From Lysobacter sp. cf310 (GTDB taxonomy: Bacteria; Pseudomonadota; Gammaproteobacteria; Xanthomonadales; Xanthomonadaceae): DNA of 64,000 nucleotides. Positions 1 through 64,000 of this stretch are shown here, piece by piece (positions within the stretch are counted from its first letter, which is position 1; each line of letters begins with the position of its first letter). The notes beneath the pieces were generated by a model. The model did no database searches, was not told the origin of the DNA, and saw only the letters and a list, made by a program, of their open reading frames with translations. Where the stretch lies: NCBI RefSeq assembly GCF_900114355.1, contig NZ_FOSS01000004.1:150238-214237 (forward strand). The letters are read 5' to 3'. Position numbers and translations under genes: made by a program.

Positions 1-348
1 ATCGCCCGCGCCGCGCGCGGCGGCGCGATAGAGCTGATAGGGAACCTGGTTGGTGCCGTCGCTCATCGCCCGCGAGTTGACGTCGGCGCCGTTCTGGCCG
101 TTGTCCAGCGCGATCGTGTAGGCCGTGCCGGGCGTGCAGTTCACGCTCAGCTGGCCCTGCTGGTCGACGTTGGTGGCGGACGAGGCGACCGAACCGAAAT
201 TGACGTCGGTGGCGGCGACGGTGTGGATGTCGCAGACGCTGGTGATCGTGATGGTGACGTCGAACTGGGTGGAGTCGTTGGCGGCGTGGGCGGGCGCAAT
301 GCCGGCGACGAGGAGGGCTACAAGCAGATGGCTCGTGGAAAGACGCAT
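1..348 (-). CDS. Spore coat U (SCPU) domain secreted protein, 3' end beyond the window
   Basis: Reading leftward from ATG at 348, the frame stays open to base 1, so only the N-terminal 116 residues are visible. Residues 1-23 form a signal peptide (hydrophobic LLVALLVAGIAPAHA, cleavage after AHA). The mature part has the SCPU pattern: an early Cys in TSVCDI, then NFGSV, then LSVNCTPGTAYTIALDNG. This family supplies pilin-like subunits of Csu-type chaperone-usher fimbriae, normally beside a chaperone and usher, which would lie left of the window. The family call is from recognition and the fimbrial role is inferred. Confidence 0.8.
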   Translation of the reverse strand, partial: MRLSTSHLLVALLVAGIAPAHAANDSTQFDVTITITSVCDIHTVAATDVNFGSVASSATNVDQQGQLSVNCTPGTAYTIALDNGQNGADVNSRAMSDGTNQVPYQLYRAAARGAGD

Positions 349-671
349 AGATCGGTGCTCCTTGCGCTGATCGCGTGCTGACGACCCGGCGTCTTGCCGG
401 ATCTGGCCTGTTTAATGACGCATAAAACGTGCCATAGCGGCAAGGTAGCCGGACATGAACCCTCACACGGTGATCGCGGTCACGAATACGCGCCGAGACC
501 TATTCAGCCTGATTCTTGCGGGACATCGCAGTTTTACCGCCGCGCTGAAAATCAGGACTGGCAGACGCACTGTGTCAGCCATGGCGCTTTCCGAGCGCAC
601 CCCGGATGACGGCTTGTGTCGGCCGGGGTGCGCGGCCAAGATGCCAGTCCGCGACTGGGGAGCCGCCACCG
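349..671. other. Intergenic region without a recognised gene
   Basis: This 323-base gap separates the leftward SCPU gene from the rightward lipoprotein gene and must hold divergent promoters. Short frames run across it but none has a ribosome binding site or a recognisable protein. The stretch around 412-440 is richer in A+T than its surroundings. I see no terminator, riboswitch or repeat in it. Confidence 0.5.
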
Positions 672-1580
672 ATGTTCACCGTTCGACGCGCCCTGGCCGC
701 GTTGCTGCTGACCGTGGTCGCCTGCGGCGGCTGCGATCGCACGCCGTCGACCGACCACGACGCGCCGCCCAAGCTGCCGGCCGAGGCGGTGCAGCAACTG
801 GTGCGCGACCTGCGCCGCAACGACCTGGCCGGCTACGCGCGCCACGCCGTGCCGCCGACCCTGCACGATCGACTGGAGACCGCCTGGCGCGAGGGCCGCA
901 CCACCTGGCCGCTGACCGAGCTGCCGCTGGAGGATCGCCTGCCCGGCTTCCTGCAGGCCCTGGCCGCGCCCGGCGCGGAGAAGAAGCTGCAGGCCGTCTA
1001 CCAGCGCCAGTTCGCCGGCGCGCACGCGGAACTGCGCTCGGCCGCCGCCACCCTGGGCCTGTTCGCGACCCAGTACGTGCGCAGCGAAGGCGACTACAGC
1101 ACCGAGGAACGCGACCACTACGCTCAGCTGATCGGGGCGATCAGCGCCTGGGGCCAGCGCGCGCCGCTGGGCGATCCCAAGCGCGCGCGCGTCGCGATCC
1201 CTCAGCTCGCCGCCGCCGCGCGCCAGACCGGCCTCACCGGCACCGACGCGCTGCGCCTGACCGGCATGGACCGCAGCCTGGAACGGCTGGGCCCGTTCTT
1301 CGGCCGCTTCAAGCAGGTGCTGATCGGCTACGGACTGGACATCGACGCCAGCCTGGATCGGGTCGAGGCGACCCTGGCCGAACAAACCGGCGACAAAGCG
1401 CGCGTGCGCATCCGCTACACCATGGCCGGCCAGCCGATCGACGCCTACGTGCGCGTCGAACGCCACCAGGGGCGCTGGTACCTCAGCGACGTGCTGCGCC
1501 ACGCCGAGGCCGAAGCCGTTCGCACCGCCAGCGCGCGCGGCGCCCGGCCGCCCGCGCCCGTCGCCAAGACCGCGCCCTAG
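672..1580 (+). CDS. Putative lipoprotein of unknown function
   Basis: 302 residues. ATG at 672 is chosen over an in-frame ATG at 606 because GGGGAG precedes it and it places a lipoprotein signal at the very N-terminus: MFTVRRALAALLLTVVACGGC, with a lipobox-like Cys near residues 18-21. The rest is soluble and rich in Ala and Arg. The C-terminal part (GDKARVRIRYTMAGQPIDAYVRVERHQGRWYLSDVL) looks like a small beta-rich NTF2-like fold, which is a guess. It lies 97 bases before plsB on the same strand. I do not recognise the family and infer envelope location from the signal only. Confidence 0.65.
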   Translation: MFTVRRALAALLLTVVACGGCDRTPSTDHDAPPKLPAEAVQQLVRDLRRNDLAGYARHAVPPTLHDRLETAWREGRTTWPLTELPLEDRLPGFLQALAAPGAEKKLQAVYQRQFAGAHAELRSAAATLGLFATQYVRSEGDYSTEERDHYAQLIGAISAWGQRAPLGDPKRARVAIPQLAAAARQTGLTGTDALRLTGMDRSLERLGPFFGRFKQVLIGYGLDIDASLDRVEATLAEQTGDKARVRIRYTMAGQPIDAYVRVERHQGRWYLSDVLRHAEAEAVRTASARGARPPAPVAKTAP

Positions 1581-1664
1581 TCGCGCGCGCCCGGCGCGCA
1601 TTCGCCGCGCCCGCGTTGCGCGCCACGCCATCGCGCCGACCCAAGCAGCCCCAATCCGAATGGG

Positions 1665-1677
1665 CATAATGGCGCCG
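1665..1677 (+). promoter_or_regulatory. Possible -10 box giving a leaderless plsB mRNA
   Basis: CATAAT at 1665-1670 is followed by 7 bases and then ATG at 1678. A -10 element at this distance would start transcription at or next to the start codon. No Shine-Dalgarno sequence precedes this ATG, which fits a leaderless mRNA. The -35 region is not convincing. Confidence 0.4.
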
Positions 1678-4617
1678 ATGCCGAAACAAACGCCCCTGCC
1701 TTTCCCCAACGCCGAACCGGCCCGTCCGGACGGCGCCACGCCCAGCGCGACCACTGCCGACGGCGCCGCCCGCGAGCCCGGAGCCGATCAAGCGATCGCG
1801 CACCAAGCCAACGAAGCCGACATGTTCGCGGCCGAAGCTGGCACATTGAGCGACGTAGCTGCGGACGCCTCGGTGTCCAGCGCCGCGCACGAGCCCGCGC
1901 CGGTCGCCAGCGACCCATCGTCAGTGGCCGAGCCGGCCCCGGCGATCGAGCCCGCGTCCGCCGACCGCGACGCCGCCGAGCACGACCCGGACCAGCCCGA
2001 ACTGCCGATCCCGCCGCCGCCTCCGCCGCCGGTCGAGGCGCGCGCGTTACCGCCGGCGCGCCGGCCCTGGTGGGCCAAGCTGCTGGGCCGCCTGATGGCG
2101 CCGTGGGTGCAGCTGACCATCGAGCCCAAGTCGCCGTCCGAGCATGTGGCCGAGGAATGGAACGGCCGCCCGGTCTGCTACGTGCTCGAGGACTATGGCC
2201 TGTCCAATGCGCTGATCCTGGAGCGCGCCTGCCGCGAGAGCGGCCTGCCCTCGCCGCTGCAACCGCTGCCGGGCGATCCGCTCGGCCGCAAGCGCGCCTA
2301 TGTCGCGCTGTCGCGCCGCAATGCCGGCGGCACGCTCGCGCCGCTGCAATCCCTGGGCGAATCGCTGGGCGCGGCCACGCCGCAGCCGCCGCCGGCCAAG
2401 ACCCACTCCGGCTCGCTCGCGCGTCTGCTGGACGCGCACCGCGACGATCCGGAGCTGGACGTGCAGCTGGTGCCGGTGTCGATCTTCGTCGGTCGCGCGC
2501 CCGATCGCAGCACGGGCTGGTTCTCGGTGCTGTTCTCGGAAAACTGGACCCTGGTCGGCCGCTTCCGCCGCCTGCTCGCCATCCTGCTCAACGGCCGCCA
2601 CACCCTGGTGCGGTTTTCGCCGCCGGTCTCGCTGCGCGGCATCGTCGGCGAAGGCCTGCCGGCCGAACGCACGGTGCGCAAGCTCTCGCGCGTGCTGCGC
2701 ACCCACTTCCGCCGCATCCGCGCCGCGGTCATCGGCCCGGATCTGTCGACCCGCCGCCTGCTGGTCGATCAGGTGCTCGCGTCCGAACCGGTCAAGGACG
2801 CGATCGCCGACCAGGCGCGTCGCGACAACAGCTCGCCGGTCGACGCCTGGAAGAAGGCGCACGCGATCGCCTACGAGATCGCGGCCGACTATTCGCATCC
2901 GGTGGTGCGCTCGGCCAGCTTCCTGCTCACTCCGGTCTGGAACCGCATCTACCGCGGCGTGCTGGTCCATCACCTGGACAAACTCAAGCAGGAAGCGCCC
3001 GGCTTCGAAGTGGTCTACGTGCCCTGCCACCGCAGCCACATGGACTACCTGCTGCTGAGCTACCTGCTCTACACCAAGGGCATCGTGCCGCCGCACATCG
3101 CCGCCGGCGCCAACCTCAACCTGCCCGTGGTCGGCACCATCCTGCGCAAGGGCGGCGCGTTCTTCCTGCGTCGCAGCATCCGCGGCAGCGCGCTGTATTC
3201 GGCGGTGTTCTCCGAGTACGTGGCGCAACTGGTCGCGGGCGGCTATTCGATCGAGTACTTCATCGAGGGCGGGCGCTCGCGCACCGGCCGGCTGCTGCCG
3301 CCCAAGGGCGGCATGATCGTGATGACCGTGCGCGGCTTCCTGCGCCAGCCCACCCGGCCGGTGCTGTTCCAGCCGGTCTACATCGGCTACGAGAAGCTGA
3401 TGGAGGGCAACAGCTACCTCGACGAGCTGTCCGGCAAGCCCAAGGAAAAGGAATCGATCTGGCAGCTGCTGTGGGGCATTCCCAAGGTGCTGCGCTCCAA
3501 CTACGGCCAGGTGGTGGTGAACTTCGGCGAGCCGATCCGGCTCAACGACGTGCTCGCCGAGCACGCGCCGGAATGGGACGGCCGACCGGTCGGCGAGGAC
3601 GACAAACCGCAGTGGCTGTCGGACACCGTCGCCGCGCTGGCCGAACGCATCCAGGTCAACGTCAACCGCGCCGCCGACGTCAATCCGATCAACCTGCTGG
3701 CGCTGGCCCTGCTGTCCACGCCCAAGCACGCCATGGGCGAGGCCGACCTGCTGGCCCAGATCGCGCTGTCCAAGACCCTGCTGGCCGAGCTGCCGTACTC
3801 CGACCGCGTCACCGTCACCCCGCACACGCCGCAGGAAATCGTCGCCCACGGCGAAGAGATCAACGTGCTCGAGCGCATCGCCCATCCGCTGGGCGACGTG
3901 CTGGGCGTGGACGGCGAAGACAAAGCGGTGCTGCTGAGCTACTTCCGCAACAATGTGCTGCACCTGTTCACCGGCGCGTCGTGGATCGCGTGCTGCTTCC
4001 AGCACAACCGCCGCATGAGCTTGGCCGGCGTGCTGCGCCTGGGCCGCAGCGTGTATCCGTTCCTGCAGGCCGAGCTGTTCCTGCCCTGGACCGAGGATGA
4101 ATTCGCCCAGCGCCTGACGCTGACGGTCGAGGTGTTCATCCGCGAAGGCCTGCTCGAACGCGTAAGCGAGGACGACGGCGGCATCCTGGCGCGCAACGCC
4201 GGCCAGACCGACGAAGTGTTCCGTCTGCGCGCGATCGGCCATTCGCTGCAACAGGCGTTCGAGCGCTACTACATCGCGATTTCGGTGCTGGTGAAGAACG
4301 GCCCGGGCACGATGTCGGCGGGCGAACTGGAAAGCCAGTGCCAGCTCGCCGCGCAGCGCCTGTCGCTGCTGTATGCGCCGGCCGCGCCGGAGTTCTTCGA
4401 CAAGACCCTGTTCCGCGGCTTCATCCAGAAGCTGCGCGAGCTCAAGCTGGTCTGGCCCGACAGCAACGGCAAGCTCGCCTTCGATGCGCGCCTGGACGCC
4501 TGGGCCAAGGACGCCAAGGTCATCCTCGGCCGCGAGCTGCGCCACACCATCGAGAAGATCAGCCCGGAGATGGCCAAGCCGGCCGAAGCGCCGGCGTCGC
4601 CCGCGACCGCGGAGTAA
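1678..4617 (+). CDS. plsB: Glycerol-3-phosphate 1-O-acyltransferase PlsB
   Basis: 979 residues. PlsB transfers an acyl group from acyl-ACP or acyl-CoA to sn-1 of glycerol 3-phosphate, the first step of phospholipid synthesis, at the inner membrane. The acyltransferase blocks are visible in order: HRSHMD (HxxxxD, about residue 451), GGAFFLRRS, EGGRSRTGR and PVYIGYE. The first ~130 residues are a low-complexity Ala/Pro/Glu-rich extension ending in a proline run (PIPPPPPPP), longer than in enterobacterial PlsB. ATG at 1678 is preferred over ATGs at 1660 and 1669 because of the -10-like CATAAT 7 bases upstream. The start remains uncertain within six codons. Confidence 0.95.
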   Translation: MPKQTPLPFPNAEPARPDGATPSATTADGAAREPGADQAIAHQANEADMFAAEAGTLSDVAADASVSSAAHEPAPVASDPSSVAEPAPAIEPASADRDAAEHDPDQPELPIPPPPPPPVEARALPPARRPWWAKLLGRLMAPWVQLTIEPKSPSEHVAEEWNGRPVCYVLEDYGLSNALILERACRESGLPSPLQPLPGDPLGRKRAYVALSRRNAGGTLAPLQSLGESLGAATPQPPPAKTHSGSLARLLDAHRDDPELDVQLVPVSIFVGRAPDRSTGWFSVLFSENWTLVGRFRRLLAILLNGRHTLVRFSPPVSLRGIVGEGLPAERTVRKLSRVLRTHFRRIRAAVIGPDLSTRRLLVDQVLASEPVKDAIADQARRDNSSPVDAWKKAHAIAYEIAADYSHPVVRSASFLLTPVWNRIYRGVLVHHLDKLKQEAPGFEVVYVPCHRSHMDYLLLSYLLYTKGIVPPHIAAGANLNLPVVGTILRKGGAFFLRRSIRGSALYSAVFSEYVAQLVAGGYSIEYFIEGGRSRTGRLLPPKGGMIVMTVRGFLRQPTRPVLFQPVYIGYEKLMEGNSYLDELSGKPKEKESIWQLLWGIPKVLRSNYGQVVVNFGEPIRLNDVLAEHAPEWDGRPVGEDDKPQWLSDTVAALAERIQVNVNRAADVNPINLLALALLSTPKHAMGEADLLAQIALSKTLLAELPYSDRVTVTPHTPQEIVAHGEEINVLERIAHPLGDVLGVDGEDKAVLLSYFRNNVLHLFTGASWIACCFQHNRRMSLAGVLRLGRSVYPFLQAELFLPWTEDEFAQRLTLTVEVFIREGLLERVSEDDGGILARNAGQTDEVFRLRAIGHSLQQAFERYYIAISVLVKNGPGTMSAGELESQCQLAAQRLSLLYAPAAPEFFDKTLFRGFIQKLRELKLVWPDSNGKLAFDARLDAWAKDAKVILGRELRHTIEKISPEMAKPAEAPASPATAE

Positions 4618-4678
4618 GACCGGGGACACGGGGGCGGTCGGCGACGATCGAATTGCGATCGTCGCCGATGCCGCGCCA

Positions 4679-5503
4679 TCAGGGATGGGCCGACTTCGTC
4701 TCGGGCAGGCCGACTTCCAGCGTCAGCGAGGCGTTGTGGCTCTCCCACAAGGTCGGATCGATCTTCTCGTGGAGGGTCACGAACAGCAGGTACAGGCCCG
4801 CCTGGCTGGGACGGAACGCGATCTCGCCGGCGGCGTCGGCGCGCAGGTTGCTGTCGCGCACGTTTTCCACGTCGTACAGATCGCCGTCGCGGTGGGCGAC
4901 GTAGTGCTCGTTGTCCGCCACCACCACCATGCGCGCGTTCGGCACCGGCTTGCCGTCGCGCAGCACGCGCAGGCGCAGCTCGCCGCCCAGCATGAGACGG
5001 TTGGGCGACGACAAGGGCACGATCTCCACGCCGGCGTTCGACGGACGCTGCGTGTACGCGGGTTCGCCCTTGGCGAGATAGGTGTCCGCGCTGCTGAAGT
5101 ACTTCAGAGACGTGGCCGCGCCCTGTTTGCGCGCGATGTCGTCGGAGAAATAGAGTTTGCCGTCCGCGGTTTCCACGGCCTTGTAGGTCGGCCCCGGACG
5201 CACTCCGGTGCTGATCCGGTAGGTGCCGTCGCGCGCCAGGGTCGGCTCCAGATAGACCGCGCCGCGGGTTTTCGCACTGGCCTTGATCGCCGCCTGCGTA
5301 CCGTCCGGCGCGGTGATCGAGAAGTTCGGCGAGTCCATCGCGAAGTCGGCCTGGAACGGAAACTCCGTGAAGGCCGATTCCACCTGCACGCGCGGGTTGA
5401 GTACGTTGAACTGGTTGGGCTTGAGGAAGGGCACGTGCGCGGCCGCGGAGGCCGTGATCAGGCACAAGGCCAGGCCACCGAGGGCGGTCTTCAATCGGGT
5501 CAT
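4679..5503 (-). CDS. DUF4198 domain exported protein
   Basis: 274 residues. It starts with a signal peptide (MTRLKTALGGLALCLITASAAA) and the mature protein begins HVPFLKPNQFNVL, the hallmark opening of DUF4198 proteins, which are beta-sandwich periplasmic proteins often found beside metal or nickel uptake genes. Later features typical of the family are a central YLAKGEPAYTQRP stretch and the C-terminal GLYLLFVTLHEKIDPTLWESH. No metal transporter is adjacent here, so the substrate is unknown. It is divergent from the membrane protein at 5611. No Shine-Dalgarno precedes the ATG; a TAGAAT hexamer on its strand (5538-5543) could be its -10 box. Confidence 0.75.
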   Translation of the reverse strand: MTRLKTALGGLALCLITASAAAHVPFLKPNQFNVLNPRVQVESAFTEFPFQADFAMDSPNFSITAPDGTQAAIKASAKTRGAVYLEPTLARDGTYRISTGVRPGPTYKAVETADGKLYFSDDIARKQGAATSLKYFSSADTYLAKGEPAYTQRPSNAGVEIVPLSSPNRLMLGGELRLRVLRDGKPVPNARMVVVADNEHYVAHRDGDLYDVENVRDSNLRADAAGEIAFRPSQAGLYLLFVTLHEKIDPTLWESHNASLTLEVGLPETKSAHP

Positions 5504-5610
5504 GGGAGGTCCGGAATGGGGAGGAGTCGCGCCGAGGATTCTAGACGCTGGTCGACGCAAGCCGCAGGCGTGCTTGCTAGGATGCGGCGTCGCCCGCAAG
5601 GAAGGATCCG

Positions 5611-6870
5611 ATGAGCGTTTCCGCCGCCAGCCCGGTCGCCGAGCGAGCGCCCGTGCAACGCACCTGGCTGGAAATCCCGCTGCTGTCCGCGCGCCTGCTA
5701 TGGCGGCACTGGCCTGCGCTGGCGTTCTGGTTCTTTGCCCAACGGGTCTGCTACGACCTGCTGATGGCCCTGGCGGTGAAGCTGGGCGAGCGTTCGGTGC
5801 TGATGTCCTTCGCCGCGCTGTCGGTACTGATCGTGACCCAGCTGGTCGGCACCATCTTCATGTTCCAGTCGCTACGCCCGTCGCTGCCGATGCTGACCCA
5901 CGGAGCGGTCACGCCGGACACCAAGGCGGTGCGCAAGCAATGGATCACCGCGCTGGCGATCGCGCTGCTGCCGTTCTTCGCCTACTACGTGGGTTGGGGA
6001 TTGCTGGAAGGCCTGCGCCGCTACTTCACCACCGCCTATATCTTCAGCGTATGGGAGCGCGAGGACCTGCGCCACGTGCTCAGTCTGAAGGGCTTGTGGA
6101 TCGCGCTCGCCGTCGCCTGGGCGGTGCGCTGGTTCAGCCAGCGCCGCGTCAAGGCCACCGGCCATGCCGCGTGGAACGTACTGGCGACGGTGTGCGAGGC
6201 CTACTGGGTGTTCGTGGGCGTGGCCGCGATCGGCCAGGCGATCCAGACCGGCAAGGACTGGTGGCACGAACGCGCGGTGTATGTGGCGGTGGGCGAATGG
6301 TGGGAAAGCCCGACCGCGCTGTTCCAACTGTTGGCGCCGATCAAGCGCGCCTTGGCGCCGCTGTGGGATTTCCTGACCACCGCCGCCGGCGCGGTGGCGC
6401 TGCCGCTGATCTGGCTGGCGATCACCGCGATCGTGTACGGCATCGACCTGCGCAAAGCCCAGCGCCTGGACCAGGCGGATGCGCCGCTGGAGCGCGCGGT
6501 CGCGCGCTTCAAGTCCATGCATTTCACCTTGCGCATGCTCGCCGACAAGGCCAGCGCGGGCTGGACCAGCAAGGGCGTGCCGGTGGTCAACAGCCTGCGC
6601 CTGGTGCTGCGCGCCGGGCTGCCGGCGCTGCTGACGCTGTGCGTGTGCTGGCAGCTGCTGGCGTATCTGGATTCGTGGTCCTGGCGCTGGATGCAGCAGC
6701 TGGTCGGCCCCAAGGACCCGGCCTGGCAAAGTGTCGAGGGCCAGATCTACGCGGTGTTCCTCAACACGCCGCTGTCGTTCCGCACCTCGCTGCTGACCGA
6801 CGTGCTGCGCGTGGTGCTGCTGGCGGCGACCTTCGACCGCGCGATCGCGCGCTTGCCGCGCGCGGGCTGA
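5611..6870 (+). CDS. Integral membrane protein of unknown function
   Basis: 419 residues with a good ribosome binding site (AAGGAAGGAT, 5599-5608). About six to eight hydrophobic segments can be picked out, for example WPALAFWFFAQRVCYDLLMA, VLIVTQLVGTIFMF, ITALAIALLPFFAYYVGW, VALPLIWLAITAIVYGIDL and LLTLCVCWQLLAYL. There is no recognisable transporter or enzyme motif. A TAGGAT box at 5578-5583 may be its -10 element. I do not recognise the family. The neighbours, a divergent DUF4198 protein and a convergent unknown operon, do not indicate a role. Confidence 0.7.
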   Translation: MSVSAASPVAERAPVQRTWLEIPLLSARLLWRHWPALAFWFFAQRVCYDLLMALAVKLGERSVLMSFAALSVLIVTQLVGTIFMFQSLRPSLPMLTHGAVTPDTKAVRKQWITALAIALLPFFAYYVGWGLLEGLRRYFTTAYIFSVWEREDLRHVLSLKGLWIALAVAWAVRWFSQRRVKATGHAAWNVLATVCEAYWVFVGVAAIGQAIQTGKDWWHERAVYVAVGEWWESPTALFQLLAPIKRALAPLWDFLTTAAGAVALPLIWLAITAIVYGIDLRKAQRLDQADAPLERAVARFKSMHFTLRMLADKASAGWTSKGVPVVNSLRLVLRAGLPALLTLCVCWQLLAYLDSWSWRWMQQLVGPKDPAWQSVEGQIYAVFLNTPLSFRTSLLTDVLRVVLLAATFDRAIARLPRAG

Positions 6871-6901
6871 GACGATCGCTCACCGACTTCGCGCCGTGCC
6901 C

Positions 6902-7516
6902 CTACAACGAAAAATCGAGATAGCGCCCGTCGGCTTTCTTGGTGTTCTTGAACTCGATGCGCGCGCGCAGCGCGTCCGGGCGCTGACCGCGCGGCAGCAC
7001 GAATGCGTGCTGGAACGCGAACGGCCGCGCCGGCACCGCGATCACGCGCTTGAACGCGTCGTCGTAACCGCTGCCGCAGGTCTCCGGCAGGCGCGGGCCG
7101 GACAGGCGCGGCAGCGCGGCGCCGCCGGTGTCCCAGCGCCGCCCCTGGACATCCACGATCGCGCCGCGGCACAGGTCGAGATCGCTGATCTTGGTGTCGG
7201 GATCGGGGATCACTTCGTAGCGCAGCAGCAGCAGCTCGGCGTCCTTGCGCAGCGGGCCGCGCAGGCGCGGATCGCCGGCGATCATCGACTCGGCGGAAAT
7301 CAACTTCCAGCGCGCGCCGGCGAAGGCGGTCCAATCGCCCTTGGCCGCGGTCACCGCCACGCTGGGATTGCGTTCGCGATACTGCCGCAGCGCATCGCGA
7401 TAGGGCAGCCACAGCGCCAGCGCGCCCAGCACGGCCGTGCCGAGCAGCCAACCCGCGTTGCTTCGCCACCAGCCGGTCGCGGGGGCGGCGTTCGTCGTCG
7501 TCGGTGTCGCATTCAC
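6902..7516 (-). CDS. Unknown anchored protein, third gene of a coupled trio
   Basis: 204 residues. GTG at 7516-7514 overlaps the TGA of the upstream gene as GTGA; the ATG-looking triplet at 7512 is out of frame, so GTG is the only sensible start. An N-terminal hydrophobic segment (NAGWLLGTAVLGALALWLPY, about residues 19-38) is followed by a soluble, probably beta-rich domain containing WTAFAGARWKL, AELLLLRYEVIPDPDT and DLDLCRGAIVDVQGRRW. The Cys in DLCRG and another in LPETCGSG could form a disulfide if the domain is periplasmic. The family is not recognised. It is made together with the two genes at 7513 and 8142. Confidence 0.7.
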   Translation of the reverse strand: MNATPTTTNAAPATGWWRSNAGWLLGTAVLGALALWLPYRDALRQYRERNPSVAVTAAKGDWTAFAGARWKLISAESMIAGDPRLRGPLRKDAELLLLRYEVIPDPDTKISDLDLCRGAIVDVQGRRWDTGGAALPRLSGPRLPETCGSGYDDAFKRVIAVPARPFAFQHAFVLPRGQRPDALRARIEFKNTKKADGRYLDFSL

Positions 7517-8145
7517 AGGCGCAGATCCAATACGGGTTTGGCGTCGGCGATCAGCTTGCTGGCGGCGGCTTTGTCCAGGCCCAGATCGACATCCACCAGG
7601 CTGTCGCCGCCGATCGGCAGCGAGTTGCCCCAGTACAACTGCAGGTGCGCGCCCTCGATCCGGTCCGGCGGCAGTTCGAAGAACCACGCGCCTTCCTCGG
7701 CCAGGCCCGGCGCCAGTTCGCGCTCGCTGAGGTTGAAGCCCTTGAGCTTGGGACGTTCCTTGTTGGAAGCGACGTAGACCAATCCGTCGCGGGTGCGGAT
7801 CTGCGCGGTCAGGTAACCCGGTCGCTGCAGCGCCTCGACCTTGGCCAGCACCGACAGCCACACGCCGGGGCTGCGCAGGGTGCGGTCCTCGGAATCGCCG
7901 TAGTCGCCCTTGAGCAGATAGGCATGGGCGACCTTGAGCCGGCCGACCTCGACCGCGAAATTGCGCCCGACCGCGCGCGCGGCCGGCGCCGATTGCAGCA
8001 GGGGCGCATCGCGCTGTTCGTAGTCGGACTGGCCCTTGCGCAGCGCGACCACCGCCACCAGCGCCAGCACGACCCACAGCGCGTCGCGCCAACGCCAACG
8101 CGGCAGGCGCCGGCGCGGCGCGGCGGCGGGCTGCGACGCGCTCAC
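7513..8145 (-). CDS. Unknown anchored protein, second gene of a coupled trio
   Basis: 210 residues. The GTG start (8145-8143) overlaps the upstream stop as GTGA. After a short basic stretch (PRRRLPRWRWRD) comes one transmembrane segment (ALWVVLALVAVVALRKG, about residues 22-38), then a soluble domain with AHAYLLKGDYGD, GYLTAQIRTRDGLVYVAS and GAHLQLYWGNSLPI, which reads as beta strands. The topology is probably N-in with a periplasmic domain. The family is not recognised. It shares layout (one helix then a beta-rich domain) and translational coupling with its two neighbours, so the three may act as one complex; that is inference. Confidence 0.7.
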   Translation of the reverse strand: MSASQPAAAPRRRLPRWRWRDALWVVLALVAVVALRKGQSDYEQRDAPLLQSAPAARAVGRNFAVEVGRLKVAHAYLLKGDYGDSEDRTLRSPGVWLSVLAKVEALQRPGYLTAQIRTRDGLVYVASNKERPKLKGFNLSERELAPGLAEEGAWFFELPPDRIEGAHLQLYWGNSLPIGGDSLVDVDLGLDKAAASKLIADAKPVLDLRL

Positions 8146-8756
8146 GGCGCCACCAGCCGGTCGCGCAGGTCCTGCACGGGCAGATCGAGTTTGGCCAGCG
8201 GATCGCCCTGCACCCACGCGCCCTCGTCGTTGAGATAGGCCTTGGCCTTGTAGTCGCGGGCGAACAGGCCGAAGGTCTGGCGCGGCGCGTAGACGTAGTC
8301 GGGCGGCAGCTTCCAGACCAGATCCACGCGCTGAGTCAGACGCGGATGCAGATCGGCGACCACGCCGTGATCGTCGGCCATCAGCAGATTGTCGGCCCGC
8401 ACCGGCTCGCGCTGGGCCGATACCAGGATCAGGTCCTCACGCGGATAACCGAAGCCGCCGAAGCTGCGCCCGGTGCGGTTCTCGATGTCGGCCTGCAACA
8501 CCAGATAGAGCTGGTTCGGTTCGACCTGCCCGCCGGGCCGATAGCGCGCCACCCATGCGCGCAGCGGCGTCACCGCCATCGCCCCGGATTGCGCGCGTTC
8601 GCCGGCCGAGTACTTCGGCAGCGGCCTGGTCTGGCTCTTGGCCTGCTTGAATCCGCCCAGTGCGAAAGTGGCCACCAGCGCCACCGCGGCGAGGGCGGCG
8701 GTGGCTTGCCACCACGGGTTGCGCGCCGCGCCGATCAGTTCGTCCTTGTTCGCCAT
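8142..8756 (-). CDS. Unknown anchored protein, first gene of a coupled trio
   Basis: 204 residues from ATG at 8756. A single hydrophobic segment (ATAALAAVALVATFALGGF, about residues 18-36) anchors a soluble domain containing QLYLVLQADIENRTGRSFGG and QRVDLVWKLPPDYVY. The alternation of hydrophobic residues and the N-R-T-G turn resemble an immunoglobulin-like accessory domain, which I cannot confirm. It heads a leftward operon with the genes at 7513 and 6902, each linked by a 4-base GTGA overlap. No Shine-Dalgarno of note precedes the ATG. The family is not recognised. Confidence 0.7.
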   Translation of the reverse strand: MANKDELIGAARNPWWQATAALAAVALVATFALGGFKQAKSQTRPLPKYSAGERAQSGAMAVTPLRAWVARYRPGGQVEPNQLYLVLQADIENRTGRSFGGFGYPREDLILVSAQREPVRADNLLMADDHGVVADLHPRLTQRVDLVWKLPPDYVYAPRQTFGLFARDYKAKAYLNDEGAWVQGDPLAKLDLPVQDLRDRLVAP

Positions 8757-8864
8757 GCTGGAGCCCGTTGCGAGTGCACGCACCGTAGCACAGGGCCCGC
8801 ATTGCGCTGCAGCCACGCACGTCACCAAATGCGCGACACACGACGGCGGATTCCCGCGCGGCGC

Positions 8865-9074
8865 TCAGGCCGGTTCGTCGGGGATCAACGCGCTTTCCAG
8901 ACGCGCGATGCAGTCCTTCAGCCACAGCTTGCGCTTCTTCAAGCGCTTGACCGTGAGTTCGTCGGCGTCGGTGTCCTGGGCCAGGCGGTCGATGGCCGCG
9001 TCCAGGTCGCGATGTTCCAGCCGTAGCTCGGCCAGCTTGCGCGCTATTTCGGCGGGATCATCGCTTTCGATCAT
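8865..9074 (-). CDS. YdcH family (DUF465) small protein
   Basis: 69 residues, almost entirely charged coiled-coil: ARKLAELRLEHRDLDAAIDRL followed by VKRLKKRKLWLKDCIARLE. The pattern (a helix with xLxxEHxxLDxxI, then LKKxKLxLKDxI) is diagnostic of the YdcH/DUF465 family, small cytoplasmic helical-hairpin proteins of unknown function. Length matches the family (about 70). A TAAGCT hexamer on its strand lies 6 bases before the ATG (9081-9086), suggesting a leaderless mRNA; there is no Shine-Dalgarno. Confidence 0.88.
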   Translation of the reverse strand: MIESDDPAEIARKLAELRLEHRDLDAAIDRLAQDTDADELTVKRLKKRKLWLKDCIARLESALIPDEPA

Positions 9075-9309
9075 GCGCTGAGCTTAACGCGCGACGATGG
9101 CGTCGCCATATCTCCTTGCGCCATCGCTTTCGGTGCCGACGTCGAGGCGCCGTAGCGCATGCATAAAACCGCTGCGGCCAAGTCGGCTCGAGAGGCGCGG
9201 GCCGGCATCTGTCCGGCGCCTGAATAGTAAAAATTTCGTTCATATTTAGTTAGAAGATCGTTTGCCTATCCTGCAGCCGCGGATCGCCCGCACACCAAGG
9301 AGAGGTCTG

Positions 9310-9642
9310 ATGGATCGGTTTTCGAATCGCCTGGTTCTGATATCCGCTTTCGCGTTACTCGCCTGCACCTCGCCGCTGGCCGCGGCCAAGAACGTGGTCA
9401 TCCAGGGCGAGCGCGGCACCCGCTGGTGTTGCCCGGACGGCAAGAAAGGCCCCGATTGCAAGCAGTTCCCGGCCAGCGTTCCGCTGGGCGCCGACTGCAA
9501 GCTCAATATCGTGATCGCCCCCGACCCCAGCATCACCCCGGCCCAGGCGCCCGCGCGCGACAGCCACGAGCTGACGCTGAAGCCGGTGGCGGAGGAGAAC
9601 CCAGCCCCGGTTCGCGGCAAGGAAGCGCCCGCGCGCAAATGA
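9310..9642 (+). CDS. Small secreted cysteine-containing protein, unknown
   Basis: 110 residues with a strong ribosome binding site (AAGGAGAGG, 9297-9305). The N-terminus is a signal peptide (NRLVLISAFALLACTSPLAAA); cleavage after AAA or lipidation on the Cys in LLAC are both possible. The mature core is RGTRWCCPDGKKGPDCKQFP and then LGADCKLNIVIAPD, with four Cys likely to form two disulfides. The C-terminal third is Pro/Ala/Glu-rich and probably disordered. An A+T-rich stretch at 9225-9270 probably holds its promoter (TATCCT at 9266-9271 region). The family is not recognised. Confidence 0.65.
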   Translation: MDRFSNRLVLISAFALLACTSPLAAAKNVVIQGERGTRWCCPDGKKGPDCKQFPASVPLGADCKLNIVIAPDPSITPAQAPARDSHELTLKPVAEENPAPVRGKEAPARK

Positions 9643-9711
9643 CCGCTCCCGCCGACCGCCTCGCAGAACGGGCGGCGGCTTTCGGCGGCAGGCGTCGCTT
9701 TTGCCGCCACG

Positions 9712-9739
9712 ACGGCGCGGTCCACCGCGCCGTTCGTTT
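9712..9739 (+). terminator. Probable intrinsic terminator
   Basis: A 9-bp G+C-rich stem (arms 9712-9720 and 9725-9733) with a TCCA loop is followed by TCGTTT. It sits 70 bases after the stop of the small secreted protein gene and before ttcA. The T-tract is short, so termination may be partial. Confidence 0.5.
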
Positions 9740-9810
9740 GTGCGCGGACCGGTCGCGGCCCGGGCTCGGATCGCAGCCGCCCCATGGCTGCCCGTAGAAT
9801 GGACGGTCTG

Positions 9811-10728
9811 ATGAGCACCGTCCTGCCCCTAGCCGAACCCCAGCGCCACGTCCGCGCCGACCAGCGTCGCGGCCACGAACATCAGCGCCTGGCCAAACGT
9901 CTGCGTCACCAGGTCGGCCGCGCGATCGCCGATTTCGGCATGATCGAGGACGGCGACAAGGTCATGGTCTGCCTGTCCGGCGGCAAGGACAGCTACACCC
10001 TGCTGGACATCCTGTTGCAGCTGCGCAAGAAGGCGCCGGTCCGTTTCGAGCTGGTCGCGGTGAACCTGGACCAGAAGCAACCCGACTTCCCCGAGCACGT
10101 GCTGCCGGCCTACCTGGAATCGGTGGGCGTGCCCTACAAGATCCTCGAGCAGGACACCTACTCGGTGGTGACCCGGGTGGTGCCCGAGGGCAAGACCATG
10201 TGCTCGTTGTGCTCGCGCCTGCGGCGCGGCGCGCTGTACAGCTACGCCGAACAGGAAGGCTTCACCAAGATCGCGCTGGGCCACCACCGCGACGACCTGG
10301 TCGCGACCTTCTTCCTCAATCTGTTCTTCCACGCCAAGCTCAGCGGCATGCCGCCCAAGCTGTTGTCCGACGACGGCAAGCACGTGGTGATCCGGCCGCT
10401 GGCCTACGTGCGCGAGGACGACATCGCGCAATACGCGGCGGCGCGCGAGTTTCCGATCATCCCTTGCAATCTGTGCGGCTCGCAGGAGAACCTGCAACGC
10501 AAGCAGGTCAAGAAAATGATGGACGCCTGGGAACGCGACACCCCGGGCCGGATCGAGACCATCGCCCGTGCCCTGGGCGATATCCGCCCGTCGCAACTGT
10601 CCGATCCCAAGTCGTTCGATTTCCTCGCCCTGGGCCGTCTCGGCCAGTCGCCGCTACCGGACGCGCACGCGTGGCTGGCCGGCGAACCGCACGAACAGGA
10701 AGCGGGTACCGAGCCTGCGGCCATGTAA
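9811..10728 (+). CDS. ttcA: tRNA 2-thiocytidine(32) synthetase TtcA
   Basis: 305 residues. TtcA activates C32 of certain tRNAs with ATP and replaces oxygen by sulfur using a [4Fe-4S] cluster. Visible motifs: the PP-loop SGGKDS at residues 56-61, the cluster CxxC (CSLC, 131-134), the third cluster Cys in PCNLCGSQ (222), and the conserved GHHRDD. The size matches the family. ATG at 9811 is chosen over 9784 because family members begin close to this point and TAGAAT at 9795-9800 would place the transcript start just before it. It precedes rdgC by 51 bases. Confidence 0.95.
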
Positions 10729-10779
10729 GACCCGGCCGCGGTTCCGCCCCGTTCCCCTTCCTCACTTTTCGGGACTTCG

Positions 10780-11685
10780 ATGTTCTTTCGCAATCTGACG
10801 CTGTTCCGCTTTCCGACCACCACCAAACTCGACGAACTCGAAGCCGGCCTGGAGGAGTGCAAACTCAAGCCGGTCGGCCCGCTGGAGCTGTCCTCGCGCG
10901 GCTTCATCTCGCCCTTCGGCCGCGACGCCGAGGCCATGTCCAATCGCATCCAGGATGCGATCTGGGTCAGCGTCGGCGGCGAGGACCGGCTGCTGCCGGG
11001 CTCGGTGGTCAACGACATGCTGGCCAAGAAGCTGGCCGAGATCGAGCAGAAGGAAGGCCGCAAGCCGGGCAGCCGCACCCGTAAGCGGCTCAAGGACGAG
11101 TTGATCGTCGACCTGCTGCCGCGCGCCTTCATCAAGCCCAGCCGCACCGACGCCCTGCTCGATCTGGAGCACGGCATCGTCGTGGTCGACACCTCCAGCC
11201 GCAAGAGCGGCGAGAACGTGGTCAGCGAGATCCGGCGCGCGCTCGGCAGCTTCCCGGCCCTGCCCTTGAACGCCGAAGTCGCGCCGCGCTCGATCCTGAC
11301 CGGCTGGCTCGCAGGCGAACCCCTGCCCGAAGGCCTGACCCTGGGCGAGGAATGCGAGCTACGCGATCCGATGGAACAGGGCGCGGTGGTCAAATGCCAG
11401 CGCATGGAGCTGCAGGGCGACGAGATCAACAAGCACCTGGAGACCGGCAAGCAGGTCACGCGCCTGGCGCTGAACCTGGACGACCACGTGTCCTTCGTGC
11501 TCGGCGAGGATCTGGTGATCCGCAAGTTCAAGCTGCTCGACGGCGCGGTGGATACGCTGGAGAACACCGAGCGCGACGACCTGCGCGCCGAACTCGATGC
11601 GCGCTTCGCGCTGATGAGCGGCGAGGTCAAGCGCTTGTTCAATGTGCTGGAGCCGGCGTTGAAGTTGAGCAAGGCTGAGGCTTGA
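10780..11685 (+). CDS. rdgC: Recombination-associated protein RdgC
   Basis: 301 residues, the normal family length. RdgC is a nucleoid-associated ring-forming dimer that binds double-stranded DNA and restrains RecA filaments. The start MFFRNLTLFRFP and the central LSSRGFISPFGRDAEA are typical, as are VVKCQRMELQGDEINKHLE and the C-terminal RKFKLLDGAVD. The gene follows ttcA on the same strand and may be co-transcribed with it. Downstream lies the triple MITE-like repeat, with no simple terminator between. Confidence 0.95.
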   Translation: MFFRNLTLFRFPTTTKLDELEAGLEECKLKPVGPLELSSRGFISPFGRDAEAMSNRIQDAIWVSVGGEDRLLPGSVVNDMLAKKLAEIEQKEGRKPGSRTRKRLKDELIVDLLPRAFIKPSRTDALLDLEHGIVVVDTSSRKSGENVVSEIRRALGSFPALPLNAEVAPRSILTGWLAGEPLPEGLTLGEECELRDPMEQGAVVKCQRMELQGDEINKHLETGKQVTRLALNLDDHVSFVLGEDLVIRKFKLLDGAVDTLENTERDDLRAELDARFALMSGEVKRLFNVLEPALKLSKAEA

Positions 11686-11741
11686 TGGGCTGAGCCTGTG
11701 GCGAGGCCGGCCCGCGCGCTGAACTTCAACCGCGGGCGCTG

Positions 11742-11869
11742 CCCTCATCCGCCCTACGGGCACCTTCTCCCGCCAGCGGGAGAAGGGACTCCCATCGCGC
11801 TTACGCCTCTTATTCGCGCCTGCGCTTTAGCCCCTCTCCCGCTCGCGGGAGAGGGGTTGGGGTGAGGGC
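11742..11869. repeat. MITE-like palindromic element, copy 1 of 3
   Basis: About 128 bases bounded by CCCTCA and TGAGGG. Inside are two perfect-looking palindromes, CTTCTCCCG...CGGGAGAAG at 11764-11785 and CCCCTCTCCCGC...GCGGGAGAGGGG at 11831-11856. The centre differs between copies. No coding frame of its own. This type of element is scattered in Xanthomonadaceae genomes. Confidence 0.75.
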
Positions 11870-11903
11870 CGGCTCGCGCGCTGAACTTCAACCGCAAGCG
11901 CCG

Positions 11904-12037
11904 CCCTCATCCGCCCTACGGGCACCTTCTCCCGCCAGCGGGAGAAGGGACTGCAAACCTCCCTTCGCGCCTACACCTCTCATCGCGCCTACGCGTTAAC
12001 CCCTCTCCCGCTCGCGGGAGAGGGGTTGGGGTGAGGG
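11904..12037. repeat. MITE-like palindromic element, copy 2 of 3
   Basis: About 134 bases with the same CCCTCA/TGAGGG ends and both internal palindromes as the copy at 11742. It is separated from that copy by a shared spacer beginning GGCTCGCGCGCTGAACTTCA (11871-11890). The same spacer type recurs after this copy, so the unit of duplication is about 165 bases: element plus spacer. Confidence 0.75.
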
Positions 12038-12072
12038 CCGGCTCGCGGGCTGAACGTCAACCGCATGCGCTG

Positions 12073-12188
12073 CCCTCATCCGCCCTACGGGCACCTTCTC
12101 CCGCCAGCGGGAGAAGGGACTGCACACCTCTCATCGCGCCTACGCTTTAGCCCCTCTCCCGCTCGCGGGAGAGGGGTTGGGGTGAGGG
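12073..12188. repeat. MITE-like palindromic element, copy 3 of 3
   Basis: About 116 bases with the same ends and palindromes. The central part is shorter than in the other copies. It ends about 35 bases before the TATCCT box that precedes the mini-ORF and the YgjP-like gene. Confidence 0.75.
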
Positions 12189-12235
12189 CCGCACCCCGCC
12201 CCGCAACCGTCATCCCCGCGCGTTATCCTCTTCGC

Positions 12236-12256
12236 ATGGCGGACCTCCACCCATGA
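12236..12256 (+). CDS. Possible leaderless six-residue upstream ORF
   Basis: ATG at 12236 opens a six-codon frame (M-A-D-L-H-P) whose TGA (12254-12256) overlaps the ATG of the YgjP-like gene as ATGA. TATCCT at 12224-12229 lies exactly 6 bases upstream, so transcription could begin at the mini-ORF's own ATG. The downstream start has no Shine-Dalgarno (it has CCTCC instead), so ribosomes finishing the mini-ORF could re-initiate there. This is inferred from layout only. Confidence 0.35.
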   Translation: MADLHP

Positions 12257-13047
12257 CCAGCCTGCTGCGCCTGCTCACCGGCCAGTCGCGACCGGTCGCG
12301 CGCGGCGTCGAGCGCGAAACCATCACCGTCGTGCTCGACGACGGCCGTAGCGTCGACGTGCTGCGCGTGCGCGATCCGCGCGCGCGCCGGCTCAAGCTCA
12401 GCGTCGACGAACGCGGCGCGCGCCTGACCCTGCCGATGCGGGCCAGCGATCGCGCGGGCGAGCGCTTCGTGCGCGAGCACGGCGCCTGGCTGGCCACGCA
12501 ACTGGCCAGCACCCGCAGCGAACACGCCGCGCTGCAGCCGCACGTGGATACGCCACTGCCTTTGCGCGGCGAGCTGCGAGCGCTGCGCTGGAGCGTCGGC
12601 CGCTACCTGCGCATCGCTGAGGATGCCGACGGGGCCATCGCCATCGTCGCGCCCGAGGCGGTCGCACCCGCCGCGCTGCGACGCGCGCTGCGCGATTTCT
12701 ACGAAGCCCAGGCCCGCGCCGACATCGGCCGCTGGCTGCCGAAGTACCTGCACGACCTGCCACGCGCGCCCGCGCGCATCCGCCTGCGGGTGATGTCCTC
12801 GCAATGGGGCTCGCTATCGCCCGACGGCGCGCTGTCGCTGGATCTGGCCCTGGTGCTGGCGCCGCCGGCCGCGTTCGAATACGTGCTGGTGCACGAGCTT
12901 TGCCATCTGATCCACGCCGACCATTCGCGCGCATTCTGGCGCGAGGTCGAAGCGCGCTGCCCGCACTGGCGCGATCAGCGTGAGTATTTTCGCGCCGAGG
13001 GCCGTCCCCTGAAGGCGGCCCTGAACGCGCTGTGCGGCAAGACCTGA
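12253..13047 (+). CDS. YgjP/WLM-like (DUF45) zinc metallopeptidase
   Basis: 264 residues. The C-terminal half carries the zinc motif HELCH (214-218) followed by HADHSRAFW, where the later His completes the site, and the preceding RLRVMSSQWGSLSPDGALSLD segment that is a signature of DUF45. The N-terminal half (VDVLRVRDPRARRLKLSVDERG) is the usual beta-rich lead domain. Members are cytoplasmic, SprT-related peptidases of poorly known substrate. The start overlaps a six-codon upstream frame (ATGA). It lies directly after the triple repeat. Confidence 0.88.
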   Translation: MTSLLRLLTGQSRPVARGVERETITVVLDDGRSVDVLRVRDPRARRLKLSVDERGARLTLPMRASDRAGERFVREHGAWLATQLASTRSEHAALQPHVDTPLPLRGELRALRWSVGRYLRIAEDADGAIAIVAPEAVAPAALRRALRDFYEAQARADIGRWLPKYLHDLPRAPARIRLRVMSSQWGSLSPDGALSLDLALVLAPPAAFEYVLVHELCHLIHADHSRAFWREVEARCPHWRDQREYFRAEGRPLKAALNALCGKT

Positions 13048-13156
13048 TCGCCCCAGCACCGGGGTAGGAGCAGCGCAAGCCGCGACCGCGCAGCGGCGGC
13101 TACGACGCAGACCGCGGCTCGCGCCACGCCCATTCCATATCGCGCAGCCTCGCTCT

Positions 13157-13248
13157 CTGTGGGAGCGGCGTAAGCCGCGATCGCATGCTCGCGTAACTTC
13201 GGACCGGATCGCGGGCGGCCGAAATCGCGGCTTACGCCGCTCCCACAG
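13157..13248. repeat. REP-like inverted repeat with 25-base arms
   Basis: Arms at 13157-13181 and 13224-13248 are exact reverse complements and contain GGAGCGGCGTAAGCCGCGA. The 42-base loop is unrelated. A further degenerate single arm with GGAGCAGCGCAAGCCGCGA lies at 13066-13084. It fills the gap between the convergent YgjP-like gene and the alpha/beta hydrolase gene and could act as a bidirectional transcription or mRNA-stability barrier. Confidence 0.8.
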
Positions 13249-13262
13249 GAAGCAGGCGGCGC

Positions 13263-14171
13263 CTACAGCGGCCGGGTCAGAAAATCGCCGATCGCCGCCG
13301 CGACCGCGTCGGGGTCTTCCATATGCAGATGATGCCCACCGGGCACCGCCGCGCTTTCGCCGTGGCGCAGCCGCGCGATGCGCGCGTTGCGCAGGTCGGC
13401 GTTGAAGTACTGGAACGCCGGCTCGACATAGATGACCCGGGTCGGGCACTCGATGGACGCGATCACGTCGCCGACCTGGGCTTCGGTCATGCGCACCGCG
13501 GTGGCCAAGGTCAGGCGCGGATCGCTGCGCCAGACATAGCCGCCGGCCGCGTCGTCGGCGTAGCGGCCCGCGGGCACCGGCGCGATGCCGCGCTCCACCA
13601 GCAAGCGCGCCACCGGCTCGCTGAGGCCGTTGGCCTGCATGCGCGCGCGCACCGCGGTGGCGATGTCGCCGAACACGCGCAATTGCTTGCCCGACAAGGC
13701 GGCCTGATCGGCGAAGGCCTCGCGCAGGCGCGCGGCGGTGCGGGTTTCGACTTCCGACAAACCGCCCAGGGCCTCGATCAACTGCAGGCGTTCGATCCGC
13801 TGCGGCGCCGCGGCGGCCATCAGGCTCGCGGTCGCGCCGCCCATGGAATGACCGAGCAGGGCGAAACGCTCCCAGCCCAGCGCGTCGGCGACCGCAAACG
13901 CAGCGCGCGCGGCGGCGACCAGGGTGTATTCGGCGGCCGGCGGCAGGTGCGCGCTGACGCCGTGACCGGGCAGGTCCGGCGCGACCAGGTCGAAGCCGGC
14001 CAGATGCGGCGCCAAGGGCACGAAGCTGGCGGCGTTGTCCAGCCAGCCGTGCAAGGCCAGCAGACGCGGCCCGCCGTGCACGCTGTTGCGCAGGCCGCCG
14101 AGCCGACCGAACGGCGTGTCGACCACGAACTCGCGCAACGCCGGCGCGGCCGCCGTGCCGTCGCCGCTCAC
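13263..14171 (-). CDS. Alpha/beta hydrolase, coupled to hemH
   Basis: 302 residues. The GTG start (14171-14169) overlaps the hemH stop as GTGA; without this start the frame would run as an unlikely extension antisense-like through hemH. Alpha/beta hydrolase features are clear: oxyanion HGWLDNAASF, the DLPGHG loop, nucleophile elbow GHSMGG, and the terminal PGGHHLHMEDP supplying the catalytic His. It resembles esterases and haloalkane-dehalogenase-like proteins; the substrate cannot be told. Coupling to ferrochelatase suggests co-expression and does not prove a heme role. Confidence 0.85.
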   Translation of the reverse strand: MSGDGTAAAPALREFVVDTPFGRLGGLRNSVHGGPRLLALHGWLDNAASFVPLAPHLAGFDLVAPDLPGHGVSAHLPPAAEYTLVAAARAAFAVADALGWERFALLGHSMGGATASLMAAAAPQRIERLQLIEALGGLSEVETRTAARLREAFADQAALSGKQLRVFGDIATAVRARMQANGLSEPVARLLVERGIAPVPAGRYADDAAGGYVWRSDPRLTLATAVRMTEAQVGDVIASIECPTRVIYVEPAFQYFNADLRNARIARLRHGESAAVPGGHHLHMEDPDAVAAAIGDFLTRPL

Positions 14172-15193
14172 GTCCAGCGCTCCAGTTGCTCGCGCGCGAT
14201 CGCCGCCAGCGCGGCCGCGTGCGCGGGGCTGTCGTTGAGGCAGGGGACGTAGCGCAGTTCGCCGCCGCGGCGGGCGAAGTCCTCGGCCAGCATCATCGCC
14301 ACTTCTTCCAGGGTTTCCAGGCAGTCGACCGCGAAACCCGGCGCGACCACGTCGACCCGGCGCAGGCCGCGCGCGGCCAGGGCTTCGAGCGTGTTGGCGG
14401 TGGCCGGCTCCAGCCAGCGCTCGCGGCCGAAGCGCGACTGGTAACTCAGCGTCCAGGCCTCGTCGGCCAGGCCCAGCGCCTGCGCGATCGCGCGCGCGCT
14501 GGACTCGCATTGCTGCGGATAGGGGTCGCCGTCGTCGGCCAGGCGCTGCGGCAGGCCATGGAAGGAAAACAGCAGGTGCTCGCCCGCGCCGTTGGCCTCG
14601 CGATAGTCGCGCACCGAGGCGGCCACCGCGGCGACCCAGTCGGGGCTGCGGTAGTAGTCGTCGACCATGCGCGTGGTCGGGCCTTCGCCGCGCGCGATCA
14701 CGTCGGCCACCGAGGCCGAGGTCGAAGTCGAGTACTGCGGGTACAGCGGCAGCACCAGCAAACGGCGCACGCCCTCGGCGCGCAGCTGCTGCAGGCGGCG
14801 GCGCAGCGAGGGTTCGCCGTAGCGCATCGCATCGAGCACGCGCGCCTGCGGCAGTTCGCGCTGCAGCGCGCGCGCCAGGCGCCGGGTGTACACGGCCAGC
14901 GGCGAACCGCCGTCCTCGCCGGGGATCCAGATGCTGGCGTACTTGTGCGCGACCCGCGACGAGCGCAGCGGCAGGATCGCGAAGTGCAGCAAGGGACACC
15001 ACAGCCAGCGGGTCAGGCTGACCACGCGGCGATCGTGCAGGAATTCGGCCAGATAGCGGCGCACCGCGGCCGCGGTCGGCGCCTGCGGCGTACCGAGATT
15101 GACCAGCAGCACGGCGGTGTCGGGCGCGGCTCCGGAGGCGGAGCCGGCATGGGTATCGGTGGTCGCGGGGGCGATGCTGGCGTTGGCGGGCAT
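14168..15193 (-). CDS. hemH: Ferrochelatase HemH
   Basis: 341 residues. HemH inserts Fe(II) into protoporphyrin IX, the last heme step, at the inner face of the membrane. Visible: the opening VLLVNLGTPQAPT, YPQYSTSTSASV, the metal-site FSFHGLPQR with His at 212, and the PGFAVDCLETLEE block with its catalytic Glu. The first ~25 residues are an Ala/Thr-rich extension. CATCCT lies 6 bases upstream of the ATG on its strand (15200-15205), and there is no Shine-Dalgarno, so the mRNA may be leaderless. The stop overlaps the next gene's GTG. Confidence 0.95.
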   Translation of the reverse strand: MPANASIAPATTDTHAGSASGAAPDTAVLLVNLGTPQAPTAAAVRRYLAEFLHDRRVVSLTRWLWCPLLHFAILPLRSSRVAHKYASIWIPGEDGGSPLAVYTRRLARALQRELPQARVLDAMRYGEPSLRRRLQQLRAEGVRRLLVLPLYPQYSTSTSASVADVIARGEGPTTRMVDDYYRSPDWVAAVAASVRDYREANGAGEHLLFSFHGLPQRLADDGDPYPQQCESSARAIAQALGLADEAWTLSYQSRFGRERWLEPATANTLEALAARGLRRVDVVAPGFAVDCLETLEEVAMMLAEDFARRGGELRYVPCLNDSPAHAAALAAIAREQLERWT

Positions 15194-15367
15194 GCCTATA
15201 GGATGACAGCACCGGCGCGGCCGGGCAGCATGCGCGGGTCGCGTCGCGCGCTCGCGACGGTTCCGTGGCGATTCATCGCCGCGTCACTAGCCTGAACCCT
15301 GGCGCGCTCGCGCGGTCGAACGCTGCGTCAGTCCGCCTTCCCCGCATTCCCCCGCCGGAGTCCGTCC

Positions 15368-16210
15368 ATGTCCCGTCCGTCGCGTCTCGCCGTCCTCCTG
15401 CTCAGCCTGAGCTTCGCCGCATCCGCCGTCGCCGGCCCCGATGAGGACGCCCGTGCGCGCAACGCGGTGCGTGTGCTCGGTGACATCCAGCAGATTCCGG
15501 AGTCGGCGATTCCCGACAAGCTGTTCGACGAGGCGCGCGCGATCGTGGTCGTGCCCGACACGCTCAAGGTCGGCCTGGTGGTGGGCGGCCGTCGCGGCCA
15601 CGGCCTGGTCTCGGTCAAGAATCCCGACGGCACCTGGTCCAACCCCAGCTTCGTCAAGCTCACCGGCGGCAGCGTCGGCTTCCAAGCCGGCGTGCAGTCC
15701 TCGGACATCGTGCTGGTGTTCCGCGGCGAGCGCGGTCTGGACTCGATCGTCAACGGCAAGGTCACCCTGGGCGCCGATGCCGGCGTCGCCGCCGGCCCGG
15801 TCGGCCGCAGCGCCGCGGCCGCCACCGACGGCCAGCTCAAGGCCGAAATCTGGTCCTGGTCGCGCGCACGCGGCCTGTTCGCGGGCGTGGCCCTGGACGG
15901 CGCCGTGCTGCAGATCGACGACCAGGCCAACCAGGTCGTGTACGGCAACGGCACCACGCCGCGCATGATCTTCGAAGGCCGTTCGGCGCAGGCGCCGTCG
16001 GAGGCGGTGATCGACTTCCGCGACCGCCTGGAGGAGGCCAGCGCGACCGCGCGCGCCAATCGCCAGGAAGAGCCGCGCCCGGCCACCGGCGCCACCGTCT
16101 ACCCCTCTACCCCGGCCTCCGCCGCGCCGGCCGCGCCCGTGGCTCAGCCGGCCGCGCCCACCGAGCCGGTCAACGAGCAGAACCAGACCAAGGTCGAGCC
16201 GCTGCCTTAA
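15368..16210 (+). CDS. SYLF (Ysc84) lipid-binding domain exported protein
   Basis: 280 residues. A signal peptide (RLAVLLLSLSFAASAVAG) leads to the SYLF domain: IPDKLFDEARAIVVVPDTLK, VVGGRRGHGLVSVKNPDG, GGSVGFQAGVQSSDIVLVF, then WSWSRARGLFAGVALDG with the basic residues thought to contact phosphoinositides in eukaryotic members. Bacterial SYLF proteins are periplasmic or surface proteins of uncertain role. The last ~60 residues are Ala/Pro/Glu-rich and probably disordered. The gene is divergent from hemH and precedes the tat operon. Confidence 0.88.
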   Translation: MSRPSRLAVLLLSLSFAASAVAGPDEDARARNAVRVLGDIQQIPESAIPDKLFDEARAIVVVPDTLKVGLVVGGRRGHGLVSVKNPDGTWSNPSFVKLTGGSVGFQAGVQSSDIVLVFRGERGLDSIVNGKVTLGADAGVAAGPVGRSAAAATDGQLKAEIWSWSRARGLFAGVALDGAVLQIDDQANQVVYGNGTTPRMIFEGRSAQAPSEAVIDFRDRLEEASATARANRQEEPRPATGATVYPSTPASAAPAAPVAQPAAPTEPVNEQNQTKVEPLP

Positions 16211-16309
16211 GCGCCGCGACGGCCCGTTCAGCCCCACCATGCCTGCGGTCACGGGTTCCGTAACAAGGCTTGCGGTATCCTGAGCGTCCCAACTCTGGCG
16301 GAATCACAC

Positions 16310-16534
16310 ATGGGCGGTTTGAGTCTTTGGCACTGGCTGATCGTGCTGGTGATCGTGGTGCTGGTGTTCGGCACCAAGCGCCTGAAGAACGTGGGCCAGG
16401 ACCTCGGTGAAGCGGTGAAGGGCTTCAAGAAGGGCGTGCAGGACGAAGACAAGCCGGCCGCGCAGCTCCCCGACGAAACCCGGCGCGACGACGCCAACGC
16501 GCAGACGCGCAACGACGAACAAACTCCGCGCTGA
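16310..16534 (+). CDS. tatA: Sec-independent translocase subunit TatA
   Basis: 74 residues. One N-terminal transmembrane helix ([19 protein letters not shown]) is followed by the amphipathic helix [18 protein letters not shown] and a charged tail, the standard TatA design. TatA multimers form the pore for folded, cofactor-loaded proteins with a twin-arginine signal. The FGTKRLKN hinge is typical. tatB follows 52 bases later and tatC overlaps tatB, forming one operon. Confidence 0.97.
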
Positions 16535-16586
16535 TACGCCTTAGCGTTCCCCACGGCGGTCTTGAGGGCGTTCCCGGCGCGCGGTC

Positions 16587-16979
16587 ATGTTCGACATCGG
16601 CTTTTCCGAAATCTTCGTCATCGCGGTCGTGGCCCTGCTGGTGCTGGGCCCCGAGCGACTGCCCAAGGCCGCGCGCTTCGCCGGTCTGTGGGTGAGGCGC
16701 GCGCGCGCGCAGTGGTATTCGGTGAAGTCCGAGCTGGAGAACGAGCTGGCCGACGAGGAACTGCGCCGCAGCCTGCGCCAGACCCAGGCCGATTTGCGCG
16801 AGGCCCAGGAAAGCCTGCGCAACCAGATCCACGACAGCCGTGACACCGTCCAGCGCGAACTGCGCGAGGCCGAACGCAGCGTCGAGTCCTTGAACGAGGC
16901 GCCGGCGTCGGAACCGACCGCCGAGCCCACCGCGCTCCCCGCCGCCACCGCGACGACCCAAGACGATGAGCGACGCTGA
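16587..16979 (+). CDS. tatB: Sec-independent translocase subunit TatB
   Basis: 130 residues. The N-terminus MFDIGFSEIFVIAVVALLVLGPERLPKAAR is diagnostic for TatB, with the Glu in the membrane helix and the LGPERLP hinge. A long amphipathic/coiled segment follows (ELENELADEELRRSLRQTQ) and the tail is acidic and Pro/Ala-rich. TatB with TatC forms the receptor for twin-arginine signals. The gene overlaps tatC by 14 bases. Confidence 0.96.
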   Translation: MFDIGFSEIFVIAVVALLVLGPERLPKAARFAGLWVRRARAQWYSVKSELENELADEELRRSLRQTQADLREAQESLRNQIHDSRDTVQRELREAERSVESLNEAPASEPTAEPTALPAATATTQDDERR

Positions 16980-17742
16980 CCCGCGCGCGGCCGCTTCGGC
17001 CGAGGACGAGGCCGCCGCCGAGCCGCGCCTGCTCGATCATCTGATCGAACTGCGCGCGCGCCTGCTGCGCGCGGTGGTCGGCTTGCTGATCGTGTTCCTG
17101 GCGCTGATGCCGTTCGCCTCGGACATCTTCTCGCTGCTGGCCGGCCCGCTGCTGGGCAAGCTGCCGGAATCGGGCAAGCTGATCGCCGCCGATCCGGCCG
17201 GCGGTTTCTTCGTGCCGGTCAAGCTGGCGTTCTTCACCGCCCTGTTCGCGACCGTGCCCTGGCTGCTCTATCAGGCCTGGGCCTTCGTCGCGCCGGGCCT
17301 GTACAAGCGCGAGAAGCGCCTGGCCCTGCCCTTGCTGGCCTCGGCGGTCACGCTGTTCTACGCCGGCTGCGCCTTCGCCTATTTCCTGGTGCTGCCGGCG
17401 GTGTTCGGCTTCCTGGTCAAGTTCACCCCGTCCGTGGTCGCGATGACGCCGGACATCGGCAAGTACCTGGACTTCGTGCTGGTGATCTTCCTGGCCTTCG
17501 GCGCCAGCTTCGAGCTGCCGGTGGCGCTGGTGATCCTGGTCCTGCTGGGCTGGGTCACGCCGCAGCAGTTGCGCGAGGCGCGCGGCTACGCGGTGGTCGG
17601 CATCTTCGTGATCGCCGCCGTGATCACCCCGCCGGACGTGGTCTCGCAGCTGATGCTGGCGATCCCGATGTGCGTGCTCTATGAGCTGGGCATCGTCGCC
17701 GCCAGCTGGATCAAACCGCGCGAGCCGGAAGCCACGGGCTGA
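16966..17742 (+). CDS. tatC: Sec-independent translocase subunit TatC
   Basis: 258 residues with six membrane helices. Conserved features: LLDHLIELRARLLR at the N-terminus (the HLxELRxR signal-binding region), FFVPVKLAFFTALFATVPWLLYQAWAF with the family's P-x-x-x-YQ-x-W-x-F, APGLYKREK, and the later DIGKYLDFVLVIFLAFG. TatC recognises the twin-arginine motif. An Ala/Glu-rich N-terminal extension of about 20 residues precedes the core. The gene ends just before a REP hairpin. Confidence 0.97.
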   Translation: MSDADPRAAASAEDEAAAEPRLLDHLIELRARLLRAVVGLLIVFLALMPFASDIFSLLAGPLLGKLPESGKLIAADPAGGFFVPVKLAFFTALFATVPWLLYQAWAFVAPGLYKREKRLALPLLASAVTLFYAGCAFAYFLVLPAVFGFLVKFTPSVVAMTPDIGKYLDFVLVIFLAFGASFELPVALVILVLLGWVTPQQLREARGYAVVGIFVIAAVITPPDVVSQLMLAIPMCVLYELGIVAASWIKPREPEATG

Positions 17743-17783
17743 CCGGACTCGCGGCGCCGGTCGTCGCGACCGGTCGTGGTGGT

Positions 17784-17860
17784 GGCGCGGTCGCGGCTTG
17801 CGCCGCTCCTACCCCAGAGCGAAGCCCCCCTGTAGGAGCGGCGCAAGCCGCGACCGCGCC
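17784..17860. repeat. REP-like perfect inverted repeat with 29-base arms
   Basis: Arms 17784-17812 and 17832-17860 are exact reverse complements around a 19-base loop, and contain GTAGGAGCGGCGCAAGCCGC. It lies 41 bases after tatC on the way to the MFS gene. A transcript would fold into a very stable hairpin, able to end or stabilise the tat mRNA, though there is no T-tract. The motif is shared with the element at 13157. Confidence 0.85.
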
Positions 17861-18091
17861 ACCGCACTCCCGCCGAACCAGCGCTTCCCGACGCAAATCC
17901 GAGCGTAGCGGTCCCGCACTCGCGCCTTGTTTCAAATCCGCCAGATTCGGCAAAGAGCCTGCGCACCGCGCGTTCGCAGGCCCGCGCGCCTGCTCCGCAC
18001 CCGCCGACGGGACGCTGCGATGCACGCGCGCCGCTGACGCGTTTGCTGCGATGCACAATAATGCCCAGTCTCCTTCTTTTCGGACCCCGCC
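17861..18091. other. Remainder of the gap before the MFS gene
   Basis: After the REP hairpin, about 230 bases contain no coding frame with a start signal. The stretch near 18040-18075 (GCGATGCACAATAATG and CTCCTTCTTTTC) is less G+C-rich and is the likely promoter zone for the MFS gene, but no clear -35/-10 pair can be set. Confidence 0.4.
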
Positions 18092-19306
18092 ATGGCCGAT
18101 GCCGGCATACCGACGTCCCAGCCACTGTCGCCGCGCCAGATCGGTCTGATCCTGTTCGCGCTGGCGATGGGCGGCTTCGCCATCGGCACCAGCGAGTTCG
18201 TGGTGATGGGCCTGATGCCCGACATCGCGCGCGGCCTGGCGGTGACCGAGCCGCAGGTCGGCCATGTGATCAGCGCCTATGCGCTGGGCGTGGTGGTGGG
18301 CGCGCCGCTGCTGGCGATCCTGGGCGCGCGCCTGAGCAGACGTTCGCTGCTGCTGGCGCTGATGGCGTTCTATGCGTTGGGCAACGTCGCCAGCGCGTTG
18401 GCGCCGAACTATCCGACCATGCTGCTGTTCCGCTTCATCGCCGGCCTGCCGCACGGCGCCTACTTCGGCGTCGCCGCGCTGGTGGCCGCGGCGATCAGCC
18501 CGCCCGAGCAACGCGGCGTCGCGGTCAGCCGGCCGCTGCTGGGCCTGGCGATCGCGCTGCTGATCGGCAATCCCTTCGCGACCTGGCTGGGCCAGGTGCT
18601 GGATTGGCGCTATGCCTTCGGCCTGGTCACCGCGATCGCGGCGCTGACCGTGGTGCTGGTGGCGCGCTGGCTGCCGCCGGATCCGGCCGAGCCGCGTCAG
18701 GACCCGATCCGCGAACTGCGCGATTTCAATCGCGCGCCGGTGTGGCTGACCCTGGGCATAGGCGCGATCGGATTCGCCGGCATGTTCTGCGTGTTCGGCT
18801 ATCTGGCGCCGACCCTGATCCACGTCACCGGCGTGCCCGAGTCGTGGACGCCGTTCGCGCTGATCGCGTTCGGCATCGGCGGCATCCTGGGCAATCTCGC
18901 CGGCGGTTGGCTGTTCGACCGCCTGCAGTTCCGCGCCGCGGCGGCGGTGCTGCTGTGGTCGACCTTGCTGCTGCTGATCTTCCCGATCGCCGCGCAGTCG
19001 GTGTGGGCGGTGCTGCCGGCGGTGGTCGCGGTCGGCACCATGGGCGCGCTGGCGCCGGTGCTGCAGGCGCATCTGATGGACGTGGCGGCCGATGCCCAGA
19101 CCCTGGCCGCGGCCTCCAATCACTCCGCCTTCAACGCCGCCAACGCGCTAGGCCCCTGGCTGGGCGGCATGGCGATCACGGCCGGCTACGGTTGGACCTC
19201 GACCGGCTACATCGGCGCCGCGACCGCGGTGGCGGGCTTGCTGATCTATCTGTGGGCGCGCCGCGATCTGCGGCGCGCGGCGCCGTTGGAGTCGCCGGCG
19301 TGTTGA
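18092..19306 (+). CDS. MFS transporter, DHA1 (AraJ-like) drug or sugar efflux family
   Basis: 404 residues, about 12 membrane helices. The opening MGGFAIGTSEFVVMGLMPDIA is the signature of the AraJ/YdhP/Cmr group of DHA1 exporters, and RLSRRSLLLALMAFYALGN is the loop 2-3 motif A equivalent. PHGAYFGVAALVAAA is another subgroup hallmark. These are proton-coupled exporters of sugars or drugs; the substrate cannot be predicted. A long unsettled leader precedes the ATG and no regulator gene is adjacent. Confidence 0.88.
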   Translation: MADAGIPTSQPLSPRQIGLILFALAMGGFAIGTSEFVVMGLMPDIARGLAVTEPQVGHVISAYALGVVVGAPLLAILGARLSRRSLLLALMAFYALGNVASALAPNYPTMLLFRFIAGLPHGAYFGVAALVAAAISPPEQRGVAVSRPLLGLAIALLIGNPFATWLGQVLDWRYAFGLVTAIAALTVVLVARWLPPDPAEPRQDPIRELRDFNRAPVWLTLGIGAIGFAGMFCVFGYLAPTLIHVTGVPESWTPFALIAFGIGGILGNLAGGWLFDRLQFRAAAAVLLWSTLLLLIFPIAAQSVWAVLPAVVAVGTMGALAPVLQAHLMDVAADAQTLAAASNHSAFNAANALGPWLGGMAITAGYGWTSTGYIGAATAVAGLLIYLWARRDLRRAAPLESPAC

Positions 19307-19374
19307 TATTCGGTCGCGACGCGGCCGCTTAGCCGCGCCTCGGATGCCAGGATCGGAGCGTTGGCGGCCCGGCC

Positions 19375-20226
19375 TCAGGCTTCGATATGGCCGTCGCTGC
19401 CGGTGCCGGCCGACGCCGCCGGCAGGGGCGCTTCGCCGAGCAGACCGCGCCAAGCGTAGTACACCACGCCGCCCATCAGCGGCAGCATCACCGACATCAG
19501 CAGCAGCTGAGCGACGAACATCGCCGGCATCTGTCCGATCGCCAGCGCCAGCACGTACATCAGCAGATTGCAGGCCAGGCTCATCGCGAACACAGCGATG
19601 AACAGCAGCAGGGTCATCATCAGCAGCGCGCCGAGGTTGCGCATGCAGGCGCGGAAGCTGACCGCCATCGCCGCGAACGCGCCGCGCTCGGTGAACATCA
19701 CATCGGGGATCGCGAGGAAAGTGAACAAGCCCGCGACCAGGCCGACCACCAGCGCGACCAACAGCCAGCCCATCATCCGGCCCGCCGGCAGCTTCTGGGC
19801 GAGCTCGGGGTCGGGGTTGGTCTTCATCTGCTCCATCACTTGCGCGATGTGTTCCAGCTGCGCCGGACCGATCATCACCACCAGCAGCACCACCAGCACG
19901 GCCAGCGCGATCAGCTGCGGCAGCAGCATCGCCAGCAGACGGCCGCCGCGGCCTTCGCGCAGACCTTGCAGCAGGTGACCGGGCGCTGGGCTGCGGCCCT
20001 GGTCGACCTCGCGCGCAGCGTAGATCACACCGCCGAACAGGATCGGGCCCAGCACCGCCAGCACCAGGCTCATCCAGACCTGGCCGGTGAACGAGGCCAG
20101 CGCCGACAGCCCGCCCCAAATCAGGCCGAGTATGCTCAGTGCCACCGGCGCCTTGCGCAGCAGGGCGAAACCGCCGAGCACCCATTCCGCTCCGGCCGAG
20201 AGCGGTACCTTGCGAATCTGCGTCAT
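19375..20226 (-). CDS. BPSS1780-like multi-pass membrane protein
   Basis: 283 residues. ATG at 20226 is preceded by GGGGAACA as ribosome binding site. The N-terminal amphipathic start (IRKVPLSAGAEWVLGGFALL) followed by pairs of hydrophobic segments (SILGLIWGGLSALASF, LVLAVLGPILFGGVIYAAR, LLPQLIALAVLVVLLVVMIG, MMGWLLVALVVGLVAGLFTFLA and others) matches a conserved proteobacterial membrane-protein family with this length and no known function. The VxAGRGxxW-like opening and FGGVIYAAREVDQG are recalled features, so the family name is tentative. It may be in one leftward unit with the amidotransferase gene 64 bases upstream. Confidence 0.65.
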   Translation of the reverse strand: MTQIRKVPLSAGAEWVLGGFALLRKAPVALSILGLIWGGLSALASFTGQVWMSLVLAVLGPILFGGVIYAAREVDQGRSPAPGHLLQGLREGRGGRLLAMLLPQLIALAVLVVLLVVMIGPAQLEHIAQVMEQMKTNPDPELAQKLPAGRMMGWLLVALVVGLVAGLFTFLAIPDVMFTERGAFAAMAVSFRACMRNLGALLMMTLLLFIAVFAMSLACNLLMYVLALAIGQMPAMFVAQLLLMSVMLPLMGGVVYYAWRGLLGEAPLPAASAGTGSDGHIEA

Positions 20227-20290
20227 TCGGATCTGTTCCCCGGCCCTAGGGCCTGTAGTTGCCGCATGCGTTCGTATCGCCGGGACCGCT

Positions 20291-21019
20291 TCAGCGGCCG
20301 TGCAAGCCGCGCGCGTGATGCACGAACCGGCGCAGCACGCGGCGCGCGTGCGGCGTGGCGGTGATGTTGCCGGCGATGGTCTTCGGGCAATGCCCTTCGC
20401 GCTGCAGCGCGACCTTGCGCGCCTGCACGTAGCCGCGCATGTGGGTGGCGCTGAATTCGGGATGGAACTGCACGCCCCAGGCGCGATCGCCCCAGCGGAA
20501 CGCGTGGCAGGCGTCGTGCACCGAGCGCGCCAGCACGGTCGCGCCGTCGGGCGCGCGCAGCACGGTCTGCAGATGCGTGGCCTGGGCCTCGAAACGCGCG
20601 GGCAGGCCGCCGAACAGCGGATCCTCGCTGGCCTGCGCATGCAGCTCCAGCGCGATCGTGCCCATCTCGCGGCCTTGCGGGTGATCGCCGACTTCGCCGC
20701 CCAGCGCATGCGCGAGCAGCTGGTGGCCGTAGCAGATGCCCAGCAGCGGCATGCCGGCGTGCGCGGCGTCGCGCAGCCAGGCCGCGCTGCGCTCGCTCCA
20801 CTCGGCGCGGTCGGTGACCATGGCGCCGGAGCCGGTGACGATGGTGCCGGCGAAGCCCTCGCGCGTGGGCAGCGCCTCGCCGGCCTCGACGTTGACCGTC
20901 ACCGCCTCGTCGCGCTCCAGACCCGCGGCCACGCGGATCCAATGCGGAAAGCCGCGGTGGCGGCGCATCGTGGCGACCGGCTGACCGGTCTCGAGGATCA
21001 AGAAGGGGGCGCTGTTCAT
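20291..21019 (-). CDS. Class I glutamine amidotransferase-like protein
   Basis: 242 residues. It has the class I (Triad) amidotransferase layout: TIVTGSGAMVTDRAEW, nucleophile elbow LLGICYGHQLLAHALGG with catalytic Cys, and the His-x-Glu pair in WGVQFHPEFS. It belongs to the stand-alone GMP-synthase-glutaminase-like group (YbfI/GAT1-like), possibly acting on gamma-glutamyl compounds; the synthase partner is not adjacent. ATG at 21019 overlaps the stop of the GspE-type gene as ATGA, so translation is coupled. Confidence 0.88.
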   Translation of the reverse strand: MNSAPFLILETGQPVATMRRHRGFPHWIRVAAGLERDEAVTVNVEAGEALPTREGFAGTIVTGSGAMVTDRAEWSERSAAWLRDAAHAGMPLLGICYGHQLLAHALGGEVGDHPQGREMGTIALELHAQASEDPLFGGLPARFEAQATHLQTVLRAPDGATVLARSVHDACHAFRWGDRAWGVQFHPEFSATHMRGYVQARKVALQREGHCPKTIAGNITATPHARRVLRRFVHHARGLHGR

Positions 21020-22833
21020 TCCTGCGGGGGCAATACCGATACGACTTCGGGAATTGTAGTCAATCCCAAGGCCACCTTTTCGGCCGCGGCCACCCGCAGC
21101 GAACGCACGCCCTCGGCGGCGGCGGCGCGGTTGAACGCGGCCAGGTCCAGATCGGGCCGGATCATCCGGCGCAGGGCGGGCGTGATCGGCAGCAGTTCGT
21201 ACAGGCCGACCCGGCCCAGGTAGCCGGTGCGGCGGCATTCCAGGCAGCCGACCGGGGCCTGCGCGCCGGCGCCGGAGGGCGGCGCCTGGCCGAGGCCCAG
21301 CAGGGTCTGCCATTCGGCCTCGCCCAGGGGGCTGGGCCGCTTGCAGTGCGGGCACAGGGTGCGCACCAGGCGCTGCGCGAGCACGCCGTTGAGCGTGGAC
21401 GCGACCAGGTAATGCGGCACGCCCAAGTCGAGCAGGCGGGTGATCGCCGAGGCGGCGTCGTTGGTGTGCAGGGTCGACAACACCAGGTGGCCGGTCAGCG
21501 CGGCCTGCACCGCCATCTGCGCGGTCTCCAGGTCGCGGATCTCGCCGATCATGATGATGTCGGGATCCTGGCGCAGCAGGGTGCGCACGCCGCTGGCGAA
21601 GTCCAGGTCGATCGACGGCTGCACCTGCATCTGGTTGAACTCGGGCGCGATCATTTCGATCGGGTCCTCGACGCTGCAGACGTTCACGTCCGGCGTCGCC
21701 AGCTGCTTGAGGGTGGAATACAGGGTGGTGGTCTTGCCCGAGCCGGTCGGCCCGGTGACCAGCACGATGCCGTGCGGGCGCTGCACCAGGTCGTTCCAGC
21801 CGGCCGATTCCTGGGCGCTGAAACCCAGTTGGTCGATCGACTTGAGCGCGGTGTCGGGATCGAACAAACGCGCCACGCACTTCTCGCCGAACGCGGTGGG
21901 CATGGTCGACAGACGCATTTCGACCTCGCGCCCGCCCGGCGAGCGCGTCTTGATGCGGCCGTCCTGCGGGCGCCGGCGCTCGGCCAGGTCCATGCGGCCC
22001 AGCACCTTGATGCGGCTGACCACCGCGTTCATCACCGGCGGCGGCATCTCGAACACCTTGTGCATCACGCCGTCGATGCGGAACCGCACCCGGCCGATGT
22101 CGCGGCGCGGTTCCAGATGGATGTCGGACGCGCGCTGCTCGTTGGCGTACTGCAGCAGCCAATCGACGATGTGGACGATGTGGTGGTCGTCGGCGCCGAC
22201 CTCGCCGACCCGGCCCAGCTCGACCAGCTGCTCGAAGCTGGGCATGCCGGTGTTCTGTTCGCGATTGCCGTCGCGGGCGCCGCGCACCGAGCGCGTCACC
22301 CCGAAGAACTCCATGGTGTAGCGGTGCAGGTCCAGCGGATTGACCACCGCCAGCTCGATCTCGCGCCGGGTCAGGTGGCGCACGTCGGGCAGCCAGTCCA
22401 GGTCGTTGGGCTCGCTGGTGGCGATCAGCACGCGGTCGGCGCTCACCGCCAGCGGCAGAATCCGGTGCCGGCGCGCATACGCATGCGAGACCACCGCGGT
22501 CGCGGCCGGCACGTCCACGCGGGTCGGGTCGATGCGCAGGTAGCGCAGGCCGGTGACCTGGGCCAGCCACTCGCTCAGCCGCTCCAGGCCCAGATCGGTG
22601 CCCGGGGTCTGGCCGGAGGCGAGCTTGAGGTTGGCGATCAGGACCAGCGGGTGGACGTCGCTGGCGTGGCGGGCGCCGGCCGGCAGCTGCACGCGCTTGA
22701 CGTCGTCCGGGCCGATCAGGCCGTCCTCGGCCAGGGCCGCGGCCACGCGTTCCAGGCTCAACCGGCCCGGCGGCAGACGCGGCGCGCCGCGACCGGGCGC
22801 GGCCGTGGATTCGGAACCTTGCCGATATTCCAC
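21016..22833 (-). CDS. GspE/PilB-type secretion ATPase, stand-alone
   Basis: 605 residues from GTG at 22833 with AGGAG 11 bases upstream. Domains in order: an N-terminal GspE_N/MshEN-like region, then the ATPase with SDIHLEPR, Walker [11 protein letters not shown] (about 361-370), the Asp box EDPIEM, Walker [14 protein letters not shown], the His box [14 protein letters not shown], and the tetra-cysteine zinc loop CPHCKR...CLECRRTGY. These ATPases energise type II secretion or type IV pilus assembly. No other gsp or pil gene is next to it here; it is instead coupled to a glutamine amidotransferase, and diverges from glyQ. Confidence 0.9.
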
Positions 22834-22853
22834 CGGGTACCGCTCCTGCCTGC

Positions 22854-22882
22854 TCAGACATCATGGGGGCGGCCGCTATACT
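22854..22882 (+). promoter_or_regulatory. Candidate sigma-70-type promoter of glyQS
   Basis: TATACT at 22877-22882 is a good -10 box. TCAGAC, 17 bases upstream, is a poor -35. The start of glyQ is 30 bases downstream. It lies in the 79-base gap shared with the divergent secretion-ATPase gene. Confidence 0.45.
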
Positions 22883-22912
22883 AGCGCGCCCCGTGCAGGG
22901 CACTCTTTGAAC

Positions 22913-23854
22913 ATGTCTGCGAAATCGCCAGCGACAGGGACGAACGCACCCACGTTCCAGCAGCTCATCCAGCGCCTGAACGCCTATTGGGCCGATCAGG
23001 GCTGCGTGCTGATCCAGCCTCTCGACCTGGAAGTCGGTGCCGGCACCTTCCATCCGGCCACGTTCCTGCGCGCGCTGGGCCCGGAGCCGTGGAATGCGGC
23101 CTACGTGCAGCCCTGCCGCCGTCCCACCGACGGCCGCTACGGCGAAAACCCCAACCGCCTGCAGCGCTACTACCAGTACCAGGTGGCGATGAAGCCCAGC
23201 CCCGACAACATCGTCGAGCTGTACTTCGATTCGCTCAAGGCGCTGGGCGTGGATCCGCTGGTGCACGACCTGCGCCTGGTCGAGGACAACTGGGAATCGC
23301 CGACGCTGGGCGCCTGGGGCCTGGGCTGGGAAGTCTGGCTCAACGGCATGGAAGTGACCCAGTTCACGTATTTCCAGCAGGCCGGCGGCCTGGAGTGCCG
23401 GCCGGTGCTGGGCGAGATCACCTACGGTCTCGAGCGCCTGTGCATGTATTTGCAGAACGTCGACAACGTGTTCGACCTGGTGTGGACCTACGGGCCGGAT
23501 GGCACGCCGGTGACCTACCGCGACGTCTATCACCAGAACGAAGTCGAACAAAGCGCCTACAACTTCGAGCATGCCGACGTGGCCGAACTGTTCCACCGCT
23601 TCGACGCCTGCGAGCGCGAGGCGCTGAAGCTGATCGAACTCGGCCTGCCGCTGCCGGCCTACGACCAGGTCTGCAAGGCCAGCCATTCCTTCAACCTGCT
23701 CGATGCGCGCCGCGCGATCAGCGTGACCGAACGCCAGCGCTACATCCTGCGCGTGCGCCGCATCGCTCAGGGCGTGGCCGAGGCCTATCACGCGCAACGC
23801 GAGAAGCTGGGCTTCCCCGGCTTGAAGCGCGCCGATGCGCAGGAGGCCGCGTGA
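22913..23854 (+). CDS. glyQ: Glycyl-tRNA synthetase alpha subunit GlyQ
   Basis: 313 residues, normal for the alpha chain of the bacterial heterotetrameric (alpha2beta2) glycyl-tRNA synthetase. The class II catalytic core is present: [62 protein letters not shown] and the [17 protein letters not shown] block. It activates glycine and, together with GlyS, charges tRNA-Gly. Its TGA overlaps the glyS ATG by one base (TGATG), with AGGAGG just before. Confidence 0.98.
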
Positions 23855-26007
23855 TGTCCGACGCCACCTCCCTGCAGCCGCTGCTGATCGAGCTGGGCAC
23901 CGAGGAACTGCCGGTCAAGGCCCTGCCCGGTCTGGCCCAGGCCTTCTTCGACGGCGTCATCGACGGCCTGGCCAAGCGCGGCATCGCCTTCGACCGCGAC
24001 GGCGCCAAACCGCTGTACACCCCGCGCCGCCTGGCCGTGCTGCTGCCCGGCGTCGCCGTCGAGCAGCCCGAGCAGAAGTCGGAAGTGCTGGGCCCCTATC
24101 TCAACATCGCCCTCGACGCCGACGGCCAGCCGACCAAGGCCCTGCAGGGCTTCGCCGCCAAGGCTGGCATCGACTGGACGCAGCTGGAGAAGACCAGCGA
24201 CAACAAGGGCGAGCGTTTCGTCCACCGCGCCACCAAGCCCGGCGCGCAGACCCGCGACCTGCTGCAGGACGTGATCCGCGACGCGCTCATCGCCATGCCG
24301 ATTCCCAAGCCGATGCGCTGGGGCGATCACGACTACGGCTTCGCGCGTCCCGCGCATTGGCTGGTCGTGCTGCTGGGCAAGGACGTGGTCGAGGCCGAAG
24401 TGCTGGGCGTGCGCAGCGACCGCATGAGCCGCGGCCACCGCTTCATGCACGACAAGCCGGTGTGGTTCAGCACCCCGACCGACTATGTCGAGTTCCTGCG
24501 CGGCGCCAAGGTGCTGGTCGATCCGGACGAGCGCCGCGAGCGCATCGTGCTGGAAGTGCAGAGCGCCGCTCATGCCCACGGCGGCAGCGCGCGCATCGAC
24601 GACGGTATCCTGGAAGAGGTCAACGGCCTGACCGAATGGCCCAAGGCGATCGCCTGCGGCTTCGAGGCCGAGTTCCTGGCGGTGCCGCAGGAAGCGCTGA
24701 TCGCGACCATGGAAGCGAACCAGAAGTTCTTCCCGGTGCTGGACGCGAGCGGCAAGCTCAGCGAGCGCTTCGTCGGCATCGCCAACATCGAAAGCCGCGA
24801 CGAGTCGGAAGTGCGCAAGGGCTACGAGCGGGTGATCCGTCCGCGCTTCGCCGACGCCAAGTTCTTCTTCGTCGAGGACATGAAGCAAGGCCTGGCCTCG
24901 ATGAACGAAGGCCTGAAGACGGTCAAGTACCAGGACAAGCTGGGCACCGTCGCCGACAAGGTCGCGCGCGTGGCCGCGCTGGCCGAAGCGGTGGCCGAGG
25001 CTGCGGGCGTGGATCCCCAGCTCGCGCGCCGCGCGGCGGAACTGTCCAAGGCCGACTTGCAGTCGCGCCTGGTCAACGAGTTCCCGGAGCTGCAGGGCAT
25101 CGCCGGTCGCTACTACGCCGCGGTCGAGAACCAACCGCTGGAACTGGCCGCCGCGCTCGACGAAGCCTACATGCCGCGCTACGCCGGCGACGCGATCGCG
25201 CCGTCCAAGCTGGGCCAGGTGCTGGCGATCGCCGAGCGCCTGGACACGCTGGCCGGCGGCTTCGCCGCGGGCCTCAAGCCGACCGGCAACAAGGACCCGT
25301 TCGCGCTGCGGCGCAATGCCTTGGCGCTGGCACGCACGCTGATCGAGGGCGTGCTCGACCTGGACCTGCTGCGCTCGCTGGACAGCGGCCACAACGCCGC
25401 GGCCGAAGCGATCGCGCGCAACGAGCTGCTGAGCAAGGACGACGGCAAGCGCAGCGGCGCGCCCAAAAGCGACGCGCGCAGCGCCGCCGAACAGATCGCC
25501 GAGCTGCAGGACTTCGTCTACGACCGTCTGCGCGGCTACTACGCCGACCAGGGCGTGCCCGCGCAGCAATTCGAAGCGGTGTCGGCGCTGCGCCTGGGTT
25601 CGCTGGTCGATCTCGACCGTCGCCTCAAGGCCATCGCCGAATTCGCCAAGCTGCCCGAAGCCGAAGCCCTGGCCGCGGCCAACAAGCGCATCCGCAACAT
25701 CCTCAAGAAGGTCGAAGGCGAGCTGCCGACCGCGATCGATCCGGCGCTGTTCGCCGAGAACGCCGAACGCGAGCTGGCCGAAGCGGTGGACGCCGCCGTC
25801 GCCGACACCGATCCGCTGCTCGCGCAGCGCGACTACGTCGCCGTGCTCGGCCGCCTCGCGCGCCTGCGCCCGCAGGTGGACGCGTTCTTCGATGGCGTGA
25901 TGGTCAACGTCGACGATCCGGCCGTGCGCAACAATCGCCTGGCCCTGCTCAAGCGTCTGTCGGACCGCCTCGGCAGCGTCGCGGCGATCGAGCATCTGTC
26001 GATCTGA
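23854..26007 (+). CDS. glyS: Glycyl-tRNA synthetase beta subunit GlyS
   Basis: 717 residues. GlyS binds tRNA-Gly and holds HD-type and anticodon-binding regions of the tetramer. Family features: [16 protein letters not shown] at the N-terminus, [20 protein letters not shown], the conserved [10 protein letters not shown] block, [16 protein letters not shown], and [21 protein letters not shown]. The ribosome binding site AGGAGG (23841-23846) lies inside glyQ, and the ATG overlaps the glyQ stop (TGATG). Confidence 0.98.
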
Positions 26008-26041
26008 ATCGCAACCGCGCTGAGCCACGCGCCGCGCTGCT

Positions 26042-26158
26042 GCCCCCTTGGAAAAAGGTGGCAGCGGGCGCGTAGCCCGCGCAGGGGATTCGCTGTTGCT
26101 GGTGCTCTGACGCTTAGAAGCAAATCCCCCCTCGCCCCCTTTTCCAAAGGGGGAAGCA
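26042..26158. repeat. Imperfect inverted repeat, MITE-like
   Basis: The outer parts are related inverted sequences: CCCCCTTGGAAAAAGG near 26043-26058 and CCCCCTTTTCCAAAGGGGG near 26133-26151. The 75-base interior is unrelated and non-coding. It occupies most of the gap after glyS. The arrangement resembles the dispersed palindromic elements of this group of bacteria, but differs in sequence from the copies at 11742. Confidence 0.55.
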
Positions 26159-26269
26159 AAATGCAAAGGGGTGTAGGTATGCATTCGATACGCCTGCACA
26201 TTGCATCACGCGCGCTTAACACGATGCTCGGCCGCCACGCGCGCGCAAGCAATGCCCGTCTTCGTTGGT

Positions 26270-26281
26270 TATCCTGCCCGC
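26270..26281 (+). promoter_or_regulatory. Possible -10 box giving a leaderless tamA mRNA
   Basis: TATCCT (26270-26275) lies exactly 6 bases before the ATG at 26282. This would place the transcription start at or beside the A of the start codon. No Shine-Dalgarno sequence is present and no good -35 is seen. Confidence 0.4.
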
Positions 26282-28282
26282 ATGCCCCCGTTCCCCCGCC
26301 TCGCCCTCGCCGCCGCCCTGACCCTTGGTGCCGCCGGCGTGGCCCAGGCCGCCACCGTGACCTCGGTGGAGATCCACGGGCTGGACGAGCCCATGACGAT
26401 CAACGTCCGCACCTCGCTGTCGCTGGTGGACGCGATCGGCAAGGACGTGTCGGGCCGGCGCCTGGGCTATCTGTTGCGCGAGGCCGAGAACGAGACCCGC
26501 GAAGCGCTGGAGCCGTTCGGTTACTACTCGCCCACCATCAAGGTCGAGGACACCCGCACCGGCGGCAACGCACGCGGTCCGGGCGCAACGCCCGCGGCCG
26601 ACGCCACTGCCGCGCCCGCCGCGTCGGCGGAGGCCGGCGCCGCCAACGCGGAACCGGCACAGGCCGACTCCGCGGTCGCCACACCCAGTGAGGCGCTCGC
26701 GCGCGCCGAGCGTGCCAATGCCAGCGCGACCACGCCCGACCCCAACGATCCCAATGCGCCCGCGCCGCGCTCCAACGCCAAGGTCGTGGTGGTCATCACG
26801 GTCGACAAGGGCGAGCCGGTGCGCGTGCGTCGCTCCGACGTGGCCATCCTCGGCGCCGGCAGCGAGGACCGTTATCTCAAGGAAGACCTGGCCGCGTTCA
26901 AGCCCGACGTAGGCGACGTGTTCAATCACGCGATCTATGAGGCGGCCAAGACCAAGATCACCCGCCGCCTGGCCGAGCGCGGTTATTTCGACGCCGACTT
27001 CACCTCGCGCCGGGTCGAGGTCACGCGCGCCGAGCGCGCCGCCGATATCGACCTGGTCTGGAGCAGCGGCGACCGCTACGACATGGGCCCGATCACGTTC
27101 GAGCAGACGCCCAAGCGCATCATCCGCGACAGCCTGCTCGACAAACTGGTGTACTGGGAACAGGGCAGCTACTACCACCAGGGCAAGCTCGACCGCTTCC
27201 GCGAATCGCTGGCGCGGCTGGATTATTTCGCCAGCATCGACATCGAACCGCAGCCGGAAAACGCGGTCGACGGCGAAGTGCCGGTCAAGGTCACCCTGAC
27301 CCCGGCCAAGCGCAGCATCTACACCGCCGGCCTGAGCTTCGGCACCGACAGCGGCGCCGGCGTGCGCATGGGCGTGGAGCGCCGCTACGTCAACGATCGC
27401 GGCCACAAGGCGCTGGCCCAGGTCGACTGGGCCGAGAAGCGCAAGACCGCGACCCTGCAGTACCGCATCCCGGCCTTCACTTGGCTGGACGGCTGGTACA
27501 CCGTCAGCGCCCAGCTCGCCGACGAACAGACCGACTACATCGACTCGCGCCGGATCGAGATCGTCGCCAGCCGCAGCGGTCAGATCGATCGCCACTGGAA
27601 CGCGACCGCGTCCGTGCACGTGCTGCGCGAACGCTGGGCCTATGCGATCGACGACGACGACGACGCCAGCACCCCGGTCGACTATCGCAGCGCCACCTTC
27701 ACCTATCCCTCGCTGCGCGCCGAATACGTCAATGCCGACGACCGCATCTATCCGCGCAACGCCTTCGGCGCGACCGTGATGCTGCGCGGTGGCGTCGAGG
27801 GCGCCGGCTCCGACGCCAGCTTCGCCCAGGCCCACGCCAGCGCGCGCTGGTACCGCGGCATGGGCGCGCGCAGCCGCCTGATCGCGCGCGGCGAGCTCGG
27901 CCACACCTTCACCGACGCCCTGATCGACATGCCGCCCAGCCTGCGCTTCTTCGCCGGCGGCGACCGCAGCATCCGCGGCTATGCCTGGCGCGAAGTCGGC
28001 CCGCGCATTCCCGGCAACGACGGCAAGCAGTACGCGCTGGGCGCGAAGAACGTCGCCACCGGCAGCATCGAGTTCGAGCAGTACTTCAACGACAGCTGGG
28101 GCGCGGCGGTGTTCGTCGACAGCGGCAGCGCGTTCGACGGCACGCCCGATTGGCACACCGGTGTCGGCGTCGGCCTGCGCTGGCGGTCGCCGGTGGGGCC
28201 GCTGCGCGTGGACATCGCGCGCGGCCTCAACGATCCGGATTCGGGCTTCCAGCTTTATCTCAACATCGGCGCCGATCTCTGA
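26282..28282 (+). CDS. tamA: Translocation and assembly module outer-membrane protein TamA
   Basis: 666 residues. The signal peptide (LALAAALTLGAAGVAQA) is followed by POTRA-type domains and a C-terminal BamA-superfamily beta-barrel, recognisable by the FFAGGDRSIRGYAWREVGPR segment and the end GPLRVDIARGLNDPDSGFQLYLNIGADL. TamA with TamB moves lipids and some autotransporters to the outer membrane. Unusual here is an Ala/Pro/Gly-rich stretch of about 70 residues (roughly 95-165) inside the first POTRA region. ATG 26282 is chosen because the signal peptide starts there and a -10-like box is 6 bases upstream. tamB follows after 42 bases. Confidence 0.93.
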   Translation: MPPFPRLALAAALTLGAAGVAQAATVTSVEIHGLDEPMTINVRTSLSLVDAIGKDVSGRRLGYLLREAENETREALEPFGYYSPTIKVEDTRTGGNARGPGATPAADATAAPAASAEAGAANAEPAQADSAVATPSEALARAERANASATTPDPNDPNAPAPRSNAKVVVVITVDKGEPVRVRRSDVAILGAGSEDRYLKEDLAAFKPDVGDVFNHAIYEAAKTKITRRLAERGYFDADFTSRRVEVTRAERAADIDLVWSSGDRYDMGPITFEQTPKRIIRDSLLDKLVYWEQGSYYHQGKLDRFRESLARLDYFASIDIEPQPENAVDGEVPVKVTLTPAKRSIYTAGLSFGTDSGAGVRMGVERRYVNDRGHKALAQVDWAEKRKTATLQYRIPAFTWLDGWYTVSAQLADEQTDYIDSRRIEIVASRSGQIDRHWNATASVHVLRERWAYAIDDDDDASTPVDYRSATFTYPSLRAEYVNADDRIYPRNAFGATVMLRGGVEGAGSDASFAQAHASARWYRGMGARSRLIARGELGHTFTDALIDMPPSLRFFAGGDRSIRGYAWREVGPRIPGNDGKQYALGAKNVATGSIEFEQYFNDSWGAAVFVDSGSAFDGTPDWHTGVGVGLRWRSPVGPLRVDIARGLNDPDSGFQLYLNIGADL

Positions 28283-28324
28283 CGCGCCGCGCGATCCACG
28301 CCCCAGGACAGACCGCACACGGAC

Positions 28325-31300
28325 ATGAGCGACACGCCTAAGACCGCCGCAGAACTGCTCGCCGAGCGCCGCCAGCGCCGACGCGCGGCCGCGCGCCGCT
28401 GGGCCTGGCGCAGCAGCTTCGTCGCCGGCGCGCTGACCCTGCTGATCGCGTTCGCGGCGTACTGGCTGCTGGCCACGGTCGGCGGCCGCGACGTGCTGTT
28501 GAACCAGATCAAGGCGCGTCTGCCCGCCAACGCCAGCTTCACCTGGCGCGACGCCGACGGCCCGGCCTCGGGCCCGCTGACCTTGCGCGGCGTGCATTTC
28601 AGTTACGAGGGCATCGACTTCCGCGCCGAGCGCGTCTACGTCGACACCGCGATCCGTCCGCTGCTGGGCCGCAAGCTGCGCCTGGACGCGCTGCAGGTCG
28701 AGGATGCGACCCTGGACGTGCCCAAGAGCAAGGAGCCTTTCAAGCTGCCGAGCTGGCCCGATGTGCTGCCCGACATCGCGCCGCCGCTGTCGCTGCAGGC
28801 CGACGACGTGCGCGTGGACCGCATGAAGGTCAGCCAGGCCGGCGAGCACATCATCGACATCCGCCGCCTGCGCGGCGGCCTGGATGCGCAGAGCGGCCAG
28901 CTCAAAGTGGAGAAGCTCGCGATCGACAGCGACCGCGCGCGCATCACCCTGCACGGCGAGTACGTGCCGCGCGACGACTACCGCACCGACCTGGTCGCCA
29001 CCGCGGTGCTGCCGGCGCGCGCCGGCCGCACGCCGCCGCGCCTGGGCCTGGTCGCGAAGGGCGACCTGTCGCGCATGAACGTCGCGATCTCCGGTTACGC
29101 GCCCGGCCCGGTGCGCGCCACCGCGACCTTGCGCGGCAAGGACGATCCGCGCTGGCAGGTGCGCGCCAAGGCCGATGCGCTCGACCTCGGCCTGCTGCTG
29201 TCGGCCGACGCCGAACCCAGCGAAACGCCGCTGGCGGCGCAGTTCGACATGCACGGCGTCGGCGGCGCGGCCGAGCTCAGCGGCAGCTTCGCGCAAGGCG
29301 ATCTGCGCGCCGAAATCCTGCCGTCCAAGGTCAGGTTGGAAGAACAGGTACTGGACGTGCAGCCGCTGGCCCTGCGCATCTTCGACGGCACCGCAACCCT
29401 GCGCGGCCACGCCGACTTCACCGACGCCGAGAACGGCCGTTTCAAGTTCGCGGTCAACGCGCGCGGACTGCGCTGGGGCGGCACCGCGCCCGCGCCCACC
29501 GCGAAAACGCCGGTGGCGCCCGCCGCCGCGACCACGCCGGCGATCGTCGCCGACGCCGACCTCGGTTTTGCCGGCACGGTCAAAGCCTGGGCCGCGATCG
29601 GCAACGCGCGCATCGAACGCGACAAACAAGTCGCAACGGTGCGCTTCGATGGCCTAGGCAACGAGCAGGGCATGAAGCTCAAGGCGCTGCAGGCGCAGAT
29701 GCCGACCGGCCGCCTCGACGGCAAGGGCGACGTGGCCTGGGCGCCCAAGCTGGGCTGGAACTTCGACGCCACCCTGGCCGGCTTCGATCCTGGCTATTTC
29801 GCGCCCGACTGGAAGGGCGCGGTCAACGGCAAGCTGGTCACGCGCGGCGACACGCGCGGCGACGGCGGCCTGGAGATCGCGGTCGACGCCAGCCAACTCG
29901 GCGGCCGCCTGCGCGATCGTCCGCTGCAGGGCCGTGGCCGTTTCCTCATGCACGGCGCCGCCACCGGCAAGAGCGACGACGCCTTTGAAGGCGAGGTCGC
30001 GTTGTCGCTGGGCGGCAGCCGCATCGACGCCAAGGGCAAGCTCGCCAATACCCTGGACGTGGACGCCAAGTTCTCGCCGCTGCAACTCAACGACCTGCTG
30101 CCCGACACCGCCGGCAGCCTGCGCGGCACGCTCAAGCTCAGCGGCGCGCGCACCGCGCCCAACATCGACGCCGACCTCAGCGGCAGCGGCCTGAAGTACG
30201 GCGACTACCGCGCCGAGACCCTGCTAGCCAAGGGCCGGCTGCCTTGGACCGGGCGCGGCGGCGCGATCGAAGTACGCGCGAGCGGACTGGACGCCGGCCT
30301 GCCGATGGACACGATCGCGATCGACGCGCGCGGCGCGGTCGAGTCGCTGCAGCTGCAGGGCAATGCACGCGGCGAGATCGGCACGCTGGAGCTGTCCGGC
30401 CACGCCGACAAGCGCGGCGCGACCTGGCAGGGCGCGTTGGCGACGCTGCAACTGGCGCCGAGCAAGGGCGCTTCCTGGCGCCTGCAACAAGCCGCGCAGT
30501 TCCGTTGGGACGGCAGGAATGGTGCGCTCAGCAACGCCTGCCTGGCCTCCAGCGGCGGCGGCTCGCTGTGCGCGAATGCCGACTGGCCGCGACGCGGACT
30601 GGACGTCAAAGGCCAGGGCCTGCCGCTGACGCTGGCGCAACCCTATCTGCCCGAGCGCGCCGACAAGCGGCCGTGGGTGCTGCGCGGCGAGATCGCGATC
30701 GACGGCGAGTTGCGCCCGGTGGGCAACGCCTGGCGCGGCCAGGCCACGGTGACGTCGGCCGGCGGCGGCATGAAGTTCAGCGAACGCGCACGCCGCGAAC
30801 CGGTGCGCTACAGCAACCTCAGCCTGCGCGCGACGTTCGACCCGCGCCGCATCGAGGCCGACCTGGACGCGGTGGTCAACGACGACGGCCGCCTCGACGC
30901 GCGCATCGCCACCGGCTGGGACGCCTACTCGCCGCTGGAAGGCGACATCGCGCTCAACACCGACGAGCTGACCTGGGTCGAGCTGTTCTCGCCCGACATC
31001 GTCGAACCCAAGGGCAAGCTCGACGGTCGTATCGGCCTGAGCGGCACCCGCGACGCACCGCGCCTGAGCGGACAGGCGCGCCTGAGCGAGTTCAGCACCG
31101 AACTGCCGGCGCTGGCGATCGCGCTGCAGAACGGCGACGTGCGCCTGGACGCGCAAGCCGACGGCACCGCGCGCATCGTCGGCAGCGTGCGCTCGGGCGA
31201 GGGCACGCTCAACATCGACGGCAGCCTGGGTTGGCAGGGCGACGACACCCCGCTGGTGCTGAACCTGCGCGGCAAGAACGTATTGATGTCGGACACGCGC

Positions 31301-32188
31301 GATCTGCGCGCGGTCGCCGACCCCGATCTGACCGTGCGCTACGCCGCCAAGCAGCCGCTGCAGGTCACCGGCACGGTCGCGATTCCGTCGGCGCGCATCG
31401 ATCTGGAGCGATTGGACCAGGGCGTGTCAGCCTCGCCGGACGTGGTCGTGCTCGACCCCGCGGATCCGGAAGACACCGGCGATTCGCCGCTGGATCTGGA
31501 CCTGACCCTCGCCCTGGGCAAGGACGTCAAGCTCAACGGCTTCGGCCTGGACGGCAGCCTGGAAGGCCAGATGCGCGTGCGCGCGCGTCCCGGCCGCGAG
31601 ATGACCGCGAGCGGCCGCCTCGATGTCGACGGCCGCTACCGCGCCTACGGCCAGAAGTTGCAGATCACCCGCGGCCACTTGGCGTGGTCGAACGGGCCGG
31701 TGTCCGATCCCATCCTCGACGTGCGCGCCGAACGTGAAGTCGGCGAAGTCACCGCCGGCGTCGACATCAGCGGTCGCGCCAGCGCGCCGCAGGTGAACGT
31801 GTGGTCGAACCCGGCCAGCTCGCAGTCCGAAGCGCTGGCGTATCTCGCGCTAGGCCGCCCGCTGTCCAGCGCCAGCGGCGACGAGAGCCGCCAGCTCAAC
31901 GCCGCCAGCGCCGCGCTCTCGGCCGGCGGCAGCCTGCTGGCCTCGCAGCTGGGCGCCAAGATCGGCCTGGACGACGCCGGCGTGATGGAAAGCCGCGCGC
32001 TCGGCGGCTCGGTGCTGGGCGTGGGCAAATACCTGTCGCCGCGTCTGTACGTGGGCTACGGCGTGTCCCTGCTCGGCACCGGCCAGGTGCTGACGCTGAA
32101 GTATCTGCTGCGCAAGGGTTTCGACATCGAGATCGAATCCAGCACGATCGAGAACCGCGCTTCGATCAACTGGCGCAAGGAAAAGTAA
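28325..32188 (+). CDS. tamB: Translocation and assembly module inner-membrane protein TamB
   Basis: 1287 residues. A basic N-terminus (ERRQRRRAAARRW) and one signal-anchor helix (FVAGALTLLIAFAAYWLLAT) precede a very long, repetitive beta-rich region typical of AsmA/TamB-type lipid-conducting proteins. The C-terminal ~350 residues match the TamB (DUF490) domain: GKLDGRIGLSGTRDAP, GRLDVDGRYRAYGQKL, ITRGHLAWSNGPVSDP, and the end GYGVSLLGTGQVLTLKYLLRKGF. It spans the periplasm to TamA. Length is close to E. coli TamB (1259). Confidence 0.94.
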   Translation: MSDTPKTAAELLAERRQRRRAAARRWAWRSSFVAGALTLLIAFAAYWLLATVGGRDVLLNQIKARLPANASFTWRDADGPASGPLTLRGVHFSYEGIDFRAERVYVDTAIRPLLGRKLRLDALQVEDATLDVPKSKEPFKLPSWPDVLPDIAPPLSLQADDVRVDRMKVSQAGEHIIDIRRLRGGLDAQSGQLKVEKLAIDSDRARITLHGEYVPRDDYRTDLVATAVLPARAGRTPPRLGLVAKGDLSRMNVAISGYAPGPVRATATLRGKDDPRWQVRAKADALDLGLLLSADAEPSETPLAAQFDMHGVGGAAELSGSFAQGDLRAEILPSKVRLEEQVLDVQPLALRIFDGTATLRGHADFTDAENGRFKFAVNARGLRWGGTAPAPTAKTPVAPAAATTPAIVADADLGFAGTVKAWAAIGNARIERDKQVATVRFDGLGNEQGMKLKALQAQMPTGRLDGKGDVAWAPKLGWNFDATLAGFDPGYFAPDWKGAVNGKLVTRGDTRGDGGLEIAVDASQLGGRLRDRPLQGRGRFLMHGAATGKSDDAFEGEVALSLGGSRIDAKGKLANTLDVDAKFSPLQLNDLLPDTAGSLRGTLKLSGARTAPNIDADLSGSGLKYGDYRAETLLAKGRLPWTGRGGAIEVRASGLDAGLPMDTIAIDARGAVESLQLQGNARGEIGTLELSGHADKRGATWQGALATLQLAPSKGASWRLQQAAQFRWDGRNGALSNACLASSGGGSLCANADWPRRGLDVKGQGLPLTLAQPYLPERADKRPWVLRGEIAIDGELRPVGNAWRGQATVTSAGGGMKFSERARREPVRYSNLSLRATFDPRRIEADLDAVVNDDGRLDARIATGWDAYSPLEGDIALNTDELTWVELFSPDIVEPKGKLDGRIGLSGTRDAPRLSGQARLSEFSTELPALAIALQNGDVRLDAQADGTARIVGSVRSGEGTLNIDGSLGWQGDDTPLVLNLRGKNVLMSDTRDLRAVADPDLTVRYAAKQPLQVTGTVAIPSARIDLERLDQGVSASPDVVVLDPADPEDTGDSPLDLDLTLALGKDVKLNGFGLDGSLEGQMRVRARPGREMTASGRLDVDGRYRAYGQKLQITRGHLAWSNGPVSDPILDVRAEREVGEVTAGVDISGRASAPQVNVWSNPASSQSEALAYLALGRPLSSASGDESRQLNAASAALSAGGSLLASQLGAKIGLDDAGVMESRALGGSVLGVGKYLSPRLYVGYGVSLLGTGQVLTLKYLLRKGFDIEIESSTIENRASINWRKEK

Positions 32189-32384
32189 GCCGCACGCCAG
32201 AAAACTTTCGTTTCGGCGCGCCGAAGGATTCAACGCGCTGGCGTCGAGCCGGCTTGCGCTCGATTCGCGAACTGCATCACAGCGCAACCGTGGCAGCGAG
32301 CGCCGCCGCCATCGCTTTCGCGTGCCCGCAGGGCCCAAGATTTGCGCGCGGCGCGACGGCCGCGCTTCAACGATCCGGGACCCC

Positions 32385-34586
32385 ATGCGCACTCATCGAC
32401 TCGCCGCCGCTTTGACGGCCACGCTATGCCTGATCGCCTGCACGCCCGGCGCGCAACAGGAAGGCGCTACTCCCGAGGAAACGGCCGCGACTGGCGCCGG
32501 TGCGGCCACCGGTATGTCGATGGCGACGCCCACCGCGCCGCAAGCGGTGCCCTTCGCCACGCCCTTGGAGATCGTGCAGCTGCACCTGGCGCAGACCCAC
32601 GTCATGCCCGAGGCGGGCCTGCAATGGACCCTGGCCAACGCCAAGGAAGAACTGCATGCGGTCGGCAATCGCGAAGCGCTGGTCCTGGTCAAGCTGGCGG
32701 CGGACAACGCCGTCAATCCGAGAATCGAAGCCTGGCGCGGCGGCCAGCAGCTGGGCTCGATCGCGCTGAGCGGCGCGACGCCGCCGACCGAAGCCGCGGG
32801 CCCGGCCCACCCGTACGGCGCGCTCAGCGCCACGCTGCCGGCGTCCTGGCTGGCACCGGGCCTGCAATTGCGCGCAAGCGCCGACAATTACAGCACCGGC
32901 GCGTTCCGCTCGCCGTCGATCGGTGCCGACAGCCCGGTCACCCTGCGCGTGCTGCCCTTCTATCTGTTCGGCGCCAACGAACTCAATTCGATCCCGCTCA
33001 GCACCACCGCGGTGCCCAATGCGGCCACGGTCGACGAGCTCTACGCCAAGTGGCCGGTCGCCAGCGTGGTTGCGCAAAACCATCCGGCGCGGCTCGCGCA
33101 ATGGCCGATCCTGGTGGTCGGGCCCTCCGGCGGCCGGCCGGCCTACGTCGCTCACAACACCAACGAGGAACAAGCCGGGTATGAGTTGATGGGCGCGGTG
33201 CTCGACGTGCTGGGCGGCCTGCTCGACGCCAACGGCGAAGGCAATGGTCCGGTGCAGTACTACGCACCCTTGATCATGTTCGATGCCAACCGCGTGTACC
33301 GCAGCCCCGGCGGCGGCCTGGGCACGGTCGGCGGAGATACCGGCGTCGGCGATCACAACTACCGCGGGATCTTCGTGCACGAGCAGGGCCACGCCATGGG
33401 CCTGCCGCATCAGGACGACGGCTACAAGGGCGGCCGCTATCCGTATCTGGCCGGCAGCCTCAATGGATCGGCCTGGGGCTACGACAGCACGCGCAAGCAG
33501 TTCCTGGCGCCGTTCGTGCCGACCACCGCGTCGCGCTACAGCACCTGCCGCGGCGACACCTTCGCCGGCACGCCGCGCCAGCTCGACGCTCAAGGGCGCT
33601 GCATCAAGCAAGACCCGATGCAGAGCGGCTCCGGAGACGAGGCGGCCGGCTATCGCTTCGCCACCTTCTCCGACTACAGCACCGCCATGATGCAACGGCA
33701 TTTCGAGGGCGTCGCGCGCAACGACGATCAGGGTCGGCGCGTGTACGACGGCGGCAGCATCGTCGCCGATGCCGCCTTCGCCGGCGGCTACAAGCGTTGG
33801 GACAGCCTGGATCGGCGTTGGGTCAACGTCGACCGGACCACCACCGACAAGGGCCTGTACGGCCTGGACGGCGGGCTGCCGTTGCGGCGCGACGTGCCGG
33901 TGCACGCCATCGCGATTTCTTACAGCCTGGCCGGCACGCCGCAGGTCTCGCAGATCTATCCGGTGCTGAGCCACCGCGGCAACCTGCTGCGTACGATCGA
34001 CCCCACCGATGCGGCGCAGCGCGCCAGCATCGTGCCCAACACCGGTCCGGTCCCCTGGTATTGCCACGCCAGCGGCTGCGACTACAGCCTGCGCCTGACC
34101 TACGTCGACGGCAACGTGCGCCACGTATTGCTGCAAGGCGGCTTTCGCTCCTGGTGGGGCCCGATGACGGCGCCGCCCGCGAACGCGAGCAATCCCAAGG
34201 ACGGCGCGAGCTTCCGCACCTGGGTGATCAATGTTCCCGGCGAAGTGATGCTGCGCAAGATCGAACTGCTCGACACGCCGCGTGCCTGGGAAGGCCTGTC
34301 GGCCAACCCGACCGTGCTCGTCTCCCGCGAGCACATCGAATTGGGCGACACGCCGCACGCCACCGGCGGCGTACCGGCCGCGCCAGGCGTGCCCGTCGCG
34401 ATGCGCGCGCAAACCGCGGGCGCGCGCGGCGACGACGGCGCCTGCACCGAACTGGCGACGATCGCCGCGCCGCGTTCGGCATTGCCGGCGCCGCTGTGCG
34501 CCAGCGCGCGGCCGGACGGGGCCGCTCCGCCGCAGCCGCCTCGGTTCGATATGCGCCAGACCCTGCCTCGCATGCTGCGGCGCTGA
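32385..34586 (+). CDS. M66-like zinc metalloprotease lipoprotein
   Basis: 733 residues. A lipoprotein signal (LAAALTATLCLIAC, lipobox LIAC) anchors it in the envelope. The catalytic motif HEQGHAMGLPH (332-342) has the HExxHxxGxxH arrangement, preceded by YRGIFV. The flanking text (PWYCHASGCDYSLRL, and an RSWW segment) suggests a C-terminal beta domain. The pattern resembles the M66 family of StcE and dictomallein, which cut O-glycoproteins; the family call is from motif memory and is moderate. The substrate is unknown. ATG at 32385 is chosen because it opens the signal. The end is Pro/Arg-rich. Confidence 0.7.
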   Translation: MRTHRLAAALTATLCLIACTPGAQQEGATPEETAATGAGAATGMSMATPTAPQAVPFATPLEIVQLHLAQTHVMPEAGLQWTLANAKEELHAVGNREALVLVKLAADNAVNPRIEAWRGGQQLGSIALSGATPPTEAAGPAHPYGALSATLPASWLAPGLQLRASADNYSTGAFRSPSIGADSPVTLRVLPFYLFGANELNSIPLSTTAVPNAATVDELYAKWPVASVVAQNHPARLAQWPILVVGPSGGRPAYVAHNTNEEQAGYELMGAVLDVLGGLLDANGEGNGPVQYYAPLIMFDANRVYRSPGGGLGTVGGDTGVGDHNYRGIFVHEQGHAMGLPHQDDGYKGGRYPYLAGSLNGSAWGYDSTRKQFLAPFVPTTASRYSTCRGDTFAGTPRQLDAQGRCIKQDPMQSGSGDEAAGYRFATFSDYSTAMMQRHFEGVARNDDQGRRVYDGGSIVADAAFAGGYKRWDSLDRRWVNVDRTTTDKGLYGLDGGLPLRRDVPVHAIAISYSLAGTPQVSQIYPVLSHRGNLLRTIDPTDAAQRASIVPNTGPVPWYCHASGCDYSLRLTYVDGNVRHVLLQGGFRSWWGPMTAPPANASNPKDGASFRTWVINVPGEVMLRKIELLDTPRAWEGLSANPTVLVSREHIELGDTPHATGGVPAAPGVPVAMRAQTAGARGDDGACTELATIAAPRSALPAPLCASARPDGAAPPQPPRFDMRQTLPRMLRR

Positions 34587-34669
34587 TCTCGCGCGGCGCG
34601 CAGGATGCCCGGCCCGGACGGGGTTGGGCGTCCTGCCTATACTGGGGCCGCGCCCCGGCGAGAACCGAC

Positions 34670-34876
34670 GTGACCGCCATTCTGCGCAACAGCCACGCCT
34701 GCTACGCCTATCTGATGGTGAGCGATGCCGACGCTTATCGCGCGGACATCGAAGCCCGGGCACCCGGCGTCTGCGGACCGTTAGACGACAAACCCTGGGG
34801 CATGCGCGAGTTCGGTCTGCGCACGATCGACGGCCACCGGATCATGATTGGACAGCTTATCGCGCCTCCGGCCTAA
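34670..34876 (+). CDS. Half-length VOC/glyoxalase-like protein, possible remnant
   Basis: 68 residues from GTG at 34670. The sequence ACYAYLMVSDADAYRADIEA...GPLDDKPWGMREFGLRTIDGHRIMIGQ matches the C-terminal beta-alpha-beta-beta-beta module of glyoxalase/bleomycin-resistance (VOC) proteins; the N-terminal module is absent upstream. It may be a 5'-truncated pseudogene or a real one-module protein. TATACT at 34638-34643 could be a -10 box, which argues for expression. Its stop codon overlaps that of the convergent nucleotidyltransferase gene. Start and status are uncertain. Confidence 0.45.
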   Translation: MTAILRNSHACYAYLMVSDADAYRADIEARAPGVCGPLDDKPWGMREFGLRTIDGHRIMIGQLIAPPA

Positions 34877-35712
34877 GTGTGGCCTCGGTCCGCGGCGATG
34901 GCGCTACGAAAGAACGCATCCAGACGCGCACTGCTACCGCGCCCTGCCGCCAACACGGGCGCCGCGGCTTCCATCCGCTGCAGCTGGGTCTCCAGGAAGT
35001 CGCTGATCTCGGGCACGCGCGGGCCGTGCTCGACCTCCTTGCTTATGCGCTTCTTCGCCAGCAGGGTATCGATGGCAGCGCGCAGCGCACCGTGCGGCAG
35101 CAGGCGGTCCAGTAATGTCTCGAAGGCCATCGGCGGCGGGCCCTCGATCTGCTCGATCCACAGACAGGCCAGCACCGGTCGCAGCACGTAGAGATATTTC
35201 TTGGTGCGGATGCGCTCGCCCTGGTGATGGGCACGGAAGGTACCGCGCGCCATTTGGTGATAGTGGTGCCAGGCCGCCAGCGGCGAGTAGTACTCGTCGG
35301 CGATCGCCCGTAGCTGGGTCGCCAAGGCCTGGTCCTGCCGATAGACGACCGGCGAGCGCAGCCACTCCAGCAAGGTCGGATTCGATTTCGACAGCAAGCG
35401 CAGCGCCTTGCGCAGGTCCCAGCCGCTGACGTCGAGCTCGTCGTCGATCGGCAGTTCGATCACGTCGCGCTGCGGCTCGCCCGGCCCGGTGCGTTCGTTG
35501 ACGCTGAGGTACCAGTCGCGCCGATGCGCATAGACGAAGCGCGCGTCGTAGTCGCTGTCGGGCGAGGAGAAGCCCCAGCCGCGACTGCCGGATTCGCAAG
35601 CGAATACGATGCGCACATCGTGGTCGCGCTCGATGCCGTCCAGCGCGGCGAGCACCGCGGCGCGTTGTTCCGGCGCGATCGGATGGATGTCGGAATCGGG
35701 GACGTCGGTCAT
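34873..35712 (-). CDS. Predicted nucleotidyltransferase, YcgL/RlaP-like family
   Basis: 279 residues from ATG at 35712; an in-frame ATG at 35742 is the alternative and neither has a clear ribosome binding site. The nucleotidyltransferase site is seen in the SGSRGWGFSSPDSDYDARFVY segment (GSRxxG...SDYDxR), with metal-binding Asp residues. Later NPTLLEWLRSPVVY and YLYVLRPVLACLWI are characteristic of the COG3541 family. The nucleotide acceptor is unknown. It does not sit next to a HEPN partner, so a MNT-HEPN toxin system is not suggested here. It is convergent with the VOC-like remnant. Confidence 0.78.
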   Translation of the reverse strand: MTDVPDSDIHPIAPEQRAAVLAALDGIERDHDVRIVFACESGSRGWGFSSPDSDYDARFVYAHRRDWYLSVNERTGPGEPQRDVIELPIDDELDVSGWDLRKALRLLSKSNPTLLEWLRSPVVYRQDQALATQLRAIADEYYSPLAAWHHYHQMARGTFRAHHQGERIRTKKYLYVLRPVLACLWIEQIEGPPPMAFETLLDRLLPHGALRAAIDTLLAKKRISKEVEHGPRVPEISDFLETQLQRMEAAAPVLAAGRGSSARLDAFFRSAIAADRGHT

Positions 35713-35798
35713 CGAATTGCGGGCCGCCTGCACTGGCATCAAGCTTAGTCCAGCGGCGACACTTCCGACATCGGACTAGGAATCGAGGACCGCAACGC

Positions 35799-36311
35799 GT
35801 GACCACCGTGATCGAAACGCAACGCCTGACGCTGGACGAACTGGCGCCGCCGGATGCGGACTTCATCGTCGAACTGCTCAACGACCCGGCCTTCCTGGCC
35901 AACATCGGCGATCGCGGCGTGCGCGATCACGCCGATGCCTTGCGCTACATCGCCAACGGGCCGGCCGCCAGTTACGCCAAGCACGGCTTCGGCCTGTGGC
36001 TGGTGCGCGACAAGGCCAGCGGCGAGCGCCTGGGCCTGAGCGGGCTGCTGCAACGCGACACCCTGCCCGATGCCGACATCGGCTACGCCTTCCTGCCCCA
36101 GTACCGCGGCCAGGGCTACGCGGTCGAGGCCTGCACGGCGGTGATCGCGCATGCGCGCGAACCGTTGCGGCTGCCGCGCGTGCTGGCGATCGTCTCGCCG
36201 GGCAACGAAGCCTCCACGCGCGTGCTGGAGAAGATCGGCCTGCGCTACCAGCGCCGGACGCGGCTGAGCGAAGACGCAGAAGAACTGCTGCTGTACTCCA
36301 CCGAGGCCTGA
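35799..36311 (+). CDS. GNAT family N-acetyltransferase
   Basis: 170 residues from a GTG start (35799), with AGGAATCGAGGA upstream. The RimJ/RimL-type opening (TTVIETQRLTLDEL) and the acetyl-CoA loop QYRGQGYAVEAC (Q/R-x-x-G-x-G/A) are visible, then the N-x-x-S pattern in PGNEASTRVLEKIGLRYQRR typical of GNATs. The enzyme transfers an acetyl group from acetyl-CoA to an amine; the substrate is unknown, though RimJ-like members can modify protein N-termini. It stands alone. Confidence 0.88.
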   Translation: MTTVIETQRLTLDELAPPDADFIVELLNDPAFLANIGDRGVRDHADALRYIANGPAASYAKHGFGLWLVRDKASGERLGLSGLLQRDTLPDADIGYAFLPQYRGQGYAVEACTAVIAHAREPLRLPRVLAIVSPGNEASTRVLEKIGLRYQRRTRLSEDAEELLLYSTEA

Positions 36312-36315
36312 GCGC

Positions 36316-37602
36316 TCAGCGCGCGACGATGCGCGCGCCCTGCAAACGCGGGCGGCCGTCGACCACGTCGGTCCACACCGCGTAGGCCGTGGCGTCGGAC
36401 AGGGCCAGCTGCGGGAAACCGGTGGCGCGGCCGCGTCCCTGCAGGCGCGCGAGCTCCAGGCGCTGCGGTTCGCCGGACAGGTCGGCGGCGTAGCGCGCGA
36501 GCTGCACGGACTGGCCCTGCGCGTCTTCGCGCAGCCACAGCACCCACACCGCGTCCGCGGCCATGGCGACATCGACGCGGCCCTGCACCTGCGCGCCCTG
36601 GTCGAGCACGCGCGGAGCGGCATAGGAATCGCCGGCGTCCTCGCTGCGCGCGAGCTTGAGCGTGGGCGTGTCGCCGGCCGCGGTGTACCAGGCCACCACC
36701 GCGCGCGATCCGCGCGCCGCCACCGCCGGGCCGTTGACCGGGCAGGCCGGCATGGTCCAACGGTCGGGATGGACCGTGCGCGCCGCGCCCCAGCCGCCGG
36801 GCCCGCGCCGCAGCGCCGCGATGTCGCGCAGCTCCTCGACCGAACGGTCGCGATAAACCAGCAAGGCACCGCGTTCGGTGAGCGCGACATCGGTCTGACA
36901 GCAATCGCAGGTCCTGCGGTCCAGTTCGACCTCGTCGCTGCGCCGCAGCTCGGCGTCGACGATCGCGCTGCGCAGGCTCATCGTGCCGCCATGGGCCTCG
37001 TGGCCGGCATGCGCGTCGGTGGACGCGGTCGCGTTGTGACGGCCGTCCAGCCAGGCGATGCCGAGGCGATCGTCGGCGGCCGGCCACAGCGACACGAAGC
37101 CGTGCTCGGTCGAAGTGCCGTCGTTGTTGACCAGCACGGGCTCGGACCAGGTCGCGCCGTCATCGGCCGAACGCGCCAGGGCGACGTCGTAGGCATAGGG
37201 CGCGCTCGCGGACTTGCGCAGCCAATGCGCCCACAAAGCGCCGTCGGCAGTGGCCATGACGTGCGGCGTGTCGGCCCAGTTGACGAACCAGTCGGCGCCG
37301 GCGGCGACCTGCACCGGCGCCGACCAGGTCGCACGACCGGCGTCGCGCGACTGCGCCAGCCACAGGCGATGCTCGCCGCCTTGCGATTCGATCCACGACA
37401 GCAGCACGCGGCCGTCGGCGCTGGCGACCAAATCGGGCTGCGCGGCGACGGTGTCGATGGGCAACGCCCAGGCGCTGGCGCTCAAACTCACGGCCGGCGC
37501 CGATGCGGACGCCTCGGTCGCGGCCGGTGGCGGCGCAGCATTGCGGCCGCAGGCGGTGGCGGCCAGGACCAGAGCGATCGCGAGCGTCGGGCGGAGTGTC
37601 AT
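36316..37602 (-). CDS. Sialidase-fold (BNR repeat) lipoprotein
   Basis: 428 residues. The N-terminus MTLRPTLAIALVLAATACG is a lipoprotein signal (lipobox ATAC). The body has Asp-box-like repeats of a beta-propeller: SRDAGRATWSAPVQV, SADDGATWSEPVLV, SEDAGDSYAAPRVL. A distinctive RTCDCCQTD segment sits mid-protein and may bind a metal or form disulfides. No catalytic sialidase residues (Arg triad) could be assigned, so enzymatic activity is unproven. TACCCT lies 6 bases before the ATG (37609-37614 on its strand), suggesting a leaderless mRNA. It is convergent with the GNAT gene, 4 bases apart. Confidence 0.75.
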   Translation of the reverse strand: MTLRPTLAIALVLAATACGRNAAPPPAATEASASAPAVSLSASAWALPIDTVAAQPDLVASADGRVLLSWIESQGGEHRLWLAQSRDAGRATWSAPVQVAAGADWFVNWADTPHVMATADGALWAHWLRKSASAPYAYDVALARSADDGATWSEPVLVNNDGTSTEHGFVSLWPAADDRLGIAWLDGRHNATASTDAHAGHEAHGGTMSLRSAIVDAELRRSDEVELDRRTCDCCQTDVALTERGALLVYRDRSVEELRDIAALRRGPGGWGAARTVHPDRWTMPACPVNGPAVAARGSRAVVAWYTAAGDTPTLKLARSEDAGDSYAAPRVLDQGAQVQGRVDVAMAADAVWVLWLREDAQGQSVQLARYAADLSGEPQRLELARLQGRGRATGFPQLALSDATAYAVWTDVVDGRPRLQGARIVAR

Positions 37603-37726
37603 GCCGAAAGGGTAATCCAGGCCGCGGTCGCGATGGCGACCGCGGTGGCGTGGCGATGGGATTGGCCTTCGCTTCACCGCATCCTGCGGGTGAGGAACGA
37701 CGCGGCGGCGATGGCGCGTCTTCGCC

Positions 37727-39616
<1,890 letters not shown>

Positions 39617-39691
39617 CGCAGGGTCCGGCGCCGCGGGGCGGCGGGCGGAATTTTAGGGCATGCCGGCGCGCGGCGCCCGGGCATGGAAACT

Positions 39692-39708
39692 TGGCACGGT
39701 TCCTGCGT
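39692..39708 (+). promoter_or_regulatory. Sigma-54 (RpoN) type -24/-12 promoter
   Basis: TTGGCACGGTTCCTGCG covers the -24/-12 promoter: TGGCAC with GG at 39693-39694 and GC at 39705-39706, separated by exactly 10 bases. It matches the consensus YTGGCACGNNNNTTGCW except at two positions in the -12 box. The predicted transcript start is near 39718. No coding sequence starts downstream within the next 120 bases before a terminator. Confidence 0.6.
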
Positions 39709-39717
39709 CATTACTCT

Positions 39718-39833
39718 TGCACCCAGCGGGGCAGGCGCTAGACGCCGGTCGGAATTGGAACAGGGGCTGGCCAAGCGCTCGCGGGGGAAGCAGGGGGCCG
39801 AATGTCGGGGGACATTCGGCCCCTTATTTTTTT
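39718..39833 (+). ncRNA. Candidate sigma-54-dependent small RNA
   Basis: About 116 bases from the predicted start to the end of the terminator's T-run. It contains a short GGCG/CGCC hairpin near 39733-39745 and a single-stranded purine-rich part with GGAATTGGA and GGGGGAAG. The 3' end is the 13-bp terminator stem. No frame in it has a start with ribosome binding site and recognisable protein. It resembles in layout the sigma-54-driven small RNAs of other gammaproteobacteria (such as GlmY), with no sequence match claimed. Confidence 0.5.
39794..39833 (+). terminator. Strong Rho-independent terminator
   Basis: A perfect 13-bp stem (39794-39806 with 39811-39823) and a GGGG loop are followed by TTATTTTTTT. 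This is the strongest intrinsic terminator in the window. It cannot end mnmG, which runs the other way, so it must end a rightward transcript starting in the preceding gap. Confidence 0.9.
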
Positions 39834-40236
39834 GCCGATTCTGATGCGCGCTACGCGCGATCCATCGATCTGAGGCCGGTCTGGCGCGTGTTACGCGCGG
39901 GACGCCGAGTCTTGCGCGTCGCCTCGTAGAGGGCGCCGACGCCCGACGGGGACGGAACAGGGGGGATCCGTGATTCCTCGCCGGGCGCCGACATAGTCAG
40001 GCTGTCTTACCGACTACGTCCAAATGCGACGCAACCGGTCAATACCCGTAGATTGCGGTCAGTCCGGCCCCGATGCAAGACCCTGGGATGTGACCGGAAA
40101 CTCGCTTGGCGAAACCCGCGCGCATGGAAGGCCGCGCTTGTGAACGGCCACGCGCCGGAACGACGCGCCTGGCGGCGAGAGGGTCGGTACGGGTCCGCGC
40201 GAGGCGGCGCTGCTGCCAGCGCCGCCCGCAGGCCGA
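39834..40236. other. Non-coding gap after the small-RNA terminator
   Basis: About 400 bases between the terminator and the stop of the leftward Tyr-rich lipoprotein gene. It has a GCGCGT...ACGCGC mini-palindrome (39884-39898) and short G-runs (39941-39966). Frames across it lack start signals or recognisable products. Nothing further can be supported. Confidence 0.4.
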
Positions 40237-40818
40237 TTACTGCTCGTGCGTGGCCGGCCGGCTGTCGCGGCTCTCGACCGCGCGGCGGAAGGTCTGCTGC
40301 ATCGGCGAACCGCTGTCGCGGCGCGGCGGCGGGTTGTTGTAGACCCGCGGCATCGGCTGCGAGGGCACGTGGGTCGGCGGCCGGCCGCCATCGGCGTGCT
40401 GGCGGCGGATGCCGTCCAGGTTGCGCCAGGGCGAGCGGTCGTTGTCCGGACGGCCCGGCGGCGGCGGATTGGTCGGCGGCTGGCCCGGATTGACCACCAC
40501 CGGCGGACGCGGGCGATGCGGGCGGTGATAGCCCGGATAGCCGTAGCCCGGATAACCGGGGTAGTAGCCCGGATAGCCGTAACCGTAGCCCGGGCGGTAG
40601 CCGTAGCTGTACGGATACGGATAACCGCCGTAGCGGTAGCCGAAGCGGTAGGCCTCGCCGTACGGGTAATAGCCGCCGTAGGAACCGTAGTAGCGGTATT
40701 CGGTGCTCGGCTGACCGTAGTAATAGTCGCCGCGCGCGCCGTCGCGATACACGTAATCGGGATAGCAGCCGGCCAGCAGGACGGCGGCTATGACGGGCAG
40801 GATCAGTTTACGAATCAT
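40237..40818 (-). CDS. Tyr/Gly/Pro-rich putative lipoprotein
   Basis: 193 residues. MIRKLILPVIAAVLLAGC is a lipoprotein signal with lipobox LAGC. The mature N-terminal half is a low-complexity Tyr/Gly/Pro repeat with units such as YGYPGYYPGYPGYGYPGY, giving over 30 Tyr in about 100 residues. The second half is Pro/Arg/Asn-rich (PPTNPPPPGRPDNDRSPWRNL) and ends THEQ. No enzyme motif is present. Similar short Tyr-rich lipoproteins occur in this family of bacteria without known function. The ATG at 40818 is fixed by the signal peptide. Confidence 0.75.
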   Translation of the reverse strand: MIRKLILPVIAAVLLAGCYPDYVYRDGARGDYYYGQPSTEYRYYGSYGGYYPYGEAYRFGYRYGGYPYPYSYGYRPGYGYGYPGYYPGYPGYGYPGYHRPHRPRPPVVVNPGQPPTNPPPPGRPDNDRSPWRNLDGIRRQHADGGRPPTHVPSQPMPRVYNNPPPRRDSGSPMQQTFRRAVESRDSRPATHEQ

Positions 40819-41041
40819 GGCTGGAACCCCCCAGGGTGTGCCGCCAGCTTCTGCCCGAGGCATTGAACTCGGGCTTAACTCGGCGGGTGGCCGGAAACCC
40901 CATCCTGACCGGTTCAGGTCCGCGCTACCAGTGTCGCCGCCCCAGCCGACCGACCGCGCAATTGCCGGGCCGGCGCGCCGGTGCCAGCATGCCGGTCCGC
41001 GGTGCGCGCAAGGCGCCCCGCTCCCCCGTTCGCGAGCCCCC

Positions 41042-42013
41042 ATGACCCTGCACCGCACCTCCGGCCAATGGCGGCTGGGCCTGTTGCTGACCCTGCTTAC
41101 CGCGGCCTGCTGGGCGACCTTGCCGATCGCGCTGAAGATCGTGCTGGAGGCGCTGGACCCGATCACCCTGACCTGGTTCCGGTTCCTGGTCGCGGCCGGG
41201 GTGACCGGCGCCTGGCTGGGCCTGCGCGGGCGTCTGGGCGGCTACCGCGCCCTGGGCCGGCGCGGCTGGGCCCTGCTGGGGGTGGCCGCGCTGATGCTGG
41301 TCGGCAACTACGTGCTGTACCTGCTGGGCGTGCAGTACACCTCGCCGGCCAATGCCCAGTTGCTGATCCAGCTGGCGCCGCTGCTGATGACCCTGGGCGG
41401 GATTTGGGTGTTCGGCGAACGCTTCCGCGCCGCCCAGTGGCTGGGCCTGGCCCTGCTACTGATTGGTCTGGGACTGTTCTTCCGCGATCAGCTGGTGCAT
41501 GCCTGGGCCCAGGAAGCGGCCAGCGCCAGCGCCGCGCACAGCGGCGACTACGTGCTGGGCTCGGCCTTCGTGATCGCCGGCGCGGTGGTGTGGGCGGCGT
41601 ATGCCTTGCTGCAGAAGCAACTGCTGATGAAGCTGGGCTCGATGCAGATCCTGCTCTTCATCTATGTCGCTGCCAGCGTGCTGCTGCTGCCGTTCGCGCG
41701 CCCGGCCACGCTGTTCGCGCTGGACGGCTTCCACTGGGCCATGCTGGCTTACTGCGCGCTCAACACCGTCGGCGCCTACGGCGCCTTCGCCGAGGCGCTG
41801 GCGCATTGGGAGGCCTCGCGGGTGTCGGCGATCCTGGCGACCACGCCGTTGCTGTGCATCGTGGCGGTGACCGTGGTGCATGCGTTCTGGCCGCAGATGC
41901 TGGCGCCGGAACGGATCTCCAGCCTGGGCTGGGTCGGCGCGGCCCTGGTGGTGGCCGGCTCGGCCGCGGTCAGCCTGCTCGGGCGGCGCGCGCCCGACCG
42001 CGAAGACGCATGA
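41042..42013 (+). CDS. EamA/DMT family transporter (RhaT-like)
   Basis: 323 residues with about ten membrane helices in two EamA halves, each opening with a repeat: LLLTLLTAACWATLPIALKIVL and AFVIAGAVVWAAYALLQKQLL. A LYLLGVQYTSPANAQLLIQLAPLL segment is typical of the DMT exporters of amino acids and metabolites. The substrate is unknown. It starts 223 bases after the divergent Tyr-rich lipoprotein and is followed by a PLP dehydratase after 57 bases, so an amino-acid link is possible and unproven. Confidence 0.85.
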   Translation: MTLHRTSGQWRLGLLLTLLTAACWATLPIALKIVLEALDPITLTWFRFLVAAGVTGAWLGLRGRLGGYRALGRRGWALLGVAALMLVGNYVLYLLGVQYTSPANAQLLIQLAPLLMTLGGIWVFGERFRAAQWLGLALLLIGLGLFFRDQLVHAWAQEAASASAAHSGDYVLGSAFVIAGAVVWAAYALLQKQLLMKLGSMQILLFIYVAASVLLLPFARPATLFALDGFHWAMLAYCALNTVGAYGAFAEALAHWEASRVSAILATTPLLCIVAVTVVHAFWPQMLAPERISSLGWVGAALVVAGSAAVSLLGRRAPDREDA

Positions 42014-42057
42014 ACGCCGCCGCCGCGCCGGCATGGAGCGCGGCGGGGCGGGTGCGC

Positions 42058-42070
42058 TAGTCTCGCGACG
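42058..42070 (+). promoter_or_regulatory. Possible -10 box giving a leaderless dehydratase mRNA
   Basis: TAGTCT (42058-42063) lies 7 bases before the ATG at 42071, a -10-like TANNNT at leaderless distance. There is no Shine-Dalgarno. The -35 region is not recognisable. Confidence 0.3.
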
Positions 42071-43066
42071 ATGAGCGAACTTCCCCCGAGTCACACTTCC
42101 GCGCCCGCCACCGGCCTGCCCGGTTTCCGCGACGTGCTGGCCGCGGCCGCGCGCATCGCCCCGCACGCCCACACCACGCCGGTGCTGCGCTCGCGTTCGA
42201 TCGATGTCCTGGCCGGCTGCGAGCTCTACTTCAAGGCCGAGCACCTGCAGCGCATCGGCGCCTTCAAATTCCGCGGCGCCTGCAATGCGGTGTGGTCGCT
42301 GTCGGAGGCCGAAGCCGCGCGCGGCGTGGTCACCCATTCCTCCGGCAACCACGGCGCCGCCCTGGCGCTGGCCGCGCGCACCCGCGGCATCGCCTGCCAC
42401 GTGGTCGTGCCGGAGGGCGCGGTGGCGGCCAAGCTGGCCGCGATCGAAGCCTACGGCGCCACCTTGCACCGTTGCGCGCCGACCATCGAGGCGCGCGAGG
42501 CCAAGTGCGCGCAGGTGCAGGCCGAGACCGGCGCCGAACTGGTCCATCCCTACACCGACGCGCGCGTGATCGCCGGCCAAGGCACGGCCGCTTTGGAATT
42601 GTTGGCGGCGACGCCCGCGCTGGACGCCCTGATCGCGCCGGTCGGCGGCGGCGGCCTGGCCAGCGGTACCGCGATCGCGAGCGCGGCGGTGTCGCCGGCC
42701 ACGCGCCTGTTCGTGGCCGAACCGGCCGGCGCGGCCGAGACCGCCGCTTCGCTGCAAGCGGGTAAACGCATTACGCAGTTCATACCGGACACGATCTGCG
42801 ACGGATTGCGAGGCACGTTGGGCGCGCCTAACTTCGCGCTTTTGCAGCGCTATGCTGTCGAGGCCCTGGTGGTCGACGACGCCGACACCGTGGCCGCGAT
42901 GCGCTTGTTCCTGCAACGCTCAAAACAAGTGCTGGAACCCTCCGCTGCGGTCGCAATGGCCGCGGTATTCGCTAATCGTTCGCGTTTCGCCGGAAAAAAA
43001 GTCGGCGTGATCCTGTCCGGCGGCAACGTCGATCCCGATGCCTTGGCGACTTTGTTCGCGCGCTGA
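42071..43066 (+). CDS. PLP-dependent serine/threonine dehydratase-like enzyme
   Basis: 331 residues, fold type II PLP enzyme. The cofactor Lys is in IGAFKFRGACNA (Lys 66), followed by the SSGNHGAALALAA substrate loop, the glycine-rich phosphate cradle PVGGGGLASG, and LSGGNVD near the end. This matches the serine racemase/threonine dehydratase (TdcB, short IlvA) group, which lacks the ACT regulatory tail. It could deaminate or racemise Ser/Thr; which cannot be decided by sight. Confidence 0.88.
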   Translation: MSELPPSHTSAPATGLPGFRDVLAAAARIAPHAHTTPVLRSRSIDVLAGCELYFKAEHLQRIGAFKFRGACNAVWSLSEAEAARGVVTHSSGNHGAALALAARTRGIACHVVVPEGAVAAKLAAIEAYGATLHRCAPTIEAREAKCAQVQAETGAELVHPYTDARVIAGQGTAALELLAATPALDALIAPVGGGGLASGTAIASAAVSPATRLFVAEPAGAAETAASLQAGKRITQFIPDTICDGLRGTLGAPNFALLQRYAVEALVVDDADTVAAMRLFLQRSKQVLEPSAAVAMAAVFANRSRFAGKKVGVILSGGNVDPDALATLFAR

Positions 43067-43118
43067 ATACATCGGCGGTAGAAAGCGCCGCATCGACGGC
43101 GATGCTGCATGTTTTATT

Positions 43119-43134
43119 TGTGACACCACTATCA
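43119..43134. promoter_or_regulatory. Weak CRP/Clp-like half-site upstream of the V4R gene
   Basis: TGTGACACCACTATCA contains the left half TGTGA of the CRP/Clp consensus (TGTGA-N6-TCACA) with TATCA as a degraded right half. It lies in the A+T-rich 201-base gap before the V4R gene, about 135 bases from the ATG. Only the half-site match supports it. Confidence 0.3.
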
Positions 43135-43267
43135 TTTTTTTGCGTATGCGACTGGCACGCTGAGCTACGCAGCGCACCCCACGGCGTTGATTCACTTACG
43201 CCGGTGCGCGACGAGATCCGACCATTTCGTTCAAGCACTGAACAACGTTTAGCCGAAGGGGTGGCTG

Positions 43268-44050
43268 ATGGTGGATGTCGAGTTTCGGGTGGTCGCAGAC
43301 CGCCGCGACGGGCTGTTGCTGGCCCTGGGCCAGACCGTGATCGCGGCGGGGTTCACCCTGTTGCGTCAGCGCATGGTCAACAGCGAGGAAGGCGTGGTGC
43401 TGACCATGGTGGTGCGCGGCCCGGAGAACGGGCTGCTGATGCTCGAAGAGCGTCTGGGCACCCACCACCTGGTCAATAGTTTCGAAGCCTCGCCGGTCGA
43501 CGCCAGCGTCGCCAACACCGTCAGCGCGCCGGCACCGGCCGCGCCCAAGGCCAACGGCGGATCGACGCCCCGGCCGGCGAGCGCGTCCGACGACGCCGCC
43601 ACCGCGATGGACACGCGCCGGGTCGAATCCCTGCTGCCGCAGTTGGCGCGCGATTACCCCAACATCTTCATCCAGCTGCTGGCGCTGGAACACGACCTGC
43701 CGCCGTCGCAGCGCGAAGCGACCCTGCGCTACGTCGGCCAGCGCGTGGGCACCTGGGTCTACAAGCGCGACTACTCGCTGGGCGGCCACCTCGCCCTGGC
43801 CGACGCGGTGCGCCACATCGCCCTGCCGGCGATGCGCCAGCTGGTCCAGGCCGAACTCCACGAGGACACCCTGCGGGTCAAAAACAGTCCCTTCTGCCAT
43901 CGCGGCGAACATGGCGCTTCCTGCCATTTCCTGCGCGGCATGCTCGGCGGCTTGCTCGGCGGACCCCACGGCACCGAAGGGGTGCGCGTCGTCGAAAGCC
44001 ATTGTCGCAACACCGGCGCGGAGACTTGCTGCTTCGAGTTCCACGCCTGA
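43268..44050 (+). CDS. ACT-like plus V4R domain protein
   Basis: 260 residues with GAAGGGG as ribosome binding site. The N-terminal ~80 residues (VEFRVVADRRDGLLLALGQ...LTMVVRGPENGLLML) look ACT-like. After an Ala/Pro linker, the C-terminal half is a V4R (4-vinyl reductase) small-molecule-binding domain, with LRYVGQRVGTWVY, SPFCHRGEHGASCHFLRGMLGGLL and the end VVESHCRNTGAETCCFEFH. Its Cys-rich end may bind a metal or sense redox or fatty-acid-like ligands. Followed 29 bases later by the MHYT membrane gene, probably one transcript. Confidence 0.75.
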   Translation: MVDVEFRVVADRRDGLLLALGQTVIAAGFTLLRQRMVNSEEGVVLTMVVRGPENGLLMLEERLGTHHLVNSFEASPVDASVANTVSAPAPAAPKANGGSTPRPASASDDAATAMDTRRVESLLPQLARDYPNIFIQLLALEHDLPPSQREATLRYVGQRVGTWVYKRDYSLGGHLALADAVRHIALPAMRQLVQAELHEDTLRVKNSPFCHRGEHGASCHFLRGMLGGLLGGPHGTEGVRVVESHCRNTGAETCCFEFHA

Positions 44051-44079
44051 GTCAGGCCAACCACCACGGGGGACTACCA

Positions 44080-44829
44080 ATGCCGCACGATCACGCCATT
44101 CAATGCATCCACGACCCGCTGCTGGTCGTGCTCTCTTACCTGGTTTCGGTGCTGGGCTCGTTCACCGCCCTGCAGCTCGCGATCGCGATCCCGGCCGCGC
44201 GCGGCGCCGCGCGTTGGCGCGCGATCTTCGCCGCCGGCGCGGCGATGGGCGGCGGCGCGATCTGGGCGATGCACTTCATCGCCATGCTGGCCTGCCAGAT
44301 GCAAATCCCGGTGACCTACGACCTGACCATCACCATCGCTTCGGCGGTGATCGCGATCGTCTCGTGCATGGCCGGCCTGGCGATCGCCAGCGCGGGCGTG
44401 TTCGGCTGGGGCAAGCTGGTGATCGCCGGCGTGTTCATGGGCCTGGGCGTGACCGGCATGCACTACAGCGGCATGGCGGCGATGCGCATGCCGGCCGACA
44501 TCCACTACGACGGCACCCTGGTGTCGGCCTCGGCGGCGATCGCGATCGTGGCTTCGATCGTGGCCCTGTGGCTGGCCTTCAACCTGCGCGGCTGGCTGCA
44601 GATGCTGGGCAGCGCGCTGGTGATGGGCGTGGCGGTGTGCGGCATGCACTACACCGGCATGCTCGCGGCCAGTTTCGCGCCCAACGAGGCCGGCGCGGCC
44701 GCCCTGGCCGGCGGCATCAGCGGCGCCAACCTGGGCATGGGCATCTTCGCGGTGACCACGCTGCTGCTGGCCACGGTGCTGGTCCTGAGCATGCTGCGTC
44801 AGCGTCAGCGCGCGATGGTGCAGATCTGA
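44080..44829 (+). CDS. MHYT domain integral membrane sensor, stand-alone
   Basis: 249 residues, about seven helices. Three copies of the MHYT-type motif occur near helix ends: AMHFIAML, GMHYSGMA and GMHYTGML. The paired Met-His residues are proposed to bind copper and sense oxygen, CO or NO. Usually MHYT is fused to GGDEF/EAL domains; here the protein stops after the membrane part with a short basic tail (LRQRQRAMVQI), so any output must be in trans, possibly through the V4R protein encoded just upstream. A strong terminator follows. Confidence 0.9.
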   Translation: MPHDHAIQCIHDPLLVVLSYLVSVLGSFTALQLAIAIPAARGAARWRAIFAAGAAMGGGAIWAMHFIAMLACQMQIPVTYDLTITIASAVIAIVSCMAGLAIASAGVFGWGKLVIAGVFMGLGVTGMHYSGMAAMRMPADIHYDGTLVSASAAIAIVASIVALWLAFNLRGWLQMLGSALVMGVAVCGMHYTGMLAASFAPNEAGAAALAGGISGANLGMGIFAVTTLLLATVLVLSMLRQRQRAMVQI

Positions 44830-44854
44830 GCTAGCCCGCCAGCGCCGCGGAATG

Positions 44855-44886
44855 CGAAGGGCCCGCCGATGCGGGCCCTTCGTTTT
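44855..44886 (+). terminator. Rho-independent terminator after the MHYT gene
   Basis: A 12-bp stem (44855-44866 with 44871-44882), CGAT loop and TTTT tail. It lies 25 bases after the stop codon of the MHYT gene and ends the V4R-MHYT transcript. Confidence 0.85.
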
Positions 44887-44995
44887 GGCGCACCGATGCG
44901 GGCCGCCGCCGCGTTCTTCGACCGCGCTCACGCGGCCTGCGCGCGACGCCGGTATCATCGCCGCGTCCCGCGTCCCGATGCAGCCAGGCCCCCGA

Positions 44996-45421
44996 ATGAA
45001 GATAGACGGTACCCGCAGTCACGACCGTGCCACCGAGGTGGTGCTGGCCTATTACGCCGCCTTCAACCGCGCCGATTGGGACGGCATGCTCGCCCTGCTG
45101 TCCGACGACGTCGCCCACGACCTCAACCAGGGCCCGCGCGAAACCGGGCGCGCCGCGTTCGCCGAGTTCCTGCAGCGCATGCAGGCCAGCTACCGCGAGC
45201 AGCTGCACGACATCGTGGTGCTGGTCTCGCCCGACGGCAGCCGCGCGGCCGCCGAGTACGTGGTGCACGGCCAGTACCTGGCCAGCGACGCCGGCCTGCC
45301 GGAGGCGCGCGGGCAGAAGTACGTGCTGCCCGGCGGCGCGTTCTTCGAGTTGCGCGACGGCCGCATCCAGCGCGTGAGCAACTACTACAACCTGCAGGAC
45401 TGGATCGCCCAGGTCAGCTGA
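44996..45421 (+). CDS. SnoaL-like/ketosteroid isomerase-related protein
   Basis: 141 residues. The alpha+beta cone fold is suggested by ATEVVLAYYAAFNRADWDGMLALLSDDVAHDLNQG, then a beta-rich second half with AAEYVVHGQYL and VLPGGAFFELRDGRIQRVSNYYNLQDW. The C-terminal RVSNYYN is the typical end of this group. Such proteins isomerise, hydrate or merely bind small hydrophobic molecules; the substrate is unknown. ATG at 44996 is preferred; an alternative ATG at 44978 adds six residues. Confidence 0.8.
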   Translation: MKIDGTRSHDRATEVVLAYYAAFNRADWDGMLALLSDDVAHDLNQGPRETGRAAFAEFLQRMQASYREQLHDIVVLVSPDGSRAAAEYVVHGQYLASDAGLPEARGQKYVLPGGAFFELRDGRIQRVSNYYNLQDWIAQVS

Positions 45422-45436
45422 GCGCGGCGGCCGCGT

Positions 45437-45453
45437 TTACGACCGATCCGTAA
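45437..45453. promoter_or_regulatory. Short palindrome upstream of the ArnT-like gene
   Basis: TTACG and CGTAA flank a 7-base centre, 51 bases before the start codon at 45505. Similar TTACGG/CCGTAA pairs occur before the nuclease gene at 61441. It may be an operator. No regulator has been identified. Confidence 0.25.
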
Positions 45454-45504
45454 CATCCGCTTCGCTAGGCTGTCGCGGCGCCCGTCCGCTCCGAACGGCC
45501 CTGC

Positions 45505-47028
45505 ATGCCCAGACTTCCGCGTACGCCCGCCTACTGGATCGCCGCGCTCGCCCTGGCTCTGGCCTTGTGCTTCCTGGGCAGCCGCGGCATCTGGGATCCG
45601 GACGAAGGGCGCTACACCAACGTCGCCCTGAACATGCTCGACACCGGCGACTGGATCAATCCGCGTCGCAGTCACGAAGTCGCGCACTGGACCAAGCCGC
45701 CGCTGACCTACTGGGCGATCGCCTCCAGCGTGGCGGTGTTCGGCCATCACGCCTGGGCGGCGCGGCTGCCCGCGGCGCTGGCCTATCTGCTCAGCGTGTG
45801 GCTAGCCTGGCGCATCGCGCGTCGGCTCGCGCCCGGTTCGCAGGCCCAGGCCGCGACGATCTACGCGACCCTGCCGTTCACCGTCGGCGCCTCGCAGCTG
45901 ATCACCACCGACTACCTGTTGTCGGCCTGCACCGGGCTGGCGATGTGGGCCTATGTGGAAGCGCGCTTCGGACCGCCGCGCGCCGAGCCGGCGCGCGAAC
46001 GCTTGCGCGCGCGCGGCTGGATCGCCTGGATGTGGGCTGGCTTCGCCCTGGGCTTTCTGTGCAAGGGCCCGCCGGCGCTGATCCTGCTGCTGCCGATCCT
46101 GGCCTTCAACCTGCTCGCGCCGGGCGGCTATCGGATCCTGCAGTGGTCGGGCCTGACGCTGTTCGTGCTGCTGGCGCTGCCCTGGTACGTCGCGGTGATC
46201 GCCAATCATCCGGGGCTGTTCAAGTACTTCATCGGCGACGAGGTGGTGAACCGCGTCACCACCAACGAATTCGGCCGTCACGGCGAGTGGTACGGCTGGC
46301 TGGAGATCTACCTGCCGACCCTGCTGCTGGGCACGCTGCCGTGGACGCCGGCGCTGTGGCGCTGGGCGCGCGCACTGCCCGCGCACGTGCGCGCATGGCG
46401 CGATCGCGCCACGCGCCTGGCCGAGGCGCCGGCGCTGCTGCTGGCGCTGTGGCTGTGGCTGCCGTTGCTGGTGTTCTGTCTGGCGCAGTCGCGCATGCCG
46501 CTGTACCTGCTGCCGCTGTTCCTGCCGTTGGCGGTGATCGCGGCGCGCCAGCGCCACGGCGAAGGCCGCGGCCTGCCGGCCTGGCCGCGACTGGCGGCGC
46601 TGGTCGCGGTGCTGTTGGCGCTCAAGCTGGCCACGGTGTACTGGCCCACGCACAAGGACGCCGCGGCCTGGGCCGAGGCGATCCGCGCGCGCGCGCCCGG
46701 CCCGGTGCACGAAGTGGTGTTCGTCGAGGACATGGCGCGCTACGGCCTGCACCTGCACCTGGACACCGAGATCGAGAAGGTTTCGCTGGAGCCGGCGCCG
46801 GGCGCGCCCTTCAATCCCGAGTTCGACGAATCGCTGGCGCAGGAACTGGCCGAGCACGAGCCCGGCACGATCTGGATCTGCAAGCAAACGATGTGGCCGC
46901 GCCTGCGCGCGCGCATCGCCACGCTCGGCTATCGCGCGAGCGCGCTGGGCGCGCCCTACGAGCGCCGGGTGATCTTCCAGGTCGAGTTCGCGCCGCGTCT
47001 GGCGCGGCCGGCCGACGCGCCGCGCTGA
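45505..47028 (+). CDS. ArnT-like glycosyltransferase family 39/83 membrane protein
   Basis: 507 residues. The conserved catalytic periplasmic loop is at the start, GSRGIWDPDEGRYTNVALNML, with the Asp-Glu pair of ArnT/PMT enzymes, followed by HWTKPPLTYWAIA. About ten to twelve membrane helices follow, ending in a soluble C-terminal domain. ArnT members transfer a sugar (often 4-amino-4-deoxy-arabinose) from a lipid carrier to lipid A, giving polymyxin resistance; the exact sugar is not deducible. No arnBCAD genes are near. Confidence 0.85.
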   Translation: MPRLPRTPAYWIAALALALALCFLGSRGIWDPDEGRYTNVALNMLDTGDWINPRRSHEVAHWTKPPLTYWAIASSVAVFGHHAWAARLPAALAYLLSVWLAWRIARRLAPGSQAQAATIYATLPFTVGASQLITTDYLLSACTGLAMWAYVEARFGPPRAEPARERLRARGWIAWMWAGFALGFLCKGPPALILLLPILAFNLLAPGGYRILQWSGLTLFVLLALPWYVAVIANHPGLFKYFIGDEVVNRVTTNEFGRHGEWYGWLEIYLPTLLLGTLPWTPALWRWARALPAHVRAWRDRATRLAEAPALLLALWLWLPLLVFCLAQSRMPLYLLPLFLPLAVIAARQRHGEGRGLPAWPRLAALVAVLLALKLATVYWPTHKDAAAWAEAIRARAPGPVHEVVFVEDMARYGLHLHLDTEIEKVSLEPAPGAPFNPEFDESLAQELAEHEPGTIWICKQTMWPRLRARIATLGYRASALGAPYERRVIFQVEFAPRLARPADAPR

Positions 47029-47034
47029 CCCGGC

Positions 47035-48027
47035 TCAGGCACCGCGGTCGCTGCGCAGTTCCTGGGTGCGGTGATCGTCGCCGGCCGCCGCGCGCGCGGC
47101 GACCAGGCTGAAGGCGACGATGCCGACCACCACGATGGCCGCGCCCAACAGGCTGCGTCCCTGCGGCCAGGCCTCGCCCAGCCACAGCGCGCCGATCAGG
47201 GTGGCGAACAGAATCTCCGCGGCCTGCATCGCCTCGGCCGCGGCCAGCGCGGTGGGGTCGTTGCGAACCATGCCGGTGGCCTGGAAGAACAGCACGGTCG
47301 CGATCACGCCCGCACCCAAGGCCACGCCCGCGGCCAGCCACAACTGCCCGGCCGACGGCATGCCGGCCTGCGCGAAGGCGTACACCGCCACCGCGATCCA
47401 CAAGGGCTGGCTGGCCAGGGTCATGCCGAACACGCGCTGGGTCGCGTTCAATTCGACGCCGCTGCGCTCCAGATGCAGCAGCAGGCCGCGATTGCCCAGC
47501 GGATAGGCGAAGGCCGACACCGCCACGCAGATCAATGCGATCCAGCCCTCGCGGTCCAGCTGGCCGCCGCCGTGACCCAGCTGCAGCAGCAGCACGCCGG
47601 CCACCACCACCGCGCCGGCCAGCAAGGCCGGCAGCGGAATCCGCGCGCGCGCGTCGCGGTACAGGAACGGCGCGCACAACATGCCGGCGATCACGGTGAG
47701 CTGGAAGGTGCCCGCGACCAGCCACGAGGGCCCGCTCGCCGCGGCCCAGCTCAGGCAGACGTAGAACAGCACGAAGCCGATGCCGCTCCACAGCAACCAA
47801 GGCCAGGGCTGCGCGCGGATCGCGCGCCACACCGGCGCCGCGCCGCCCTGCATCGGCATCACCACCAGCAGCAGCGGCAGGGTGATCAGATAGCGCAAGG
47901 ACGCCGTCCACGCCCAATGCCCGCCGCCGACCGCGGCGGCGCGGTTGAGCACATAGGTGCAGGTGAAGAAGAACGCCGAGGCGAGCGCGATCGCGACCGC
48001 GGCCAGGGCGAGGCGACGTGGGGTCAT
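47035..48027 (-). CDS. EmrE-like multidrug resistance efflux transporter family protein
   Basis: 330 residues, about ten membrane helices, drug/metabolite transporter superfamily. The opening FFFTCTYVLNRAAAVGGGHWAWTASLRYL and the later LLHLERSGVELNATQRVFGMTLAS match a recognised DMT subgroup annotated as multidrug resistance efflux (EmrE-like). It is the last gene of the leftward bio run: its ATG overlaps the TGA of the HEPN-type gene (ATGA). Its role with biotin genes is unknown; biotin or precursor transport is only an idea. Confidence 0.75.
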   Translation of the reverse strand: MTPRRLALAAVAIALASAFFFTCTYVLNRAAAVGGGHWAWTASLRYLITLPLLLVVMPMQGGAAPVWRAIRAQPWPWLLWSGIGFVLFYVCLSWAAASGPSWLVAGTFQLTVIAGMLCAPFLYRDARARIPLPALLAGAVVVAGVLLLQLGHGGGQLDREGWIALICVAVSAFAYPLGNRGLLLHLERSGVELNATQRVFGMTLASQPLWIAVAVYAFAQAGMPSAGQLWLAAGVALGAGVIATVLFFQATGMVRNDPTALAAAEAMQAAEILFATLIGALWLGEAWPQGRSLLGAAIVVVGIVAFSLVAARAAAGDDHRTQELRSDRGA

Positions 48028-49289
48028 GGCGGCGCTCCAGGCGCATGCGCGTCGGGATAGCGACGCAGGCAATCGAGGACGATGGCTTCGATATCTCGCT
48101 CGGGTTCGGTATCGAAATGACGCAGGTAATCGGGATAGCGCGGCCACTCGTGCACGTTGCGCGAACCGCCGTGCACGAGTTCGTTACGCAAGTCGAACAA
48201 CCAGGCCGCCCTGTCCGCCGCCGAAGCCAGCGCCGACACCCGGCGCACGCCCTCGACGATGCTGTCCTCGACCCGGCCGCGCACGCCGAACAGCGCGTCC
48301 AGGGCGATGAAGTAGTGCAGGTAGTAGGCGATGTCGTCCGAGCCCATGGCCAGGTTGACGAAGCACAGCGCGTTGCCGAGCCGTTGCGCCGCATCCGCCG
48401 GCAAGGCGGCGCGCGCGAGGTTCCAGGCGCGGATGCGCGGCGCCAGCAAGGCGACTTCGTTCTCGTCGCCATAGCAGGGATAGATCAGGCCCAGCCCGGA
48501 CAGCTCGTGGCCGCTGCGCAGCGGGCCGTCCTGCAGCAGCAGACAGTGCTCCTGCGCTTCCTGGGCGACGCGATGACGACGGCGTCCGTCGCTCCAGAAC
48601 GCATACACCGCGGCCATCGCTTGTTGCGCGTCGCGCTTGTAGCGTTGGCGCACGCCTTCCTTGCTGCCCTGGTAGTCGCCGACCAGCCAGGCATGGAACA
48701 GGCCTTGGCGAAAGCCGATCCTGCTGCCGGTCAGGTGGCCGCTCAGCGGGCTCCAATTCGCGAGTACGCGGCCGCCGTTCAACGAACGCCAATAGCTATC
48801 GTCGTCGGGCCGCACGATGCGCAGGTTCGCAAAGCCCAGATCGGCGCTGGCGCCGACGATCCGGTACAGCGGATGGATCGCGATCCAGCGGCCGCTGTCG
48901 CCCAGCAGTTGCGCTTCCATCGCCGCATGCAGGCGATCGACCGCGTCGGCCTCGGCGACGGCCAGGCGATCGAACAAGGAACCCTCGTGCGCCGTGAGCA
49001 CGCCGTCGAACAGGTTCGGATCCAGGCAATGCGCTTGCAGGGTGTCATGGATCAGATCGACCACGTGCATCAATTCGTGATGACCGCGCTCGGCGCGCTC
49101 CAGATAGCTCGCGGCCAGCAGCTTGACGCTACGTTCGGCGCGCGGCGTGCGCCACCAAGTGACCGTCGGACTGGGCGCGAACGGATGCAGATCGACCGCG
49201 ATGAAGCTGGTCTCGCGCCCGCCCTCGGGCTCGCGGCCCAGGCGAATCTCGCGCAGCAGCGACAGCCAGCCGGCGCGCAGCGTGCGCAT
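48024..49289 (-). CDS. HEPN (Apea-like) domain protein in the bio gene run
   Basis: 421 residues. The C-terminal third has the all-helical Apea-like HEPN pattern: DIAYYLHYFIALDALFGVRG, a variable stretch, then AAWLFDLRNELVHGGS, where RNELVH (368-373) fits the R-x4-H signature of metal-independent HEPN RNases. The first 250 residues (MHVVDLIHDTLQAHC, SRIGFRQGLFHAWLVGDYQGSKEG) have no domain I can name. The start codon lies 2 bases after the bioC stop and its TGA overlaps the next ATG, so it is translated with the bio genes. RNase activity is inferred from the motif alone. Confidence 0.7.
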   Translation of the reverse strand: MRTLRAGWLSLLREIRLGREPEGGRETSFIAVDLHPFAPSPTVTWWRTPRAERSVKLLAASYLERAERGHHELMHVVDLIHDTLQAHCLDPNLFDGVLTAHEGSLFDRLAVAEADAVDRLHAAMEAQLLGDSGRWIAIHPLYRIVGASADLGFANLRIVRPDDDSYWRSLNGGRVLANWSPLSGHLTGSRIGFRQGLFHAWLVGDYQGSKEGVRQRYKRDAQQAMAAVYAFWSDGRRRHRVAQEAQEHCLLLQDGPLRSGHELSGLGLIYPCYGDENEVALLAPRIRAWNLARAALPADAAQRLGNALCFVNLAMGSDDIAYYLHYFIALDALFGVRGRVEDSIVEGVRRVSALASAADRAAWLFDLRNELVHGGSRNVHEWPRYPDYLRHFDTEPERDIEAIVLDCLRRYPDAHAPGAPP

Positions 49290-49291
49290 GC

Positions 49292-50197
49292 TCAGCCCCG
49301 TCTCCGAATCGGAATCTTCGCCACCGGCACCTGCACTTCGTCGACGCCGCCGACCCGGATCGGCGTGCCTGGCTGCGGGCCCCAGGCGTGCGCGTACACC
49401 ACTTCCCAGGTCGCGGGCAGGCGGCCGTCGGGAGCGCGCAGCGCCTCGTAGGCCTGCGCCGCGCGCGCGAACCGCGCACGGCCGGTGAGGCTGCGGCGGC
49501 GCTCGCGCATGGCGTTGGTCGCGCCCAGGGTGCGCAGTTCGCGCATCAGGCCGCCGAGGTCGTCGTGGCCGAGCACGAATTCGTCGCGGTCCAGCACCGG
49601 GTCCTTGAAGCCGGCCGCGATCAAGGCGTCGCCGAACTGCGCGATCGACGGGAACAGGCTCACATGCGGCGTGTTGTCGGCTTCGGCGAAGGCGCCGCGC
49701 AGCTCGAACAAGGTGTCGGGGCCGAAGGTCGACACCAGCAGCAGGCCGCCGGGCTTGAGCACGCGGCGGAAACCGGCGAACACCGTCGGCAGGTCCTCGA
49801 CCCATTGCAGGCACAGATTGGAATACAGCACATCGACGCTGGCGTCGCGCAGCGGCAGCGCGCGCGCATCGGCGCAGATCGCGTCGGGCCGGCGCGCACC
49901 GCCGAGGAAACGCGGCAATCCGCCGCCGGCGTTGTGACGGGTTTCCTGCAGCATCGGCAGGGCTAGATCCAGCGCGACGACCTGGGCGCGCGGCCAGCGC
50001 TTCTGCATCGCGATCGCGGCGTGGCCGGGGCCGCAGCCGACATCGACCACCAGCTCGGGCGCGCGGTCCTCCAGATAATCCAGCGTCTCGGACAGGCGCG
50101 CGCCGACTTCGCGTTGCAAGGCGGCGGCGCCGTCGTAACCGTGCGCGGCGCGGGAGAAAGCGCGACGGACTTGGCGGTGGTCGAACAGATCGGTCAT
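49292..50197 (-). CDS. bioC: Malonyl-ACP O-methyltransferase BioC
   Basis: 301 residues. BioC methylates malonyl-ACP with S-adenosylmethionine so that fatty acid enzymes can build pimeloyl-ACP. The SAM-binding motif VVDVGCGPGHAA is followed by the acidic post-strand VVALDLALPML, and family features RRAFSRAAHGYDGAAALQREVG, YSNLCLQWVEDLP and FLRVLKPGG-like FRRVLKPGGLLLVSTFGPDTL, the last being diagnostic of BioC. It works with BioH, the next upstream gene (58-base gap). Confidence 0.96.
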   Translation of the reverse strand: MTDLFDHRQVRRAFSRAAHGYDGAAALQREVGARLSETLDYLEDRAPELVVDVGCGPGHAAIAMQKRWPRAQVVALDLALPMLQETRHNAGGGLPRFLGGARRPDAICADARALPLRDASVDVLYSNLCLQWVEDLPTVFAGFRRVLKPGGLLLVSTFGPDTLFELRGAFAEADNTPHVSLFPSIAQFGDALIAAGFKDPVLDRDEFVLGHDDLGGLMRELRTLGATNAMRERRRSLTGRARFARAAQAYEALRAPDGRLPATWEVVYAHAWGPQPGTPIRVGGVDEVQVPVAKIPIRRRG

Positions 50198-50255
50198 CGG
50201 TAGGGCAACTTCGGTGGCGCGCGTTCGTCGTGGGCGCGACGTCCGCGCAGGGAGA

Positions 50256-51047
50256 TCAGGGCGATGCGCCGGCGGCGCTGGCCGACGGCAGGGACGCGGC
50301 GAATTCGTCGATCAGGTGCGCGACCTGCTCGGCCGCGCTCAGGAAGGGCGCGTGGCCGGCGCGGTCCAGCACCACGCTGCGGCCGCCGGGCGCGAGCGCG
50401 GCCGCGGCCGGCATCGCACCGGCCGGCACCAGGCGGTCGCGGCGGCCGGAGATCCACAGGCTGGGCACGCGCAGGCTCGGCAACTCGGCGCGCACGTCGA
50501 TCGCATCGAGCAAGCGCAGGCCTTCCTGCAAGGCGTGCTCGGCCGGCTCGCCGCGCTCGAAGGCCTGGCTGCGCAGCTTGCGCAACTCGTCCTGCGCGCT
50601 GGCCGAGCCCAAGGCCTCCAGGGCCAGAAAGCCCTCGAGCGTGCCGCGGAAATCGCGCTTGAGCGCGTCGCCGAAATCGCGGAACAGGTTAGGCGACACG
50701 CCGTGCGGCCAGTCGGCGCCGGTCACGAAGCGCGGCGAGGACGCGATCATCACCAGGCCGCGTACCTGTTGCGGATGGTCGAGCGCGGCGCGCAGCGCGA
50801 ACTGCCCGCCCAGCGACCAGCCCAGCCAGACCGCATCGGGAATGCGCGCGACCAGCTCGGCGGCCAGCGGCGCGGGTTCCAGCGCGGTGCGGTCCTCGCG
50901 GGCGTGGCCGTGCCCGGGCAGATCGATCAGATGCAGGGTGTAGTCGTCGGCCAGGCGCTCGACCAGCGGCGCGAACAGGCCGCCGTGCATGGCCCAGCCG
51001 TGGATCAGCGCCAGCGAAGGTCCGCTGCCGAGGGTTTGCGCGTCCAT
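50256..51047 (-). CDS. bioH: Pimeloyl-[ACP] methyl ester esterase BioH
   Basis: 263 residues. BioH removes the methyl group from pimeloyl-ACP methyl ester, ending chain growth. The alpha/beta hydrolase site is clear: the oxyanion HGWAMHGGLF, nucleophile elbow GWSLGG, acidic residue in SGRRDRLVP and catalytic His in GHAPFLS. ATG 51047 is chosen; a TTG six bases upstream (51053) is the alternative start. The gap to the upstream ACT-protein gene is only 9 bases. Confidence 0.93.
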   Translation of the reverse strand: MDAQTLGSGPSLALIHGWAMHGGLFAPLVERLADDYTLHLIDLPGHGHAREDRTALEPAPLAAELVARIPDAVWLGWSLGGQFALRAALDHPQQVRGLVMIASSPRFVTGADWPHGVSPNLFRDFGDALKRDFRGTLEGFLALEALGSASAQDELRKLRSQAFERGEPAEHALQEGLRLLDAIDVRAELPSLRVPSLWISGRRDRLVPAGAMPAAAALAPGGRSVVLDRAGHAPFLSAAEQVAHLIDEFAASLPSASAAGASP

Positions 51048-51056
51048 GAGCAACCC

Positions 51057-51487
51057 TCAGCGCGCGTCGGCCGGTCGCCGCAGCGCGGCCAGGGCCGCGA
51101 CCGCGTCGGCGGCGCGCTCTGCCGGCACCAGCAGATGGTCGTGATGCAGCCCCGCGAGCACGTTGCAGGCGATGCCGCGCGCGCTCAACGCGGCCGACAC
51201 CGCGGCGGTCAGGCCGACCGCGTCCAGCGCCGAGTGCACGCTCAGGCTCAGCCAGGCGGCGACGAAGTCGTAGCCTAGCCCGCGCGCATCGGCGTCGGCG
51301 CGTGCGAGCACGTAGCTCGCGCCTTCGTCTTCGCGCACGCTGGCGTGAGCGAGCGCGGCCAGTTCGGGATCGTGCTGGATGCTGGCGACGTAGACGTACT
51401 CGCCGGCACGCCGCCGCACGTCCAGGCTGGCCAGCATCAGCGCGAGGTCGCGTTCGGCGACCGGGCGCGCGGCGACGGGCGCCGCGG

Positions 51488-51491
<4 letters not shown>
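51057..51491 (-). CDS. ACT domain-containing protein (DUF2241-like)
   Basis: 144 residues. Two ACT-like halves are suggested: [21 protein letters not shown] and [22 protein letters not shown] with the end [19 protein letters not shown]. This resembles the small ACT family proteins of the DUF2241 type, thought to bind amino acids. Its ATG overlaps the bioF TGA (ATGA) and the bioH start lies 9 bases after its stop, so it is inside the biotin operon. A regulator or chaperone of the pathway is possible; no direct evidence. Confidence 0.8.
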
Positions 51492-52720
<1,229 letters not shown>

Positions 52721-52725
52721 GGTGG

Positions 52726-53796
52726 TCAGGCTGCGCAGGAGTGGGAAGGCGCCGCATCGGTTTCGACGATGTCGGCGTGTACGGTGGCCGATTCTTCCAT
52801 GATCTGCATCGGCCGCAGGCCCAGGCGCTCGAACAGCGCCATATCGCGCTCGGTGTCCGGGTTACCCGTGGTCAATAGCTTCTCACCATAGAAGATCGAA
52901 TTGGCGCCGGCCAGAAAGCACAGGGCCTGGAGCTCGTCGGACATGCTCTCGCGGCCGGCCGACAGGCGCACCATCGAGCGCGGCATCAACAGGCGGGCGA
53001 CCGCGATGGTGCGCACGAACTCGAACGGGTCCAGCTCGGCGGTGCCGGCCAGGGGGGTGCCCTCGACCTGGACCAGGCGGTTGATCGGCACCGAATCCGG
53101 GTGCGCGGGCAGGTTGGCCAGGGTCTGCAGCAGGCCGGCGCGCTGGCTGCGCGACTCGCCCATGCCGACGATGCCGCCGCAGCAGGTCTTCATGCCGACG
53201 TCGCGCACGTGCGCCAGCGTGTCCAGGCGGTCCTGGAACTCGCGGGTGTGGACGATCTCGTTGTAGAACTCCGGCGCGGTGTCCAGGTTGTGGTTGTAGT
53301 AGTCCAGACCGGCCGATTTCAGGGCCTTGGCCTGGTCGCCCGAGAGCATGCCCAGGGTGGCGCAGGTCTCCAGACCCAGCGCCTTGACCTCGCGGATCAT
53401 GGCCGCGACCTTGGGGATGTCGCGGTCCTTGGGCGAGCGCCAGGCCGCGCCCATGCAGAAGCGCGAGGCGCCGGCGGCCTTGGCCTGCTTGGCCTTCTCC
53501 AGCACCGCCTCGGTGCTCATCAGCTTGGTGGCGTCGACGCCGGTGTGGTAACGCGCGGCCTGCGGGCAGTAGCTGCAGTCCTCCGGGCAGCCGCCGGTCT
53601 TGACCGACAGCAGGGTGCTGACCTGTACCTCGGTGGCGTCGAAGTACTCTCGGTGGGCGCTGGCGGCGCGGTGCAGCAGTTCCGGGAACGGCAGATCGAA
53701 CAGGGCGCGCACTTCGGTGCGCGACCAGTCGTGGCGCAGGTTCCGCGGGGGCGAAACGGCCGACTCGGCGACGGGGACTTTACTGACGACGGACAT
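52726..53796 (-). CDS. bioB: Biotin synthase BioB
   Basis: 356 residues. BioB is the radical-SAM enzyme that inserts sulfur into dethiobiotin. The [4Fe-4S] motif is in [10 protein letters not shown] (C-x3-C-x2-C), and the partner [13 protein letters not shown] and [13 protein letters not shown] segments match the family. ATG at 53796 is chosen: a TTGACA promoter ends upstream and in-frame ATGs at 53847 and 53862 would lie at or before its predicted transcript start. It is the first gene of a leftward seven-gene run. The divergent comF start lies 49 bases away. Confidence 0.97.
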
Positions 53797-53833
53797 GGAG
53801 GTTTTCCGGCAGACGACACGGGGCAGAGCCGGC

Positions 53834-53862
53834 AGTCTGGAAAGCATGGACGACGCTGTCAA
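53834..53862 (-). promoter_or_regulatory. Candidate promoter of the bio operon
   Basis: On the minus strand, TTGACA (53857-53862) and CAGACT (53834-53839) are spaced by exactly 17 bases. The -35 is perfect and the -10 matches at three of six positions. The predicted transcript start, near 53827, gives a leader of about 30 bases before the bioB ATG. The promoter overlaps the first codons of comF on the other strand. Confidence 0.55.
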
Positions 53863-54571
53863 CCAAACCCACCCCTGCGCGGTTGACGGCCGCCTGGCCC
53901 GGCTCGGGCGTGGGCTGTGGCCGGCGCGCTGCCTGGTCTGCGGCGAGCGCGGCGCGGACGGCCGCGATCTGTGCCGGGCCTGCGCGCGCGCCCTGCCCTG
54001 GAACGGCTGCGCCTGCCCGCGTTGCGCGCTGCCGCTGCCGACGCCGGCCCTGGCTTGCGGGCGTTGCCTGAAACGCCCGCCGGCACTGGACGCGGTGCGC
54101 GCCGCCTTCGTCTACGGCAGCCCGCTGGACCGCCTGCTGCCGCGACTGAAGTTCCACGACGACCTCGCCGCCGGCCGCCTGCTGGCCGCCCTGATGCTGG
54201 ACGATCCGTGGCGTCCGGCGCCGGCCGCCCTGATCGCGATCCCGCTGGCGCGCGCCCGCCTGCGCGAACGCGGTTACGACCAGGCCCGCGAACTGGCCCG
54301 GCCCTTGGCGCGGGCCTTGGGCGCGCCCCTGCTCGCGGGCGCACTGCAGCGCACCCGCGACACCCCGCCGCAGTCCAGCCTGGGCGCGCTGGCGCGGCGG
54401 CGCAATCTGCGCGGCGCGTTCGCGGCCGGCTTCGGTGGCGCGCCGCCGGCGCGGGTGCTGCTGATCGACGACGTCATGACCACCGGCGCGACCCTGCATG
54501 CGGCCGCGCGCGCGCTGCGGCGCGCGGGCGTGGCGCGGGTGGAGGCCTGGGTATGCGCGCGGGTGCCGTGA
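53846..54571 (+). CDS. comF: ComF family phosphoribosyltransferase-like protein
   Basis: 241 residues. Two zinc-finger CxxC pairs (CLVCG...CRAC and CPRCALP...CGRC) form the N-terminus, followed by the type I PRTase fold with the PRPP loop [14 protein letters not shown]. The [15 protein letters not shown] segment is the ComF-specific region. Members are needed for natural competence, probably moving incoming DNA, or act in nucleotide salvage. ATG 53846 opens the zinc finger part and the bio promoter overlaps it. The adjacent bioB gene runs away from it. Confidence 0.9.
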
Positions 54572-54633
54572 GCCTCGCGCTGAACTGCTGCCACGCGATC
54601 GGTGCCGTGGCGGTCGCCTGGCTCAGGCGCGCG

Positions 54634-56067
54634 CTACGGCATCACCGGTGGCTGATAGCTCAAGGTCAGCCCGAGCGCCCACAGCAGGCCCAGCACCAGC
54701 GGGATATGCACCAGCAACTGCACGAAGGTGAAGCCGACGATGTCGCGCGCCTTCAGGCCCAGCACGCCCAGCAGCGGCAGCATCCAGAACGGATTGATCA
54801 GGTTGGGCAGCGCTTCGGCCGCGTTGTAGACCTGCACCGCCCAGCCCAGGTGCACCTTCAGGTCGATCGCCGCCTGCATCACGTAGGGCGCCTCGATGAT
54901 CCACTTGCCGCCGCCGGAGGGCACGAAGAAACCCAGCACCGCCGAGTAGGCGCCCATTACCAGGGCGAAGGTATCGGCGCTGGCGATGTGCACGAACACG
55001 CTGGACAAGTGATGGGCGAGGGTCTCGCCGCCGTGGCCCGGCGCCGAGGTCAGCAGCGCGGCGATGCCGCCGTAGAGCGGGAACTGGATCAGCACGCCGG
55101 TGGTGCTGGGCACCGCGCGCGCGACCGCGTCGAGGAAGCTGCGCGGGCGCCAGTGCAACAGCAGGCCCAGGGTCAGGAACAGGAAGTTGTAGGTGTTGAG
55201 GCTGGCGATCGCGCTCACCGCGGGCTTGCTCGCGAACTCGTAGACCAGCCAGCCCACGCCCAGCGCCGACAGCGCGATGGTGATCAACGGGCTGTACTCC
55301 AGCCACTCGCCCGGGCGCGTGCGCGGCGGCAGCGCCGGCGTGGCCTGGCGCTGATCGGCACCGAACTCGCTGGCGCGCCGCACCGAGGCGCCGCGCGGCG
55401 CGGTCACGTAGCACACCAGCAGCGACACCCCGATCAGCGCGGCGGTGAGCGCGATCGACTGCCACAGGAAGATGGTCTGGCTGAAAGGGATCACGCCGGT
55501 GATCGCCAGCAGCGCCGGCGGCATGCTGGCCGGGTTGGCCTGCAACTGCGCGGCCGAGGAGCTCAAGCCCATCGCCCAGACCGCGCCCAGGCCCAGGTAG
55601 GCGGCGGCGCCGGCGGCGCGGTAATCCATGTCCAGGTCCTCGCGCCGCGCCAACGCGCGCACCAGCAGGCCGCCGAACACCAGCGAGAAACCCCAGCTCA
55701 GCAAGGACGTCAGCATGCTCAGCAGGCCGACGTAGCAGATCGCGCCGCGACCGCTGCGCGGCACGCGCGCCAAGGCATCGATCAGGCGCGCCACCGCCGG
55801 CGCGGTCGCCACCACATAGCCGCCGATCACCACGAAGGCCATCTGCATGGTGAAGGGGATCAGGCTCCAGTAGCCCTCGCCGAACGCGCTGGCGGTGGCC
55901 TTGGGCGTGGCGCCGAAGCCCAGCGCGGCCAGCGCGACCACGATCACCGCCAGCGCCGCGAACACGTAGGCATCCGGAAACCAGCGCTCGGCCCAGGCGG
56001 CGCTGCGCAGGGCGAAACGCGCGAGCGCACCGTCGTTGGCGGGAGCGGACGCGGCGGTCGGGGTCAT
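54634..56067 (-). CDS. atoE: Short-chain fatty acid transporter AtoE
   Basis: 477 residues with about twelve helices. It matches the AtoE/TIGR00366 family: RWFPDAYVFAALAVIVV, YWSLIPFTMQMAFVVIGGYVVATAP, and FFVPSGGGKWIIEAPYVMQAA, the latter being the family signature (PSGGGKW). It imports short-chain fatty acids such as acetoacetate or butyrate. No ato degradation genes are next to it. The start ATG 56067 has no strong ribosome binding site. Confidence 0.93.
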   Translation of the reverse strand: MTPTAASAPANDGALARFALRSAAWAERWFPDAYVFAALAVIVVALAALGFGATPKATASAFGEGYWSLIPFTMQMAFVVIGGYVVATAPAVARLIDALARVPRSGRGAICYVGLLSMLTSLLSWGFSLVFGGLLVRALARREDLDMDYRAAGAAAYLGLGAVWAMGLSSSAAQLQANPASMPPALLAITGVIPFSQTIFLWQSIALTAALIGVSLLVCYVTAPRGASVRRASEFGADQRQATPALPPRTRPGEWLEYSPLITIALSALGVGWLVYEFASKPAVSAIASLNTYNFLFLTLGLLLHWRPRSFLDAVARAVPSTTGVLIQFPLYGGIAALLTSAPGHGGETLAHHLSSVFVHIASADTFALVMGAYSAVLGFFVPSGGGKWIIEAPYVMQAAIDLKVHLGWAVQVYNAAEALPNLINPFWMLPLLGVLGLKARDIVGFTFVQLLVHIPLVLGLLWALGLTLSYQPPVMP

Positions 56068-56198
56068 GGTCGAGGTTTCCGGCGGCGATGGACACGAAGA
56101 TTCTGCGCGGCCCTGCGGCGAGCGCCGTTAGCACTTTAGTCGCAGCGAGGGCGCGGTTTGCGATGGGAGTCCGACATTGGCTCCTCAGTGATAGAAGA

Positions 56199-56418
56199 CC
56201 TCTCCCGCTTGCGAGGTGAGGGGCAGCGCTTGCGAGCCACTGGTTCGCGCTGCACCGAATGCCCGACCGCTGTGCGCTCGGGCCGAGGTATGGGCCGGCG
56301 CGGGCAGCACACAAGCCCCTCTCCCGCTTGCGGGGTGAGGCGTGGCGCGAGCCACTGGCTCGCGCTGGGCCGAACGCCCGACCGCTGTGCGGTCGGGCCG
56401 GGGTGTGGGTTGGGGTGA
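56199..56418. repeat. Tandem repeat of two ~115-base units in the atoE upstream gap
   Basis: The units begin at about 56199 and 56316. Each contains CTCTCCCGCTTGCG(A/G)GGTGAGG, then GAGCCACTGG(T/C)TCGCGCTG, then GCCCGACCGCTGTGCG(C/G)TCGGGCC. The second ends in GGGTTGGGGTGAGGG, the same end motif as the elements at 11742. A further partial element with CCCTCTCCCGCAAGCGGGAGAGGG lies at 56495-56519. This occupies most of the 598-base gap between the two leftward genes; no frame here is convincing. Confidence 0.65.
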
Positions 56419-56665
56419 GGGCAACGAGCGCCGTAGGCGCAAGCCTCTACTGCTGCTGCTCCAGCGGAGCAACAACAAAAGCACCCCTCACCCTAGCCCT
56501 CTCCCGCAAGCGGGAGAGGGGACCAAGCTTTGTGAGCTCAGCCTGGAACGAACTATCGCCGGACAGGGTTCAAGGTGAGTTTTTCGAACCATCTGCAGCA
56601 GGGCTCTCACGACTCCAAGCCGTGCGTGCGTCCAGCTCCGCACAGGTTGCATCGCACACCCACCC

Positions 56666-58891
56666 TCAATACCCACCGCTCTCCGCCGCGAACCGCACCG
56701 GCACCGTGATGGTCGCGCTGCCGCCGTTGTTGAGACTCACGCTCAGACTCACCGCGCTGTCGCCGGCGGTGCCGCCCGAGGCCGCGCAACTGCCGCCGCT
56801 GGCGACGCAGGACCAGGGGCCGTTCAAGCTCACACCGGTCGGCAGGTTGTCGCTGATCTGCGCGGCGGTGGCGACGTCCGGGCCGTTGTTGACCACGGTC
56901 AGGGTGTAGGTGGCGGTGCCGCCCGGGGTGTAGGTCGCCGCGCCGTCGCTCTTGCTGATGCTCAGGTCGGCCTGACGCAGCGCATTGGTGATGGTGCAGC
57001 TCAGGTCGTCGCCGGCGCTGGGCGAGAACTCGGGCCATTGCTGGCGATTGCCGACATTGTTGCCGCCGCCGGAGGGCAGCAGCGTCGCCGAGCCGACGCT
57101 GGCGTTGCTGCAACTCAGCGACACGCGGTAGGCGCTGGGCGCCTGGTCCGGGCCGGCCGGCGAGGTCTTGATCGCCTCTTCGAACTGCATGGTGCTGCCG
57201 GCGGGCAGGATGGTCACGCCCGTGCTCGCGCTGGTCGGCGCGGCGCCGCCGCTGGTGGCGGCGCTGGCGGCGAGGATGCCGCCGGAATAGATCCGCACCG
57301 TGGCCTGGTCGCTGGCGCCCACGCGCGCCTGCAACTGCTTGCTCAGATTGACCCAGACCGGCGTCGGCGTCGGGCGGCAGGCGCTGGCGTCGAAATTGGT
57401 GTTGCCGATCAGGCCGCGCAGCACCGCGCGCACGCCATTGTGCAGGCCGCTGCCGGCGGCGCTGGGCGCGGCGCAGGCGTCGTTGCTGGTGCTGCCGCCG
57501 CGATTCACCCGCACGCGCACGTTGATCACATAGGTATCGGTCTGCCCCGCCGTGAGGTTGCGCCACTGCCCCTGCAGCAGCCACGGGCCGCTGCCGCTCA
57601 ATGCGCTCGAAGCGCCGCCGTTGAAGGTGTAGCCAGCCGAGACGATGCTGGTATCCGGATCCAGGCCGGGCGTATCGGTAAGGCTGTAGCTGGCCGTGAC
57701 CAGGCTGGGGTTGTTGACCGTCACCGTGTAGCGGACGTCGGACAGATCGGCGCTGCCGGCCACCGCCACCGGCGCATCGGCATTCTTGTTGACGGCCAGG
57801 CTCGCGTCGTCGTCGGTGATGGTGTAGCTGCGCGTGTTCTGGGCGGCGCCGCCGCAACTGGTGATGGAGGTCAGCAGGAACGGCAGCGGCGAGCCGGTGG
57901 GCGGCGAGATCCGCAGCGCAATGGTTTCGTTGCCTTCCGGCAGGATGTCGTTGGTGATCGCGATCGGCAGCGTGATCAGGCTGCCGCTGCCGCCGTCGTA
58001 GGTGCCCGCGGGCACGGTCACGTTGAAGGTGGCCGCGTTGCCCGGCGTGGTGTAGTCCACGCCCAGGGTCGCGGTGCCGCCGGTGACCTGCACCTGCACG
58101 GTCAGCCCGCCCGCCGGCACGGTGCCGTTGATGCGCAGCGCCGGCAGATTGCCGCCGGTGGACTCGGGCGAGGAACTGCTGGGCTGATCGAATTCGACGA
58201 AAGGTCGCAGCACCAACTGGATCGCGTCGAGGAAGTTGCCGACCGTGAGATCGCCGCCCGCCGTGCTGATCGATTCGAAACCCAGGCTGTTGGTGCCGGT
58301 GGCGCCGGCGTAGGTGAAGTTGCCGCTGTAGTCGACCCAGCCGTTGCCGCCGGCGACCGGCGCGTTGGCGGTGCCCTGCGAGACCGTCGGGGTATCGAAG
58401 GCGCCGTTGCTGGTGGTGCCGACCCGGATCACGGTCGAGGACGCGCCGACCTTCATCTCGGCCACGTCGCGCACGCTGGCGCTGCTGCGGCCGCGGTGGC
58501 TGAACACCCAGTCGATGCGCTCGCCGTTGATCATGCACACGTTCTGATACATGCGCGAAGTCGCGGCGGCGTTGAGCTCGGCGAATTGCCTGCCCTCGCG
58601 CGCAGGCACGCCGTTGAAGCTGTTGGCCCAAAGCTCCATCAGCCGCCCGCTGGTGCCGACCGAGGCCGGCGGCACGCAGCTGCCGCCGGCGGTGCCGATG
58701 GGATGGGTGGTGGTCCAGCCGGGAATCGCGCCTTCCGGGATCAGCGCGTAGCAGGCCGTGGTGCCGTTGCCGAGCACGGGCGCTTCGAAACCGATGTTGA
58801 TGAAGCTGCGTTGGACCTGCGCGGCGGCAGGCAAGGCGAGGCAGGCGATGGCGAGCGCGGACAAGCCGCGAAGCAGACGACGTTGAGTCAT
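56666..58891 (-). CDS. Calx-beta and DUF11 domain secreted surface protein
   Basis: 741 residues. A signal peptide (GLSALAIACLALPAAAQ) is followed by a jelly-roll-like region (~residues 30-210), a Calx-beta domain near 220-330 (RINGTVPAGGLTVQVQVTGGTATLGVDYTTPG, ending LPEGNETIALRI), a middle beta region, and a C-terminal DUF11 domain (ADLSISKSDGAATYTPGGTATYTLTVVNNGPDVATAAQISDNLP). Such proteins are extracellular and adhesion-like. The reading frame stops at VRFAAESGGY, short of a complete DUF11 fold, right beside the repeat at 56199, so C-terminal truncation is possible. A Clp-like site lies just before the ATG. Confidence 0.8.
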   Translation of the reverse strand: MTQRRLLRGLSALAIACLALPAAAQVQRSFINIGFEAPVLGNGTTACYALIPEGAIPGWTTTHPIGTAGGSCVPPASVGTSGRLMELWANSFNGVPAREGRQFAELNAAATSRMYQNVCMINGERIDWVFSHRGRSSASVRDVAEMKVGASSTVIRVGTTSNGAFDTPTVSQGTANAPVAGGNGWVDYSGNFTYAGATGTNSLGFESISTAGGDLTVGNFLDAIQLVLRPFVEFDQPSSSSPESTGGNLPALRINGTVPAGGLTVQVQVTGGTATLGVDYTTPGNAATFNVTVPAGTYDGGSGSLITLPIAITNDILPEGNETIALRISPPTGSPLPFLLTSITSCGGAAQNTRSYTITDDDASLAVNKNADAPVAVAGSADLSDVRYTVTVNNPSLVTASYSLTDTPGLDPDTSIVSAGYTFNGGASSALSGSGPWLLQGQWRNLTAGQTDTYVINVRVRVNRGGSTSNDACAAPSAAGSGLHNGVRAVLRGLIGNTNFDASACRPTPTPVWVNLSKQLQARVGASDQATVRIYSGGILAASAATSGGAAPTSASTGVTILPAGSTMQFEEAIKTSPAGPDQAPSAYRVSLSCSNASVGSATLLPSGGGNNVGNRQQWPEFSPSAGDDLSCTITNALRQADLSISKSDGAATYTPGGTATYTLTVVNNGPDVATAAQISDNLPTGVSLNGPWSCVASGGSCAASGGTAGDSAVSLSVSLNNGGSATITVPVRFAAESGGY

Positions 58892-58905
58892 GTATCCCCC
58901 TGTTA

Positions 58906-58921
58906 CGTGACCAGTGTCACA
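58906..58921. promoter_or_regulatory. CRP/Clp-like palindromic site
   Basis: CGTGACCAGTGTCACA matches TGTGA-N6-TCACA at nine of ten conserved positions. It lies 15 bases upstream of the ATG of the Calx-beta/DUF11 gene, overlapping where its ribosome binding site and transcript start should be. Xanthomonad Clp, a c-di-GMP-responsive CRP homologue, binds this consensus. At this position it would more likely repress than activate; that is inference. Confidence 0.55.
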
Positions 58922-58999
58922 AAAAAACAGGAGAGAAGCCTGAATTGGTCTTCACGTCGTCCGCCCAGCGGCGCCGGCGGCGCCCCACGCGGCGCCCTA

Positions 59000-59524
59000 T
59001 CAGGGCTTGGGCGGCGGGCTCGGCCGGGGGATGTCGGCGCGCGGGCGGCGGCCGGAGCCGATCACCGCTTCGGCACGGATTTCCATCGACGCGCCTTTCG
59101 AGAACAGCGCCGTGGTGCCGACCGCGGTCCAGGCCGGGTAATGGTCCTTGAAGAATTCGCGGTGCACTTTCAGCACCGGCTCGACCACGCGGCGGAACTC
59201 TTCGTGGTTCTGGGCCACATGGAAGCTGTTGAGTTCGACCACGTCCTCCAGGCTCGCGCCCGCCTGCTTGAGGTGGGCCTCGAGTTGCTGGAAGGCCCAG
59301 CGGATATTGGCTTCCTCGTCGGGGCCCGAACGCGAGGGAATGCCCGACACGATCACCCGGTCGCCGACGCGCAGCACCGGCGTGTAGTGGATGTCGTGAT
59401 AGGACCCCTCCCAGCCGGTCGGCGCGAGGTGCTCGCGCGTGGGCGCGGCGGCGCTCGGGGTTTCGGCGGCGTGGGCCGCGGCGCACAGCATGGACAGCAC
59501 CAGCACGACGGGCAGACGCGGCAT
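59000..59524 (-). CDS. Exported RidA family protein
   Basis: 174 residues. A signal peptide (LPVVLVLSMLCAAAHA) makes this unusual, as most RidA proteins are cytoplasmic. The RidA fold is seen in VSGIPSRSGPDEEANIRWAFQQLEAHLKQAGASLEDVVELN, a typical pattern, then FFKDHYPAWTAVGTTALFSKGASMEIRAEAVIG, where the Arg and Glu contribute to the imine-binding site. The reaction would be deamination of enamines or imines, or a binding role in the periplasm. The C-terminus is Pro-rich. GGAG precedes the ATG. Confidence 0.88.
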   Translation of the reverse strand: MPRLPVVLVLSMLCAAAHAAETPSAAAPTREHLAPTGWEGSYHDIHYTPVLRVGDRVIVSGIPSRSGPDEEANIRWAFQQLEAHLKQAGASLEDVVELNSFHVAQNHEEFRRVVEPVLKVHREFFKDHYPAWTAVGTTALFSKGASMEIRAEAVIGSGRRPRADIPRPSPPPKP

Positions 59525-59600
59525 CGCAGCACTCCGGTGACGGACGGTGCCGCGATTGTAGGCACGGGGCCGGCGCGAAGACTGCGCCGGGCCCGACGCT

Positions 59601-60524
59601 TCAGGCCGCGGCCGCGCCGCCGCCCAGGGCGTAGTCCAGCGCCAGGCCGGCGAACACCGTCAGCCCGACCCAATGGTTGTGCAGGAAGGCCTTGAAGCAG
59701 GCCGCGCGATCGCGGCCGCGCGCGATCGCGAATTCGTAGATCACCAGCACGCCCGCCAGGCCCAGGCCGCCGTAGTACCACACGCCCAGCCCGGCGCGTT
59801 GCCCGGCCAGCGCCAGCGCGGCCAGGAACAAGGCGTACAGCACGCCCTGGGCGATCAGGTCCAGCTCGCCGAACAGGATGGCGGTGGACTTGGCGCCCAT
59901 CTTCAGATCGTCCTCGCGGTCGACCATCGCGTACCAGGTGTCGTAGGCGGTGGCCCACAGGATGTTGGCCGCGTACAGCAGCCAGGCCACCGCCGGCACT
60001 TCGCCGCGCACCGCCGCGAACGCCATCGGGATGCCCCAACCGAAGGCCATGCCCAGGTAGACCTGCGGCAGATAGGTGTAGCGCTTGAGATAGGGATAGC
60101 TGGCGGCCAGGATCACGCCGATCACGCTCATCAGCACGGTCAGGCGGTTCAGGCTCAGCACCAGCGCGAACGCCGCCAGCATCAGCACCGCGAACACCAT
60201 CAGCGCCTCGCGCCCGCGCACCTCGCCGGTGGCCAGCGGGCGGTGCTTGGTGCGCTCGACGTGCGGGTCCAGCCAGCGGTCGGCGTAGTCGTTGATCACG
60301 CAGCCGGCCGAGCGGGTCAGCCAGACCCCGGCGCTGAACACGAACAAGGTCCACAGCGGGGGCACCCCGCGCGCGGCGATCCACAGGCCCCACCAGGTCG
60401 GCCACAGCAGCAGCAGCCAGCCGATCGGGCGGTCGCCGCGGACCAGCTTCCAGTACAGCCCCAGGCGGACTTTCCAGGCCGGCGGCGGCACCGATTCGGG
60501 GGTTTCGTAGCGCTCGTAACTCAT
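59601..60524 (-). CDS. ubiA: 4-Hydroxybenzoate octaprenyltransferase UbiA
   Basis: 307 residues, membrane enzyme of ubiquinone synthesis. It prenylates 4-hydroxybenzoate. The first Asp-rich motif [21 protein letters not shown] and the second [16 protein letters not shown] are both present, with about nine helices. TACTCT lies 6 bases before the ATG on its strand (60531-60536), and no Shine-Dalgarno is seen, suggesting a leaderless mRNA. It is divergent from the tRNA-Arg gene. Confidence 0.96.
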
Positions 60525-60667
60525 CCGATCAGAGTACCAAGCCCCGCAAGCGCGCCGCGATGCCGGCCGTTCGCCGCCGCCGCGCCACGTCCTGGCGCGT
60601 TTGCGGCTAGAATGCCGGTCCCGCGTGGCCCCGACTTGACCGGTCGGAGCGCCGGGATCTCAGCCAG

Positions 60668-60744
60668 GCGCCCGTAGCTCAGCCGGATAGAGTAGTGGCT
60701 TCCGAAGCCATTGGTCGGGGGTTCGAATCCCTCCGGGCGCGCCA
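60668..60744 (+). tRNA. tRNA-Arg (anticodon CCG)
   Basis: 77 bases with a complete cloverleaf: acceptor GCGCCCG pairs with CGGGCGC, D-arm GCTC..GAGT, anticodon arm GTGGC-TTCCGAA-GCCAT giving anticodon CCG, a T-arm with GTTCGAATC, and an encoded CCA end. It reads the CGG arginine codon, which is frequent in such a high-GC genome. Confidence 0.97.
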
Positions 60745-60856
60745 TTCTCATGTCTACGGCATGGGAGCCGGCTTTATACTGGCGCGCGGCCGCACCTCGG
60801 TGCGGTTCTTGTTGATGGCTCCGCATGCCCGGCCGGGTGTGCGCAATAGGTGGATC

Positions 60857-61372
60857 GTGCGCAATTACGACCTCGAATTCCTGAAGAAATTCTCGATGGT
60901 GATCGGCTTCCTGATGCTGGTCACCCTCGGGCTGATGATCGCTGCCTACTTCGTGCACCAGCAGATCCCGCCGGAGATCGACCCGGCCGTGGTCAAGCGC
61001 ACCGAGCAGCGCATCGCTCCGGTCGGCGCGGTCTACGCCGGCACCACCGGCGCGTCGGCCCAGGCCGCCGCCAAGGCCGCCGCGGCCGCCAAGGCCGCTT
61101 CGCAGGTCGCCTACGGCGGCACCACGGACGGCGCGGTGATCTTCGACAACCTCTGCGCGGGCTGCCACAAGTCCGGCGCCGGCGGCGCGCCGACCCTGGA
61201 TCAGGCCCATTGGGGTCCGCGTCTGGCCAAGGGCAAGGACACCCTGCACAAGCACGCCATCGAAGGCTTCACCGGCACCACCGGCATCATGCCGCCCAAG
61301 GGCGGCAACCCGGCCCTGACCAACGAGCAGGTCTCGGCCACCGTCGACTGGATGCTGGCCAACCTGAAGTAA
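60857..61372 (+). CDS. Membrane-anchored cytochrome c5 family protein
   Basis: 171 residues from GTG at 60857, with AGGTGG 5 bases upstream (60848-60853); the in-frame longer reading from 60695 overlaps the tRNA and is rejected. One N-terminal helix (FSMVIGFLMLVTLGLMIAAYFV) anchors it, then an Ala-rich linker (AQAAAKAAAAAKAAS) leads to the heme domain with CAGCH (in LCAGCHKSG) and a Met ligand in GIMPPKGG. The short class I domain of about 80 residues is like cytochrome c5/CycB of this group, carrying electrons to terminal oxidases. Confidence 0.9.
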   Translation: MRNYDLEFLKKFSMVIGFLMLVTLGLMIAAYFVHQQIPPEIDPAVVKRTEQRIAPVGAVYAGTTGASAQAAAKAAAAAKAASQVAYGGTTDGAVIFDNLCAGCHKSGAGGAPTLDQAHWGPRLAKGKDTLHKHAIEGFTGTTGIMPPKGGNPALTNEQVSATVDWMLANLK

Positions 61373-61396
61373 GCGCGGCCGCATCGCGCTGCGCCA

Positions 61397-61428
61397 ACGA
61401 CGCCGCCTTCGGGCGGCGTCGTCGTTTC
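61397..61428 (+). terminator. Rho-independent terminator after cytochrome c
   Basis: An 11-bp stem (61397-61407 with 61412-61422) with TTCG loop, followed by CGTTT. It lies 25 bases after the cytochrome c stop codon. The T-tract is short. Confidence 0.65.
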
Positions 61429-61440
61429 CGGGCCGCGCGC

Positions 61441-61475
61441 ATTACGGGACCGTAATACGGATACGCCCGATCCGT
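61441..61475. promoter_or_regulatory. Double palindrome upstream of the nuclease gene
   Basis: Two adjacent inverted repeats lie in front of the gene at 61511: ATTACGG-GA-CCGTAAT (61441-61456, 7-base arms) and ACGGAT-N7-ATCCGT (61457-61475, 6-base arms). GATAAT at 61478-61483 is a good -10 hexamer right after. This looks like an operator overlapping a promoter. No candidate regulator is adjacent. Confidence 0.45.
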
Positions 61476-61510
61476 TCGATAATGCGCGACCTCTCCGTGG
61501 CGCCCACGCG

Positions 61511-63316
61511 ATGCCTGCCTTCCGTTCCCGTTCCGCCGCCCTGCTGCTGCCCTGTCTGCTGCTGGCCGCCTGCGCCAGCCTGCAACGCGATCCGCTGCGC
61601 GCCGACGGCATGCCGTCGACGCCGATCGGCAGCGTGCAGGGACATGACGCGGCCAGCCCGCTGGTCGGGCGTCGGCTGGTGATCGAAGGCACGGTGACCG
61701 CGGCGCTGACCGGCGAGAACGACCGCTTCGTGGGCTGGTTCGTGCAGGACGGCGGCGACGACGACGAGGCCAGCTCCGACGCGCTGTTCGTGCGCGCCAC
61801 GCCGGAGGTGTCGCTGCACACGGGCGACCGCGTGCGCGTGATCGGGCGCGTGCTCGAACTCGACACCGGCCGCGGCAGCCACCTCACCGCACTGGATCCC
61901 GAAGCCGCGCGCGTGCTCGGCCCCGGTCGCACCGAGACCCTGGTGCTGGACGCACCGCCCGCGGACTGGTCGCGCTACGAAGGCATGCGCATCGGCATCG
62001 GCCGCGCCCTGACCCTGGCCGACACCGACGACATCGCCCAGGACGGCCGCGCCCTGGTCGCCTTCGACGGCCCCTTGTGGCAACCCGGCGAACGCGCCGC
62101 GCCCGGCAGCGACGCCGCGCGCGCGATCGCCGCCGACAACGCCCGCCGCCGTCTGTGGCTGGACGACGGCCGTATCGTCGGCGCGCCCGCGCTGGACGCC
62201 GGCGTGCTCCCGCCCGGCTACGCGCAGGCGCGCAGCGGCAGCACGTTGGAAGGCGTGGAAGGCGTGCTCGACGCCCGCGACGGCGGCTGGCGCCTGCAAC
62301 TGACCGCCACCCCGACCCTGCACGCCGCCGCGCGCGAACCGGCGCCGCAGGCCGGCGACGCCAGCGACCTGCGCATCGCCGCGTTCAACCTGGAAAACCT
62401 GTTCAACGGCGACGGCCACGGCGGCGGCTTCCCGACCCCGCGCGGCGCCCGCGACGCGGTCGAGTACCAGCGCCAGCAAGCCAAACTGATCGCGACCATC
62501 CAGGGCCTGAAGCCCGACGTCGCGGCGCTGATGGAACTGGAGAACGACGGCTACGGCCCGGACTCGACCCTGGCCCAACTGGTCGAAGGCCTGCGCCGCG
62601 ACGGCGGCGACTGGCGCTTTGTGGCCACCTGCCACCTGCCCTGCGCGGCCGACGCGCGCGGCCCCGGCAACGACCAGATCCGGGTCGGCCTGATCTACCG
62701 CGCCGACCGCGTCGCCCCGCGCGGCGCCGCCGTCACCCTGACCGGCGGCCCCTTCGACAGCGGCAGCCGGGTCCCGCTGGCTCAGGCCTTCGTCGCCCTG
62801 CGACGCGGGCGCCCGGCCGGGCCGGCCTTCACGGTCGCGGCCAACCACTTCAAGTCCAAGGGCTGCGGCCAGCAGGCCCAAGGCGCGGACCGCGACGCCG
62901 GCGACGGCGCCGCCTGCTGGAACGCCCTGCGCACCGAATCGGCGCGCCGCCTGGACGCCTGGCTGAAGACCGACCCCACGCATTCCGGTAGCGATCTTGC
63001 CGTCATCCTCGGCGATCTGAACGCCTACGCCGAGGAAGAGCCCGTGCGCACCCTGAAGGACGCGGGCTGGCGCGACGCCTTCGCCGTGGCCAAGGTCGCG
63101 CGCCCCTACAGCTATGTCTATAAGGGCGAGCTCGGCCGCCTCGACCACGCCCTGCTCAGCCCCCGCCTGGCCACCCAGCTGCGCGGCGCGGTGGAATGGC
63201 ACATCAACGCCGACGAGCCGCTGTCGGCCGGCTACCGCGCCGGCGCCGACGGCCCCTGGCGCAGTTCCGACCACGACCCCCTGCTGCTGACGTTCCGCCT
63301 GGCGCCGGCCCGCTGA
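61511..63316 (+). CDS. ExeM/NucH-like extracellular endonuclease, lipoprotein
   Basis: 601 residues. MPAFRSRSAALLLPCLLLAAC is a lipoprotein signal with lipobox LAAC. An OB-fold-like N-terminal region (residues ~30-270) precedes the endonuclease/exonuclease/phosphatase domain, whose catalytic text is LRIAAFNLENLFN, DVAALMELENDG, VAANHFKSKG, VILGDLNAY and SSDHDPLLL. This matches the ExeM/NucH extracellular nucleases that cut DNA in biofilms or food sources, here possibly membrane-attached. Expression may be set by the palindromes at 61441-61475. Confidence 0.9.
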   Translation: MPAFRSRSAALLLPCLLLAACASLQRDPLRADGMPSTPIGSVQGHDAASPLVGRRLVIEGTVTAALTGENDRFVGWFVQDGGDDDEASSDALFVRATPEVSLHTGDRVRVIGRVLELDTGRGSHLTALDPEAARVLGPGRTETLVLDAPPADWSRYEGMRIGIGRALTLADTDDIAQDGRALVAFDGPLWQPGERAAPGSDAARAIAADNARRRLWLDDGRIVGAPALDAGVLPPGYAQARSGSTLEGVEGVLDARDGGWRLQLTATPTLHAAAREPAPQAGDASDLRIAAFNLENLFNGDGHGGGFPTPRGARDAVEYQRQQAKLIATIQGLKPDVAALMELENDGYGPDSTLAQLVEGLRRDGGDWRFVATCHLPCAADARGPGNDQIRVGLIYRADRVAPRGAAVTLTGGPFDSGSRVPLAQAFVALRRGRPAGPAFTVAANHFKSKGCGQQAQGADRDAGDGAACWNALRTESARRLDAWLKTDPTHSGSDLAVILGDLNAYAEEEPVRTLKDAGWRDAFAVAKVARPYSYVYKGELGRLDHALLSPRLATQLRGAVEWHINADEPLSAGYRAGADGPWRSSDHDPLLLTFRLAPAR

Positions 63317-63342
63317 GCGCCGGCCCGCTCACCACCGCTCGG

Positions 63343-63354
63343 TATGATGCGCGC
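63343..63354 (+). promoter_or_regulatory. Possible -10 box giving a leaderless hydrolase mRNA
   Basis: TATGAT (63343-63348) lies 6 bases before the ATG at 63355, with no Shine-Dalgarno. It is one of the repeated TANNNT arrangements in this window. The -35 region cannot be recognised. Confidence 0.4.
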
Positions 63355-64000
63355 ATGACCACCCCCGCTTTCCCCGGCGACGCCTCGACCGCGCTGAGCC
63401 TGACCGGCCCGGCCGGCGCCCTCGAGGCCATCGTCGAAGCCGCCGAAGACACGCCGCGGCCGCTGGTCGCGATCGTCTGCCACCCGCTGCCCACCGAGGG
63501 CGGGACCATGCACAACAAGGTCGTGACCATGACCGCGCGCGCCCTGCGCGAGAGCGGCGCGGCCACGGTGCGCTTCAACTACCGCGGCGTCGGCCAGTCC
63601 GAAGGCGAGTTCGACCAGGGCCGCGGCGAAGCCGACGACCTGCGCGCGGTCGCCGCCTGGGTGCGCGCGACCCGTCCCGACGCCCAGCTGTGGCTGGCCG
63701 GTTTCAGCTTCGGCGCCTACGTCTCGCTGAAGCTGGCCGACGAACTCAAGCCCGGCATGCTGATCTCGATCGCGCCGCCCGCCGGACGCTGGGATTTCGC
63801 CGGCATCGTGCCGCCCGACTGCCCCTGGCTGGTGATCCAGGGCGAGGCCGACGAGATCGTCGACCCGCAGGCGGTCTACGCCTGGATCGACAGCCTCAAG
63901 CAGCCGCCGGACCTGGTGCGCATGCCCGACACCAGCCATTTCTTCCACCGCCGCCTGATCGATCTGCGCGGCGCGATCAAGAACGGCATCAAGCCCTACC
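63355..64000 (+). CDS. Alpha/beta hydrolase, 3' end beyond the window
   Basis: 215 residues are visible and the frame is open at the end. It matches the COG2945/dienelactone-hydrolase-like group, with the opening VAIVCHPLPTEGGTMHNKVV (CHPxPxxGGxMxxKV), then RFNYRGVGQSEG, nucleophile elbow GFSFGAY, IQGEADEIVDP with the acidic residue, and the catalytic His in DTSHFFHRR. The substrate is unknown. TATGAT lies 6 bases before the ATG. Confidence 0.88.
   Translation, partial: MTTPAFPGDASTALSLTGPAGALEAIVEAAEDTPRPLVAIVCHPLPTEGGTMHNKVVTMTARALRESGAATVRFNYRGVGQSEGEFDQGRGEADDLRAVAAWVRATRPDAQLWLAGFSFGAYVSLKLADELKPGMLISIAPPAGRWDFAGIVPPDCPWLVIQGEADEIVDPQAVYAWIDSLKQPPDLVRMPDTSHFFHRRLIDLRGAIKNGIKPY

Follow-up and report, generated by a model that had tools for sequence, protein, structure and literature searches.

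Small RNA asX1 of Lysobacter sp. cf310 has a conserved sigma-54-type promoter and may act as a pilus-controlled decoy of a hairpin RNA from the opposite strand

The locus described here lies in a 64,000 nt stretch of the Lysobacter sp. cf310 genome (contig NZ_FOSS01000004.1), referred to below as the window, and comprises the small RNA gene asX1, its divergent neighbor mnmG, a convergent lipoprotein gene and several conserved elements between them. Numbered from the first nucleotide of the window, the features are:

37727..39616, (-) strand: mnmG (gidA), neighbor divergent from asX1, Pfam GIDA 552.6 bits
39691..39706, (+) strand: -24/-12 (sigma-54-type, GG-N10-GC) promoter of asX1, TTGGCACGGTTCCTGC, conserved in the family
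39720..39829, (+) strand: small RNA asX1, Rfam RF02235 at 93.9 bits over the full model (positions 1-115 of 115; gathering score 70)
39755..39766, (+) strand: asX1 apical loop UUGGAACAGGGG; both the window fold and a 31-sequence consensus leave its GAACAGG unpaired
39794..39833, (+) strand: asX1 intrinsic terminator, a 13-bp perfect stem, 4-nt loop and T-run
39932..39992, (-) strand: asX1-partner hairpin, conserved, with covarying stem, no Rfam match
39954..39969, (-) strand: loop of the partner hairpin, RNA sense GGAUCCCCCCUGUUCC, complementary to the asX1 loop GGAACAGGGG
40027..40041, no strand assigned: PilR-type dyad CGACGCAACCGGTCA, with its GACG-N6-GTCA at 40028-40041, at a distance of 308 nt beyond the start of asX1
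40237..40818, (-) strand: convergent Tyr/Gly-rich lipoprotein gene, 193 aa, lipobox LAGC, with the partner hairpin within its 3' UTR

A sequence-only reading of this DNA had proposed that a near-consensus sigma-54 promoter and the strongest terminator of the window, with a 13-bp perfect stem, enclose a short non-coding RNA that starts near 39718, and the re-analysis agrees with it on each of these points. The promoter is present as TTGGCACGGTTCCTGC on the (+) strand. The arms of the terminator (39794-39806 and 39811-39823) are 13 nt each, 100% complementary and separated by a loop of 4, and by a count of 15 pairs it ranks first among the terminator-like sites of positions 1-64000, the runner-up having 10. 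No plausible gene is found between promoter and terminator, and mnmG, recognized by its Pfam GIDA match, is oriented oppositely, both as had been stated. The RNA itself matches Rfam asX1 (RF02235) over the full length of the model, which begins at 39720, at most 2 nt from the proposed start; the start coordinate used here is that of the Rfam model, and the promoter predicts about 39718. The sequence-only reading named no described RNA at this locus, but one exists: asX1, a small RNA of the Xanthomonadaceae, was returned above its gathering score by a whole-window Rfam scan, full length under the covariance model, and the small RNA is thus a member of a described family. It is the sole Rfam match in 39600-39900 up to E=1, and no other family, GlmY/GlmZ included, was found there. 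The folded transcript is more stable than its shuffles (z = -4.65). A short small RNA of sigma-54 type is supported as the best explanation of the locus, and asX1 is predicted to be a stand-alone gene of about 110-118 nt with its own terminator. The RNA family is already known, and the novelty seems to lie in the control of asX1 and in the neighboring hairpin. Neither the dyad downstream nor the complementary hairpin figured in the sequence-only reading.

In a draw of 395 family genomes, asX1 matches were found in 352 at E<=0.001 (312 of them above the cut-off), spread over 46 of 54 genera. An order-wide draw of 250 genomes gave asX1 in 51 of 54 family genomes, and the Rfam model had no match in the genomes of other families in that draw. 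According to the available excerpts of PMC12189769, asX1 has been detected in Xylella whole-cell RNA and, together with others, linked to virulence; excerpts of PMC4652430 report its detection in X. campestris CFBP 5828R. RpoN is not mentioned in the available text of either source, and none of the literature matches listed deals with its control or with a pairing partner.

The apical loop carries GGA in most sequences, and UGAACAGG replaces GGAACAGG in those of groups g7 and g13. RNAs that titrate CsrA/RsmA have repeated GGA in their hairpin loops; titration of RsmA by asX1 was set aside, given that the loop GGA is not kept in two genera. RsmU was also considered, and is described in the available part of PMC7694677 as a 3' UTR-derived RNA from another gene. 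As a separate observation, the whole unit of promoter, asX1 and terminator has the reverse orientation at two loci, L014 and L064 (the latter from Lysobacter profundi), while keeping its place between mnmG (recognized from antisense frames) and the hairpin, and this arrangement makes asX1 look like a self-contained module.

The strict promoter form TTGGCAYGNNNYNTGC, formulated after relatives had been inspected, has one match in the window, where 0.06 would be expected. The textbook sigma-54 consensus with two mismatches has 13 matches in the window against 13.8 expected, which is not significant, and the motif alone was therefore not counted as evidence; the weight is on conservation. The sequence-only reading had suggested comparing this intergenic region among relatives, and TGGCA-N7-TGC is found directly 5' of asX1 in all 51 family loci (including that of G170), with 12-15 nt between the last base of the box and the Rfam model start (50 loci). 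A pattern scan of named records yielded 99 stretches, 80 of them with titles shown (Xanthomonas, Stenotrophomonas, Lysobacter, Pseudoxanthomonas and others), and with two copies at stretch edges omitted, the box is present in 97 of the 98 copies that have 130 nt upstream; the only copy without it, L135, has one base fewer. The same pattern occurs in 60 of 4950 random 130-nt pieces from the same loci. The box is also found at ten diverged copies within the family and at six copies in two other families, all of them chosen by pattern except three of the ten (L217, L220 and L227), which were chosen by eye. A gene for RpoN is present in Lysobacter sp. cf310 and in 390 of 395 family genomes, and sigma-54 RNA polymerase would make asX1 from this promoter in an RpoN-dependent manner.

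In L069, L080, L100 and others, a CRP/Clp-like palindrome, TGTGA-N6-TCACA, precedes the asX1 start by 66-67 nt. It is perfect in 25 of 98 copies; 30 copies have it with at most one mismatch, 29 of these at -66/-67, and the 23 copies with shown titles are all from Xanthomonas. The palindrome suggests a second input to asX1 in those loci.

Visual inspection of the 230 nt immediately before asX1 showed no conventional upstream enhancer. Downstream, the dyad GACG-N6-GTCA or its reverse complement is found within 620 nt of asX1 in 42 of 51 loci; in a scan of 50 of these loci 41 have it, at +252 to +381 from the start, and L280 is the further one. All other 100-nt bins between -800 and +1100 hold ten dyad matches in total, eight of them in the -300 bin, which at many loci still falls inside mnmG, and a reversed control motif gave one match. 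The exact dyad is missing from L005, L019, L024 (contig end), L032, L035, L036, L041, L049 and L050, and the match counted at L014 is not the one adjoining the hairpin, owing to the inversion of asX1 there. Among named-record copies, 76 of 87 have the dyad within 600 nt. It is uncommon for an enhancer to lie downstream of the gene on which it acts.

The same dyad form is found before pilin genes. In eight stretches around pilR, two of which had no pilin, twelve pilin promoters with a sigma-54 box were identified; six carry the dyad, one in each of six genomes, as TGACG-N5-(C)GTCA at 89-120 nt upstream of the -24 box, and six lack the exact dyad, including two of the three near the pilR of Lysobacter sp. 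cf310 itself. The dyad was defined from these pilin promoters after the block at asX1 had drawn attention, so the two observations are not independent. The genome of Lysobacter sp. cf310 has 11 matches to the strict promoter form, and only that of asX1 has an exact dyad within 600 nt; the genome's dyad-bearing pilin promoter lies outside those 11. In X. oryzae, RpoN2 and PilR control pilin genes, as given in the available part of PMC8657755, and the listed RpoN sites predicted in Xylella are all assigned to annotated genes in the available part of PMC3224663. PMC7970052 contains no mention of sRNA, small RNA, non-coding or intergenic. PilR, the response regulator of the pilin genes, is the most likely activator of asX1, and would act from the conserved dyad that lies some 250-380 nt beyond the asX1 start.

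The activators present in small genomes point the same way. PilR occurs in seven of seven small asX1-bearing genomes and NtrC in six, which leaves some room for NtrC, and in G285 (a draft, 99% complete, of 90 contigs) PilR is the only recognizable sigma-54 activator (>28 bits). G285 also has asX1, rpoN, the -24/-12 box TTGGCACGGATATTGC and the dyad (L209), and NtrC is not needed as the activator there. PilR was named by similarity and neighborhood, with no NCBIfam equivalog above cut-off, and the classification of activators covered 23 of 30 loci, locus L193 of Lysobacter sp. cf310 being among the seven left out.

It is unlikely that asX1, while sigma-54-dependent, is driven by NtrC or some other activator and that the dyad serves another promoter or is a relic. 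Such an explanation can draw on four loci of another family, f12 (L272, L273, L275 and L277), where, right of the hairpin, a small ORF follows a second -24/-12 box; in three of these the dyad (strict pattern) lies 57-59 nt upstream of the second box, and it may have served that promoter first. The pilin promoters without an exact dyad, half of those examined, are a further point in its favor, and they slightly lower the odds of the preferred reading given below. Besides the case of G285 and the resemblance of the dyad to that before pilin genes, this explanation has against it that across the 40 family loci with a forward dyad, and across their genera, no second TGG[CT]-N8-TGC box recurs at a fixed place within 700 nt; scattered matches do occur, and four of these, at +639 to +658, are from g3 loci closely related to one another.

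The partner hairpin would be transcribed from the strand opposite to asX1, within the 3' UTR of the convergent lipoprotein gene. The copy of the lipoprotein in the window has no Pfam match. A lipobox search found a convergent lipoprotein gene in 43 of 51 representatives, L085 being a doubtful case, and 41 of the 43 proteins have at least 8% Tyr. The core pattern of the hairpin was found in 143 of 149 asX1 loci; in four of the six without it (L024, L077, L092 and L154) the sequence extends no further than 194 nt rightward of the loop, and in L132 and L141 it extends 348 and 269 nt. In an alignment of 51 hairpins, read as minus-strand RNA, 95.4% of the cells are paired. Covariation is seen in 83 cells in which both partners differ, where shuffles give 26 (0 of 500 reach 83); for a second measure, covering further pair types, 14 of 500 shuffles reach the observed value, and slid controls of the alignment score far lower. 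Cells without a Watson-Crick pair on the minus strand comprise 143 G.U against 14 A.C, which identifies the minus strand as that of the hairpin. The loop has the form GGAU[C/U]CCCCCUGUUCC, varying in the length of the C-run. The aligned hairpins were gathered with a pattern containing the core, and the invariance of the core is thus partly by construction; copies found with a covariance model keep GAACAGG on the other strand in 19 of 19 and 8 of 8 cases checked. Rfam gave no match to 39840-40240 of the window up to E=5, and L003 had only matches far under cut-off, the best being BcKCsr7 with 26.5 bits against a required 59. Between partner hairpin and asX1, many loci show, by eye, a terminator-like hairpin that reads both ways; none was seen in the window.

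A further conserved stretch is present in many loci, as judged by eye, and corresponds in the window to about 40040-40100, to the right of the dyad and between the hairpin and the stop codon of the lipoprotein gene. It reads TAGCTTGC or TAGATTGC, with a GCAAGC partner.

The distribution of the hairpin reaches beyond that of the Rfam asX1 model. The hairpin covariance model, R1, was run on 38 chosen genomes and found the hairpin in 28, namely in all 17 with asX1 and in 11 of the 21 without an Rfam asX1 match; the remaining ten of the 21 had no R1 match. In ten of those 11 genomes a diverged asX1 with a -24/-12 box lies alongside (seven found by pattern), and the eleventh, G247 (L206), keeps the hairpin but has no asX1 between it and mnmG. 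Among 39 genomes of other families, R1 gave 11 matches. Eight of these other-family loci were inspected. A sigma-54-type box together with a short RNA-like stretch is present in six (four of f12 and two of f11). In L278 (f5) the loop resembles that of asX1, but the pattern found no promoter box, and in L279 (f2) the hairpin adjoins what looks by eye like rpmB, and no asX1 was seen.

The loops of the two RNAs are complementary. Uninterrupted complementarity of 9-16 nt (median 12) between asX1 loop and hairpin loop is found in 49 of 49 pairs, a count that omits L024 (contig end) and L280, which joined the set later. Opening the loop costs a median of 1.65 kcal/mol in asX1 and about 5.4 in the hairpin, against -8.9 for a 7-pair core. 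Eight of the ten diverged family members have Watson-Crick runs of 9-11, reached by 0-38 of 1000 shuffles; the other two, L217 and L227, have six Watson-Crick pairs (reached by 248 and 232 of 1000 shuffles), and nine and eight when G.U is allowed. In both f11 loci a different stretch allows 11 perfect pairs (0 of 1000 shuffles), and in the four f12 loci the 6-7 Watson-Crick pairs are at chance level, being reached by 82-276 of 1000 shuffles. From this complementarity, the asX1 loop UUGGAACAGGGG is predicted to pair with the C-rich hairpin loop GGAUCCCCCCUGUUCC.

The proposal that asX1 and hairpin do not pair, each having separate partners and the common letters reflecting separate constraints, is rather improbable. 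The core is nearly invariant in both RNAs, as separate constraints would have it, and the f12 loci, together with L217 and L227, where complementarity is kept only via G.U, also speak for this view; the length of the complementarity in all 49 pairs, the use of a different 11-pair stretch in f11 and the lasting adjacency of the two RNAs argue against it. Other complementary mRNAs were also considered as targets of asX1: CCCCTGTTCC occurs six times in the genome of Lysobacter sp. cf310 (three times for the reversed control), and two of the six sites are the asX1 antisense and the hairpin, the other four following no evident pattern.

Another small RNA of these bacteria, sX13 (RF02232), is linked to virulence in Xanthomonas, and has a copy in the genome of Lysobacter sp. 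cf310 (G000:C7:35234-35343). It is C-rich and was found in 27 of 27 genomes tested, 20 of them above cut-off, and that asX1 serves as its decoy was weighed as an alternative to pairing with the hairpin. A GGGGGA/UCCCCC contact of -5.2 kcal/mol exists in seven of 20 genomes, a count made without a shuffled control. Such contacts are short and shift in place between genomes, whereas the complementarity to the hairpin is longer and fixed, and a role of asX1 as sX13 decoy is very unlikely.

If asX1 and the hairpin pair, either could be the regulator. Where asX1 has diverged the hairpin loop stays the same, and the hairpin is present where asX1 was lost or not seen, which makes titration of the hairpin by asX1, at times when PilSR is active, the most likely direction. 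This argues for the hairpin as the older actor and asX1 as its regulated decoy, with the opposite direction nearly as likely. In that opposite relation asX1 would be the regulator and the mRNA of the convergent lipoprotein its target via the 3' UTR hairpin, a possible if somewhat doubtful arrangement: it is in keeping with the position of the hairpin in the 3' UTR of a mostly Tyr-rich lipoprotein gene, and with the low cost of opening the asX1 loop, but the hairpin persists without asX1 in G247 and has another gene context in f2, and so seems to do more than receive asX1. Taken as a whole, the reading in which asX1, made by sigma-54 RNA polymerase under PilR, pairs with the hairpin RNA and probably titrates it is considered fairly probable on the comparative sequence evidence. 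A wider proposal is offered more tentatively, at a little less than even chances: a conserved two-RNA switch of the type IV pilus, in which PilR, bound at an enhancer beyond the gene, would fire asX1, whose loop would capture a more widespread C-loop hairpin RNA derived from the 3' UTR of the lipoprotein mRNA. The hairpin would then be a new RNA family and asX1 a pilus-controlled decoy, occurring in most genera of the family and recognizable in at least two other families.

Parts of this arrangement are found in known systems. GlmY, under QseE/QseF, is likewise a stand-alone small RNA with a sigma-54 promoter, and its two-component enhancer-binding protein and decoy role, as given in the available excerpts, match what is proposed for asX1. 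Unlike GlmY, asX1 has a different candidate activator, a downstream dyad and a partner on the opposite strand, and it has no Rfam GlmY match. CrcZ and CrcY, controlled by CbrAB, are also sigma-54 small RNAs that have a two-component activator and counteract another regulator; in the available part of PMC8657755 that regulator is Hfq-Crc, whereas the G-rich loop of asX1 faces an RNA loop. The control of pilA by PilSR and sigma-54, described in the available parts of PMC8657755 for X. oryzae and PMC3224663 for Xylella, uses the same kind of -24/-12 promoter. The dyad is common to the asX1 and pilin promoters, but that of asX1 lies downstream of a non-coding RNA gene, unlike the case of pilA. Sigma-54 enhancers beyond the start of the controlled gene exist at Bacillus rocG and at the Caulobacter ftr sites; the candidate enhancer of asX1 differs from these in lying beyond a small RNA terminator and past a convergent 3' UTR.

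The anatomy of the locus thus offers a widespread small RNA (352 of 395 genomes) a candidate activator in PilSR, the pilus sensor system, and a candidate partner, and with them a candidate role in surface attachment. It would also provide a conserved downstream sigma-54 enhancer, if confirmed, together with a new family of RNA hairpins.

Two unusual records were encountered among the asX1 loci. In L104 (Stenotrophomonas panacihumi), two opposite-facing asX1 copies (18-39 and 560-581) lie about 540 nt apart, one of them at the stretch edge. L076, from a record titled Bacillus subtilis SK7B5, has a Stenotrophomonas-like asX1 locus, and its Bacillus label is probably the result of contamination or mislabelling.
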